A stretch of 44,747 bases of DNA from Actinomycetes bacterium (lineage in GTDB: Bacteria > Actinomycetota > Acidimicrobiia > Acidimicrobiales > Acidimicrobiaceae): contig JAJZCF010000005.1 in the NCBI GenBank assembly GCA_021846265.1, positions 1 through 44,747 of the forward strand, in the 5' to 3' direction. The notes below the pieces were generated by a model, which ran no database searches, was not told the origin of the DNA, and saw nothing but the letters and a program-made list of their open reading frames with translations. Position 1 is the first letter of the stretch; each line of letters begins with the position of its first letter. A program made the position numbers and the translations under genes. Below are positions 1 to 44,747 of this stretch, one piece after another.

Positions 1-488
1 AGTTCCAGGTTCCGAGCTTCGTTGACTCCATCTACTTAGTGTCCTCCGCTTATGGCTAATACCCAAGCGACATTTCGACCCCGCATAGCGACCCCCCCAG
101 GTCGACTTGCCCAACTCACCTACCTATCAAAGCAGTACCGCCCCACCGATCCTGCCAAGCTCATGTCCCCTTAGCCTTCCCCAAAACTATAGGAACCCAA
201 AAGTCCCCAATGAGAACATGCGTTAACTTGTATTAAAGCAAGTTTCATACAAGTTCACTGCCGAATTTCGTTCAGCATAGCTTAGTGCCAATATTAAATT
301 CTTTAATTCGTCGAATCAGAGTCACCTAATCTGCACTAGCCAACTTGAGTCCGTTCCCCACCATCAGATTTACTTTATTCCAAATAGTATAAATACTTAG
401 ACTCGAAATGGCAATGGGTTTACCACTAGTTTCCTAAGTCATGGTACATATTTCAAAACTGTCTCGTCGCCGACCCAATGGTTTATTT

Positions 489-1265
489 CTATAGCGGAAT
501 TTTAATTCTAAATTGTGGCTCGTCACGCTGGCTTGTGGCCATATGGGTAGCTTCGATGGCCGCTGCACTTAGAAACTGACCAGAAACCGAATGCCCTGTC
601 TGCTTGAGCACAATGAATCTGCTTTGGGGAATTAGTAAATGCAGCTTGTACGACGATGAAAGCTGAACTACTCGATCCGAGTCGCCATGGATTATTGATA
701 CCGGAAGTCTGAGCGAACCGACCAAGTGCTCCAAATCACCGAGTTCAGACCTCATTCTCACTTGCTCGGTCCAGAAGCTCTTGGTAGCTGTCCCACCCCA
801 ACTGCGATACCCACTCCACATAACCTGGGCCGCCCGAATAATCATTGACGAAAGCGCTTGTCCTAGGCCCACAGAGGCCAACACCGAATCGAACACTCCC
901 AACGAACCTACCGATGCGGCGGGAGCAAGTAGCAAAGTTCCGATGTACTCCGTTGAGTCAAGTGCGCTCGCCGCAAGGGCAACTGCGCCACCGTAAGAAT
1001 GACCAATCAGAATTTTCTTTCCCTTTACACCCTTCACGGCTTGGTTCAGAAACTCAGCATTTGAGAAGATCCCAGCCGGAGACAACCCGGAGTCGCCCCA
1101 TCCAGGCCGATCGTATCCATAGGACCTAATCCGCTTCGGTAATCGTGAGGCCAATAAAGCAAGGTCGTCTATAGAACCCGGCTGTCCGTGCACAAATACA
1201 CAGCTAACTTCAGACGTGGTCTCGTTGCGCGAATAAGGCACGAGACTTTCATGTGCCTTCCGCAT
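489..1265 (-). CDS. alpha/beta hydrolase fold protein
   Basis: 258 aa ORF; VFVHGQPGS oxyanion region, GHSYGG nucleophile elbow, HGDSDRVV and terminal GHS histidine motif; start overlaps the 3' end of the upstream minus-strand gene. Confidence 0.85.
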   Translation of the reverse strand: MRKAHESLVPYSRNETTSEVSCVFVHGQPGSIDDLALLASRLPKRIRSYGYDRPGWGDSGLSPAGIFSNAEFLNQAVKGVKGKKILIGHSYGGAVALAASALDSTEYIGTLLLAPAASVGSLGVFDSVLASVGLGQALSSMIIRAAQVMWSGYRSWGGTATKSFWTEQVRMRSELGDLEHLVGSLRLPVSIIHGDSDRVVQLSSSYKLHLLIPQSRFIVLKQTGHSVSGQFLSAAAIEATHMATSQRDEPQFRIKIPL

Positions 1266-2130
1266 CTTCTCCTTCTACCGGTCCCAGCCCACCAAGTTCA
1301 CTCATAGCATGTCTCCCCAGCACATATACGGAGCTGAGAGAACCTGCTATTGCGACGAATGCGAGCAAACCCATTAGCCCTGGAGCCCAGAGCCTCTCCC
1401 CGAGCAAAACTCGAGCAAACACAAAGGACACAATCGGCTCTCCGATTGAGATAATCGGCAGAACTACGTGGAGTTCGCCCAGCTGGAAAGCACTTTGAGT
1501 AATAAGCAGTGCTTCAAGACCAAGAACAATAAGAACCAGGGTGTTAGGGGCAAAGGCTCCCCTAAAGAGGCCCAGAGCGACAACCCTCAACCCAAGTATC
1601 CTCTCCAAGACGCTCGCCAGTCCGACAAGCACCGAGGCAATTATTGAAAGCGAAATCGCTCGATAGTGACGTGATGCCCCCTTTAACAAAAAATGCGGAA
1701 TTAGGGCTACCATTCCGACGAATACGGCGACAACTAGCACAATTGACATCCGATAGCTATCTTTAGCCTGAGCAGGCTGAAGGAGAATGTAGACACCAAC
1801 CCCAAATCCTGCCGCCAAAGAAAGCCACGAAATGCGCGAGCTAAGTTTATTAAAGCCGAAATATGGAGCGCTAACGATTGAAACCACCAGACCCAGGGAA
1901 AGTATTGCCTGTACTACCGCAACTTTTCCAAAAGCTAAAGCCAGGATTTGAAAGGCTATGGCAACGACATCCAATGCGATTCCTCCGAGCCATCCACCAT
2001 GTTTGAACAGGGAGAATAGAAGGCCCGGCCTCATATTCAGGTCATCAGACCTGTCTTTGGTCGCGGCGAGCTGAAGCAACGACGCGAAAGCAAAAGCGAT
2101 AGCAGATGCGATAGACAAGACATAAACCAT
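1249..2130 (-). CDS. DMT/EamA-like multi-spanning membrane protein
   Basis: 293 aa, about 9-10 hydrophobic segments with internal repeat character (LGLVVSIVSAPYFG / IISIGEPIVSFVFARVLLGERL). Confidence 0.7.
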   Translation of the reverse strand: MVYVLSIASAIAFAFASLLQLAATKDRSDDLNMRPGLLFSLFKHGGWLGGIALDVVAIAFQILALAFGKVAVVQAILSLGLVVSIVSAPYFGFNKLSSRISWLSLAAGFGVGVYILLQPAQAKDSYRMSIVLVVAVFVGMVALIPHFLLKGASRHYRAISLSIIASVLVGLASVLERILGLRVVALGLFRGAFAPNTLVLIVLGLEALLITQSAFQLGELHVVLPIISIGEPIVSFVFARVLLGERLWAPGLMGLLAFVAIAGSLSSVYVLGRHAMSELGGLGPVEGEDAEGT

Positions 2131-2154
2131 CTTCAGCCATATAGGCTAGCTGCG
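2131..2154. promoter_or_regulatory. candidate shared divergent promoter with near-leaderless transcripts
   Basis: Only 24 bp separate two divergent start codons (ATG at 2130 on minus, ATG at 2155 on plus); TATAGG (2140-2145 +) and TATATG (2143-2138 -) overlap, 9 and 7 nt from their respective ATGs. Confidence 0.4.
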
Positions 2155-3912
2155 ATGTCTAAGAGAGTGCTTGTCGTGTCTGCGCGTATGGGTGCAGGTC
2201 ACCATGGGGCTGCCAATGAGATAATCAGTCGAATGGAGCAGAGGGGCTGGGAAACCAGACTCGTCGATTTCTTAGATGCTTCCCCGTTTGCCGGCAGATT
2301 CCTTGAGCGCACCTACCATTTTCAAATTGAATCCGCTCCGTGGAGCTATGACCTGATCTACTGGCTTTGGTCTCGAGTCAAATTTCTTGCACCCGTGGCT
2401 ACCTTCTTTCTTGGCATTCTATTTGAAAAGCGGTTAAAAAGATGGGCGAAGGAATTCGATTCCGATCTCGTCATTACGACCTACCCTTTTGCTTCAGTCG
2501 TGCTTGGACGTGCGCGATCCCGCAGGTTGCGAACTCTCAAAATCCCGGTAGTCACCTACTTAACTGACTTTGCAGTGCATCCACTTTGGGTTCACAAGGG
2601 CGTCGATGCGCACTTATGCGTTGCTGATGTCTCTTCCGAACAGGTCGAAACTTTACTTGGCAAAAAAGCCGACGTCATTGGACCGGTGGTTGCTTCGAAT
2701 TTTCAAAGGTCAAACGACCCGGATCCAATCCGTGAAAGCCTGGGACTACCTTCCGACAAGTTGATAGTCCTTGTGGTAGCCGGATCCTGGGGGGTCGGCT
2801 CACTCGAGCAGACCGTAGAGGAACTTTCAGAGATCGAAGATGTCCACCCCGTTGTCGTCTGTGGCAGAAACACCGACCTCGCAGAGAGACTTCAAAGAAA
2901 CGGAGTCGGCACCATCTTTGGTTGGACGACTCGAATGCCCGAGTTGATGTCTGCCTCGGATGTAGTAATTCAGAATGCCGGTGGTCTGAGTGCGATGGAG
3001 GCCTTTCAATCAGGCGTACCTGTTGTCAGCTACCGCCCGATAGCGGGTCATGGCAGATACAACATATTCCACATGGAACGCGCTGGCGTAACGATCTGGG
3101 CAAAAAGCAAAGAGGAGCTCTCAAATGCTATAAAGTCCGCCGCCACCGGGCACGAACTTCTTGCGAGGCGGGCCACAAACCTTTTTACTGACCGATTGAT
3201 CCCAGTCGTGGAAGACGTTATGATTCGCGCATCGAGGCAACATTACGGGCTGTTTCGAAAGAGTGACCTAGTCAATATACCTAGAAAACTTGCGTCGTTA
3301 GGAGCGGCGACGCTTGCGGCCTTTTTTGCATTCAATTTGGCCGCCAATGCACTGAGCTCAGATGGGCTGAATGTCGATAAGGCTTCACAAGTCGGCAAGT
3401 TTGCCTACGTGGTCCTAAAGCCAGGGCTTTCAAATATCTCTGATCCGCAACTTTTGAAATACCTCCTTCAAACCGAAACCGCTGTTGTGGTACCCGGGCA
3501 GCTCGCCCTCGCAAATCCCTCGGCAGTGCGCCAAATCGCTCGTGATGGGATAGACGTTTTAAATGGGGGCTGGGAGAGTAACTCCGCACTTCATCTCTTC
3601 ATGCCCTCGAACGCGGTTGCTACTACGGAGCACACTTTGGACACAATTACCGGATTATCCGTTTCGATTTATGTTCCCCAGGAACAGGTCAATTCGGTAG
3701 ATTTGGCATGGATTTCGCTTCACCACCAGACCCTCGTCCACGCACTATTCATTAACCGGATTCAGTCGAACTTCAAATTCAAGTCGGGCAGCGTCTACGA
3801 GATCAACGGGACCGGAATGACACCCGCAGAGGTAATCGGCAGGTTGAAGCTACTCCAGTCGGGGCTTTCGCGGCAGGGCTTTATTCAAGCAGCGGCCTCC
3901 ACAATCAATTGA
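2155..3912 (+). CDS. MGDG synthase / processive diacylglycerol glycosyltransferase-like protein with a C-terminal extension
   Basis: N-terminal VLVVSARMGAGHHGAANEI and central VIQNAGGLSAMEAFQSGVPVVSY are typical of the MGDG-synthase/UgtP (GT28) fold; about 200 aa C-terminal region after a TM segment. Confidence 0.85.
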   Translation: MSKRVLVVSARMGAGHHGAANEIISRMEQRGWETRLVDFLDASPFAGRFLERTYHFQIESAPWSYDLIYWLWSRVKFLAPVATFFLGILFEKRLKRWAKEFDSDLVITTYPFASVVLGRARSRRLRTLKIPVVTYLTDFAVHPLWVHKGVDAHLCVADVSSEQVETLLGKKADVIGPVVASNFQRSNDPDPIRESLGLPSDKLIVLVVAGSWGVGSLEQTVEELSEIEDVHPVVVCGRNTDLAERLQRNGVGTIFGWTTRMPELMSASDVVIQNAGGLSAMEAFQSGVPVVSYRPIAGHGRYNIFHMERAGVTIWAKSKEELSNAIKSAATGHELLARRATNLFTDRLIPVVEDVMIRASRQHYGLFRKSDLVNIPRKLASLGAATLAAFFAFNLAANALSSDGLNVDKASQVGKFAYVVLKPGLSNISDPQLLKYLLQTETAVVVPGQLALANPSAVRQIARDGIDVLNGGWESNSALHLFMPSNAVATTEHTLDTITGLSVSIYVPQEQVNSVDLAWISLHHQTLVHALFINRIQSNFKFKSGSVYEINGTGMTPAEVIGRLKLLQSGLSRQGFIQAAASTIN

Positions 3913-4670
3913 AGCGAATCATTGTGAACGATCCCGCCAAGCCCGCCGCATTGCTCAACTCGGTCCTGAAATACTCGGCGGGTATCGGGCTTGCTGAGGT
4001 CGGTTATCGCTCCTTCCCAGCACTTAGTTCTCTGCCGCAGCTGAGACGGACAGTTTGGCCCTACTTCCTAGGAACTGGATCCTCTTCCTCTGTAGCCCTT
4101 ACCTTCGACGACGGACCGGATCCAAAGTCCACTCCCCTGTTTATCGAAGAGCTGGATCGCCTCGGCGTCAAAGCTACCTTTTTCGTCCTTGGAGAAATGG
4201 CAGAACGGTACCCATATTCACTTCGCGAACTTGTATCTGCTGGGCACGAAATCGCCCTGCACGGTAACTGGCACCGAAACCACCTCTTTCGAAGTGCGAG
4301 AAGCATTCGCTATGACATGGAGAGGTCCTACGCCACCGTCTCTGAGATCGCCGCAGCCGCACCGATCTTCTTTCGGCCGCCATATGGGGTAATCACTCGA
4401 CCTACTCTAGCTACGGCATCCCAGCTTGGGCTTCGAAGCGTACTATGGGGAACCTGGGGTCGAGATTGGCGCAAACTAGCAACACCTTCCAGCGTCATGA
4501 AAGACCTTAAATCTAACTTCGCTCCGGGATGCACGGTCTTGTTGCATGACTCGGATTGCACCAGCTACCCAGGCTCCTACAGGGCAACCCTGGCAGCACT
4601 GCCCGACCTCGCCGAACTATGTGCTCAGAACGGACTTAAGCTAGGACCACTAGCGAACCATGGATTTTAA
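3909..4670 (+). CDS. polysaccharide deacetylase (NodB homology domain)
   Basis: VALTFDDGPDPKSTPLFIEEL, ATFFVLGEMAERYP, GHEIALHGNWHRNH, FRPPYG motifs; 4 bp overlap with the upstream glycosyltransferase gene. Confidence 0.92.
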   Translation: MKRIIVNDPAKPAALLNSVLKYSAGIGLAEVGYRSFPALSSLPQLRRTVWPYFLGTGSSSSVALTFDDGPDPKSTPLFIEELDRLGVKATFFVLGEMAERYPYSLRELVSAGHEIALHGNWHRNHLFRSARSIRYDMERSYATVSEIAAAAPIFFRPPYGVITRPTLATASQLGLRSVLWGTWGRDWRKLATPSSVMKDLKSNFAPGCTVLLHDSDCTSYPGSYRATLAALPDLAELCAQNGLKLGPLANHGF

Positions 4671-4680
4671 ATCGACGGCG

Positions 4681-5814
4681 CTAACTCTCGTCGGGTTCGA
4701 AAGTTCCACTGCTACCGCCATCTTGTTCGAAATCAATGCCAAAGCTCCCAAGCGGGCTAGACCCTTTCGTTTCTGCCCTCCAACTCCAAAGATTCCGTGA
4801 CACCACCTGCAGTGCGCTTGCTATTGGAATTCCGATCAGGGCTCCAGTGACACCCGCAAGCTGCGCACCTACCAGCACAGCAAGAAGTATCCATAGAGGG
4901 TTAAGTTTGACTGTCTTCGCCATGATAAGAGGATTCAACAGATGATTCTCGACCTGCTGGTAGATCAAAAAAACAACCAGCGAAACGAGTCCGGCTAGAG
5001 GCGAATGCAAAAAGGCGACGATTACTGTTGGAATTCCGGCCAACAAGCCGCCTACAAGTGGCACAAGATCTACAAATGCGACCCAAACCGCAAGGACTAC
5101 TGCGAATGGTACCCCTAATACTGCCAGGGTTGCGCCAATCACGATGCCGGCAATCAGCGAAGTAAGGACATTACCGGCTACATACCCGGCCACCGCTCTG
5201 CTGGTTTCATCAATCATCAAAGATGCCCGCCTCGACACGCCTTGGGACATCTGTCCCAGCACTGCTTTGATCAACTCAGGTGCCTCGAGTGCCACAAATA
5301 TCGCCAAGACGAAAACCGTCGCCAGGGAAGCGATGGTAGAGACAAAACCTTTGGCGGCGAGATACGCCGGCTTGGCGGCACTCCCAGCCAAAGTTGCCAA
5401 CTTAGATAAAGAGGCATTTATATACTGCGTGAGGCCCAGCCGATGGATAAGATCGCTCAGCTGCCCTTTTTTGGACTGTGCTTGAGTCACGAGCTTTGGA
5501 AGTTCATTGATAAGCTTCGCTCCAGCGCTATATAAGGGTTGGCTCAGCACGAAGATCAAAAGGGCAACCAAAACAAGCATCGTCACGAAGACGACGGGTA
5601 CGGCCATGCTCCTTCGCATCCCAAGACGCTTCAGGGCCCTCACCGCTGGCTCAGCGATTACGGCCAACACGACTGCAACCACCACCTCGATGCTAAGGTG
5701 GCGCAAATTCCATGCGACGACGACCAATAACAGAGTTATAGCGGTAAGGCCCTCGATCACCAAAAGCCGCTTAACAAAGCCCCACTGGTTACTCTTTTGC
5801 GGACTATCTTGCAA
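4681..5814 (-). CDS. AI-2E family transporter (UPF0118-like)
   Basis: 377 aa multi-TM protein with the conserved C-terminal block VPLVGGLLAGIPTVIVAFL...QQVENHLLNPLIMAKTVKLNPLWILLAVLVGAQLAGVTGALIGIPIA. Confidence 0.92.
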   Translation of the reverse strand: MQDSPQKSNQWGFVKRLLVIEGLTAITLLLVVVAWNLRHLSIEVVVAVVLAVIAEPAVRALKRLGMRRSMAVPVVFVTMLVLVALLIFVLSQPLYSAGAKLINELPKLVTQAQSKKGQLSDLIHRLGLTQYINASLSKLATLAGSAAKPAYLAAKGFVSTIASLATVFVLAIFVALEAPELIKAVLGQMSQGVSRRASLMIDETSRAVAGYVAGNVLTSLIAGIVIGATLAVLGVPFAVVLAVWVAFVDLVPLVGGLLAGIPTVIVAFLHSPLAGLVSLVVFLIYQQVENHLLNPLIMAKTVKLNPLWILLAVLVGAQLAGVTGALIGIPIASALQVVSRNLWSWRAETKGSSPLGSFGIDFEQDGGSSGTFEPDES

Positions 5815-5942
5815 TATGGATCACCAGACCAATTTAGAAGATGTCAGACTATTGTGTCCGCTTAAGCTGACCCTCAGAATAGAAAAGATCCCGCTAACGC
5901 TAGATTTTGCTGAGGTTAAGGTTATTCTTTGAGCGAGAAGTG

Positions 5943-7079
5943 ATGCAGGATCAGCAATTGGACAAGATGCGCGGGGAAAGTGTAAAGGCAACTCGATCAA
6001 GCCTTTTCAAATTGCTCAGGCGATTTGGCCTATTCGGTATCCGCGGAGCAGTCGTCTTTTTCATAATCGAATACTTGGTTGTTCCAAATATCGCAGGTCC
6101 AAAAAAGACACTAAGCCTGCTCGGTGGCGCAAACTACGCCCTGGTGGCGGCGTCGGTAGGCCTTGAAATATTTGCCCTTATTGCCTATGCTCAGCTTACT
6201 CACTCCGTACTCCCAAGACCAGCTCCAGCGGTCTGGAAGCTATTCCGCATCGATCTTTCATCTCTCGCAGTATCACACGTTCTTCCAGGAGGGGCGGCTT
6301 CTGGGACTGGAATTTCGTTGAGGCTCATGACAAGTTCCGGCGTTTCTGCGACAGACGCTGGCTTCGCCATAGCTATACAAGGCATAGGGTCAGCGATCAT
6401 CCTCAATTTGATCCTCTGGCTAGCATTAATTATTTCGATTCCTCTAAACGGCTTCGATCCCATTTATGCGGTGGTTGCCCTCCTTGGAGTCGTGCTGATC
6501 GGTGCTTTCGCACTGCTACTTATTCTTTTCACCAAAAACCAACCTCGCGCCCTCGCTGTAGTGAGCAAAATAGCGCGCCGCATACCATACCTCAAGCCGG
6601 ATTCGGTAGAGGATATTTTTGTTCGGATAGGCGAACGGATCAAAGAACTATGGGAGAATCCGGAGCTTCTACGGCGTGCCTTGCTATGGGCAGCGATCAA
6701 CTGGCTAGCCGATGCAGGATCCCTCTGGATCATGATCTTGGCATTTGGCCGTGCAGTGGATCCCATTTCGCTGCTAGTCGCCTACGGTTTAGCCAACGTT
6801 CTGGCTGCCATTCCGATTACTCCTGGTGGCCTCGGGGTAATAGAGCCAGCGCTAATTAAGCTCCTGGGAGGCTTCGGAGTCCCGAGGGGTATAGCGATCC
6901 TATCGGTAATTAGCTATCGCCTATTTAACTTTTGGATCCCCATCCCAGCTGGTGCAGCGGCATATGTGAGTTTGAAGGTAAAGGGACCTCAGCCACAGCC
7001 AATTGAGACGATGGAACTAGACGCCATAGACCCAAGAATAATTCCCAAACCTAAACCCATTGATCCCTTTGATGACTGA
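5943..7079 (+). CDS. lysylphosphatidylglycerol synthase TM region / UPF0104-like membrane protein
   Basis: Polytopic protein with ITPGGLGVIEPALIKLLGGFGVPRGIAILSVISYRLFNFWIPIPAGAAAY, characteristic of the family; ORF track starts at 5907, an internal ATG at 5943 is likely. Confidence 0.85.
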   Translation: MQDQQLDKMRGESVKATRSSLFKLLRRFGLFGIRGAVVFFIIEYLVVPNIAGPKKTLSLLGGANYALVAASVGLEIFALIAYAQLTHSVLPRPAPAVWKLFRIDLSSLAVSHVLPGGAASGTGISLRLMTSSGVSATDAGFAIAIQGIGSAIILNLILWLALIISIPLNGFDPIYAVVALLGVVLIGAFALLLILFTKNQPRALAVVSKIARRIPYLKPDSVEDIFVRIGERIKELWENPELLRRALLWAAINWLADAGSLWIMILAFGRAVDPISLLVAYGLANVLAAIPITPGGLGVIEPALIKLLGGFGVPRGIAILSVISYRLFNFWIPIPAGAAAYVSLKVKGPQPQPIETMELDAIDPRIIPKPKPIDPFDD

Positions 7080-7129
7080 CCGCCGTGGGGGCAATATCGA
7101 CAAATATGGCGCAACAGCTTTAATCGGCT

Positions 7130-8704
7130 TCAAGAGTCAAGAAAGACTTCCGCCTCCATGTGCGTCAGTTCCTCAAAAAGCCCTTTTTTCTTCCTGAAGC
7201 CATTTATCTCCATGGAAATATCTTGGTTAGTGTTGGCAAAGATCAGCAAAGATTCTGCGGTAACTTCGATGGTAAGCGACTCGATGACACTTGCGTGGGA
7301 GCGGTCTAGGGCATCGGCTATACGCAAGATTCCAGCGAGAATAAGTACCTTTGAACGCTCTTTGACGCGAAGTCTTTGAAATGCTGAGTAATCAGTGGGC
7401 TTAGGTGTTCCACGCTTGTGAAAGCGCACTACGGAGGAGATAATCGACTTCTCCAAGTCAGAAAAACCCTTAAGGGGGCTGGACTCAACGAGGTAAGCGG
7501 AGTGCTTATCATGATCCTCTTGTGCAATCCACTCACCGATGTCATGCAGTATGGCGCTATAGCCGAGAAGCTCAATGTCGGAAGCATCAAGTTTTAGTTT
7601 TTCCTTTAGAGAATCGGCTAAGGCAATTGAAAACTCCTGCACCTTGATTGCGTGGCTGTTTAGACCATGAAACTTCTCTGCTAATGCCCGAACGGCTCCC
7701 TCGCGAAGCTCATGAGCATCAAAGGCAAACTCAAAGTCCTCTCTCGCCTCCAAAAGGTCCAAGATTATGCCCTCCCTGAGAGCCCAATCTGAGTATCTAA
7801 GCGTATTGACTTTGGTGGCTGAAAGGATCTCGGCGAGTACGAGCCAGCCGATTGGCAAAAGATCGACCCTCTTTGGATCGACGCCAGGAATGGCAAGTCT
7901 CTTCTGCGCTCCTAGTGAAAGCAGCCTCTTCCCAATTTTTTGGAGCTCTCTAGTCTCAACGGGCTCGTCATCGAACTGCTCGGCTTGGTCGCCCGCACCG
8001 CTAGACAACTTAGCGATCTTCAAGAGGGCTCCAAAGGTCCCGGAGGAGACCACAATGGAACGAGGGTCAAAGTCAACAATTTTGGAAATAGCAGGCTCCA
8101 TAACCCTGTGAACATGCTTCACAAGGGCCGATCTCTCCTTGGATGAAAGAGGGTCAGAGCTAACAAACTGCGACTTAAGCCGACCCACGCCTAAAGGAAG
8201 TGACGAGGTGAAGTAGCTCTGCCTCTGATCACCTATGATCAACTCGAGACTCCCGCCACCTAGATCGCAGATAAGCGCGGGTACCGGTTCAAGACTCAGG
8301 TGAGATCTCACCGCTTGATAGATCAGCTGGGCTTCACGAACCCCCGAAATTACGTGAGGACGAACTCCAGATACTTCTTCGATCGCCGCAAGCACAACTT
8401 CGGAGTTTGAAGCATCTCGAAATGCTGAAGTAGCAAATGCTATGGTCTCCTCAGCTCCTGCTAATTCGGCAATCTTGGAAAGCTCTGCCACGGTTTTGGC
8501 GGCCTTTTGAATACTTGAGGCAGAAATAGAGTTTGAAAGCGCCACTTCTTCGCCAAGACGAAGCATTCTCTTCTCAGAAGCCACAATGTGAAAGCTTCTA
8601 TCTGGTCGAGCAATGACGACAACAAGGTGAAAAGAGTTCGACCCAAGGTCTAGTGCCGCTATAACCGGCCCCTTGTTGTTTACAAAATACGGCGTAGCGC
8701 TCAT
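7130..8704 (-). CDS. ppx: Ppx/GppA family exopolyphosphatase / guanosine pentaphosphate phosphatase
   Basis: AALDLGSNSFHLVV N-terminus, LICDLGGGSLELI, ASSGTFG, HD-type C-terminal ILHDIGEWI. Confidence 0.92.
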   Translation of the reverse strand: MSATPYFVNNKGPVIAALDLGSNSFHLVVVIARPDRSFHIVASEKRMLRLGEEVALSNSISASSIQKAAKTVAELSKIAELAGAEETIAFATSAFRDASNSEVVLAAIEEVSGVRPHVISGVREAQLIYQAVRSHLSLEPVPALICDLGGGSLELIIGDQRQSYFTSSLPLGVGRLKSQFVSSDPLSSKERSALVKHVHRVMEPAISKIVDFDPRSIVVSSGTFGALLKIAKLSSGAGDQAEQFDDEPVETRELQKIGKRLLSLGAQKRLAIPGVDPKRVDLLPIGWLVLAEILSATKVNTLRYSDWALREGIILDLLEAREDFEFAFDAHELREGAVRALAEKFHGLNSHAIKVQEFSIALADSLKEKLKLDASDIELLGYSAILHDIGEWIAQEDHDKHSAYLVESSPLKGFSDLEKSIISSVVRFHKRGTPKPTDYSAFQRLRVKERSKVLILAGILRIADALDRSHASVIESLTIEVTAESLLIFANTNQDISMEINGFRKKKGLFEELTHMEAEVFLDS

Positions 8705-8710
8705 CGAGGA

Positions 8711-9997
8711 TTATGTCCTCTCAAATATTTCGAGATCCCTTAGCATCTGAGAAAGCACGACCTTTGCCGTTCTGAAGTCGGCGCTCGGATCGACAGTATC
8801 TGCAAGCTCCCGGAATGCAACGGCTAGATCAAAAAACGCAGCTACACTGCCAGCCAGGCTCATGTCCAGTCCCATCGGAACGGCACCAATGGCGCTTTCC
8901 AATTGTCTGTCAAAGGACGCAACGATATCCCCTGAAGAAATCTTCGACGCGTGAAAAGCCTCGGTAGATTCGAGCATTTCAAGTAACTTCTCGGTTGACA
9001 AGCGCAACTTCTCGGCGTATTCGTTGTCCCAAACAACTACACCGTAATGAATCATCTTTCTTGAGCTATCGCTGCTAGCTAGCCTTGATTCACTAATAGC
9101 GAGATGGTGGTTAAAGATATTCTCGGCAAGTCGGTCGCCTTTAGCTATGAAATCTCGACCGTTTGAGATAGCCAAGGACAGCTGAGCGTACTCTCGCAAA
9201 AGGATTTCGACTTCACTAAAATCCTTCGTCAAGGCATATAGATAACAAGCGGCCTCCCAGGCGACACCCCTAAAACTGAAGGATTCCACTTCGCCTGGCA
9301 GCGCAACTAGCGAGCTAAGCATTATCGAGGAGAGCAGTAATCCATTGCTCATCCAAAATTCTAAAGACGACAAATCGGGTCGAATCTGCTCGGAAAGAGT
9401 ACTATAGGGGGATCTTTCGGTAGCTCTTTCTAGCTTTGTCTTCTTGCTTCCAACGCCCCCAGCAGACTCAAAGCAACCGGCTATCAAAGCGGCGGTATCG
9501 TCGAAATCCCTCTGGTGGACTTCGATTTCGACCTCGCTATAAAAAGATCCATCTAGAAATTCGACTTCATCCACGTCTATTTCGATCGGCAACTTGACGC
9601 CATTGCTGGCGACTTTAAAACTGGTTCTATCGGTTTTCAAGCTCACGGTAGGAATGATGGAATCCTCCAGGTTCAAGCGCTGCAGCGCTTTACGTATGGG
9701 GCCAGGTATTTCATCACGATCCCCCTCTACCTCAATTTCCTCCCTTTGTGTTGCACCCGCAGAGTTGAAGTTTCTTGGTATTTTCATCGTCCACACCCCG
9801 AGAGTGGGCTCGCCGTTCACTGTCCGAAACCGCAGTCCGATACCCAGACGACCCAAGTCAAGATTTTTGGAATCGAAGTAGAGAGAAAGCTGCTCCCTCC
9901 TTACCTCGTCTACCTTGGACAGGCCGACACCTATGTCGACTTGCAAAGGATCTTTGATGCTAGATGAATCAATCTTGTATTCTCGTTCGATGGCCAC
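8711..9997 (-). CDS. CYTH-domain protein with helical C-terminal domain (diverged CHAD or unknown)
   Basis: N-terminal ExExK signature (AIEREYKI), alternating strand pattern to about aa 210; likely GTG start at 9997, just after the ppk1 stop (ORF track extends to 10066). Confidence 0.8.
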   Translation of the reverse strand: MAIEREYKIDSSSIKDPLQVDIGVGLSKVDEVRREQLSLYFDSKNLDLGRLGIGLRFRTVNGEPTLGVWTMKIPRNFNSAGATQREEIEVEGDRDEIPGPIRKALQRLNLEDSIIPTVSLKTDRTSFKVASNGVKLPIEIDVDEVEFLDGSFYSEVEIEVHQRDFDDTAALIAGCFESAGGVGSKKTKLERATERSPYSTLSEQIRPDLSSLEFWMSNGLLLSSIMLSSLVALPGEVESFSFRGVAWEAACYLYALTKDFSEVEILLREYAQLSLAISNGRDFIAKGDRLAENIFNHHLAISESRLASSDSSRKMIHYGVVVWDNEYAEKLRLSTEKLLEMLESTEAFHASKISSGDIVASFDRQLESAIGAVPMGLDMSLAGSVAAFFDLAVAFRELADTVDPSADFRTAKVVLSQMLRDLEIFERT

Positions 9998-9999
9998 GC

Positions 10000-12087
10000 C
10001 TAAGCCCTCCCCATCAAGGTCCTTGACCTTTCGACCGCCAGCTCTGACAACTGCACCTGAGCGCACTTTCCATCCTTCTGCACGAGCCGCTCCCAGTGGC
10101 CATCAGCTTCAGCCTGCCAAGTCTGGACGTCGTCAGACCAATCGAGGGTCAGTATTTCGACAATTCGTGCCTCAATCACCGGATCTACGACTGGCACTAA
10201 AAGCTCCACCCTCCGATCGAGGTTGCGCTGCATGAGATCAGCAGAGCCGAAAAAGAGCTGGCGCTTAGAACCGCCGGCGCCTCCGAAGCAAAACACTCGG
10301 GAGTGCTCCAAAAACTGTCCCACTATTGATCGAACCGTTATGTTCTCACTTAATCCAGGAACCCTAGGCTTCAAGGCGCATACTCCCCGAACTAACAAGT
10401 CGACCCGTACGCCTGCCATGGAAGCTGCGTAAAGCTCATCGATAATGTCCGGATCAACTAGGCCATTTACCTTGAGCAAGATTCTCCCTTGTTCGCCAAG
10501 GTCGACCTGTGCACGGATAAGCTCGACAATCCGGCTGCGCAATTCACTCGGAGCAAGAATCAATCTTTCGTAGGATTGGCGCTTGGAATAACCCGTTAGG
10601 TAGTTGAAGACCTCATTCAGATCTGCGCAGAGCTTTTGGTCACCGCTGAGCATGCCAATATCTTCGTATGTCCTTGCAGTCTTTGCGTTATAGTTTCCCG
10701 TGCCGATGTGGCAATACCTTCTTAACCCCTCCGGCTCTCGTCGCACCACTAAAATAGCCTTCATATGAGTCTTAAGCCCCACTAGCCCATAGACCACGTG
10801 CACGCCGGCCTGTTCGAGCTTCTTTGCCCAACCGATATTTGCTTGCTCGTCAAAACGGGCCTTGAGTTCCACCAGAACTGCAACCTGTTTATTATCTTCG
10901 GCGGCTTTAATCAATGATCCAATAATCGCCGAATCTCCAGAGGTACGATAAAGCGTCTGCTTAATGGCCAAGACTTCAGGATCCCTGGCCGCCTCTTCGA
11001 CGAACATCTCGACAGTCCCAGTGAATGTCTCGTAAGGGTGGTGTAAGAGAATATCGTGTTCTTTAATTGCCGCGAAGATGTCTGGACGAGGTAGACCTTC
11101 GGACATGAGGGCGAACGGAGTAACTAGCGGCGCTCTCATCTGTTTTAAATCTGGCCGGTCGCAATCATAGATCGTCCACAACCCGGAGAAGTCCAGTAGA
11201 GACGCCGTCCTATACACGTCGTCTTCATGGATCTCCAATTCCCTTACTAGCAGGTCGACAACGTCATCACTGGCGTCCTCAGTGATCTCTAACCTGACAG
11301 CCCGACCAAAGCGCCGTCGCCTCAGCTCGAGTTCGACCAGGGAAAGCAGGTCATCTGCTTCCTCTTCCTCCAACGTCAAGTCTGCATTTCGGGATACTCG
11401 AAAGACATAACTTTCCCCTATGTCCATCTCGGGGAAAAGCGACGGTAGATGCGAAGCTATGAGATCTTCGAGGGGAATGAATTCACCCTCTTTAACTTCT
11501 ATCAATCTTGGTAAAAGAGGGGGGATCTTGATCCGGGCAATGTGGTTTCCTTCGGAGTCAGGATCCCGCACCACAACCGCAAGGTTTAAAGAGAGGTTGG
11601 AGATGTAAGGAAAGGGGTGTGAAGGGTCCACTGCTAATGGGGTCAGAACTGGAAAAACATCATTTAGAAAAACGCTGGACATCACCTGCCTCTCCTCGGC
11701 GCTAAGTTGACTCCATGAGACAAGGTGCAGGTCAACCTTCGGCAAATCCACCCGGAGGAGCTGATCATAGATACGGTCAGCCCGCTCAAGTATTTCAACT
11801 AGCAGCTTGCGTATCGCCTTAAGCTGCTCTCGAGGTGTAAGACCATCGGTAGACAGCACTCCTAGGTTCGCCGCCAACTGGTCTTTAAGGCCGGCGACCC
11901 TGACTTGGAAAAACTCGTCGAGCCCATTCCCGAAAATCGCCAGAAACTTGATCCGCTCTAGAAGGGGCAACCTTGAATCGTCGGCCAGGTCGAGCACCCT
12001 CTCGCCAAAACTTAGCCACGAAAGTTCGCGATTATAAAACCTTGCTGTGCCGAAAGATCCTATCTGGGCTCTGTCTATTGAACTCAT
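10000..12087 (-). CDS. ppk1: polyphosphate kinase 1
   Basis: RELSWLSFGERVLDLA, HHPYETF, KQTLYRTSGDS, HIGTGNYNAKTARTYEDIG; likely ATG at 12087 (ORF track extends to 12159). Confidence 0.96.
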   Translation of the reverse strand: MSSIDRAQIGSFGTARFYNRELSWLSFGERVLDLADDSRLPLLERIKFLAIFGNGLDEFFQVRVAGLKDQLAANLGVLSTDGLTPREQLKAIRKLLVEILERADRIYDQLLRVDLPKVDLHLVSWSQLSAEERQVMSSVFLNDVFPVLTPLAVDPSHPFPYISNLSLNLAVVVRDPDSEGNHIARIKIPPLLPRLIEVKEGEFIPLEDLIASHLPSLFPEMDIGESYVFRVSRNADLTLEEEEADDLLSLVELELRRRRFGRAVRLEITEDASDDVVDLLVRELEIHEDDVYRTASLLDFSGLWTIYDCDRPDLKQMRAPLVTPFALMSEGLPRPDIFAAIKEHDILLHHPYETFTGTVEMFVEEAARDPEVLAIKQTLYRTSGDSAIIGSLIKAAEDNKQVAVLVELKARFDEQANIGWAKKLEQAGVHVVYGLVGLKTHMKAILVVRREPEGLRRYCHIGTGNYNAKTARTYEDIGMLSGDQKLCADLNEVFNYLTGYSKRQSYERLILAPSELRSRIVELIRAQVDLGEQGRILLKVNGLVDPDIIDELYAASMAGVRVDLLVRGVCALKPRVPGLSENITVRSIVGQFLEHSRVFCFGGAGGSKRQLFFGSADLMQRNLDRRVELLVPVVDPVIEARIVEILTLDWSDDVQTWQAEADGHWERLVQKDGKCAQVQLSELAVERSRTLMGRA

Positions 12088-12225
12088 AGATAGTAACCTA
12101 CCTAGGTAGTGCAGAGCATCAGAGCAAATCAACGACACAAAGCGCCAAAGAGTTGGCAATTTCAGTTCAAAGACAATGTCTTCGTTCCAACTTTAAAGAA
12201 CAGGAGGCGCCGTAGTGAACTGGGC

Positions 12226-13506
12226 ATGATCATTCTAGCTGACCTTATTGCGGCGCTTGTTTGGCTGCTAGCCAAGGTAGGCCTCAACTCGGCGATGCCT
12301 ACTCACGTTCCGCTGAGCGCCATTTGGCTCTTAGTCCTCCCACTCCTATGCCACCTAGCACTGCACGTGTTTGCACCTAACGCCGACCCTACTGCACTTC
12401 CGATCGTGAGTTTCTTGAACGCATTCGGATACGTACTCATCCAGCGCCTTGATCCTGCAGAGGCGACTTTACAGTCGCTTTGGAGCGCCGTCGGCGTTTT
12501 CGGATTTGTTCTCACGCTCGTTTTCATACCTAGAATTGAGCTTCTCGACAAATATCGATACCTGCTCATGCTCGGTGGTGTCGCACTTTTACTTATGCCA
12601 CTTGCTCCGGTCATTGGCGAGAACATCAACGGCGCTAGACTCTGGATTCACCTTGGGCAATTGAGCTTCCAACCCGTCGAAGCCGCCAAGATCATGCTTG
12701 CTATTTTTTTTGCATCGTACATGACTGAAAAGCGCGAGCTTCTGAGCAACTTTTCGCCATTTCATATCAAAAAAGCATCTGGTGCTTTGCGCGCAGGTGG
12801 ACCGATACTGGTTGCTTGGGCGATCTCCCTTCTGATTATGACGGCTGAGAGAGACGTGGGCTTCTCACTCTTGATTTTCTTGGTCTTTATATTTGCTCTT
12901 TGGATCGCTACCTCGAATGGCTGGTATTTGATCTTTGGCGGAGTTCTATTTAGCGTGGGAGCGTTCGTCGCTTCAAAGCTATTTTCCCAGGTGAGTGAGC
13001 GGATTACGATCTGGTTAGATCCCTGGAAGTATTCGTTGACCATTGGCTATCAATTAGTGCAAGCACAGTACGCTTTTGGCTCGGGAGGAATCTCTGGGAC
13101 TGGTCTCGGTCGCGGTCACCCGGGACTAATACCCGTGGTCACTTCCGATTTTATTTTTGCGGCCATAGGCGAAGAAATGGGTCTTTTGGGTACTACTGCA
13201 GTTCTGTTTCTCTTCATCCTTCTGGTCGGGTTCGGCTTGAAGGCGGCCCGACGAGCAGATACGCAGTTCGCTATGTTATGTGCCGCAGCACTTGCGCTCA
13301 CGCTTGGTCTGCAAGCTTTTTTCATAATGGCAGGTGTCACCAGATTGCTACCATTGACCGGCGTCACACTCCCCTTCGTCGCATACGGCGGCTCTAGTTT
13401 GGTCGCGAACTACGTTCTCATCGCTCTGCTTCTCCGCATCTCCGATCAGTCAAATAGGCGATCATCGCCGCACCTTGCGCCGCGAACAAGGCTCAAGACC
13501 AACTAG
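12226..13506 (+). CDS. FtsW/RodA/SpoVE family (SEDS) protein
   Basis: INGARLWIHLGQLSFQPVEAAKIMLAIFFASYM, FIFAAIGEEMGLLG, LPLTGVTLPFVAYGGSS; start uncertain (ORF track begins at 12109). Confidence 0.88.
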   Translation: MIILADLIAALVWLLAKVGLNSAMPTHVPLSAIWLLVLPLLCHLALHVFAPNADPTALPIVSFLNAFGYVLIQRLDPAEATLQSLWSAVGVFGFVLTLVFIPRIELLDKYRYLLMLGGVALLLMPLAPVIGENINGARLWIHLGQLSFQPVEAAKIMLAIFFASYMTEKRELLSNFSPFHIKKASGALRAGGPILVAWAISLLIMTAERDVGFSLLIFLVFIFALWIATSNGWYLIFGGVLFSVGAFVASKLFSQVSERITIWLDPWKYSLTIGYQLVQAQYAFGSGGISGTGLGRGHPGLIPVVTSDFIFAAIGEEMGLLGTTAVLFLFILLVGFGLKAARRADTQFAMLCAAALALTLGLQAFFIMAGVTRLLPLTGVTLPFVAYGGSSLVANYVLIALLLRISDQSNRRSSPHLAPRTRLKTN

Positions 13507-14138
13507 GGAAGTAGTAGCCGATCGATGAGTATTGCGGCCTTCGGACTTTGAGATAAGGCTAGGAGCACTGCGTCAGATGGCCTGGCCGGAAAGCTTTTGA
13601 GCCCCGCGTTCGGCGAGTTCAACGTGACCTCGGCCAAGAAGGTACCTTTCGACCTTCCAACAATAGCTACATACTCGATTACAAGTCCGTACGCCTTCAA
13701 GATTTCACAAGTGAGTGTGTTTGCCAAGGGACGGGGAGGGGTAATTCCCCGCAATACCGACGCTAGCGCTGAGGCTTGTTCCAAGGAGATCGGAATGTCT
13801 ATCCGTTGAGAGTTGTCGTCAGTTAACCGCAGTCGCATCCGGGCATGTGTTTCGGGTAGGGCAACTCCCACGTCTTCGACCTCAGCGGGTCTAAGCCTTT
13901 CGATCTTTGACACCGAATCTAGCTCAACTTCATGAAAAGGCACGTTTAGGAGGGCTTCGTTAAAGTTCGGAACCGGCTCTTTCTCTTCCTTGGACAATTC
14001 AGCCAGCCGATCGGGTTCTCCTTCCCATTCAGCTTCGCCATGACCAGTATCGGTTGATCCCCCAACGATGCCAGCAGTGCTAGGCTCGCCGACAGACTCA
14101 TCGCCGACCGCCTTATAAGCATCAGTATCGCTCGGCAC
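13503..14138 (-). CDS. bifunctional nuclease (DUF151/BFN) domain protein
   Basis: C-terminal RIDIPISLEQASALASVLRGITPPRPLANTLTCEILKAYG...FPARPSDAVLLALSQSP pattern; acidic N-terminal extension. Confidence 0.82.
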   Translation of the reverse strand: MPSDTDAYKAVGDESVGEPSTAGIVGGSTDTGHGEAEWEGEPDRLAELSKEEKEPVPNFNEALLNVPFHEVELDSVSKIERLRPAEVEDVGVALPETHARMRLRLTDDNSQRIDIPISLEQASALASVLRGITPPRPLANTLTCEILKAYGLVIEYVAIVGRSKGTFLAEVTLNSPNAGLKSFPARPSDAVLLALSQSPKAAILIDRLLLP

Positions 14139-15273
14139 GGCTTCTCCTCATTCCGACATTGAGTACGAAACCCATGCAAATTGAAAAGGCAACCGTAGCC
14201 GATCCTCCATAGCTCATGAACGGAAGAGGTATGCCGGTAATGGGCATAATGCCCATCGTCATGCCTGCATTTTGAAACACCGAATATACGACCAAAGCAA
14301 AGATGCCCCCACAAAGCATTCTTCCCAGCAGGTCGCGAGCTGATTTCATCGCTGACCAGATTCTAAAAGATAAAAACCCGTAGGCAAGAAGTAGGCCGCC
14401 AGCGCCAATAAAGCCAAGTTGCTCACCGACTGCAGTAAAGATAAAGTCCGTCTGTTGCTCGGGCACATAAGCGAGGTTAGTTTGCGGGCCGTTGAATAAA
14501 CCCTTGCCAAACAAAGAGCCAGACCCGATGGCTATCTTCGACTCAGTCAAGTTGTAGCCGGTGGTAAGTGCATTTTTGTTTGGGTTCAAAAACGCAGTCA
14601 GCCGAAGGACCTGGTAGTGCTTTAGTATCCCAAAATGAACTACTAAAAAGATCGCTATCGTTCCGCAAAGTCCGAGTAGCAGCAGATAACGCAGGGGTAC
14701 ACCAGCTATCACTAGCATCCCGGCCAGCACTATACCCATGATTAAGGCGGTGCCAATGTCTGGCTGCTTGATGACCAATCCCATCGGAACGAGCGCCATA
14801 ACCAAGACAAGTATTAAGCTTTTCAAGCTGCTTTCGCCCTGGTGAGTCTCGTAGAAGTAAGCCACTGCCATAATCATCCCGAGTGCCGCAAACTCGGAAG
14901 GCTGGAGTTGAAAAGGTCCTAACTGGTACCATCTTTGGGATCCAAGCGCACTTTTGCCAATCCCGGTGAGTACTCCCAGCAATGCAATAAAAACACCACC
15001 GTAAGCTATGTAGGACAGGTTGGCTAGCTTGGAGTAGTCGATAAGCGAGACCACAATCATGACCACGAGGCCAATCGCTACAAATATCGCCTGTCTCTGC
15101 AAGTAATACTGTGGACTTAGCCCAGCGATCGCTAGCTTGTCCTTCGTAGCCGAATAAACCATGACTATCCCCAAAGTGGCGATGCCAAGCACAACGATGA
15201 CCAGAGAGTAGTCAAACCTCAGTATCGTCTCCTTGAACGCCTTGACTCTGGGGTCTTGCATTGTGAATGTCAA
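14122..15273 (-). CDS. rodA: rod shape-determining protein RodA-like SEDS protein
   Basis: SQRWYQLGPFQLQPSEFAALGMIMAVAYF, TDFIFTAVGEQLGFIGA, MPITGIPLPFMSYGGSA. Confidence 0.92.
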   Translation of the reverse strand: MTFTMQDPRVKAFKETILRFDYSLVIVVLGIATLGIVMVYSATKDKLAIAGLSPQYYLQRQAIFVAIGLVVMIVVSLIDYSKLANLSYIAYGGVFIALLGVLTGIGKSALGSQRWYQLGPFQLQPSEFAALGMIMAVAYFYETHQGESSLKSLILVLVMALVPMGLVIKQPDIGTALIMGIVLAGMLVIAGVPLRYLLLLGLCGTIAIFLVVHFGILKHYQVLRLTAFLNPNKNALTTGYNLTESKIAIGSGSLFGKGLFNGPQTNLAYVPEQQTDFIFTAVGEQLGFIGAGGLLLAYGFLSFRIWSAMKSARDLLGRMLCGGIFALVVYSVFQNAGMTMGIMPITGIPLPFMSYGGSATVAFSICMGFVLNVGMRRSRAERY

Positions 15274-16129
15274 ACTGCGAACACCTCTGTTGTCTCTCTA
15301 GAGAGCGAATCTAAGGGCTTTTATAATCCCTTGGTACAAACTAGAAGCTGCTAAGAGTACTTACACCAGTAAGGATGCTCAGCTGCAAAATCTAGCCTAT
15401 GGAATATTTAGATTCGAGCGACGGACCACACTTCAATCGGCTGCGGGTCGAGCTCGGCGATGTGGACTTTAGCAAATCGACGCTAAATCCCCGTCCGAAA
15501 ATGCGGCCTTCGCGACCAAGAAGCGTCAGGCCTTCAAGTTGAGGTTGCGCTCCTCAGACTCCTTGCCACTCAAGGCGCAGTGACGATCTGCATGGCACTT
15601 CCGATAAAAAAAAGCGAAATTGCAGTTTCAACGTTCTTCGAAACTCGCTAGGTACAGCAAAATTCATAAAAAACGCTACTTATTGCCTACGCCCGGGAGA
15701 AGGTCCGACACAGAAGTTCGATAAACAAATCTCCAAGTGTGCCTGCACTAGCCACTTGACAAAGGAGAAGCACATCGCGCTCCATAGTTCACAAAGGTCT
15801 AAGTTCCAACTAGAGCCAGGGTCCGGTCTCTATTGTCGGCAACCCAGATTAGCGAGCCAACGCTAACGACCTTGTGTCCGTCAGTACCGATTCGTTGCAA
15901 TCGGGCCAGGCGCCTGTTGTGACCTAAGGCGAACCCCCGTCGATGGACGAGACCAGAAGCCCGGTCCGTTGTGATAAAGAGTTCGCATCGTCAAGTTATG
16001 ACAACATTTCCCGCATGCCCTAATAACTTTCCAAGTTAGAACCTAAAAAGCTCTAAGATCAAACTACATTATGAGTGTGCGATGCGGACTGTTTCGGATA
16101 AAACCGCAGGGATTTAGGAGAGTTTCCAG

Positions 16130-17200
16130 ATGAGCCTATTCCGTAGGATGTCTCAGGTGTTTCAACAGAAGGCAAATACCGCCCTCAATAAGGTTGAAAA
16201 TCCAACAGAGGCCCTTGACCTCTCCTATGAAAAGATGTTAGAGAACCTACAGCAAGTGCGTAGGAGCATCGCAGACGTCCTGACTTCGCAAAAGAGGCTT
16301 GAAGCTCAACGAGCTCAACTTCAGGCTCAGTACGACAAACTGCAAGGCCAAGCTAGGCAAGCACTCCAGCAAGGTCAAGAAGATCTAGCGAAAACGGCAC
16401 TGGGGCGAGCGCAAAGCCTTGAAGGCCAAGTCACCGCGCTTGATCCACAAATAGAGCAACTCAAAGGACAAGAGCAAGCCCTTGAGGCTACCGCCCAGAA
16501 GCTGTCTTCAAAACTGGAGCTCTTTCGTTCACAGCGCGAGACTATGAAAGCCCAGTACACTGCTGCGAAAGCTTCAACTCAGGCGATGGAAAATCTTACC
16601 GGCCTATCGGAACACATGACAGACGTCACGCTGATGATGGACCGAGCTCAAGAAAAGATTACTCAGGCTCAGGCGAGATCGGCAGCAGTCGGCGAATTGG
16701 CGGACAGCGGGGTCCTGGATCAAATTGCTATTGGCGGACCCAAAGATGACATAGAGGCAGCCCTGAGGGCGAATTCGGCCGATGGAAATATAAACCTCCA
16801 GTTGGAGCAGATGAAGGCAGAGTTGGGCCTTACCCAACCGTCTGCCTCGGGTGGTCAAGCAACGCTTGAGCAGGGCAAGGTCAACCAGCCGATCGGTGAG
16901 GTGGGGGCAGCATCCCCAGCAGCTACCGACGATAGCCTGGTGGTGCGAATCGCCGGAGTAACTCGTTATAGAGTTCCTTCTTCCATCAAGCCGGCGCTTG
17001 AAGGTCTTGACGTCGCTATGGAGACTGCAATAAACTCCGGCGACGAAGCTAGTTTTTCGAAGTGTGCCGACAGCCTTCAAAAACTACTAGCGAAGTCTGG
17101 AACCGAACTTCAAGAGACCGACCTCACTCCGTCTGACCTAGTGGTTCCGGCACCCGACATGACTATCGCCGAGGCCAAATCGCTCCTCGGCAAAGAGTGA
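16130..17200 (+). CDS. PspA/IM30 family protein fused to a C-terminal PspAA-like domain
   Basis: SLFRRMSQVFQQKANTALNKVENPTEALDLSYEKM is a classic PspA/IM30 N-terminus; after a linker, SLVVRIAGVTRYRVPSS...AINSGDEASFSKCADSLQKLL...LTPSDLVVPAPDMTIAEAKSLLG. Confidence 0.9.
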   Translation: MSLFRRMSQVFQQKANTALNKVENPTEALDLSYEKMLENLQQVRRSIADVLTSQKRLEAQRAQLQAQYDKLQGQARQALQQGQEDLAKTALGRAQSLEGQVTALDPQIEQLKGQEQALEATAQKLSSKLELFRSQRETMKAQYTAAKASTQAMENLTGLSEHMTDVTLMMDRAQEKITQAQARSAAVGELADSGVLDQIAIGGPKDDIEAALRANSADGNINLQLEQMKAELGLTQPSASGGQATLEQGKVNQPIGEVGAASPAATDDSLVVRIAGVTRYRVPSSIKPALEGLDVAMETAINSGDEASFSKCADSLQKLLAKSGTELQETDLTPSDLVVPAPDMTIAEAKSLLGKE

Positions 17201-17272
17201 CCTCAGCTCAGGTACTCTTGGTGCGATTAGCTGGTTGAGATAGGTTGTCGCACTCGAGGCGGGTTCAGCTGT

Positions 17273-18073
17273 GTGCGGCGACGTTCGCCCCATATATTTT
17301 ACAGACCCCCCAAAATGCAAACCCTCATAGTAGCCCCCACTAGCTTTGTGCGGGTGGATACGGTACTTACCATTGAACGGTTGAGGGTGAGCAGGGGCGA
17401 CAATCTCGTGCTTGACAACGTGACAGCCGAACTTGCAAGCGGAAGTGTGACCGGACTTTTGGGAGCAAGTGGATCAGGCAAATCCACGCTTATGCGCTCA
17501 ATTGTAGGTGTCCAGCGGATCGATTCAGGAAAGATTACCGTTTTGAACCTTCCCGCTGGAGCCAAGGAGCTGAGGAAAAAATTAGGATACGTCTCTCAAT
17601 CGCCCGCCGTGTACCTCGACCTAACCGTTGTTGAAAACCTAAACTACTTCGGTTCAATTTTTGCCCTGCCCGACACACGCGTTGACGAGGTACTAGAGAG
17701 AGTCTCTCTTGCAAGCGCCCGCAAGCAACTTGCTTCGAACCTATCAGGGGGGCAGCGCGCCCGGTTGTCCTTGGCCCTTGCCCTGCTTCCTTCTCCCGCA
17801 ATTCTTGTGCTAGATGAACCAACGGTGGGCCTGGATCCACTGCTGCGTGAGGAACTCTGGGACTACTTTCACGAGCTAGCAAGTCAAGGATGCACACTCT
17901 TAGTTTCAAGTCATGTCATGGATGAAGCGGAACGTTGCGATGACTTAATCCTGCTTAGAGACGGGCAAATAATTTTCCACGCCTCACCAGCAGATCTCAA
18001 AGCATCAACGGCGACGGACAATTTAGACTCGGCATTCCTTGCTTTGGCTAAGCGAGCTGAAAATGAGCTCTAG
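17273..18073 (+). CDS. ABC transporter ATP-binding protein
   Basis: GASGSGKSTLMR Walker A, LSGGQRARLSLALAL signature, ILVLDEPTVGLDP Walker B, H-loop SSHVMDEAERCD; true start probably near 17354. Confidence 0.93.
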   Translation: MRRRSPHIFYRPPKMQTLIVAPTSFVRVDTVLTIERLRVSRGDNLVLDNVTAELASGSVTGLLGASGSGKSTLMRSIVGVQRIDSGKITVLNLPAGAKELRKKLGYVSQSPAVYLDLTVVENLNYFGSIFALPDTRVDEVLERVSLASARKQLASNLSGGQRARLSLALALLPSPAILVLDEPTVGLDPLLREELWDYFHELASQGCTLLVSSHVMDEAERCDDLILLRDGQIIFHASPADLKASTATDNLDSAFLALAKRAENEL

Positions 18074-18800
18074 GCGAATCTTCGCTACTGCTAGACGACT
18101 GCTAGAACAGTTGAAGCATGATCCGCGAACAGTCCTGCTTCTTTTAGCCGTCCCTCTTGTGCTTATGATTCTCCTTCGGTATCTCTTTGGCTCGCAACTA
18201 ACCGAATTCAACCAGCTGGCCCCGATGCTTATAGCGCTTTTCCCCTTTACCATCATGTTCGTAGTGACATCGATATCGATGCTAAGGGAGCGCATGACCG
18301 GAACCCTTGAGCGACTCCTGACTTCGCCTATTTCGAAACTTGAAATACTTCTCGGCTATGGGCTGGGTTTTGGCATTTTGGCGGTTTTGCAAGTTGCACT
18401 CGTGCTCCTGGTCACCTTCGGGCCACTGGGCATGAAAACTAGTGGAAACCTTTCGATGCTTTTAGTCTTTTCGGTGCTAGATGCCCTAATGGGCACTTCC
18501 CTCGGATTACTTTTTAGCGCTTTTGCAAATTCTGAATTTCAAGCGGTGCAGTTTCTGCCTGCCTTCATATTTCCCCAAATGCTACTTTCTGGAATTTTTA
18601 TTCCGCGCAATCAAATGCCTTGGGTGCTTAGGTACCTTTCAGACATATTTCCGTTGTCGTATGCCATCGACGGCGCTTCGCGAACGTCTGCAAGCACTGT
18701 TTGGACCCTCGCTTCCAGTGTTGACTTATCGGTGGTCGCAATAGCAATCCCACTTTCACTTGCGCTTGGTGCGCTTACTCTCAAACGGCAAACCAGCTAA
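18063..18800 (+). CDS. ABC-2 type transporter permease
   Basis: Multi-TM ABC-2 permease: MLRERMTGTLERLLTSPISKLEILLGYGLGFGILAV, FLPAFIFPQMLLSGIFIPRNQMPWVLRYLSDIFPLSYAIDG; start overlaps the ATPase gene. Confidence 0.9.
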   Translation: MSSRRIFATARRLLEQLKHDPRTVLLLLAVPLVLMILLRYLFGSQLTEFNQLAPMLIALFPFTIMFVVTSISMLRERMTGTLERLLTSPISKLEILLGYGLGFGILAVLQVALVLLVTFGPLGMKTSGNLSMLLVFSVLDALMGTSLGLLFSAFANSEFQAVQFLPAFIFPQMLLSGIFIPRNQMPWVLRYLSDIFPLSYAIDGASRTSASTVWTLASSVDLSVVAIAIPLSLALGALTLKRQTS

Positions 18801-18809
18801 GTCAAACCA

Positions 18810-18830
18810 GCTAAATAAACATTGTTTAGC
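18810..18830 (+). terminator. hairpin GCTAAA...TTTAGC downstream of the ABC exporter
   Basis: 6 bp inverted repeat (18810-18815/18825-18830) immediately after the permease stop codon. Confidence 0.35.
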
Positions 18831-19104
18831 CTTTAAGGGGTCTCTCGACTGGCCCAGGCCTTCCCAAATACCTTCTACTGGTGGTCGCCAACCAAACTGA
18901 CCGCCTCAAAAAAGATAAGGCTGAAAGTATCAAGTCATCACCGGAGTGCCGCCAACTCTTACCATGACAACACCAAGTATTACTTGATCGTCTGACATAG
19001 CGCAACCTCAGTCCGAGCACAATGGCCACAACCTCAAAAGATAGCCTTTATAACAACTTATTGACGGCTTCGTGAAGGGCCGTCGTTGGTGCCCCACCCG
19101 CAGG

Positions 19105-19136
19105 GTCGGGAGCTAATACTGGCGGATGCTCCCGAC
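19105..19136. terminator. stem-loop with perfect 9 bp arms (GTCGGGAGC / GCTCCCGAC)
   Basis: Arms at 19105-19113 and 19128-19136, preceded by another IR GACGGC/GCCGTC (19063-19068/19079-19084). Confidence 0.4.
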
Positions 19137-19504
19137 AACCCCCTTGATAGCTAGGACGTCTTGTCGCACCGCCCAAGTCGGCAAAAAACTCTAAAGAGTG
19201 ACCGGTACAAATGTGGGTCGAGACGAGATAAGCGCTCGAGAACCGCAGCGACTAGCAGGATTACGCCAGTCCTGGTCCAGCTGAATCCAGCGCTCAATAA
19301 GTACCTAGGCAGGCCCGCTTTATTGCCAGTAGGGTTTCCGGCAAGAAATAGGCACTTACCCCCAGCCAAAGGAGCGGCCGCCATTCCCAGCCGCAAAAAA
19401 TCGTCAAGTGTAATGGGCTGAGAATCGAGTCCAAAACGGGTCGAGAAAACCGGCGAATAGGAAGTCACATGAGTGATCGCTATAGATCACTTTGTGGCAA
19501 CGGG

Positions 19505-19960
19505 TTAGCCGCCCGTGAGCTTATAGGAGTAGCTTCTGGACTGAAGCATGGTCACCGTAAGATTCGGATTCGAGGCGAGAGCACCTATAGAAGCGCAGCT
19601 TCCGCGAAATTCAACCTTCGAAATCTTTCCCGATGGACTATGAGAGATAACCAATGCCTCACACACTCGAACCCTTGCAGTTTGAGAGAGCTTCGCATTC
19701 GCGGTGGGAATAGTCGTCACGTGCTGCGAACCACTTCCCGAAGAATACCTCACAAGGGGCGCTGGTGAGTGGCTAGACGTTCCGCTCTGCCAAAGCAAGG
19801 CCAGCACCAACCCGATACCGAGAATCGAAGCATCAATTAAGGCTGCAATTACTCCTATGCGGTCTGATTTAGAAAACAGACCCTCTGATTCGTCGTAAAG
19901 ATACGATTCGTGCTCGCCCGTACTGTCCACTGAAGTCAAAGCAACCACACCCAATCCCAA
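19505..19960 (-). CDS. hypothetical single-pass membrane protein with exported C-terminal domain
   Basis: 151 aa ORF with one clear TM segment (IGVIAALIDASILGIGLVLALLW), then a Ser/Thr-rich linker and a small domain; no opposing stronger ORF. Confidence 0.4.
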   Translation of the reverse strand: MGLGVVALTSVDSTGEHESYLYDESEGLFSKSDRIGVIAALIDASILGIGLVLALLWQSGTSSHSPAPLVRYSSGSGSQHVTTIPTANAKLSQTARVRVCEALVISHSPSGKISKVEFRGSCASIGALASNPNLTVTMLQSRSYSYKLTGG

Positions 19961-20521
19961 ACATTGATCTACGCCGACCGCAACTACCCCACCACGAGAT
20001 TCGCCTTAGCAAAATCGGATTCAAAACACACGGGGGCGGCTTTCCGGCGCAGTTTTAACTGCCACTTGCTAGAAACGTATGAGCTCAAGCCAATATTTCT
20101 TAATAAGCTTTTCAATCAGGGGATTCGCTGTCCAAATCTCCTTATGCGGATGTTCAGGTGTGGACCCAAAGCCATATCAAGTGCAATTCAGGTCAAGTCG
20201 CAAATACAGATTGCGCCCGGCAAGGCCTTCGCTGAGCGCCTTTGTTTTTCAGCGGCAAGCGGCTTGGAGGTTAGGATCGTGCACCCCAACCGACGCGCCT
20301 TTCTGAAGCCCCTTCATCTCGAAATGGTCCTCCAATCACAAAAATGAACAAATTTGCCCCATCTACTTGGTGTTTCAGCAAACCTACAGCTATTTGGACG
20401 CCCCGATGGTGACCTATTTCTCTAGGTAAATACAGCACCAAAAGTGAATTATGTACTTAGTCAAATGAAATTAGACGAGCATAGCAACTAATCGAATATC
20501 ACTTACGGCGGAGGGCGAAGA

Positions 20522-21799
20522 ATGAGCACCGTGATTGTTATTGGAGCAGGAACCGCCGGTACGCTTGTTGCAAACCGACTAGCCAAACAGCTCTCTCCAA
20601 ACGACACAATTATCGCAATCGATCAGGACAATAGCCACCTATACCAACCCGGACTGCTATTTGTCCCATTCGGAAAAGCCAAGCCCTCAAAGCTGACACG
20701 GCCGAGAGCAGCACAGCTGTCACGGCGAGTGACCTATATTCAGGCTTCAGTTGAAAGCATCGACACGAAAGCTAATACGGTTTTTCTCAAGGATCGCTCT
20801 CCAATCCCCTACGACGTTGCGGTCATCGCATCGGGCTCCCGGGTCGTTACAGAGGAGACAGAGGGCCTCATCGGAGAGGGATGGCTAAAAGACGCCTTTA
20901 CGTTTTACACACTCGAAGGAGCAACCGCACTACGAGACAGACTTGCCAATTTTACTTCGGGCCGAATAGTCGTCAATGTCGTAGATATGCCGATCAAATG
21001 TCCCGTCGCTCCATTGGAGTTCTGTTTCTTAGTGGATGCTTTTTTTAGTGATCGCTCAACAAGAGACAAGGTAAAGATAACCTATGTCACTCCGTTGGAT
21101 GGCGCTTTCACCAAGCCCGTATGTTCATCGATACTTGGATCGATGCTTAATGATCGCAATGTAGAACTTATTACTGAGTTCAACACTGGAAGTGTCGATT
21201 ATGCAAGCAACACCCTCGTGTCGTACGACGGTCGGACGGTTCCTTTTGATATTGCGGTTTTAATTCCACCGCACGCTGGAGCGGAATTCATCTTTAAGTC
21301 ACCAGGCCTTGGCGACGAATTTGGTTTCATACCTACTGAGCCAAAATCGTTGGTATCTAAAGTGGCATCAAATATATTCGTTATTGGTGACGCCACTGAT
21401 ATCCCGGCATCAAAAGCCGGATCTGTCGCTCACTTCGAGGGTGAAGTGGTATGCAACAATGTTCTTCATTACTTAAAAAGCGAGCCTTTTGAGGAAACTT
21501 TTGATGGTCATGCGAACTGCTTTATCGAGTCTGGTCACAAAAAGGCAATGCTTATCGATTTCAACTATGAAACTGAGCCGCTGCCGGGCAAGTTTCCACT
21601 AAGAATCGGAGCTCCCCTATTGAAGGAATCAAGGATTAACCACCTTGGCAAGCTCGCATTTGCTTGGGTCTACTGGCATGTTTTGCTAAAAGGCAGAGAT
21701 ATCCCGTTGATTGGAAGTCAGATGCCGAAGTCAGGAAAACAATTTTCAACCAAACCGGTTCGGGAAGTAACGCCTACACAATCCCAGGAGAGCCATTAG
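20522..21799 (+). CDS. FAD-dependent sulfide:quinone oxidoreductase-like protein
   Basis: VIVIGAGTAGTLVANRLAKQL Rossmann motif, HLYQPGLLFVPFG, PIKCPVAPLEF cysteine motif, NIFVIGDATDIPASKAGSVAHFEG, GHANCFIESG second cysteine motif. Confidence 0.85.
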   Translation: MSTVIVIGAGTAGTLVANRLAKQLSPNDTIIAIDQDNSHLYQPGLLFVPFGKAKPSKLTRPRAAQLSRRVTYIQASVESIDTKANTVFLKDRSPIPYDVAVIASGSRVVTEETEGLIGEGWLKDAFTFYTLEGATALRDRLANFTSGRIVVNVVDMPIKCPVAPLEFCFLVDAFFSDRSTRDKVKITYVTPLDGAFTKPVCSSILGSMLNDRNVELITEFNTGSVDYASNTLVSYDGRTVPFDIAVLIPPHAGAEFIFKSPGLGDEFGFIPTEPKSLVSKVASNIFVIGDATDIPASKAGSVAHFEGEVVCNNVLHYLKSEPFEETFDGHANCFIESGHKKAMLIDFNYETEPLPGKFPLRIGAPLLKESRINHLGKLAFAWVYWHVLLKGRDIPLIGSQMPKSGKQFSTKPVREVTPTQSQESH

Positions 21800-21839
21800 A
21801 CGTTGCCGGAGGGCAACCGGTCAAAAAGGAGGATGAAAA

Positions 21840-22157
21840 ATGACAACCGCTAGTTACGTTGGCATTGAAGTTGAGCTCAATGACGAAGGGTTTTTCACCG
21901 ATCCCTCGGCATGGCGGGAAGAGATGGCCCCGATGATAGCAAAAGAGATGGGTATTGACGAACTAACTGACGAACATTGGCGGGTCATCAGATTCGTACG
22001 GGATCGATATCTTCAAACCGGTGGTGGCCCAAGCGTGAGAGTGCTGGGAAAGACCTCCGGGGTCGAGGTGAAGGATCTTTATCGACTATTCCCTAAAGGT
22101 CCAGCAAAGCAAGCGGCCAAAATTGCTGGTATCCCAAAGCCAGTCGGATGCATATGA
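21840..22157 (+). CDS. DsrC/TusE family sulfur carrier protein
   Basis: ELNDEGFFTDPSAWREEMAPMIAKEMGIDELTDEHWRVIRFVRDRY ... LYRLFPKGPAKQAAKIAGIPKPVGCI with penultimate Cys. Confidence 0.93.
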   Translation: MTTASYVGIEVELNDEGFFTDPSAWREEMAPMIAKEMGIDELTDEHWRVIRFVRDRYLQTGGGPSVRVLGKTSGVEVKDLYRLFPKGPAKQAAKIAGIPKPVGCI

Positions 22158-22197
22158 AAGGCAATAAAGCTTCATCAACATGCAAAAGGAGTCACAG

Positions 22198-22665
22198 ATG
22201 ACAGATTACATTCAAAAGATCTCGATAATCGTCTCCCAAGGATCCCTTGAGGGAATCTATCCCGCCCTGATCATGGCCAATGGGGCAAGATCGGAAGGAA
22301 TAGAAGCTAACCTATTTTTCACTTTTTTTGGACTAGACGCCATCAATAAAGACAGACAGGATCACATAAGACTGTCTAGTGTAGGAAATCCTGGTCTTCA
22401 CTTTCCAACCTGGTTAGGCGGTTTTCCCGGGATGTCCATGATCATGACACAGCACATGGAATCTAAAATGGAAAAGCTGGATATACCGCCAATACCCGAG
22501 TTTATTGAAATGATTTCCGATACCGGAGCTGGCCTGTACGCATGCAAGGCATCTGTTGACCTTTTTGGAATGTCGAAGGACGATTTCATTGATCAACTAG
22601 ATGGAATAATAACTGTGGGAGATTTCTATCAAATCGCTTCTGGCGGCCAGATGCTATTTACTTAG
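22198..22665 (+). CDS. DsrE2-like (DsrE/DsrF-like) sulfurtransferase protein
   Basis: ISIIVSQGSLEGIYPALIMANGARSEGIEANLFFTFFGLDAI..., single Cys in GLYACKASVDLFGM; AAAGGAG ribosome-binding site upstream of ATG 22198 (ORF track starts at 22180). Confidence 0.85.
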   Translation: MTDYIQKISIIVSQGSLEGIYPALIMANGARSEGIEANLFFTFFGLDAINKDRQDHIRLSSVGNPGLHFPTWLGGFPGMSMIMTQHMESKMEKLDIPPIPEFIEMISDTGAGLYACKASVDLFGMSKDDFIDQLDGIITVGDFYQIASGGQMLFT

Positions 22666-22700
22666 TTCGTCGGCGACCCAAAGTAGTCCGGCCCGATGGT

Positions 22701-22751
22701 CGGCCACGGTGGCACGAGTCCGCTCGTCCTCCCGGAAAATCACCGTGGCCG
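22701..22751. other. nested stem-loop (outer CGGCCACGGTG/CACCGTGGCCG, inner ACGAG/CTCGT)
   Basis: Perfect 11 bp inverted repeat 22701-22711/22741-22751, with inner stem 22714-22718/22723-22727. Confidence 0.6.
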
Positions 22752-22768
22752 GCTCAAAAACAGTAATG

Positions 22769-22809
22769 AAACCACTCAAGCAGTGCTAAATAAGCATCTT
22801 GAGTGGTTT
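22769..22809. terminator. long hairpin, perfect 12 bp arms AAACCACTCAAG / CTTGAGTGGTTT
   Basis: Arms 22769-22780 and 22798-22809; downstream of the sulfur gene cluster. Confidence 0.55.
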
Positions 22810-23168
22810 GTCGCCGTTTTGGCGCTAATCGAAATGCCTACAAGTTTTCATTACAATTTGTCTCCGCGGTGCGTAAGCCTAAGTTGGCCTCCGGGCCGCA
22901 TGGCCCGCTGGCGGAAAGGGTTACGCTGGAGCTGACATGCTTTGAGCGGCCCAAGCGGAGGTAGGCTGAACCGGTAATAGTCGCTTTCGAGTAACCTTGT
23001 CCTAGTCATGTGCCACGACAAGCTTCAAGCCCCTCTTTTGACTCTCAAGGAAACAAACTTGAAGTCGCGTGTGCCAGTACCACATTCAATTTCCCCTAAC
23101 TCAGACTTGCCTAATTTTGAATCGGGCAACGAAGTCTCGGCGAGGGCCAGGACTCAGAAGGTTTAGCG

Positions 23169-24749
23169 TTGATCGTACTAATCGGCTTCATGGGCGCAGG
23201 CAAAACCACTATTGGGTATCTGCTTGCCGAGAAGCTAGGCCTACCGTTCGTTGATATAGACATTCTTATTGAGAGAAGAGAACGCAGACCGGTAAGGGAG
23301 ATTTTTGACTCTCGTGGTGAGGAGCTGTTCCGTGAACTAGAGCACGACACCATCGTTGAGACACTTGAAGGTCCCCAAGCGGTCGTAGCCCTAGGAGGAG
23401 GTGCGGCGGAACACCCCGGGACTCGACTCGCCTTAGAGAAAGCATTAGTGGTTTACTTAGAGGTTGATTACGACGAGGCCGTGCTTCGAATAGGACACGA
23501 CAGCTATCGACCAATGATGGCGAATCCAAATATTCGCTCAATATATGAGCGACGTCTCCCGATCTACCGTCGAACCGCCACGCTAACCCTAAGGACCGAC
23601 GGTCGACGGCCTGAGGCAATCGTGATGGAGATAATTTCCAAAGTTACTACTCCAGCAACCGTGCCTTCGGGTACGCGAAGTGTGCTTGTAGCCCCGATGG
23701 GAGGGGCACACCAGGTGCATATTGGATCTGGCCTGTTGAACTTCACTTCAGATCTCATTCCTCAACTGCCACACTGCAAGAAGGCATTTATCATCCACGC
23801 GGTGCAGGACCACAAGGCGGCACTCCGGGTAAGCGAGAATTTCGAAGGCTCGGAGATCTCTGCAAAGTTGATAGTTATACCGAGCAACGAAGCTGCCAAA
23901 TCGATCGAGGTCTTTCAGATGGTATCCGAAGAGCTCGCTGAGGCGTCGACTCACAGGGACGATCTTATAATCGGCCTCGGGGGCGAACCAACCTGCTACC
24001 TGGCGGGCTTTGTTTCAGCCACATATAACCGGGGTATGCACCTCGCCCTCATTCCCACCACTCTTTTAGGTCAGGTAGACTCGGCAATTGGCGGCAAAAA
24101 TGGCGTCAACCTTCCCCAAGGCCAAAATATGGTGGGTACCATTCACCAACCGGTTTCCGTTATTACCGACATTTCGGACGTAGTATTACGCAGCGATTAC
24201 GAATTTGAAACGGGGTTGGCAGAGATGATAAAACACGCGCTTATTGCCGATCGCGAACTGCTCGACCTTCTCCGAAGTCATCCCAAAGAGATCATGGCTC
24301 GTCAGTCGGACTTCCTCGGAGAGGCAATATTTTTATCTACTTCTATCAAGGCCGCCATCGTTACCGCTGATGAGCGAGAGCAGGGTGAAAGGATCCACCT
24401 AAATTATGGGCACACCTTTGGGCACGCCTTTGAGCAGCTTTTGCCGCCAAACCCAGATAGGCACGGGTTTGCAATTTCGCTAGGAATGATGGCCGCCGCA
24501 TACCTCGCGAGGCTGCAAAATCGGATATCTGATGAAGAAGTGAGAATCCACAAAGAGACACTTACCCTCTACGGCCTGCCGACGACCGCACACTTCACGC
24601 TTGACCAACTCAACCAGGTATGGCTCAAAAATAAGAAGTTCAGGTCAGGAGTTCGATTCATAGTTCTCGATGGAATTGGAACACCAGTTGGACCAGTGGA
24701 AGCTGACGAAACTACCCTAAGTCGAGTTTTGGCTGACCTTGCAGGCTAA
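23169..24749 (+). CDS. aroKB: bifunctional shikimate kinase / 3-dehydroquinate synthase
   Basis: N-terminal VLIGFMGAGKTTIGYLLAEKLGLPFVDIDILIE (AroK Walker A) and LGGGAAEHP; C-terminal IGLGGEPTCYLAGFVSATYNRGMHLALIPTTLLGQVDSAIGGKNGVNLPQGQNMVGTIHQP and LNYGHTFGHAFE (AroB). TTG start. Confidence 0.95.
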   Translation: MIVLIGFMGAGKTTIGYLLAEKLGLPFVDIDILIERRERRPVREIFDSRGEELFRELEHDTIVETLEGPQAVVALGGGAAEHPGTRLALEKALVVYLEVDYDEAVLRIGHDSYRPMMANPNIRSIYERRLPIYRRTATLTLRTDGRRPEAIVMEIISKVTTPATVPSGTRSVLVAPMGGAHQVHIGSGLLNFTSDLIPQLPHCKKAFIIHAVQDHKAALRVSENFEGSEISAKLIVIPSNEAAKSIEVFQMVSEELAEASTHRDDLIIGLGGEPTCYLAGFVSATYNRGMHLALIPTTLLGQVDSAIGGKNGVNLPQGQNMVGTIHQPVSVITDISDVVLRSDYEFETGLAEMIKHALIADRELLDLLRSHPKEIMARQSDFLGEAIFLSTSIKAAIVTADEREQGERIHLNYGHTFGHAFEQLLPPNPDRHGFAISLGMMAAAYLARLQNRISDEEVRIHKETLTLYGLPTTAHFTLDQLNQVWLKNKKFRSGVRFIVLDGIGTPVGPVEADETTLSRVLADLAG

Positions 24750-24960
24750 TTTGCACAAGATTTTTCGCAAATGCAAAGTACCAATTTACTGCCATATTTA
24801 AAATAACGACCCGGTGATGTCCTCCGCACCCATGCGGAATAATCCTCCAAGCCGCACATGCCGTTTTGATGGATAGGCGACTCATCCGCCAGCGATGGCT
24901 CTTTCTTGTTAGATCCGGCCAGCTCCTTAGCATCAGCCTGTTGCATGGGTAGTAGAGCCG

Positions 24961-24983
24961 ATGGAGCTAAAAACTCCATTTTG
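24961..24983 (+). terminator. weak terminator-like hairpin ATGGAG-CTAAAAA-CTCCAT-TTTG
   Basis: 6 bp stem followed by a short T run; about 210 bp after the aroKB stop. Confidence 0.3.
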
Positions 24984-25850
24984 ATTGCGATTCTCCGATA
25001 TCCGCCGGAGTTACCAACTGAGGCCGCTTGGCCCTTGCGATGCACCCATCCCCCCATGATTGTGCTCACCACATCGCTGAGCCGTACAAACAGAGTTGAT
25101 TACAGTAGCTTCAAGCTATTCGGCCCAGATCTGTCTCGAAAGATCATGCTCCGCTCGCTAGCGGGCAAACCTCCGCACAAAGAGACAAACACAGAAGCTA
25201 ATGAGTACCTTGGTCAGGTCTCGCACCAGGTCCCTATCCTTTGGGATAGTGGTCAACTTCAGCGTCGCCAACAACAACGACCCTGCGACCCTTCACAAAG
25301 AGTACGGTTTCTAGTTGCTCGACACACAGGCTAACCAGAGGGTCTTAGTGTTCGACGACGATCACTGTTGTCGTGGCATCAGCAATCGGGAGAGCTTGCG
25401 CCGCCGACCGTTCATTCCCGATCCTACTTCGCTCACCACATCCGAGACAACCACGGCCTGCTAGGTGGTCCACTCGATCAAGGCGACAACTTGGCGGTCG
25501 AAGTCGGATCGCTGATTGTGGGGTGGCACGCAGCCATAGACAACCTCTTGAGCGCCTCCCGTAGCGCTCGCCCTCGGTACCCCCGCCAGAAATGTTCCTG
25601 AAGGCGGGCGAATGGCAGGGACGGAGAGTTATTCGTCCTTAAAGCAATTCTGTGCCGTCTGTAATGAATGCCCTCTTGATCTACTTCTTCGGACGACTTT
25701 ATTCTCCTATACCAGCACGACTTTCCCCTTGGGATCAGTGATCTACCAGGAAGCAGCTGGCAAGCCCTCATAGCTCTATTGGCATTACGCTGACCTCTGG
25801 CGCGTTGGCCGCCAGTGTTCGCCTTGGCGGAGGTCTTCGTCCTCGATTAT

Positions 25851-26669
25851 TCAGGGCTTTGGGTTCGGCCCGACATAGCTTGGAAGTATCGACTTGGGCA
25901 TCGGCCCTTTGATCCTGGAGTTCGACTGCATCTCTTCCCAAGCGTGTGCTACCAATCCGACACTTCTAGCTAGCACAAAAAGTCCCCTGGCCAGCGGGGC
26001 TGAGAATCCAAGCTCTGCATAAACTATCGCCGTCGCTCCGTCAATATTCATCGGGACAGGACGAGCACGGCCTTCGCTTAGGAGGCGCTCTATCGCCAGC
26101 CCGGCCTCAAGATATTTTCCCGAAATAGCTCCGGATGCCACCGCTTCATTCAGCATTTCGATCATCGGATCCCTCCTCGGGTCCCTCGGATGAAATCGAT
26201 GACCAAAACCGGGTAGGTACTTCGTCTTCGCACGCCAGCGATCGGTAACCGTCTTGGCGGCTTCGCTGAGCGATCCACACGTAGCTCGCTCTTTTTCCGT
26301 CTCATACAAAAGCTCAACGCATTGTTGACCCGCTCCGCCATGGGTATCTCCTAAAAGATTTACCCCAGTGGCAACCGCATTATTCAACCCCACTCCACAA
26401 GTAGCCGCCATCCGCGCCGCCGCTATCGATGGAGCCTGTGGTCCGTGATCAACCGATGCAACAAGGGCTGCATTAAGTAACCTGCCCTCAATGTCGCTAG
26501 GTCTTCTTTGAGCCAACATCAGTCCGATTACCGAAACAAAGTCCCAGTCACTCATGAGTTCTTGGATATCATGGCCCCTCAAACGAATAGATCCAGGCGA
26601 GATATCCGAAATCTCCGTAGCCCACCAGGATGCCATCTCCTGTTTGATCTCCTGCACGGTTTCGCTCAT
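25851..26669 (-). CDS. citrate synthase-family protein, citryl-CoA lyase-like
   Basis: 272 aa; GVNLLGDTHGGAGQQ, LPGFGHRFHPRDPRRDPM, MNIDGATAIVYAELGF conserved in citrate synthase folds; shorter than full citrate synthases. Confidence 0.82.
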   Translation of the reverse strand: MSETVQEIKQEMASWWATEISDISPGSIRLRGHDIQELMSDWDFVSVIGLMLAQRRPSDIEGRLLNAALVASVDHGPQAPSIAAARMAATCGVGLNNAVATGVNLLGDTHGGAGQQCVELLYETEKERATCGSLSEAAKTVTDRWRAKTKYLPGFGHRFHPRDPRRDPMIEMLNEAVASGAISGKYLEAGLAIERLLSEGRARPVPMNIDGATAIVYAELGFSAPLARGLFVLARSVGLVAHAWEEMQSNSRIKGPMPKSILPSYVGPNPKP

Positions 26670-26727
26670 TCAAAACTCTCCCTTATGAGCCATTGTGGCC
26701 CCATAGTATTGACCTATTCTGCTCCAG

Positions 26728-27888
26728 CTAGTCCAAGGACTCGATTATCTCCTTGGTGTGTTCGCCTAAAATCGGAGGGGGTCCCGATGCCTTTATCGGC
26801 TTACCATCGATCATGACCCCGTTGCCACTAACCCTCAATGTACGTTCCGGGTGTTCAGGAAATGGAACTTCTGTGAAAAACTCTCGAAATGCCAACTGAT
26901 CCAACTCGACCATCTGTGGTACAGTGAGCACCCTTGCGGCAGGCACCCCGGCCTCTGAAAGAATGGTTTCCCATTCAGAAGCGTCTTTGCTTCCGAGCCC
27001 GATCGATATTTCCACGTTCAGCTCGTCTCGATTAGTTTTTCGAGCGTCCCGCTCTTGAAATCTCGGATCAGCTATAAGTTCCTCTCTGCCAATAAGCCGA
27101 CAAAGAATCTCAAACTGTTCCTGCTTATTTGCCGCGATGTTTACCAAACCACTTCTAGTGGAAAAGGCTCCTGAAGGCGCCGCAGTAGCATTGTCATTTC
27201 CCATAGGACTCGGTGCCTCACCGGTTATTAGATAATTGGAGACGGCCCAACCCATGGCGGAAGCAGATGCTTCGAGCATCGAGATGTCAAGAAAGTGACC
27301 TTCTCCGCTCGCCGCCCTTCCAGCGAGCGCAGCGGAAATCGCCATTGCAGCAACAAGGCCGCCGACTGTATCACATACCGGGAATCCAGCCCTCAGGGGA
27401 GTTACGTCGCCTGAACCCGTTACGCTCATCATCCCAGACAGGCCTTGGATTATTTGATCATATGCTGGGCGCGACTTCATCGGACCTGTCTGGCCAAAGC
27501 CTGATATGGCGCAATAGATTATTCTCGGATTAATTTCTTTCAGCCTGTCCCACCCGAACCCAAGGCGATCCATGACCCCCGGTCGGAAGTTTTCCAAAAC
27601 AACGTCAGAAGTTTTGAGTAATTTGACCATAGTTTCGCGGCCAACTTCGTCCTTTAGGTCAAGCTCAATCGACTTCTTTCCAGCATTTTGAGCCAGAAAT
27701 GAGGCTCCCAAAAGTTCTGCATTTAGTTGAGAATCAGCTCCCAGCTGCCTTGCCAAGTCTCCAATATTTGGTATTTCGACTTTGATAATCTCAGCACCGA
27801 ATAGTGAAAGTTGGTAGCTGCAATAAGGACCGGCTAAGACGTTAGTCAGATCCAGTACCCTGATACCTTCTAATGGGCCAATACTCAC
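26728..27888 (-). CDS. CaiB/BaiF family (type III) CoA-transferase
   Basis: PLEGIRVLDLTNVLAGPYCSYQLSLFGAEIIKVE, NAGKKSIELDLK, VVLENFRPGVMDRLGFGWDRLKEINPRIIYCAISGFGQTGP; GTG at 27888 follows AGGAGGAAAATA (ORF track extends to 27918). Confidence 0.95.
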   Translation of the reverse strand: MSIGPLEGIRVLDLTNVLAGPYCSYQLSLFGAEIIKVEIPNIGDLARQLGADSQLNAELLGASFLAQNAGKKSIELDLKDEVGRETMVKLLKTSDVVLENFRPGVMDRLGFGWDRLKEINPRIIYCAISGFGQTGPMKSRPAYDQIIQGLSGMMSVTGSGDVTPLRAGFPVCDTVGGLVAAMAISAALAGRAASGEGHFLDISMLEASASAMGWAVSNYLITGEAPSPMGNDNATAAPSGAFSTRSGLVNIAANKQEQFEILCRLIGREELIADPRFQERDARKTNRDELNVEISIGLGSKDASEWETILSEAGVPAARVLTVPQMVELDQLAFREFFTEVPFPEHPERTLRVSGNGVMIDGKPIKASGPPPILGEHTKEIIESLD

Positions 27889-28576
27889 TATTTTCCTCCT
27901 CCTTGGCCTTCGAGGCACTCCCCCTCTGTGGCTGCAATCGAATGATGTGACCGCCTAATGCCAATACCTGGTTAAATCAACTCTGTTCGGCTCCGACAAG
28001 CGGTCCAGTGGCCGCCTAAAGTGACCGGATCCTGAGCCCGTAACTCCCAAACGTTGTTGGTCACTATTTCCAAAATGTCGACATGACGATCATTATCGTG
28101 CTCATAATTACAATTCAATCTTCTAAGCATTCCGTGACTGCGGAAACGATCGGCTCTGTGGGCGAGTTCCAAGATATGGCTTGCCATACAACTGCTGCGA
28201 GATGAACCTAAAATCCTCTCAATCCTCGGGACATCTTCGGCATTGGACTGATGGTCCTCATTGGGAGCTATCTTTCCCCACAATCCACTACGAAGACCTC
28301 CAAGTAGCGGCCGTGAGAGAGGTCGCATCTCTCGACGGGTTATGGTCTCGGACCTTGTCAGAAAGGAAGGCGACCCTTCGGGATAGCTAAACACACGACA
28401 TCCGAGGCCATGGTTGCCTCCAAAATGTGCACACTTGCTTCTGCCTCTTCTTTGACTTTTGATCTCCGTACTCCGACCGGTTGTGTTTTCCGTCACAGCC
28501 GTATATGCTAGCATGAGTCCACCATATAGACCCACTATTTCATCAGACGGATCAGTTTAGGGGTAAAGTAGGAGAA

Positions 28577-30046
28577 ATGGAAAGACAAAGTTCAGATATA
28601 GAGGTCCTAGTTGCACCGTCTTTGGTAGGAGGTGAGTGGATCGAAGAAGGTACTTGGCAAGACCGAATCGGTCCGTATCTCAGGACTGTGGTGTCAAAGG
28701 CACTCGTCCCAAAGACCGAAACGATATACAGAGCACTCTCTTATGCCAAAGTAAGTGCAAGCGTTGTCAGGCGAATGACCCCCGCCAGAAGGGCCGCAAT
28801 ACTCGAGAAGGCGGCGGAACTTGCCAATGCTCGCAGGGATGAGATAGCTAAAATACTTGCTCTTGAGCTCGGCAAGCCACTTAAAGATTCTCGCGGTGAA
28901 ATGATTCGCGTGGCCGATACCTTCGCCATCTGTGCAGATGAAGCTAGGCGAATGGGCGGCGAAGTCCTTGGGGCCGAAGGCTGGGAGCGGGGGCGCAGCA
29001 CTACCGCCTTCACATATCGGGCTCCTGTGGGAGTCGTTTTGACGATTACCCCGTTCAATGCGCCAGCCAACCTGCTTGCTCATAAGCTTGGTGCCTCATT
29101 TGCGGCGGGAAACACCACCATAGTGAAGACGCCTCCACAGGCACCAGCGGTATCCAATGCGATTGTCTCGCTCCTGTTGGATTCAGGAATGCCCTTCGAG
29201 GCAGTTCAAATACTCCATGGCGGAGCCGAAGTCGGCTCCCTCCTCTCCGGAGCAAGTGAGATAGCCGCGATAAGTTTCACCGGCAGCGCAAAAGCTGGGG
29301 AACAAGTCGCAAGAACAGCAGGTCCCAAGCGACTCGTACTGGAGCTCGGTGGAAATGCTGCCACTATCGTCTGCGATGACGCCAACTTGGAGCTGGCCGC
29401 CGAAAACTGCGCTAGAACCGGTTTTTCTAATTCTGGTCAAAGCTGCATTTCGGTGCAGAGAATCTACGTTCATGATTCGATCTTCGAACCTTTCGTGGAG
29501 CTGTTAACTTCTAAGGTCCAAAAGCTCAAAATAGGCGACCCAATGGATGAGACGACCGACGTAGGAGCGATGGTTGACGAACAAGCCGCTGAAAGAATCT
29601 GCCTCTGGGCCGAAGAAGCTCGTCAGATGGGAGCTTCCATAACCACGGGCGGTACGCGAGACGGCGCCACGGTAAAACCCACAGTGATTGCTGGACCACC
29701 TAAGAACTCCAAGGTTATCGCCGAAGAAGCCTTCGGGGCACTCGTGGCCGCCGTTCCTTTTACCACCTTTGAGGATGTGCTCGTCGAATGCAACGAGAGC
29801 AACTATGGACTCCAGGCTGGCATTTTCACCAATGACCTCAGCAAAGTCTTTTTGGCCTGGCGCGAGCTTGAAGTCGGCGGACTGGTGGTAAACGGTTCGT
29901 CAAACTATCGCCTAGACCATGCCCCCTTCGGAGGGGTAAAGGATTCGGGCATCGGGCGGGAATCTCCAAGGTGGATGATTGAGGATTACACCTACATCAA
30001 GACAATGATGTTAAGGGGAGTCTCGCTATGGGGGGATAATAGTTGA
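28577..30046 (+). CDS. NAD(P)-dependent aldehyde dehydrogenase
   Basis: TITPFNAPANLLAHKLGASFAAGNTTIVKTP, ISFTGSAKAGEQV, LELGGNAATIV, NSGQSCISVQRIYVH catalytic Cys, EEAFGALV. Confidence 0.96.
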   Translation: MERQSSDIEVLVAPSLVGGEWIEEGTWQDRIGPYLRTVVSKALVPKTETIYRALSYAKVSASVVRRMTPARRAAILEKAAELANARRDEIAKILALELGKPLKDSRGEMIRVADTFAICADEARRMGGEVLGAEGWERGRSTTAFTYRAPVGVVLTITPFNAPANLLAHKLGASFAAGNTTIVKTPPQAPAVSNAIVSLLLDSGMPFEAVQILHGGAEVGSLLSGASEIAAISFTGSAKAGEQVARTAGPKRLVLELGGNAATIVCDDANLELAAENCARTGFSNSGQSCISVQRIYVHDSIFEPFVELLTSKVQKLKIGDPMDETTDVGAMVDEQAAERICLWAEEARQMGASITTGGTRDGATVKPTVIAGPPKNSKVIAEEAFGALVAAVPFTTFEDVLVECNESNYGLQAGIFTNDLSKVFLAWRELEVGGLVVNGSSNYRLDHAPFGGVKDSGIGRESPRWMIEDYTYIKTMMLRGVSLWGDNS

Positions 30047-30086
30047 AGATGAGCTGCCAGAAATCCCAAGAGGAGTCGGTACAAAG

Positions 30087-31070
30087 ATGAGAGCCTTGGC
30101 ATTAGTAGAAACCGGACATGTCGAGATCATTGACGTTCCGATACCAACTCCGAAATCAAATGAACTGTTGATCAAGATTACTGGAGTGGGCATTTGTGGA
30201 AGTGACCTAAGTGTCTTCTTCGGCCACAGGGATGTTCCACAATACCCGTGGATCATGGGCCATGAAGCCGTAGGAGAGATAGTAGAGTTAGGCAGCGGCG
30301 TCAAAGACAGGCAAATCGGCTCGCGAGTCGTTGTTGAACCAAACTACTGTTGCATGGAATGTGGCCCGTGCTTGTCCGGCGAAACTTCAGGCTGTGAAAA
30401 CAGAATCATTATCGGTATGACGACTCCAGGGCTGCTAGCTGACTATGTTTGCGTACCAGCGGAATTTGCCTGGGATGCACCTTTAAGTATGCCAACTCGC
30501 GAGTTAATCTGCCTCGAACCCTACACCGTCGGGGTCGCCGCTTTTCGAAGGTCCCAAGCCGTAAGCGGGCAGAATGCCCTAGTCGTAGGTGCTGGGTCGA
30601 CCGGCCTTATGCTCATTACACTTCTAGTAGAGCGCGGTCTCAATGTCTATTTTATTGAGCCTCACCCCACAAGGTCCGAATTGGCAGAAGATCTAGGAGC
30701 CACTGCTCACCTAAGTTCCAATTCGATCCCCTATCATCAAAGCTTCGAAACATCTGGTACGGCTCTCGGGATGGAAACGGCTCTAAACCTTACCCATCCT
30801 GGAGGTTCACTTACACTTTTGGGATTATCAACGGATCCGGTACAACTAATTCCAGCAAGTGTCGTTAGAAATCGCCTAACAATACGGGGTTCGATGATTT
30901 ACGACCATCCAGTTGACTTCGCCTCGGCCATGGAAAACCCGCCACACTCGTTTTCAAAAATTCTACGAGGAGAGTTCCAGCTAGAAGATGCTCAGAAGGC
31001 ATTCGAAGCTGCCAGGGCAGTGCCCGGAAAATCTTGGATATCCTTCGAAAAGGAGCAGTCCGAGAGTTGA
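30087..31070 (+). CDS. zinc-dependent alcohol dehydrogenase (MDR family)
   Basis: GVGICGSDLSVFFG, MGHEAVGEIVELGSGVKD, CCMECGPCLSGETSGCENR structural zinc motif, ALVVGAGSTGLMLI nucleotide-binding motif. Confidence 0.92.
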   Translation: MRALALVETGHVEIIDVPIPTPKSNELLIKITGVGICGSDLSVFFGHRDVPQYPWIMGHEAVGEIVELGSGVKDRQIGSRVVVEPNYCCMECGPCLSGETSGCENRIIIGMTTPGLLADYVCVPAEFAWDAPLSMPTRELICLEPYTVGVAAFRRSQAVSGQNALVVGAGSTGLMLITLLVERGLNVYFIEPHPTRSELAEDLGATAHLSSNSIPYHQSFETSGTALGMETALNLTHPGGSLTLLGLSTDPVQLIPASVVRNRLTIRGSMIYDHPVDFASAMENPPHSFSKILRGEFQLEDAQKAFEAARAVPGKSWISFEKEQSES

Positions 31071-31232
31071 CACGAACAGCGAGTTTCACACAAAATTTGC
31101 CTACTGCCATAACGGACGATGCGAGAACGACAACTGTTTGGTCGGCTCTGTCACCTCCTTCGCAAGAAAGCTGAATGAATTCTCGAGCATCAACTTGAGA
31201 CACCAACCCCTTCCCCAGGGCACCACGCCATC

Positions 31233-31268
31233 GTCCCCAGTCCAACAAATAGCCCCTGGACTGGGGAC
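31233..31268. terminator. stem-loop with perfect 12 bp arms GTCCCCAGTCCA / TGGACTGGGGAC
   Basis: Arms 31233-31244 and 31257-31268, 12 nt loop; 160 bp downstream of the ADH gene. Confidence 0.45.
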
Positions 31269-32370
31269 AGGCGCGAGCAGCCGAGTGCCTAATGGATGAT
31301 AAAGAAATGCGGCCATGCAAGCAGTTACGACTCCTTCAACAACCGATGAAATTCGCTTTCATCATTGCCTCTACGCAAGCACCGGAATTGAAATGAAAAC
31401 ACTCGCAATAAAAAGGTCGAATTTCATTTCGGAAAAGGCGTCGAACTTTTACCGCCGTCCTATCTCATTTCAGCTTCCTTCATCGACTTTCGGTTTCGAA
31501 CCAGCTCTGTACCCTCGATCGCTACATCAAGGCCATCTATCAATCAAGCATCGGCTAGTTCTTCAAAACTCTCGGTTAGGTGGCGCTTTTGCGCTTGCAT
31601 TTTTTGTTGATGAATGCACTCCTTATGACTCACCAGCCCAAACCACTGGCCACCTGTCTGCCAGCGGTTGGCATCGGGTCTTATCGACTAGGAAAAGCAG
31701 CAATAGGGAGGAAATCGTTCCTGTGAGGACTTCGCATCTTGGTTGTTTGGGCACCGCCACCAGAAGCGGCACACATCTAGAATTCACCAAGAACTCTCAT
31801 CAATTTCACCACGACACCCTTGTTCGCTCGACCTTACTTCGATTCACTAAGTACCGATTCTCACTGCCCTCAGTAAGAACTGGACAAATGTCCGGGACCC
31901 ATAGCGTGCTGGCCCGGCCTTGGAGGTCACTTCGTTTTGGTGCCACTACCGAAATACCGATCGAAGGATTGGTCTTTGAGCTTTATACCGGTTTAAAAAA
32001 CAGTGAACTAGCCCTGCGTAGTGGCGAAGGTGCAGCGACAGAGCGGGCCCGGCGTCTTTTGCATGAGTCACAAAGTATCCAGCCCTTTAAAAAAATAAGA
32101 GACGTTTACGCTACCCTTTCTGGTTTTTATTTTTTAGCTAAATACCTTATTTCGAGTCTTCCAAATCATTTCCCGTATGCGGCCAGCGGGCCTGATTCTG
32201 AATTCAAAGTATTGCTGACGAAATGCTAGGACCAAATTTGCATTCGATAAGTCTTTGCCAGAATGCTTGGCCATCGGGGAGCGTAAAGCCATTTAAAAAG
32301 ACCGAGCCCTGTTACCCGGGCCCAATAAATCGATATCTAGGTTTATGCCCTTGATTGCCGGAGAGTTTGC

Positions 32371-33255
32371 ATGATCAAAGCGAAGCCTTTTTTGCTTCTG
32401 GTTTTAACTGGAGCCATCTTTGGTTCCAGTTACGCAGTTGTGAAGTCAGTTGTCGGACCCATCGGGCCAGTTGGATTGGCCGTAGCGAGAACAGCTATTG
32501 CGGGTGCGATACTCGCCGTATTGTCGAAATTACAAAACACTCCAAAACTTGGTGTGCCACTTCACAGGGTGATTTTCCTTGGAATCTTGTCCGCCACTCT
32601 CCCCTATACGCTGCTTTCACTATGTGCCGAATTGACGAATGCTGGAACGGCGTCAGTCATAAACTCGACCGTTCCCGCATTTACTTTGATTTTTGCGGTA
32701 CTGCTAAAGAGGGAGAGATTCACCACCAGGAGCGTAATTGGCTTGTTAATAGGCCTGGTAGCAATCGCCCTCGTAGCTGAGCAGAGACAACTGCAACTCA
32801 ATAGGTCGTTCTGGATCGGGGTGGGAGCTGGGATGATCGGCTCGGCCAGTTTCGCTTACTCTGGTATTTACGCCAAGCGATTCTTTTCTCAAACTCCAGC
32901 CATTCGAATTGCCCTTAGTCAACAGATAGTAGCTTTTTTTACCCTGTTACCCCTGCTCCTTCTCTTCCCGGCAAAAGGACCCCTTTCGTTAGGACTCATT
33001 CCAAACGTCGTGGTATTAGGGGTCATTGGTACTGCCCTTGCATACATTATTTTTTTCTGGCTGGTCTCAAACGTAGGCGCCATAACGAGTTCATATGTGA
33101 CCTACTTAGTCCCATTGTTTGGAATTTTCTGGGGCTGGTTACTCCTGTCGGAGCCGATCAGTTCGATGAGCGGAATAGGGCTCTTCGGAGTAGTTATCGG
33201 ACTATGGCTGCTACTAACCCCTAGCGACAAAAAACAAGTTGAAAGGGTTAGTTAA
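32371..33255 (+). CDS. EamA (DMT superfamily) transporter
   Basis: 294 aa, about 10 TM; LTGAIFGSSYAVVKSVVGPIGPVGLAVARTAIAGAILA and YVTYLVPLFGIFWGWLLLSEPISSMSGIGLFGVVIGLWLL. Confidence 0.92.
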   Translation: MIKAKPFLLLVLTGAIFGSSYAVVKSVVGPIGPVGLAVARTAIAGAILAVLSKLQNTPKLGVPLHRVIFLGILSATLPYTLLSLCAELTNAGTASVINSTVPAFTLIFAVLLKRERFTTRSVIGLLIGLVAIALVAEQRQLQLNRSFWIGVGAGMIGSASFAYSGIYAKRFFSQTPAIRIALSQQIVAFFTLLPLLLLFPAKGPLSLGLIPNVVVLGVIGTALAYIIFFWLVSNVGAITSSYVTYLVPLFGIFWGWLLLSEPISSMSGIGLFGVVIGLWLLLTPSDKKQVERVS

Positions 33256-33328
33256 CAGCGAAGACTACCGAGTAAAGGCAACCGAGCAATCACACCGCAT
33301 TGGCGCCTCACGAATTGCTATCTATTTT

Positions 33329-33351
33329 TGGAATGCCGTTCCATTTTGGAA
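33329..33351. promoter_or_regulatory. candidate IclR-type operator TGGAA-N5-TTCCA-N3-TGGAA
   Basis: Read directly: TGGAATGCCGTTCCATTTTGGAA, 23 bp upstream of the likely IclR start codon (33374). Confidence 0.55.
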
Positions 33352-33373
33352 TGGCGTGCTATATACTGTTGCC

Positions 33374-34177
33374 ATGGCAGGTGGATTGGTAGATAAAACC
33401 TTTACGGTCATCAAGCTTCTTTCTGAAGCACCCGATGGGTTGACCCTTGCAGAGGTCGCCGATTTATCGGATATGCCCAAAAGTGCCGTACACAGACTCC
33501 TCGGAGAACTAATACGGCTGCAACTGGTTAGACAAGACAGCGCCGGGGGTAGTTACTTTCTTTCGATGGGATTACTGTCGATAGCCTTTCAACACCTTGC
33601 TCGAATTGGAGTCGTAGACGCATCGATGCCAATTCTGGAGAAGCTAGCCAAATCTACAGGCGAGTTGGTAAGGCTAGGAATAGTTGATTTCGATCGCCAG
33701 GTGTGGGTTGCGAAGGCACAAGGCGCTAAGAGCGGGCTAATTTACGACCCCCAAATGGGAGACGTAGCCCACCTTTCATGCATGGCATCAGGTCACGCTT
33801 GGCTCGCTTACATAGATCAAAATGCCGCAATAAAGCTTGTTGGGGCTCAAGGCCTTTACCTGCCCGGCAAGTTCGGTCCGAATGCCCCCAGGACTCTCCA
33901 ACAGCTTCTCGACCGACTCGAAAAAGTAAGATCATTCGGCTATGCGATAGTTATCGACAGTTCCGCACCTGGAATGTCGGCAATTGCCGCTCCAGTCTTT
34001 CACCCGATAAATAGATCAGTCGTCGGAACAGTAAGTGTTGGCGGACCCACCTCTCGCCTAGATGAAGAAAAACTGCACAAGATTGCGCCAGAAGTACTCG
34101 ACGCTTCTGCTAGATTGTCCGATTTTTTTGCGGCGTCGCCCTATCTGATATCGGCCAACCCCCATTTACCGGGATAG
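33374..34177 (+). CDS. IclR family transcriptional regulator
   Basis: KTFTVIKLLSEAPDGLTLAEVADLSDMPKSAVHRLLGELIRLQLV wHTH and C-terminal effector domain (FGYAIVIDSSAPGMSAIAAPVFHP); ORF track extends to 33239. Confidence 0.92.
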   Translation: MAGGLVDKTFTVIKLLSEAPDGLTLAEVADLSDMPKSAVHRLLGELIRLQLVRQDSAGGSYFLSMGLLSIAFQHLARIGVVDASMPILEKLAKSTGELVRLGIVDFDRQVWVAKAQGAKSGLIYDPQMGDVAHLSCMASGHAWLAYIDQNAAIKLVGAQGLYLPGKFGPNAPRTLQQLLDRLEKVRSFGYAIVIDSSAPGMSAIAAPVFHPINRSVVGTVSVGGPTSRLDEEKLHKIAPEVLDASARLSDFFAASPYLISANPHLPG

Positions 34178-34190
34178 CTAAGGAGAACTC

Positions 34191-35378
34191 ATGGATTTTA
34201 CAGTGAGCGAAGAAATGGAAACCCTCATCGCTACCATTCGACGATTCATCGCCACAGAACTTAAGCCGCTAGAACAGGAGGTGGAAGACAATGGTTTTCT
34301 GGCTCCTGAAAAAGCTAAGGAGATCTTCGATAAGTCAAAGGCCCTTGGGCTTTATGCGATGAACGTCCCCGAGAACCTCGGCGGGGCAGGTCTAACTGCG
34401 TTAGAAACAATGCTGGTTGAAGAAGAGTTCGGACATACAACTGACATTCTCGTAAGGCGAGCATTTGGCAACGTCTATGAGGTGCTATTCGTCGCCAACG
34501 AGATCCAGAAGCAACGCTGGCTCCTGCCCACGGTACGAGGCGAGAGAACCGCTTCCATCGCCATTACTGAGCCAGAAGCGGGATCGGACGCGGCCGCAAT
34601 CCAGACAAAGGCAATCAAAACTCCCAACGGCTGGCGACTAACAGGAAAAAAACACTTTATCTCAGACGGTCTATTTTCTGATTATTTCATCGTGTCTGCA
34701 GTGACCGATCCTTCGGCTGGTTCAAAGGGAATCTCCCTCTTCCTGGTAGACAAGGACTCCCCCGGTTTGGCATTGGGGAAAGATCAGATGATGATGGGTC
34801 TTAGAGGTACCAGCCACCTTGAACTCTTTTTTGACGACGTAGCCCTCACGCCTGATAACCTTCTCGGAGAAGAGGGAACCGGATTCAAGCAGATCTTGGC
34901 GACTTTGGGTCGAGTACGACTCGCTCAAGTCGGTGCGAGAAGTGTGGGCAAGGCTAGCCACATTCTTGACATGATGATCGATTACGCCAGCAACAGATAC
35001 CAATTCAAAAAACCGCTTGGTGAGTTCCAGATGGTGCAACAGATGATTGCAGATTCGGTAATCGACGTCAACGCAGCAAGGGCACTCCTTCACAGAGCTG
35101 CGTGGGAGGTCGATTCCGATCGCGAGGATCGCGACTGGATTTCGATGGTAAAAGTTCACGCTGCAGAAGCTGCTAACCGTGTAGCCGACAGGGCGGTACA
35201 AATATTTGGAGGCATGGGTTACTGCAAGGAATTGAGCATTGAGCGCTATTACCGCGATGTTAGGGTCACCAGAATCTATGATGGTGCGTCCGAAATTCAT
35301 CGCACTGTAATTGCCAAAGATGCCTTGAAAAATGGCAAGGCGCTTTTTGACAGTATCCCCAGTGGTGGATGGCGCTAG
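34191..35378 (+). CDS. acyl-CoA dehydrogenase
   Basis: AITEPEAGSDAAAIQTKA, QFKKPLGEFQMVQQMIADSV, AVQIFGGMGYCKELSIERYYRDVRVTRIYDGASEIHR. Confidence 0.96.
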   Translation: MDFTVSEEMETLIATIRRFIATELKPLEQEVEDNGFLAPEKAKEIFDKSKALGLYAMNVPENLGGAGLTALETMLVEEEFGHTTDILVRRAFGNVYEVLFVANEIQKQRWLLPTVRGERTASIAITEPEAGSDAAAIQTKAIKTPNGWRLTGKKHFISDGLFSDYFIVSAVTDPSAGSKGISLFLVDKDSPGLALGKDQMMMGLRGTSHLELFFDDVALTPDNLLGEEGTGFKQILATLGRVRLAQVGARSVGKASHILDMMIDYASNRYQFKKPLGEFQMVQQMIADSVIDVNAARALLHRAAWEVDSDREDRDWISMVKVHAAEAANRVADRAVQIFGGMGYCKELSIERYYRDVRVTRIYDGASEIHRTVIAKDALKNGKALFDSIPSGGWR

Positions 35379-35501
35379 CAGGGCGTCTTTACTGCTGACA
35401 CATAAATGTCATTGCCCAGAAAGCAGGGCAAATTCAAAAGCTTTCTAAATATCAAAAAAACCCACTAAATATTCAATATCAAAACAAAATGAGGTGAAGA
35501 G

Positions 35502-37115
35502 ATGGCTTCCCGCCAGAGGTTGATCCAAAGGGGAAAATTAGTACAAATTATGGATGCCGACGAGGCGGTGAGTTACATTCCCGATAACTCAACAGTTGGT
35601 ATTTTGGGAGCCGGAGGGGGACTCAATGAGGCAACCGCCGTCATAAATGCCTTAGCCGCAAGATACAAAGCGACATCATCACCCTCTCAGTTAACACTTT
35701 TTCATTCATCTGGATTAGGCAATAGGGCTGAGCGTGGAATGTCACCATTAGCTCTACCTGGGCTCAGCCAACGGATAATCGGTGGCCATTGGGGTCAATC
35801 GCCGGCTCTTGCCACCATGGCCAAGGAAAATGAATTCGAAGCATACAACTTTCCCCAGGGGGTGATGTCCCAGCTGCTAAGGGCTGCCGCTGCCGGACAG
35901 CCCGGAATCATAACTCACGTTGGCTTAGGTAGTTTTGTTGATCCTCGTTCACTGGGCGGAAAGCTAAATGAATCAACAAAGGAGGACCTTGTCAAACTTA
36001 TGCGCATTGACGGAAAAGACTGGCTCTTCTATCCAACGATTCCGATAGATGTCGCGATAATTCGCGGTACTACAGCTGACACTGAAGGTTATATCTCCAT
36101 GGAAGACGAGATCGCGTACCTTGATGTTCTGGCACTTGCTCAAGCGGCCCACAATAATGGCGGATTTGTTATAGCCCAGGTCCAAAAGGTCGTCCAAGCC
36201 CGAACCTTGCACCCCAAATCTATAAAGGTCCCCGGATTCCTGGTCGATGCGTTGGTAGTGGTTCCAGATCAACCCCAACTCTATTTCGGGTCGGTAAATC
36301 GCTACTTCTCAGGAGACTACAAGATGGATACGGGCAAGTTAGCGCCTCTTCCGCTGGATGTCAGAAAGGTCATCGCCAGACGAGCCCTATTCGATGTTGT
36401 TCCGGGCGATGTCGGCAACGTCGGGGTAGGAATTTCCGACGGCGTTGGGGTGGTGGCACAAGAAGAACAGGTGGAGGATGAGTTCACCCTTACTGTCGAG
36501 CTTGGTCCAATAGGAGGCGTAACTACCCAAGGTATATACCTCGGTGCAAGCGTTAACTCGCAAGCTGTACTCGACATGCCAGCTCAATTCGACTTCTATG
36601 ACGGAGGCGGGCTAGACGTGGCTTTGCTGTCCTTTGCAGCAGTTGATTCGAGTGGATCGGTGAATGTTCACCGTTTCGGCGGAAATATCATGGGAACCGG
36701 TGGCTTCATCAACATTGCCCAAAACTCGAAAACCGTTATTTTTTCAGGTACGCTCACCGCAGGGGGTCTTGAAGTTGAGATCTCGGATGAAAAACTAAAG
36801 ATCCGCAAAGAAGGTAGGTTCACCAAGTTTGTCGCTTCCCAGCCAGAAGTGACCTTTTCTGGACCGGATGCCTTTCGACGGGGTCAAAAAGTTATCTATA
36901 TTACGGAACGCGCGGTCTTCCGGCTAGAAGAGGTCGGTCTGATGTTAGTTGAAGTTGCTCCTGGCATTGACATAGAAAAAGACATTTTTGAGCGCATGGA
37001 GTTCATGCCTATCGTATCGAAGGACCTAAAAACAATGGATCAGCGAATCTATCGCACTCAGACCATGGGAATCCGGGATGAATGGCTTCGCCAAGTATTA
37101 GCTACTCCGGCCTAG
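35502..37115 (+). CDS. acyl-CoA:acetate/3-ketoacid (propionate CoA-transferase-like, family I) CoA-transferase
   Basis: 537 aa; VGILGAGGGLNEATAVINAL...HSSGLGNRAERGMSPLA...; VELGPIGGVTTQGIYLGASVN matches the catalytic-Glu region; GGFINIAQNSKTVIFSGTLTAGG. Confidence 0.9.
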   Translation: MASRQRLIQRGKLVQIMDADEAVSYIPDNSTVGILGAGGGLNEATAVINALAARYKATSSPSQLTLFHSSGLGNRAERGMSPLALPGLSQRIIGGHWGQSPALATMAKENEFEAYNFPQGVMSQLLRAAAAGQPGIITHVGLGSFVDPRSLGGKLNESTKEDLVKLMRIDGKDWLFYPTIPIDVAIIRGTTADTEGYISMEDEIAYLDVLALAQAAHNNGGFVIAQVQKVVQARTLHPKSIKVPGFLVDALVVVPDQPQLYFGSVNRYFSGDYKMDTGKLAPLPLDVRKVIARRALFDVVPGDVGNVGVGISDGVGVVAQEEQVEDEFTLTVELGPIGGVTTQGIYLGASVNSQAVLDMPAQFDFYDGGGLDVALLSFAAVDSSGSVNVHRFGGNIMGTGGFINIAQNSKTVIFSGTLTAGGLEVEISDEKLKIRKEGRFTKFVASQPEVTFSGPDAFRRGQKVIYITERAVFRLEEVGLMLVEVAPGIDIEKDIFERMEFMPIVSKDLKTMDQRIYRTQTMGIRDEWLRQVLATPA

Positions 37116-38037
37116 GCCACAAACTTCAGGTCTAAAGTAGTCAAAACCTTACAGTTATGCGCCGATCTAGTCAGAAAAGCAATCACTCAATTGATTTATA
37201 ATATCTTTCGTTGCGAACCAGGAGACTCAAGCTAGCTTGCTATGGAACATCTTGCACCGCTCTTGACAATCTGGATTGCTAACAAAAAGAATAATCTTTC
37301 ACATTGTCAACGGCTGTTTCATATTCGAGGTCCATGTAACCCCTCAAAAAGCTTCTATTATGTCCAATCGAGTAGTAATTCAATACAAACACAACTGCTA
37401 ATTTTGCAAAACTGAAAGTTTTCTTGGCGACCCCAGTTGGGAGTTATCATGTTCCGGGAATAGTTGAAACTCCAAGTCTTGAGAGATGAAGTTTCTATGG
37501 CAATAGTAAAGAGGCACTCGTCCGAAGTTCGTGACCGAGCAATACCATATAGTCACCGATCATCTGGTTGAGTAAGCATCGGAGTGAGCAGCGATCCAGT
37601 CAGTTGCCGAGAAGCTCACAATGACACCAGAGACGCTTCGGCTCTGGGTTCGGCTAACAATGATCGACACCGATGCGACCAAATGAACTGCGATGGGCAG
37701 CTCTTCTGGCATTGTGAACCATCAAGGAAAGCGAGGCAGAGAAACACTCCCCTTCTTCTGTTTCCATCTATACCTCTAATAGAATTCCGCTACGGGAGGG
37801 GAGGGATTGCTAGTCTGAACAAAACAAACCCGAGGAACACTCACACATCAGGTTGATCAATTTTCGGGGACCCCTCAATAAGTCTGGGAAAGGTGCGCAA
37901 GCTCACAGTTTGGCCTCGAACTTGCGCAGTTTTCAGTTATCGTTCCAAAGTGGCAATGCAACTACTTTCTTTATTTGACTGCAGTCCAATTAGGGTGGAA
38001 GGTCTCAGTAATAGTTTCGAGTTTCGGAGGAATCTCA

Positions 38038-38976
38038 ATGAAAATTGCCGTTTTAGGTGCGGGATCACTCGGAAGTGTTTTTGGGGCTTCACTGGCTTCT
38101 GCCGGTTCCGAAGTTCATCTTATAAGCAGGAATAGCTCCTACGTGGAAGCGGTAAACAAGAACGGCCTCATCCTCATCGAAGGATCTCAACAAAGGATCA
38201 TCAAAACACACGCTACTTCGGATCCGAAGTCCATTGGAGAAGTAGACCTGCTTATCGTCTTGGTGAAATCGTTCGATACCAGAGCGGCTATTGTTTCGGC
38301 CAAGTCGACTGTCGGGCCAAAGACGGTTGTCCTCACACTTCAGAATGGACTCGGAAACGAAGAGGTCATTCACGACGAGTTAGGCGAAGGCCACGTACTA
38401 GCTGGAAGGACTTTCGTCGGAGGAGACGCTATTGCGCCCGGTAAGATCGTTGCCGGCTTGAAAGGCAAGCACACCATTATTGGCGAGCTCAATGGCTTGG
38501 TCACCCAGAGGATAAAGGATATCTCGGCGAAGTTTAATGAAGCAGGCATAGACACCCAAATCAGCACGACAATCAATTCAGTGATTTGGGGAAAGCTGCT
38601 GGTCAACGTGGCAACAGGAGCGATCGCTGGAATCACTGGATTGCCCTATGGACTCCTCTACCAGGTGCCGGAAGTCCACGAAGTTGCCCTCAAAGCGGTT
38701 AATGAAGCAATCAATGTTGCTGAGGCCCTCGGAATCGAGCTAGCTGAAAAAGATCCAGAGGAAATTTGGCAAAGCGCGGGTATCGGTCTTGCTGCAGAAT
38801 TTCGCACGTCTATTCTTCAGAGTCTTGATAGAGGTTCGATCAGCGAGATCGACTTTATCAATGGTGCCGTAGTGAGAGCCGGTAACCAAGTGGGAATATC
38901 TACCCCAGTTAACTCGACTCTCGTCGGCTGCATAAAAGGGATCGAGGCCAAGAACAAGGCAATAGCCAGTCGCTGA
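38038..38976 (+). CDS. 2-dehydropantoate 2-reductase (ketopantoate reductase family)
   Basis: MKIAVLGAGSLGSVFGASLASAGSEVHLISR; LLIVLVKSFDTRAAI; NSVIWGKLLVNVATGAIAGITGLPYG; RBS CGGAGG before ATG 38038 (ORF track starts at 37975). Confidence 0.92.
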   Translation: MKIAVLGAGSLGSVFGASLASAGSEVHLISRNSSYVEAVNKNGLILIEGSQQRIIKTHATSDPKSIGEVDLLIVLVKSFDTRAAIVSAKSTVGPKTVVLTLQNGLGNEEVIHDELGEGHVLAGRTFVGGDAIAPGKIVAGLKGKHTIIGELNGLVTQRIKDISAKFNEAGIDTQISTTINSVIWGKLLVNVATGAIAGITGLPYGLLYQVPEVHEVALKAVNEAINVAEALGIELAEKDPEEIWQSAGIGLAAEFRTSILQSLDRGSISEIDFINGAVVRAGNQVGISTPVNSTLVGCIKGIEAKNKAIASR

Positions 38977-38986
38977 TAGCCATCCT

Positions 38987-41482
38987 CTACGACTTGCCGC
39001 CCGCCTCTCTCTGGGCCACTCTGGTTAGCTCTTGCACAAATTCGCGAAGCACCTCTTGGCGATGGCTGCGACGAAGGGAAAGCAGATATGGATTCATTAC
39101 TGCAGAACGAAGAACCGTAACGCCTAGTGACGAATAGTTGTTTCGGGCGTCCTCTATTCCAGCCGCTTCAAAGAAATCGGCTAATGTTGAATAGTCATAG
39201 CCCGGTTCGCTGAACACGGTTCTCGATAAGAAAAATGGCTGGGCATAACTGTACTGCCTTTGTCCATGCTCGGCCTGAATTGCAAAACTCTCGTAAACCG
39301 CCTGCGTTAGAGAGTTGAAGCCGCTTAAAGACGAATCTCCTTTGCGCTTTATACCAAATATTACGATATTTGAATCCGGAGGAGCCGGGAGTAATCCCCT
39401 ACGAGCAAAAGTTACCACCTCGAAGTTTCGGTTGGGTTCGATCACCGACAGTGCATCGTCTAAGGAGACAAGCCACTCATATAGCTCCCGAGCTGAAATC
39501 CATGAGCTCCTGACAATTGCCCCGTGGTTCCTTCGATCCAGAGGTATAAGCTCGGTGTTCAGCCATAGCGCCGTCGCCGGAAAGCTCGGTCTAGAGCCTT
39601 CCAATGTATATGGAGCGAAAGCTTCAGTTGCCACGGTACCGGCGCTCGCCAGTTGGCCTTGGTATATCGACTCGACTAGATGGCGAGGTGGAAGATGAAG
39701 GATTCTTGAATCGGAAACCGAAGTAATGTATGGCGCCTTCTGTCTAACAACCAGCCGAACCCAATCGTTCTGGAAAGCCACTGCACCACATGGATAATTT
39801 ACATACCCCATCTTATGAGGGTCAACGGTGACTGAATCTGCATCTTTAATGTGGAAAAGGGAACTAACAATCTCGTGATCATCAAAAGATACTGCCACCT
39901 CTTTTGAATACGAGAGTTCAAGATCTGACTCGTAGTCATATCTACCGACTTCGAGTACGAGATCGTCGGCTACCGTAGAGGACACCTGTTCAAAAAGCCC
40001 AGAACTACCTTCTTTCGAATCACCGGCCTCAGCGCCGAGCGGCACCACTTCTCGCAAAAGATTCTTGAGTACGACGAGAGTTTCGGTGTTTTTTGCAGTC
40101 GATACGGCTTCAAGTAAAGCGCGAGTCAATCTACGGCACCTAGCTGTATTGATATTGAGCTTTGTGACCGAAACCGAGTCCGAAAGCGATGCCGCAGCCC
40201 TCCGTGGGTCAAAATCTGCCATTTTTGGTATGTCGAAGTGCTCGAATAGAGTCTCAAAGGCTATCTGTATATTTTCATCCAATGAAGGTCTCAAAATTGT
40301 CCTGAAGTAGCCTCCCCAAGCCGCGTCGACGTGTACCCAAAAGCTGCTACCCCTCCGTTCAACACTCCGTCTTATGTTGAGTATTTGGCCAATCGGATCT
40401 ATCGCCCCTTCTTCAGTTGTGCCAGCAATACCGATTACAGCGAGGGGAAATCGCCCGGCCCCAATAGCATCGATAACCTTTTGTTCAAGGTCAAGTGGAT
40501 CAAGTCGGAACTGTGAATCCATGGCCACCTTTATCACGGCATTTCGACCCAGACCAAGTAGATCCATCGCTTTTTGGATCGAGTAATGCGCCGCTCCAGA
40601 GACAAAGATGGCAGGTGGGAAGTCAGTTAGGCACTTTGCAAGTCCATTTGCCAAAGAGTAGTCCGAGTCTTCTTCAAGCAGACGCCAGGCCAGTGAGGCT
40701 ACGCCCTCGTCTTCATCGGCGGGAGATAAAAAACGCTTTACTGCTTCCAAATACCTTGCGATTAGGGCTAACGATTCAGATGGCGCTATTCCAATGACTT
40801 CAGCCCGAGTGAGTTCCGTAATTGGAATCTCGTCAAGAGAACCTTCGCTCGACGTCTTGACTACCGAAATATCCAGGGAATGCTTCCTGGCAACGTCTTG
40901 TACCGCGAGTGGAAAGTATTTGACCGCTCTAGCCACCCAAAGCGCCTCAATGTTCGCAACCGTGCCTCCTGAAGTGAGGTGGCACCATGCATATGGCTCT
41001 GCAAGCAATCGCCTATATTCAGCCAGGGAATCTTCGTTGATTAGAGCTGGGGGGTCAGGAGGCGGGACGAACCCGATCATCTCAAGCAGTCGATTACACG
41101 CATCGATCTCGTATTCGACGGTGACCGCACCCGTCTCAGATGTCACGTTGTTGGAATTATAGAGTAAGCCCGCCAGAGAGCCGACTAGGGCAGGTATGGT
41201 CGTTTCCCCTTGTTGGTGCGCTATGTATCGAGGAGAATAGAAGGGGAAACTCCGTCGGAGTCGACCCAGCATCTCGGTAATTCTCTCTTCTAAATCGCTC
41301 CGTTCTTGCTTAAATCCATCTAAGTCGATTGGAGGCATTAATGAGGTATCAGCTGGGTAGTAGTTCCTTCTCCAATGAAAATAGTCGTCCAGAACTTTGT
41401 CGAAAAGCTCCTTTACGTAGTCGGAGTTCTCCCCTTTTGGCCCAGGAAAGTAGGCAAGATAGGATTCATAATCAGAAGTCAA
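38987..41482 (-). CDS. group II PLP-dependent decarboxylase, unusually long (831 aa)
   Basis: WVHVDAAWGGYF and SVTVDPHKMGYVNYPCGAVAF PLP motifs; AHQQGETTIPALVGSLAGLLYNSNNVTSETGAVTVEYE; HLTSGGTVANIEALWVAR. Confidence 0.9.
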   Translation of the reverse strand: MTSDYESYLAYFPGPKGENSDYVKELFDKVLDDYFHWRRNYYPADTSLMPPIDLDGFKQERSDLEERITEMLGRLRRSFPFYSPRYIAHQQGETTIPALVGSLAGLLYNSNNVTSETGAVTVEYEIDACNRLLEMIGFVPPPDPPALINEDSLAEYRRLLAEPYAWCHLTSGGTVANIEALWVARAVKYFPLAVQDVARKHSLDISVVKTSSEGSLDEIPITELTRAEVIGIAPSESLALIARYLEAVKRFLSPADEDEGVASLAWRLLEEDSDYSLANGLAKCLTDFPPAIFVSGAAHYSIQKAMDLLGLGRNAVIKVAMDSQFRLDPLDLEQKVIDAIGAGRFPLAVIGIAGTTEEGAIDPIGQILNIRRSVERRGSSFWVHVDAAWGGYFRTILRPSLDENIQIAFETLFEHFDIPKMADFDPRRAAASLSDSVSVTKLNINTARCRRLTRALLEAVSTAKNTETLVVLKNLLREVVPLGAEAGDSKEGSSGLFEQVSSTVADDLVLEVGRYDYESDLELSYSKEVAVSFDDHEIVSSLFHIKDADSVTVDPHKMGYVNYPCGAVAFQNDWVRLVVRQKAPYITSVSDSRILHLPPRHLVESIYQGQLASAGTVATEAFAPYTLEGSRPSFPATALWLNTELIPLDRRNHGAIVRSSWISARELYEWLVSLDDALSVIEPNRNFEVVTFARRGLLPAPPDSNIVIFGIKRKGDSSLSGFNSLTQAVYESFAIQAEHGQRQYSYAQPFFLSRTVFSEPGYDYSTLADFFEAAGIEDARNNYSSLGVTVLRSAVMNPYLLSLRRSHRQEVLREFVQELTRVAQREAGGKS

Positions 41483-42023
41483 GTTTCCCCCACTACTTTT
41501 CGACCAGCTAGGTCAATACCAATTCAGATGCAGGCTAGCGAATTCTAGTACCGAATATCACCTACGAAGACGAAGGCTAATATGCCGACTCCCCTGGTCA
41601 CAACTAAGCCCTGGAGTCGAGCTTACATAGCTCGAAAGCCAACGAGACAAAAGCGAGGTGTAGGTTGGGATCGCATCTGTCTCATCGACTTAGCCAAAGA
41701 GTCCCTTATCCAGTCTCAAAGTAGGAACGTTCCGATTAAATTCGCTAGCACAGCCGCCCCCTCAGAGCGCTTCAGACTCCAAGCCAATCGGTAGCTATCG
41801 GCCTCCGTGGGCAGAATTCGCCTAGCACCGGCAAACACCATCTCCTCGATGAGTCAGGGCTCCAGTCGAAATCCGGAGCAACTTCAAACCTCTCGGCAAG
41901 CCGAAATTCTTGCTCGGTAATTGCATGGACTAGTGTGACGTAAGTTCAGTTAGTCGTCAAACAGAACGCTCGCCGCCTACTTTTTGGTATGCGGGGACAC
42001 ATTCACCGTCGAGCTCGACGGTG

Positions 42024-42698
42024 CTAAAGGTCACCTTGCTCGGTGGTCACTAATGCACTTAGTACGAACCTCGTGACCTGGCTGACCATATCTTCAAGCA
42101 GCCCGCCACCTTCGAACAGCATTCCAAAAGCTGATTTAGTCACGCCAAGATAGAAATTAAAACAGATATCCGCTGGAATATCTTGCCGAATCAAGCCCCG
42201 TCGCTGTGCGGACTTAAATCCTTCCAGCGCCGGCTTTACCGCCAACCTGAACTCCTTGACTCGATCCTTTTTGACTCCACTCCTTACGAGATAGTTGTAC
42301 TTACTGGAGAGTGTGAAAAATACTCTTGTCAATCTTGCTACAGCTTCGCCAAGTTCAACGGATTCAAGATCAGACTGGCAGATACCCTTTTCAAGATCCG
42401 CCAAGGCACTTTCCATCAGTGCGTCAAGGAGGCACTCTCGGTTCGGAAAGTAACGATATAAGGTGGCTCTAGCTACTCCGGAGACCTCCGCAATTTCGGC
42501 CATAGACGCGCCCTCACCGCGATTGGAAAAAACCTCGGCCGTTGCTTGAAGAATAGCCTCTTTGGTGTAATCCTTAATTGCAGAGGCGCGCCTAGGCGTC
42601 TCCAGTCCTTTGCAGCTTGATAGAACATCATCTCGTCCACTCAACCTGTCAACACCACCTAAACCGATTTTAGCGCTTGTGAGACTATGCTGTCTCAT
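42024..42698 (-). CDS. TetR/AcrR family transcriptional regulator
   Basis: KEAILQATAEVFSNRGEGASMAEIAEVSGVARATLYRYFPNRECLLDALM; start codon uncertain. Confidence 0.93.
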   Translation of the reverse strand: MRQHSLTSAKIGLGGVDRLSGRDDVLSSCKGLETPRRASAIKDYTKEAILQATAEVFSNRGEGASMAEIAEVSGVARATLYRYFPNRECLLDALMESALADLEKGICQSDLESVELGEAVARLTRVFFTLSSKYNYLVRSGVKKDRVKEFRLAVKPALEGFKSAQRRGLIRQDIPADICFNFYLGVTKSAFGMLFEGGGLLEDMVSQVTRFVLSALVTTEQGDL

Positions 42699-42772
42699 AA
42701 CAATACAGCTTTGCTTCTATTAACGACATAAGATCGCACTAACATGCTTCAACTAAATGACAAGGGGTAGTA

Positions 42773-44341
42773 ATGTCATTAGAGCCGACCTCGGTGCTTG
42801 AGCCTGGGAACTCTTCGCGAGACCGTACAGTATTCATGGCGATCGTGGCCTTAATGTTGGCCATGTTGCTCTCGGCTCTCGATCAAACCATCGTGGCTAC
42901 TGCTCTTCCAACCATAGCTGGAGATCTTGGAGGCCTTAATCACCTCTCCTGGGTGGTAACCGCATATTTAATAACCTCGACCATTTCAACTCCGCTCTGG
43001 GGAAAGCTCGGCGACCTTTATGGACGTAAAAAGCTTTTTCAGGCCTCAATTATCATTTTTTTGATAGGGTCAGCTCTTTCCGGGATCTCCCATTCCATGG
43101 CGCAGCTCATCGCTTTTCGAGCCCTCCAGGGAATTGGTGGTGGAGGCTTAATAGTGGGTTCGCAGTCCATTATTGGTGACATCGTCTCACCTCGAGAAAG
43201 AGGAAAATACCAAGGGCTGTTTGGGGCGGTATTTGGGTTGGCTTCGATTGCGGGTCCCCTTCTTGGCGGATTTTTCACCGACAACTTGAGCTGGAGATGG
43301 GTCTTCTATATAAACGTCCCAATCGGAATTGTCGCCCTCGCTGTGATAGCGGCAGTTCTCCATCTGCCGGTACAACGTCGAACACACAAGATTGACTATT
43401 TAGGATCCACGCTCTTGGGAGTTGCGGTTACTTTAATCATCCTCGTAACCACCTGGGGAGGTACGACGTATCCTTGGAAATCGATAACTATCATCGGCCT
43501 TAGTGCATTTAGCGCTGTTTTACTGGTGATATTTATCTTCGTCGAACGTGCGGCCAAGGAACCGCTCCTTCCGCTTGGTCTTTTCAAAAATGCCATTTTC
43601 ACCGTGACGTCATCTATGGGATTCATAGTTGGTTTCTCCATGTTCGGGGCTATCATCTTTCTCCCGACCTTTCTTCAGACCGTTTTCGGAGCTTCACCGA
43701 CGATGTCGGGACTCGAACTGCTCCCATTGATGCTCGGAGTGGTGGGTACCTCGATCACTACTGGTCTGCTTATAACCAAGCATGGCAAGTACAAGATCTA
43801 CCCGATCGTCGGCACTTTGCTAATGACCGTAGGCCTGTTTTTACTTTCCATGATGACATCTACCACAAGTCTCTTTATAGCGTCGGTATTCATGTTCGTC
43901 CTAGGCCTGGGACTTGGTGCTGTGATGCAGGTCTTGGTCGTAGCCGTGCAGAATGCGGTACCTTACGAGTACCTCGGTACCGCCACTTCAGCGGCTACTT
44001 TTTTCAGGTCAATAGGTGGATCATTTGGCGTGGCCGTCTATGGAGCGATTTTCAATGCGCGCCTTAGCGCAAATCTCCACAAATACCTTCCACCGGCGGC
44101 TAACAGCCTTATCAAAGGTCAAAGTATCGCTATAAGTCCGTCGGCTTTGGACAAGCTACCAACCCCAATTAGGCACGGATTTATACTAGCTTTTTCCAAT
44201 TCGATAGACACTGTCTTCTTGATTGCTGTACCAATAGCCGCAATCTCTTTCGTCCTTTCAATCTTTGTGAAACAGGTTCCCCTTAGAGAACACGCATTTG
44301 TGGCTTCGGAGGCTGGTCTTTCTGGATTTACCGCAGAATGA
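42773..44341 (+). CDS. MFS transporter, DHA2 (EmrB/QacA) drug efflux type
   Basis: [55 protein letters not shown]; about 14 TM; divergent from a TetR gene. Confidence 0.95.
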
Positions 44342-44747
44342 CGCAAATTAGCCGCAACTTCCGAATTAGGCAAAAATGTTGAATGGATTGTCACTGAAAT
44401 AGTTCTTCAAAAGTGACCTTTAATACGTTACTGGAATCGCTTGACCTAATAGGACAGGATGCGACTCCTGCACCTAATTTGATTTCTAATTCGCCCATCT
44501 AATAGATATGACGTGAAACAGTAGTCGAGAGCGACCTTGCCAGGTATCAGACGTATACTTTTAGCGATTAAATGTCGGATGAGTATCCTAGTTTAGGAAA
44601 TAGAATCCTCCTAGAGGCGGCCTCTCACAGCCAGGGCTGGCTCAGGTAGATGGGTCTTTTTTTGTCGGTATCGATCTGAACTGCAAAATCGTGAGAAAAC
44701 TTATTGAAGTAACAGGTAAACGTGGCCGATAAAAGACCAGTGACCAC

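Follow-up and report, generated by a model that had tools for sequence, protein, structure and literature searches.

The window analysed here (44,747 nt, the whole contig of a 2.4 Mb draft genome that is 80.7% complete) carries three closely spaced plus-strand genes coding for a flavoprotein of the sulfide:quinone oxidoreductase (SQR) type, a DsrC/TusE-family protein and a DsrE2-like protein. Judging from sequence and from the known biochemistry of related proteins, we think it rather probable that the locus is a self-contained SQR/DsrE2/DsrC cassette for sulfide oxidation and sulfur relay, the catalytic activity, the sulfur transfer and the order of the steps all being predicted. All three ORFs of the original prediction were found at their positions:

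20522..21799, plus strand: gene for a predicted type III sulfide:quinone oxidoreductase (SQR), 425 aa; NF049943 and human SQOR match, conserved C160 and C333
21840..22157, plus strand: gene for a DsrC/TusE-family sulfur carrier, 105 aa; PF04358 and TIGR03342 match, CysA at C104
22198..22665 (likely start; alternative start 22180), plus strand: DsrE2B-like gene; PF13686 match, kinship with 2qs7/SSO1126

The SQR and DsrC genes are separated by 40 nt, and the DsrC and DsrE2 genes by 22 nt or 40 nt depending on whether the latter starts at 22180 or 22198. Each of the three genes is preceded by a Shine-Dalgarno-like sequence. For DsrE2, position 22198 is probably the actual start and is preferred because an AGGAG motif sits between the two candidate ATG codons, shortly before 22198; counted from 22180 the ORF covers 22180-22665 (+) and encodes 161 aa, and the numbering of C122 used below runs from that start. 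The motifs IKCPVAPLEF and GHANCF could be located in SQR, and the single Cys of DsrE2 is C122. The neighbours in the window are an ABC transporter upstream, and aroK-aroB, citrate synthase and CoA-transferase genes downstream. The window showed no dsr, hdr, tus or sox genes, and the earlier statement that no dsrAB, hdr or tus genes adjoin the locus agrees with this, as no sulfur gene was recognised among the neighbours. Promoter and terminator scans of the window gave counts not above shuffled expectation. Directly past the DsrE2 stop codon, at 22690-22760, lies an inverted repeat (GGCCACGGTG ... CACCGTGGCC), a stretch that is also kept behind the cassette in an Actinomycetes MAG (L034) and that possibly represents a terminator or other RNA element. 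On the 5′ side, about 1.7 kb (18800-20500) are devoid of any convincing gene, the rest of the stretch being gene-dense.

A survey with one genome per species found at least 80 related loci. Among the 80 loci listed, 77 have the SQR, DsrC and DsrE2 genes in the same order, and they come from about 13 phyla (Actinomycetota, Gemmatimonadota, Myxococcota, Planctomycetota, Bacteroidota, Chlorobiota, Bacillota, Chloroflexota, Acidobacteriota, Dormiibacterota, Cloacimonadota, Aminicenantes and Pseudomonadota). As the order recurs so widely, the cassette is not a chance arrangement, although single odd phylum placements may be binning errors, since many of the loci come from MAGs. The closest relative among the matches listed (GTDB genomes) is L034, with 80% SQR identity, and as L034 is an Actinomycetes MAG, an actinobacterial host is assumed for the window. 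Three loci depart from the order: in L053 the contig is truncated, L104 lies at a contig end, and L097 is an Amycolatopsis locus. The last of these is the only listed locus that has intact flanks yet no DsrC or DsrE2 gene, both being missing within about 8 kb, and it is also the sole one with Ser at the SQR C160 position, which could possibly reflect a correlated loss. Over the listed loci and the window, the cysteines are otherwise almost invariant (SQR C160 in 80/81 and C333 in 81/81; DsrC C104 in 78/78; DsrE2 C122 in 77/78). The three proteins also correlate in their pairwise distances (Mantel r of 0.80, 0.72 and 0.81, with 0/999 permutations as high), correlations that partly reflect shared host descent. 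Order, near-invariant cysteines and correlated distances among the listed loci thus bear out the view of the three genes as one conserved unit. No extra conserved operon member was found, the largest neighbour families, one of which is DUF302, occurring at 4 of the 80 loci listed.

In the profile search, SQR scored 543.3 bits against NF049943 ('type III sulfide quinone reductase, selenoprotein subtype'; cut-off 525). Its best PDB sequence match is human SQOR, in which Cys-bearing motifs align with C160 and C333, and these two residues, located in IKCPVAPLEF and FDGHANCF, are the only conserved ones of five cysteines. The AlphaFold model (mean pLDDT 88) gave human SQOR (TM 0.84-0.90) and then Acidithiobacillus SQR as top fold matches in Foldseek, with NDH-2 and flavocytochrome c ranking lower. 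The proposal that the flavoprotein is SQR-like has thus been strengthened by a curated family cut-off, an SQR fold and the presence of both redox cysteines, and the protein would be a type III SQR with a predicted sulfide-dependent quinone reduction. A very unlikely alternative, in our estimate, is that it is another FAD-dependent reductase of SQR fold and that the cassette handles thiols or selenium in some other way. Identity to the structurally characterised SQRs is just about 20-23%, and the family includes selenoproteins (PMC13188914), both of which would fit such a role; against it, both essential SQR cysteines are conserved, SQRs are ahead of NDH-2 and flavocytochrome c among the fold matches, and type III SQRs include members with demonstrated activity (PMC4378227). 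In seven SQR relatives, the C333 position is a TGA codon within GHAT-U-F, in agreement with the HxxU motif given for the selenoprotein SQR family (PMC13188914), and this exchange of Sec and Cys marks C333 as a redox position. There is no Sec read-through in the window SQR, in which the ORF is open and has a Cys codon at the Sec position.

The Sec-type SQR loci examined are without the cassette, and one has a two-Cys DsrC gene divergently oriented upstream. These TGA-containing genes (L011-L015, L021 and L023) belong to family f30, most of the genomes concerned carry a two-Cys DsrC and dsrA, and the Sec clade of the SQR tree is nested inside the cassette family. The genome of the window has in addition a distant SQR-like paralogue (29% identity) on contig C216 (L146:1-2186), whose start is lost at the contig end and which lies immediately 5′ of a class V aminotransferase resembling cysteine desulfurase. 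A plasmid search returned no close SQR, all matches being below 60% identity.

The DsrC protein was recognised by PF04358 (117.6 bits, cut-off 24.9) and by TIGR03342 (TusE/DsrC/DsvC; 101.6 bits, cut-off 53.5). Its tail, ...KQAAKIAGIPKPVGCI, carries Ala where CysB would be, and the penultimate C104 is the only Cys of the protein. The combination of CysA without CysB, as put forward in the original prediction, extends to the relatives: CysB is missing in all 77 complete relatives listed, where the position is occupied by Ala (69), Thr (4), Ser (3) or Glu (1), and never by Cys. With a single Cys, DsrC is unable to form the internal disulfide or trisulfide of the Dsr system. In DsrC/TusE proteins of organisms without DsrAB the CysB position is almost always Ala, Ser or Thr (PMC3397948), so the missing CysB alone is not new; the new element is the coupling of a CysA-only DsrC to SQR.

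In a phylum sample of 296 genomes, DsrC scored over the cut-off in 34, that is, in 19 genomes with the cassette and 15 others. Each of the 19 cassette genomes has exactly one DsrC, located inside the cassette, and in each of the 15 non-cassette genomes the top-scoring DsrC has both Cys residues. A profile search for dsrA gave no hit over the cut-off in the 19 cassette genomes, whereas 14 of the 15 genomes with two-Cys DsrC had one, indicating that the search works and that the two DsrC groups segregate. In the dsrAB search suggested earlier, dsrA proved to be missing from the window's own genome as assembled (80.7% complete) and from 18 further cassette genomes, and the canonical Dsr pathway was rejected on the same counts. 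The Sox pathway was rejected too, with SoxB over the cut-off in 0/19 cassette genomes. As to sHdr in the window's own genome, the CCG-domain matches in contigs C84 and C209, inspected by eye, read as a lone Fe-S reductase fragment and a LutABC-like lactate operon, respectively, and for that genome this candidate was set aside on inspection. TusA is absent from 8 of the 19 cassette genomes, 7 of these being at least 96% complete, and 13 of the 19 have no DrsE_2-family protein beyond the cassette copy. Because the three-gene order recurs across phyla without the usual partner genes, it probably represents a stand-alone unit of sulfur handling that has been overlooked.

Where DsrAB is lacking, DsrC/TusE proteins are usually given a role in tRNA thiolation. 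Such a biosynthetic relay would make the cassette DsrC a functional TusE feeding MnmA (tRNA 2-thiouridine) or another thiolation, which we consider unlikely, and SQR-supplied sulfane sulfur would then replace the IscS-TusA-TusBCD route, which appears equally improbable. Like E. coli TusE, with which it shares about 49% identity, the cassette DsrC has CysA only, the 19 cassette genomes are without dsrA, and DsrC-type proteins in which a Cys is lacking are usually taken for TusE (PMC8190135). However, the score against the TusE equivalog NF008562 was 96.5 bits, far below the cut-off of 191, and a 7-residue loop (KFGEEKG in E. coli) that is present in E. coli TusE and in 14 of 15 two-Cys DsrC is missing from 79/79 cassette DsrC, its use as a TusE hallmark being a reading of the present alignment rather than an established criterion. 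The cassette DsrC proteins also form one group (98% SH-aLRT, on few columns) apart from both two-Cys DsrC and TusE. Moreover, the cassette is patchy (19/296 genomes), unlike a house-keeping tRNA pathway, and the lack of TusA in 8/19 cassette genomes may likewise speak against a thiolation role. A plasmid search for DsrC returned gammaproteobacterial TusE/DsrC homologues only.

The DsrE2 protein matched PF13686 with 110.3 bits, and the SulfCarrDsrE2 equivalog NF047629 with 92.8 bits, below the cut-off of 210. Its nearest solved structure, by sequence as well as by fold, is SSO1126 (2QS7), which is a Sulfolobus DsrE2B, DsrE2A being distinguished by two strictly conserved Cys (PMC4175335). As it has just one Cys, C122, the window protein is DsrE2B-like and not DsrE2A. 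The closest characterised protein, the DsrE2B of Metallosphaera, reacted with none of the sulfur compounds tested (PMC4175335), and DsrE2 may accordingly serve as a scaffold instead of carrying sulfur. The Cys position is occupied by Tyr in one cassette copy and by Ser in one other. The copy with Tyr (L022, contig C26 of G182) belongs to a 9.9 Mb actinobacterial genome, in which a second, convergent SQR-like gene is found just downstream of the cassette.

In five tested Myxococcota-type loci, DsrC is fused behind an N-terminal DUF1641 domain:

L089:9205-10221, DUF1641-DsrC fusion
L107:9229-10194, DUF1641-DsrC fusion
L111:9241-10239, DUF1641-DsrC fusion
L099:1974-2936, DUF1641-DsrC fusion
L102:8840-9718, DUF1641-DsrC fusion

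In L148 a separate DUF1641 gene lies between the SQR and DsrC genes, and in L104 one follows SQR directly. Together, the fusions and the DUF1641 genes following SQR tie DsrC to an SQR-adjacent domain. While its claims on gene content were confirmed, the original prediction was silent on these fusions, as it was on the wide distribution, the Sec sister enzymes and the missing TusE loop. In L148 (2104-6435), the order SQR-DUF1641-DsrC-DsrE2 is followed by genes for an ArsR-like regulator, TusA and an FlpD (MvhD-type) protein, neighbours through which that lineage may be connected to a complex of the Hdr type.

Direct contact between the proteins, as suggested by the DUF1641-DsrC fusions and by the one-to-one conservation of SQR, DsrC and DsrE2 among the listed loci, would also be expected if the flavoprotein acted on a protein-bound substrate, oxidising, or with quinol reducing, the persulfide/thiol state of DsrC or DsrE2. 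The DsrC of the Dsr system is indeed a substrate of a membrane redox complex, DsrMK/DsrMKJOP (PMC6018796). Nevertheless, the internal disulfide or trisulfide on which that system relies is out of reach for a DsrC with a single Cys, and SQR retains the normal Cys pair for small substrates; we therefore regard such a reaction as improbable, and hold it just as doubtful that DsrC serves as the substrate instead of receiving sulfide-derived sulfur downstream.

The sulfur left on SQR is usually assumed to be taken up by small thiols. In the sulfide-oxidising relay that we favour, the type III SQR, membrane-associated by analogy with its family, would oxidise sulfide at C160/C333 and FAD, as known from SQR biochemistry, and its electrons would pass via FAD to the quinone pool. 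Protein acceptors, instead of or besides small thiols, would remove the sulfane sulfur of the SQR persulfide, these acceptors being DsrE2 C122 and/or C104 on the flexible C-terminal arm of the CysA-only DsrC. This step is modelled on Dsr biochemistry: in Allochromatium, DsrC receives sulfur from persulfurated DsrEFH and becomes persulfurated solely at its penultimate Cys (PMC3397948). With the sulfur moving in the putative order SQR to DsrE2 to DsrC, loaded DsrC would then hand it on to an acceptor of house-keeping or oxidising function encoded away from the cassette, which may serve tRNA thiolation, persulfide oxidation or general delivery. A likely role would be sulfide detoxification or supplementary electron donation, with the sulfane sulfur kept protein-bound. 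The more general proposition, that a protein-coupled SQR works with DsrE2 and a third-subclass, CysA-only DsrC, distinct from TusE as well as from canonical DsrC, in a stand-alone, widespread, DsrAB- and TusA-free relay, is put forward more tentatively.

A description of the SQR-DsrC-DsrE2 cassette was not found in the open-access literature searched. That is, the parts are known, and their conserved DsrAB-free, TusA-independent combination is apparently undescribed there. If the proposal is correct, SQR gains a protein acceptor and the orphan DsrC proteins gain a job, and it would also be a warning against calling Dsr or Tus pathways from dsrC/tusE matches alone. The hosts of the cassette include culturable Streptomyces, Lentzea and Vulcanibacillus.

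Several known systems share components with the cassette. In SQR-PDO clusters, such as yrkD-...-sqr-pdo of Bacillus licheniformis with its DsrE, TusA and rhodanese homologues (PMC9918477), SQR is likewise encoded beside likely sulfane-sulfur carriers, but these clusters lack DsrC, and no pdo, rhodanese, tusA or regulator gene is conserved beside the cassette. The DsrC of the Dsr pathway (Allochromatium, Desulfovibrio) belongs to the same PF04358/TIGR03342 family, and the best PDB matches of the cassette DsrC are DsrC subunits in crystals of dissimilatory sulfite reductase (2xsj, 2v4j), whereas the cassette DsrC has no CysB and the cassette genomes tested have no dsrA over the cut-off. With E. 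coli TusE it shares the DsrC fold family, the presence of CysA only and the identity given above, and differs from it by the absence of the loop, the separate clade, the sub-cut-off score, the lack of tus genes nearby and the linkage to SQR. The window SQR resembles the selenoprotein subtype of NF049943 in having the same two redox positions, an SQR fold and a score exceeding the cut-off, and departs from it in having Cys instead of Sec at position 333 and genes for DsrC and DsrE2 alongside. Finally, the archaeal DsrE2B proteins (Metallosphaera Mcup_0682; SSO1126), the top sequence and fold match, have a single conserved Cys like the window DsrE2; they are encoded next to DsrE3A, TusA and Hdr-like genes (PMC4175335), whereas the window DsrE2 adjoins SQR and DsrC.
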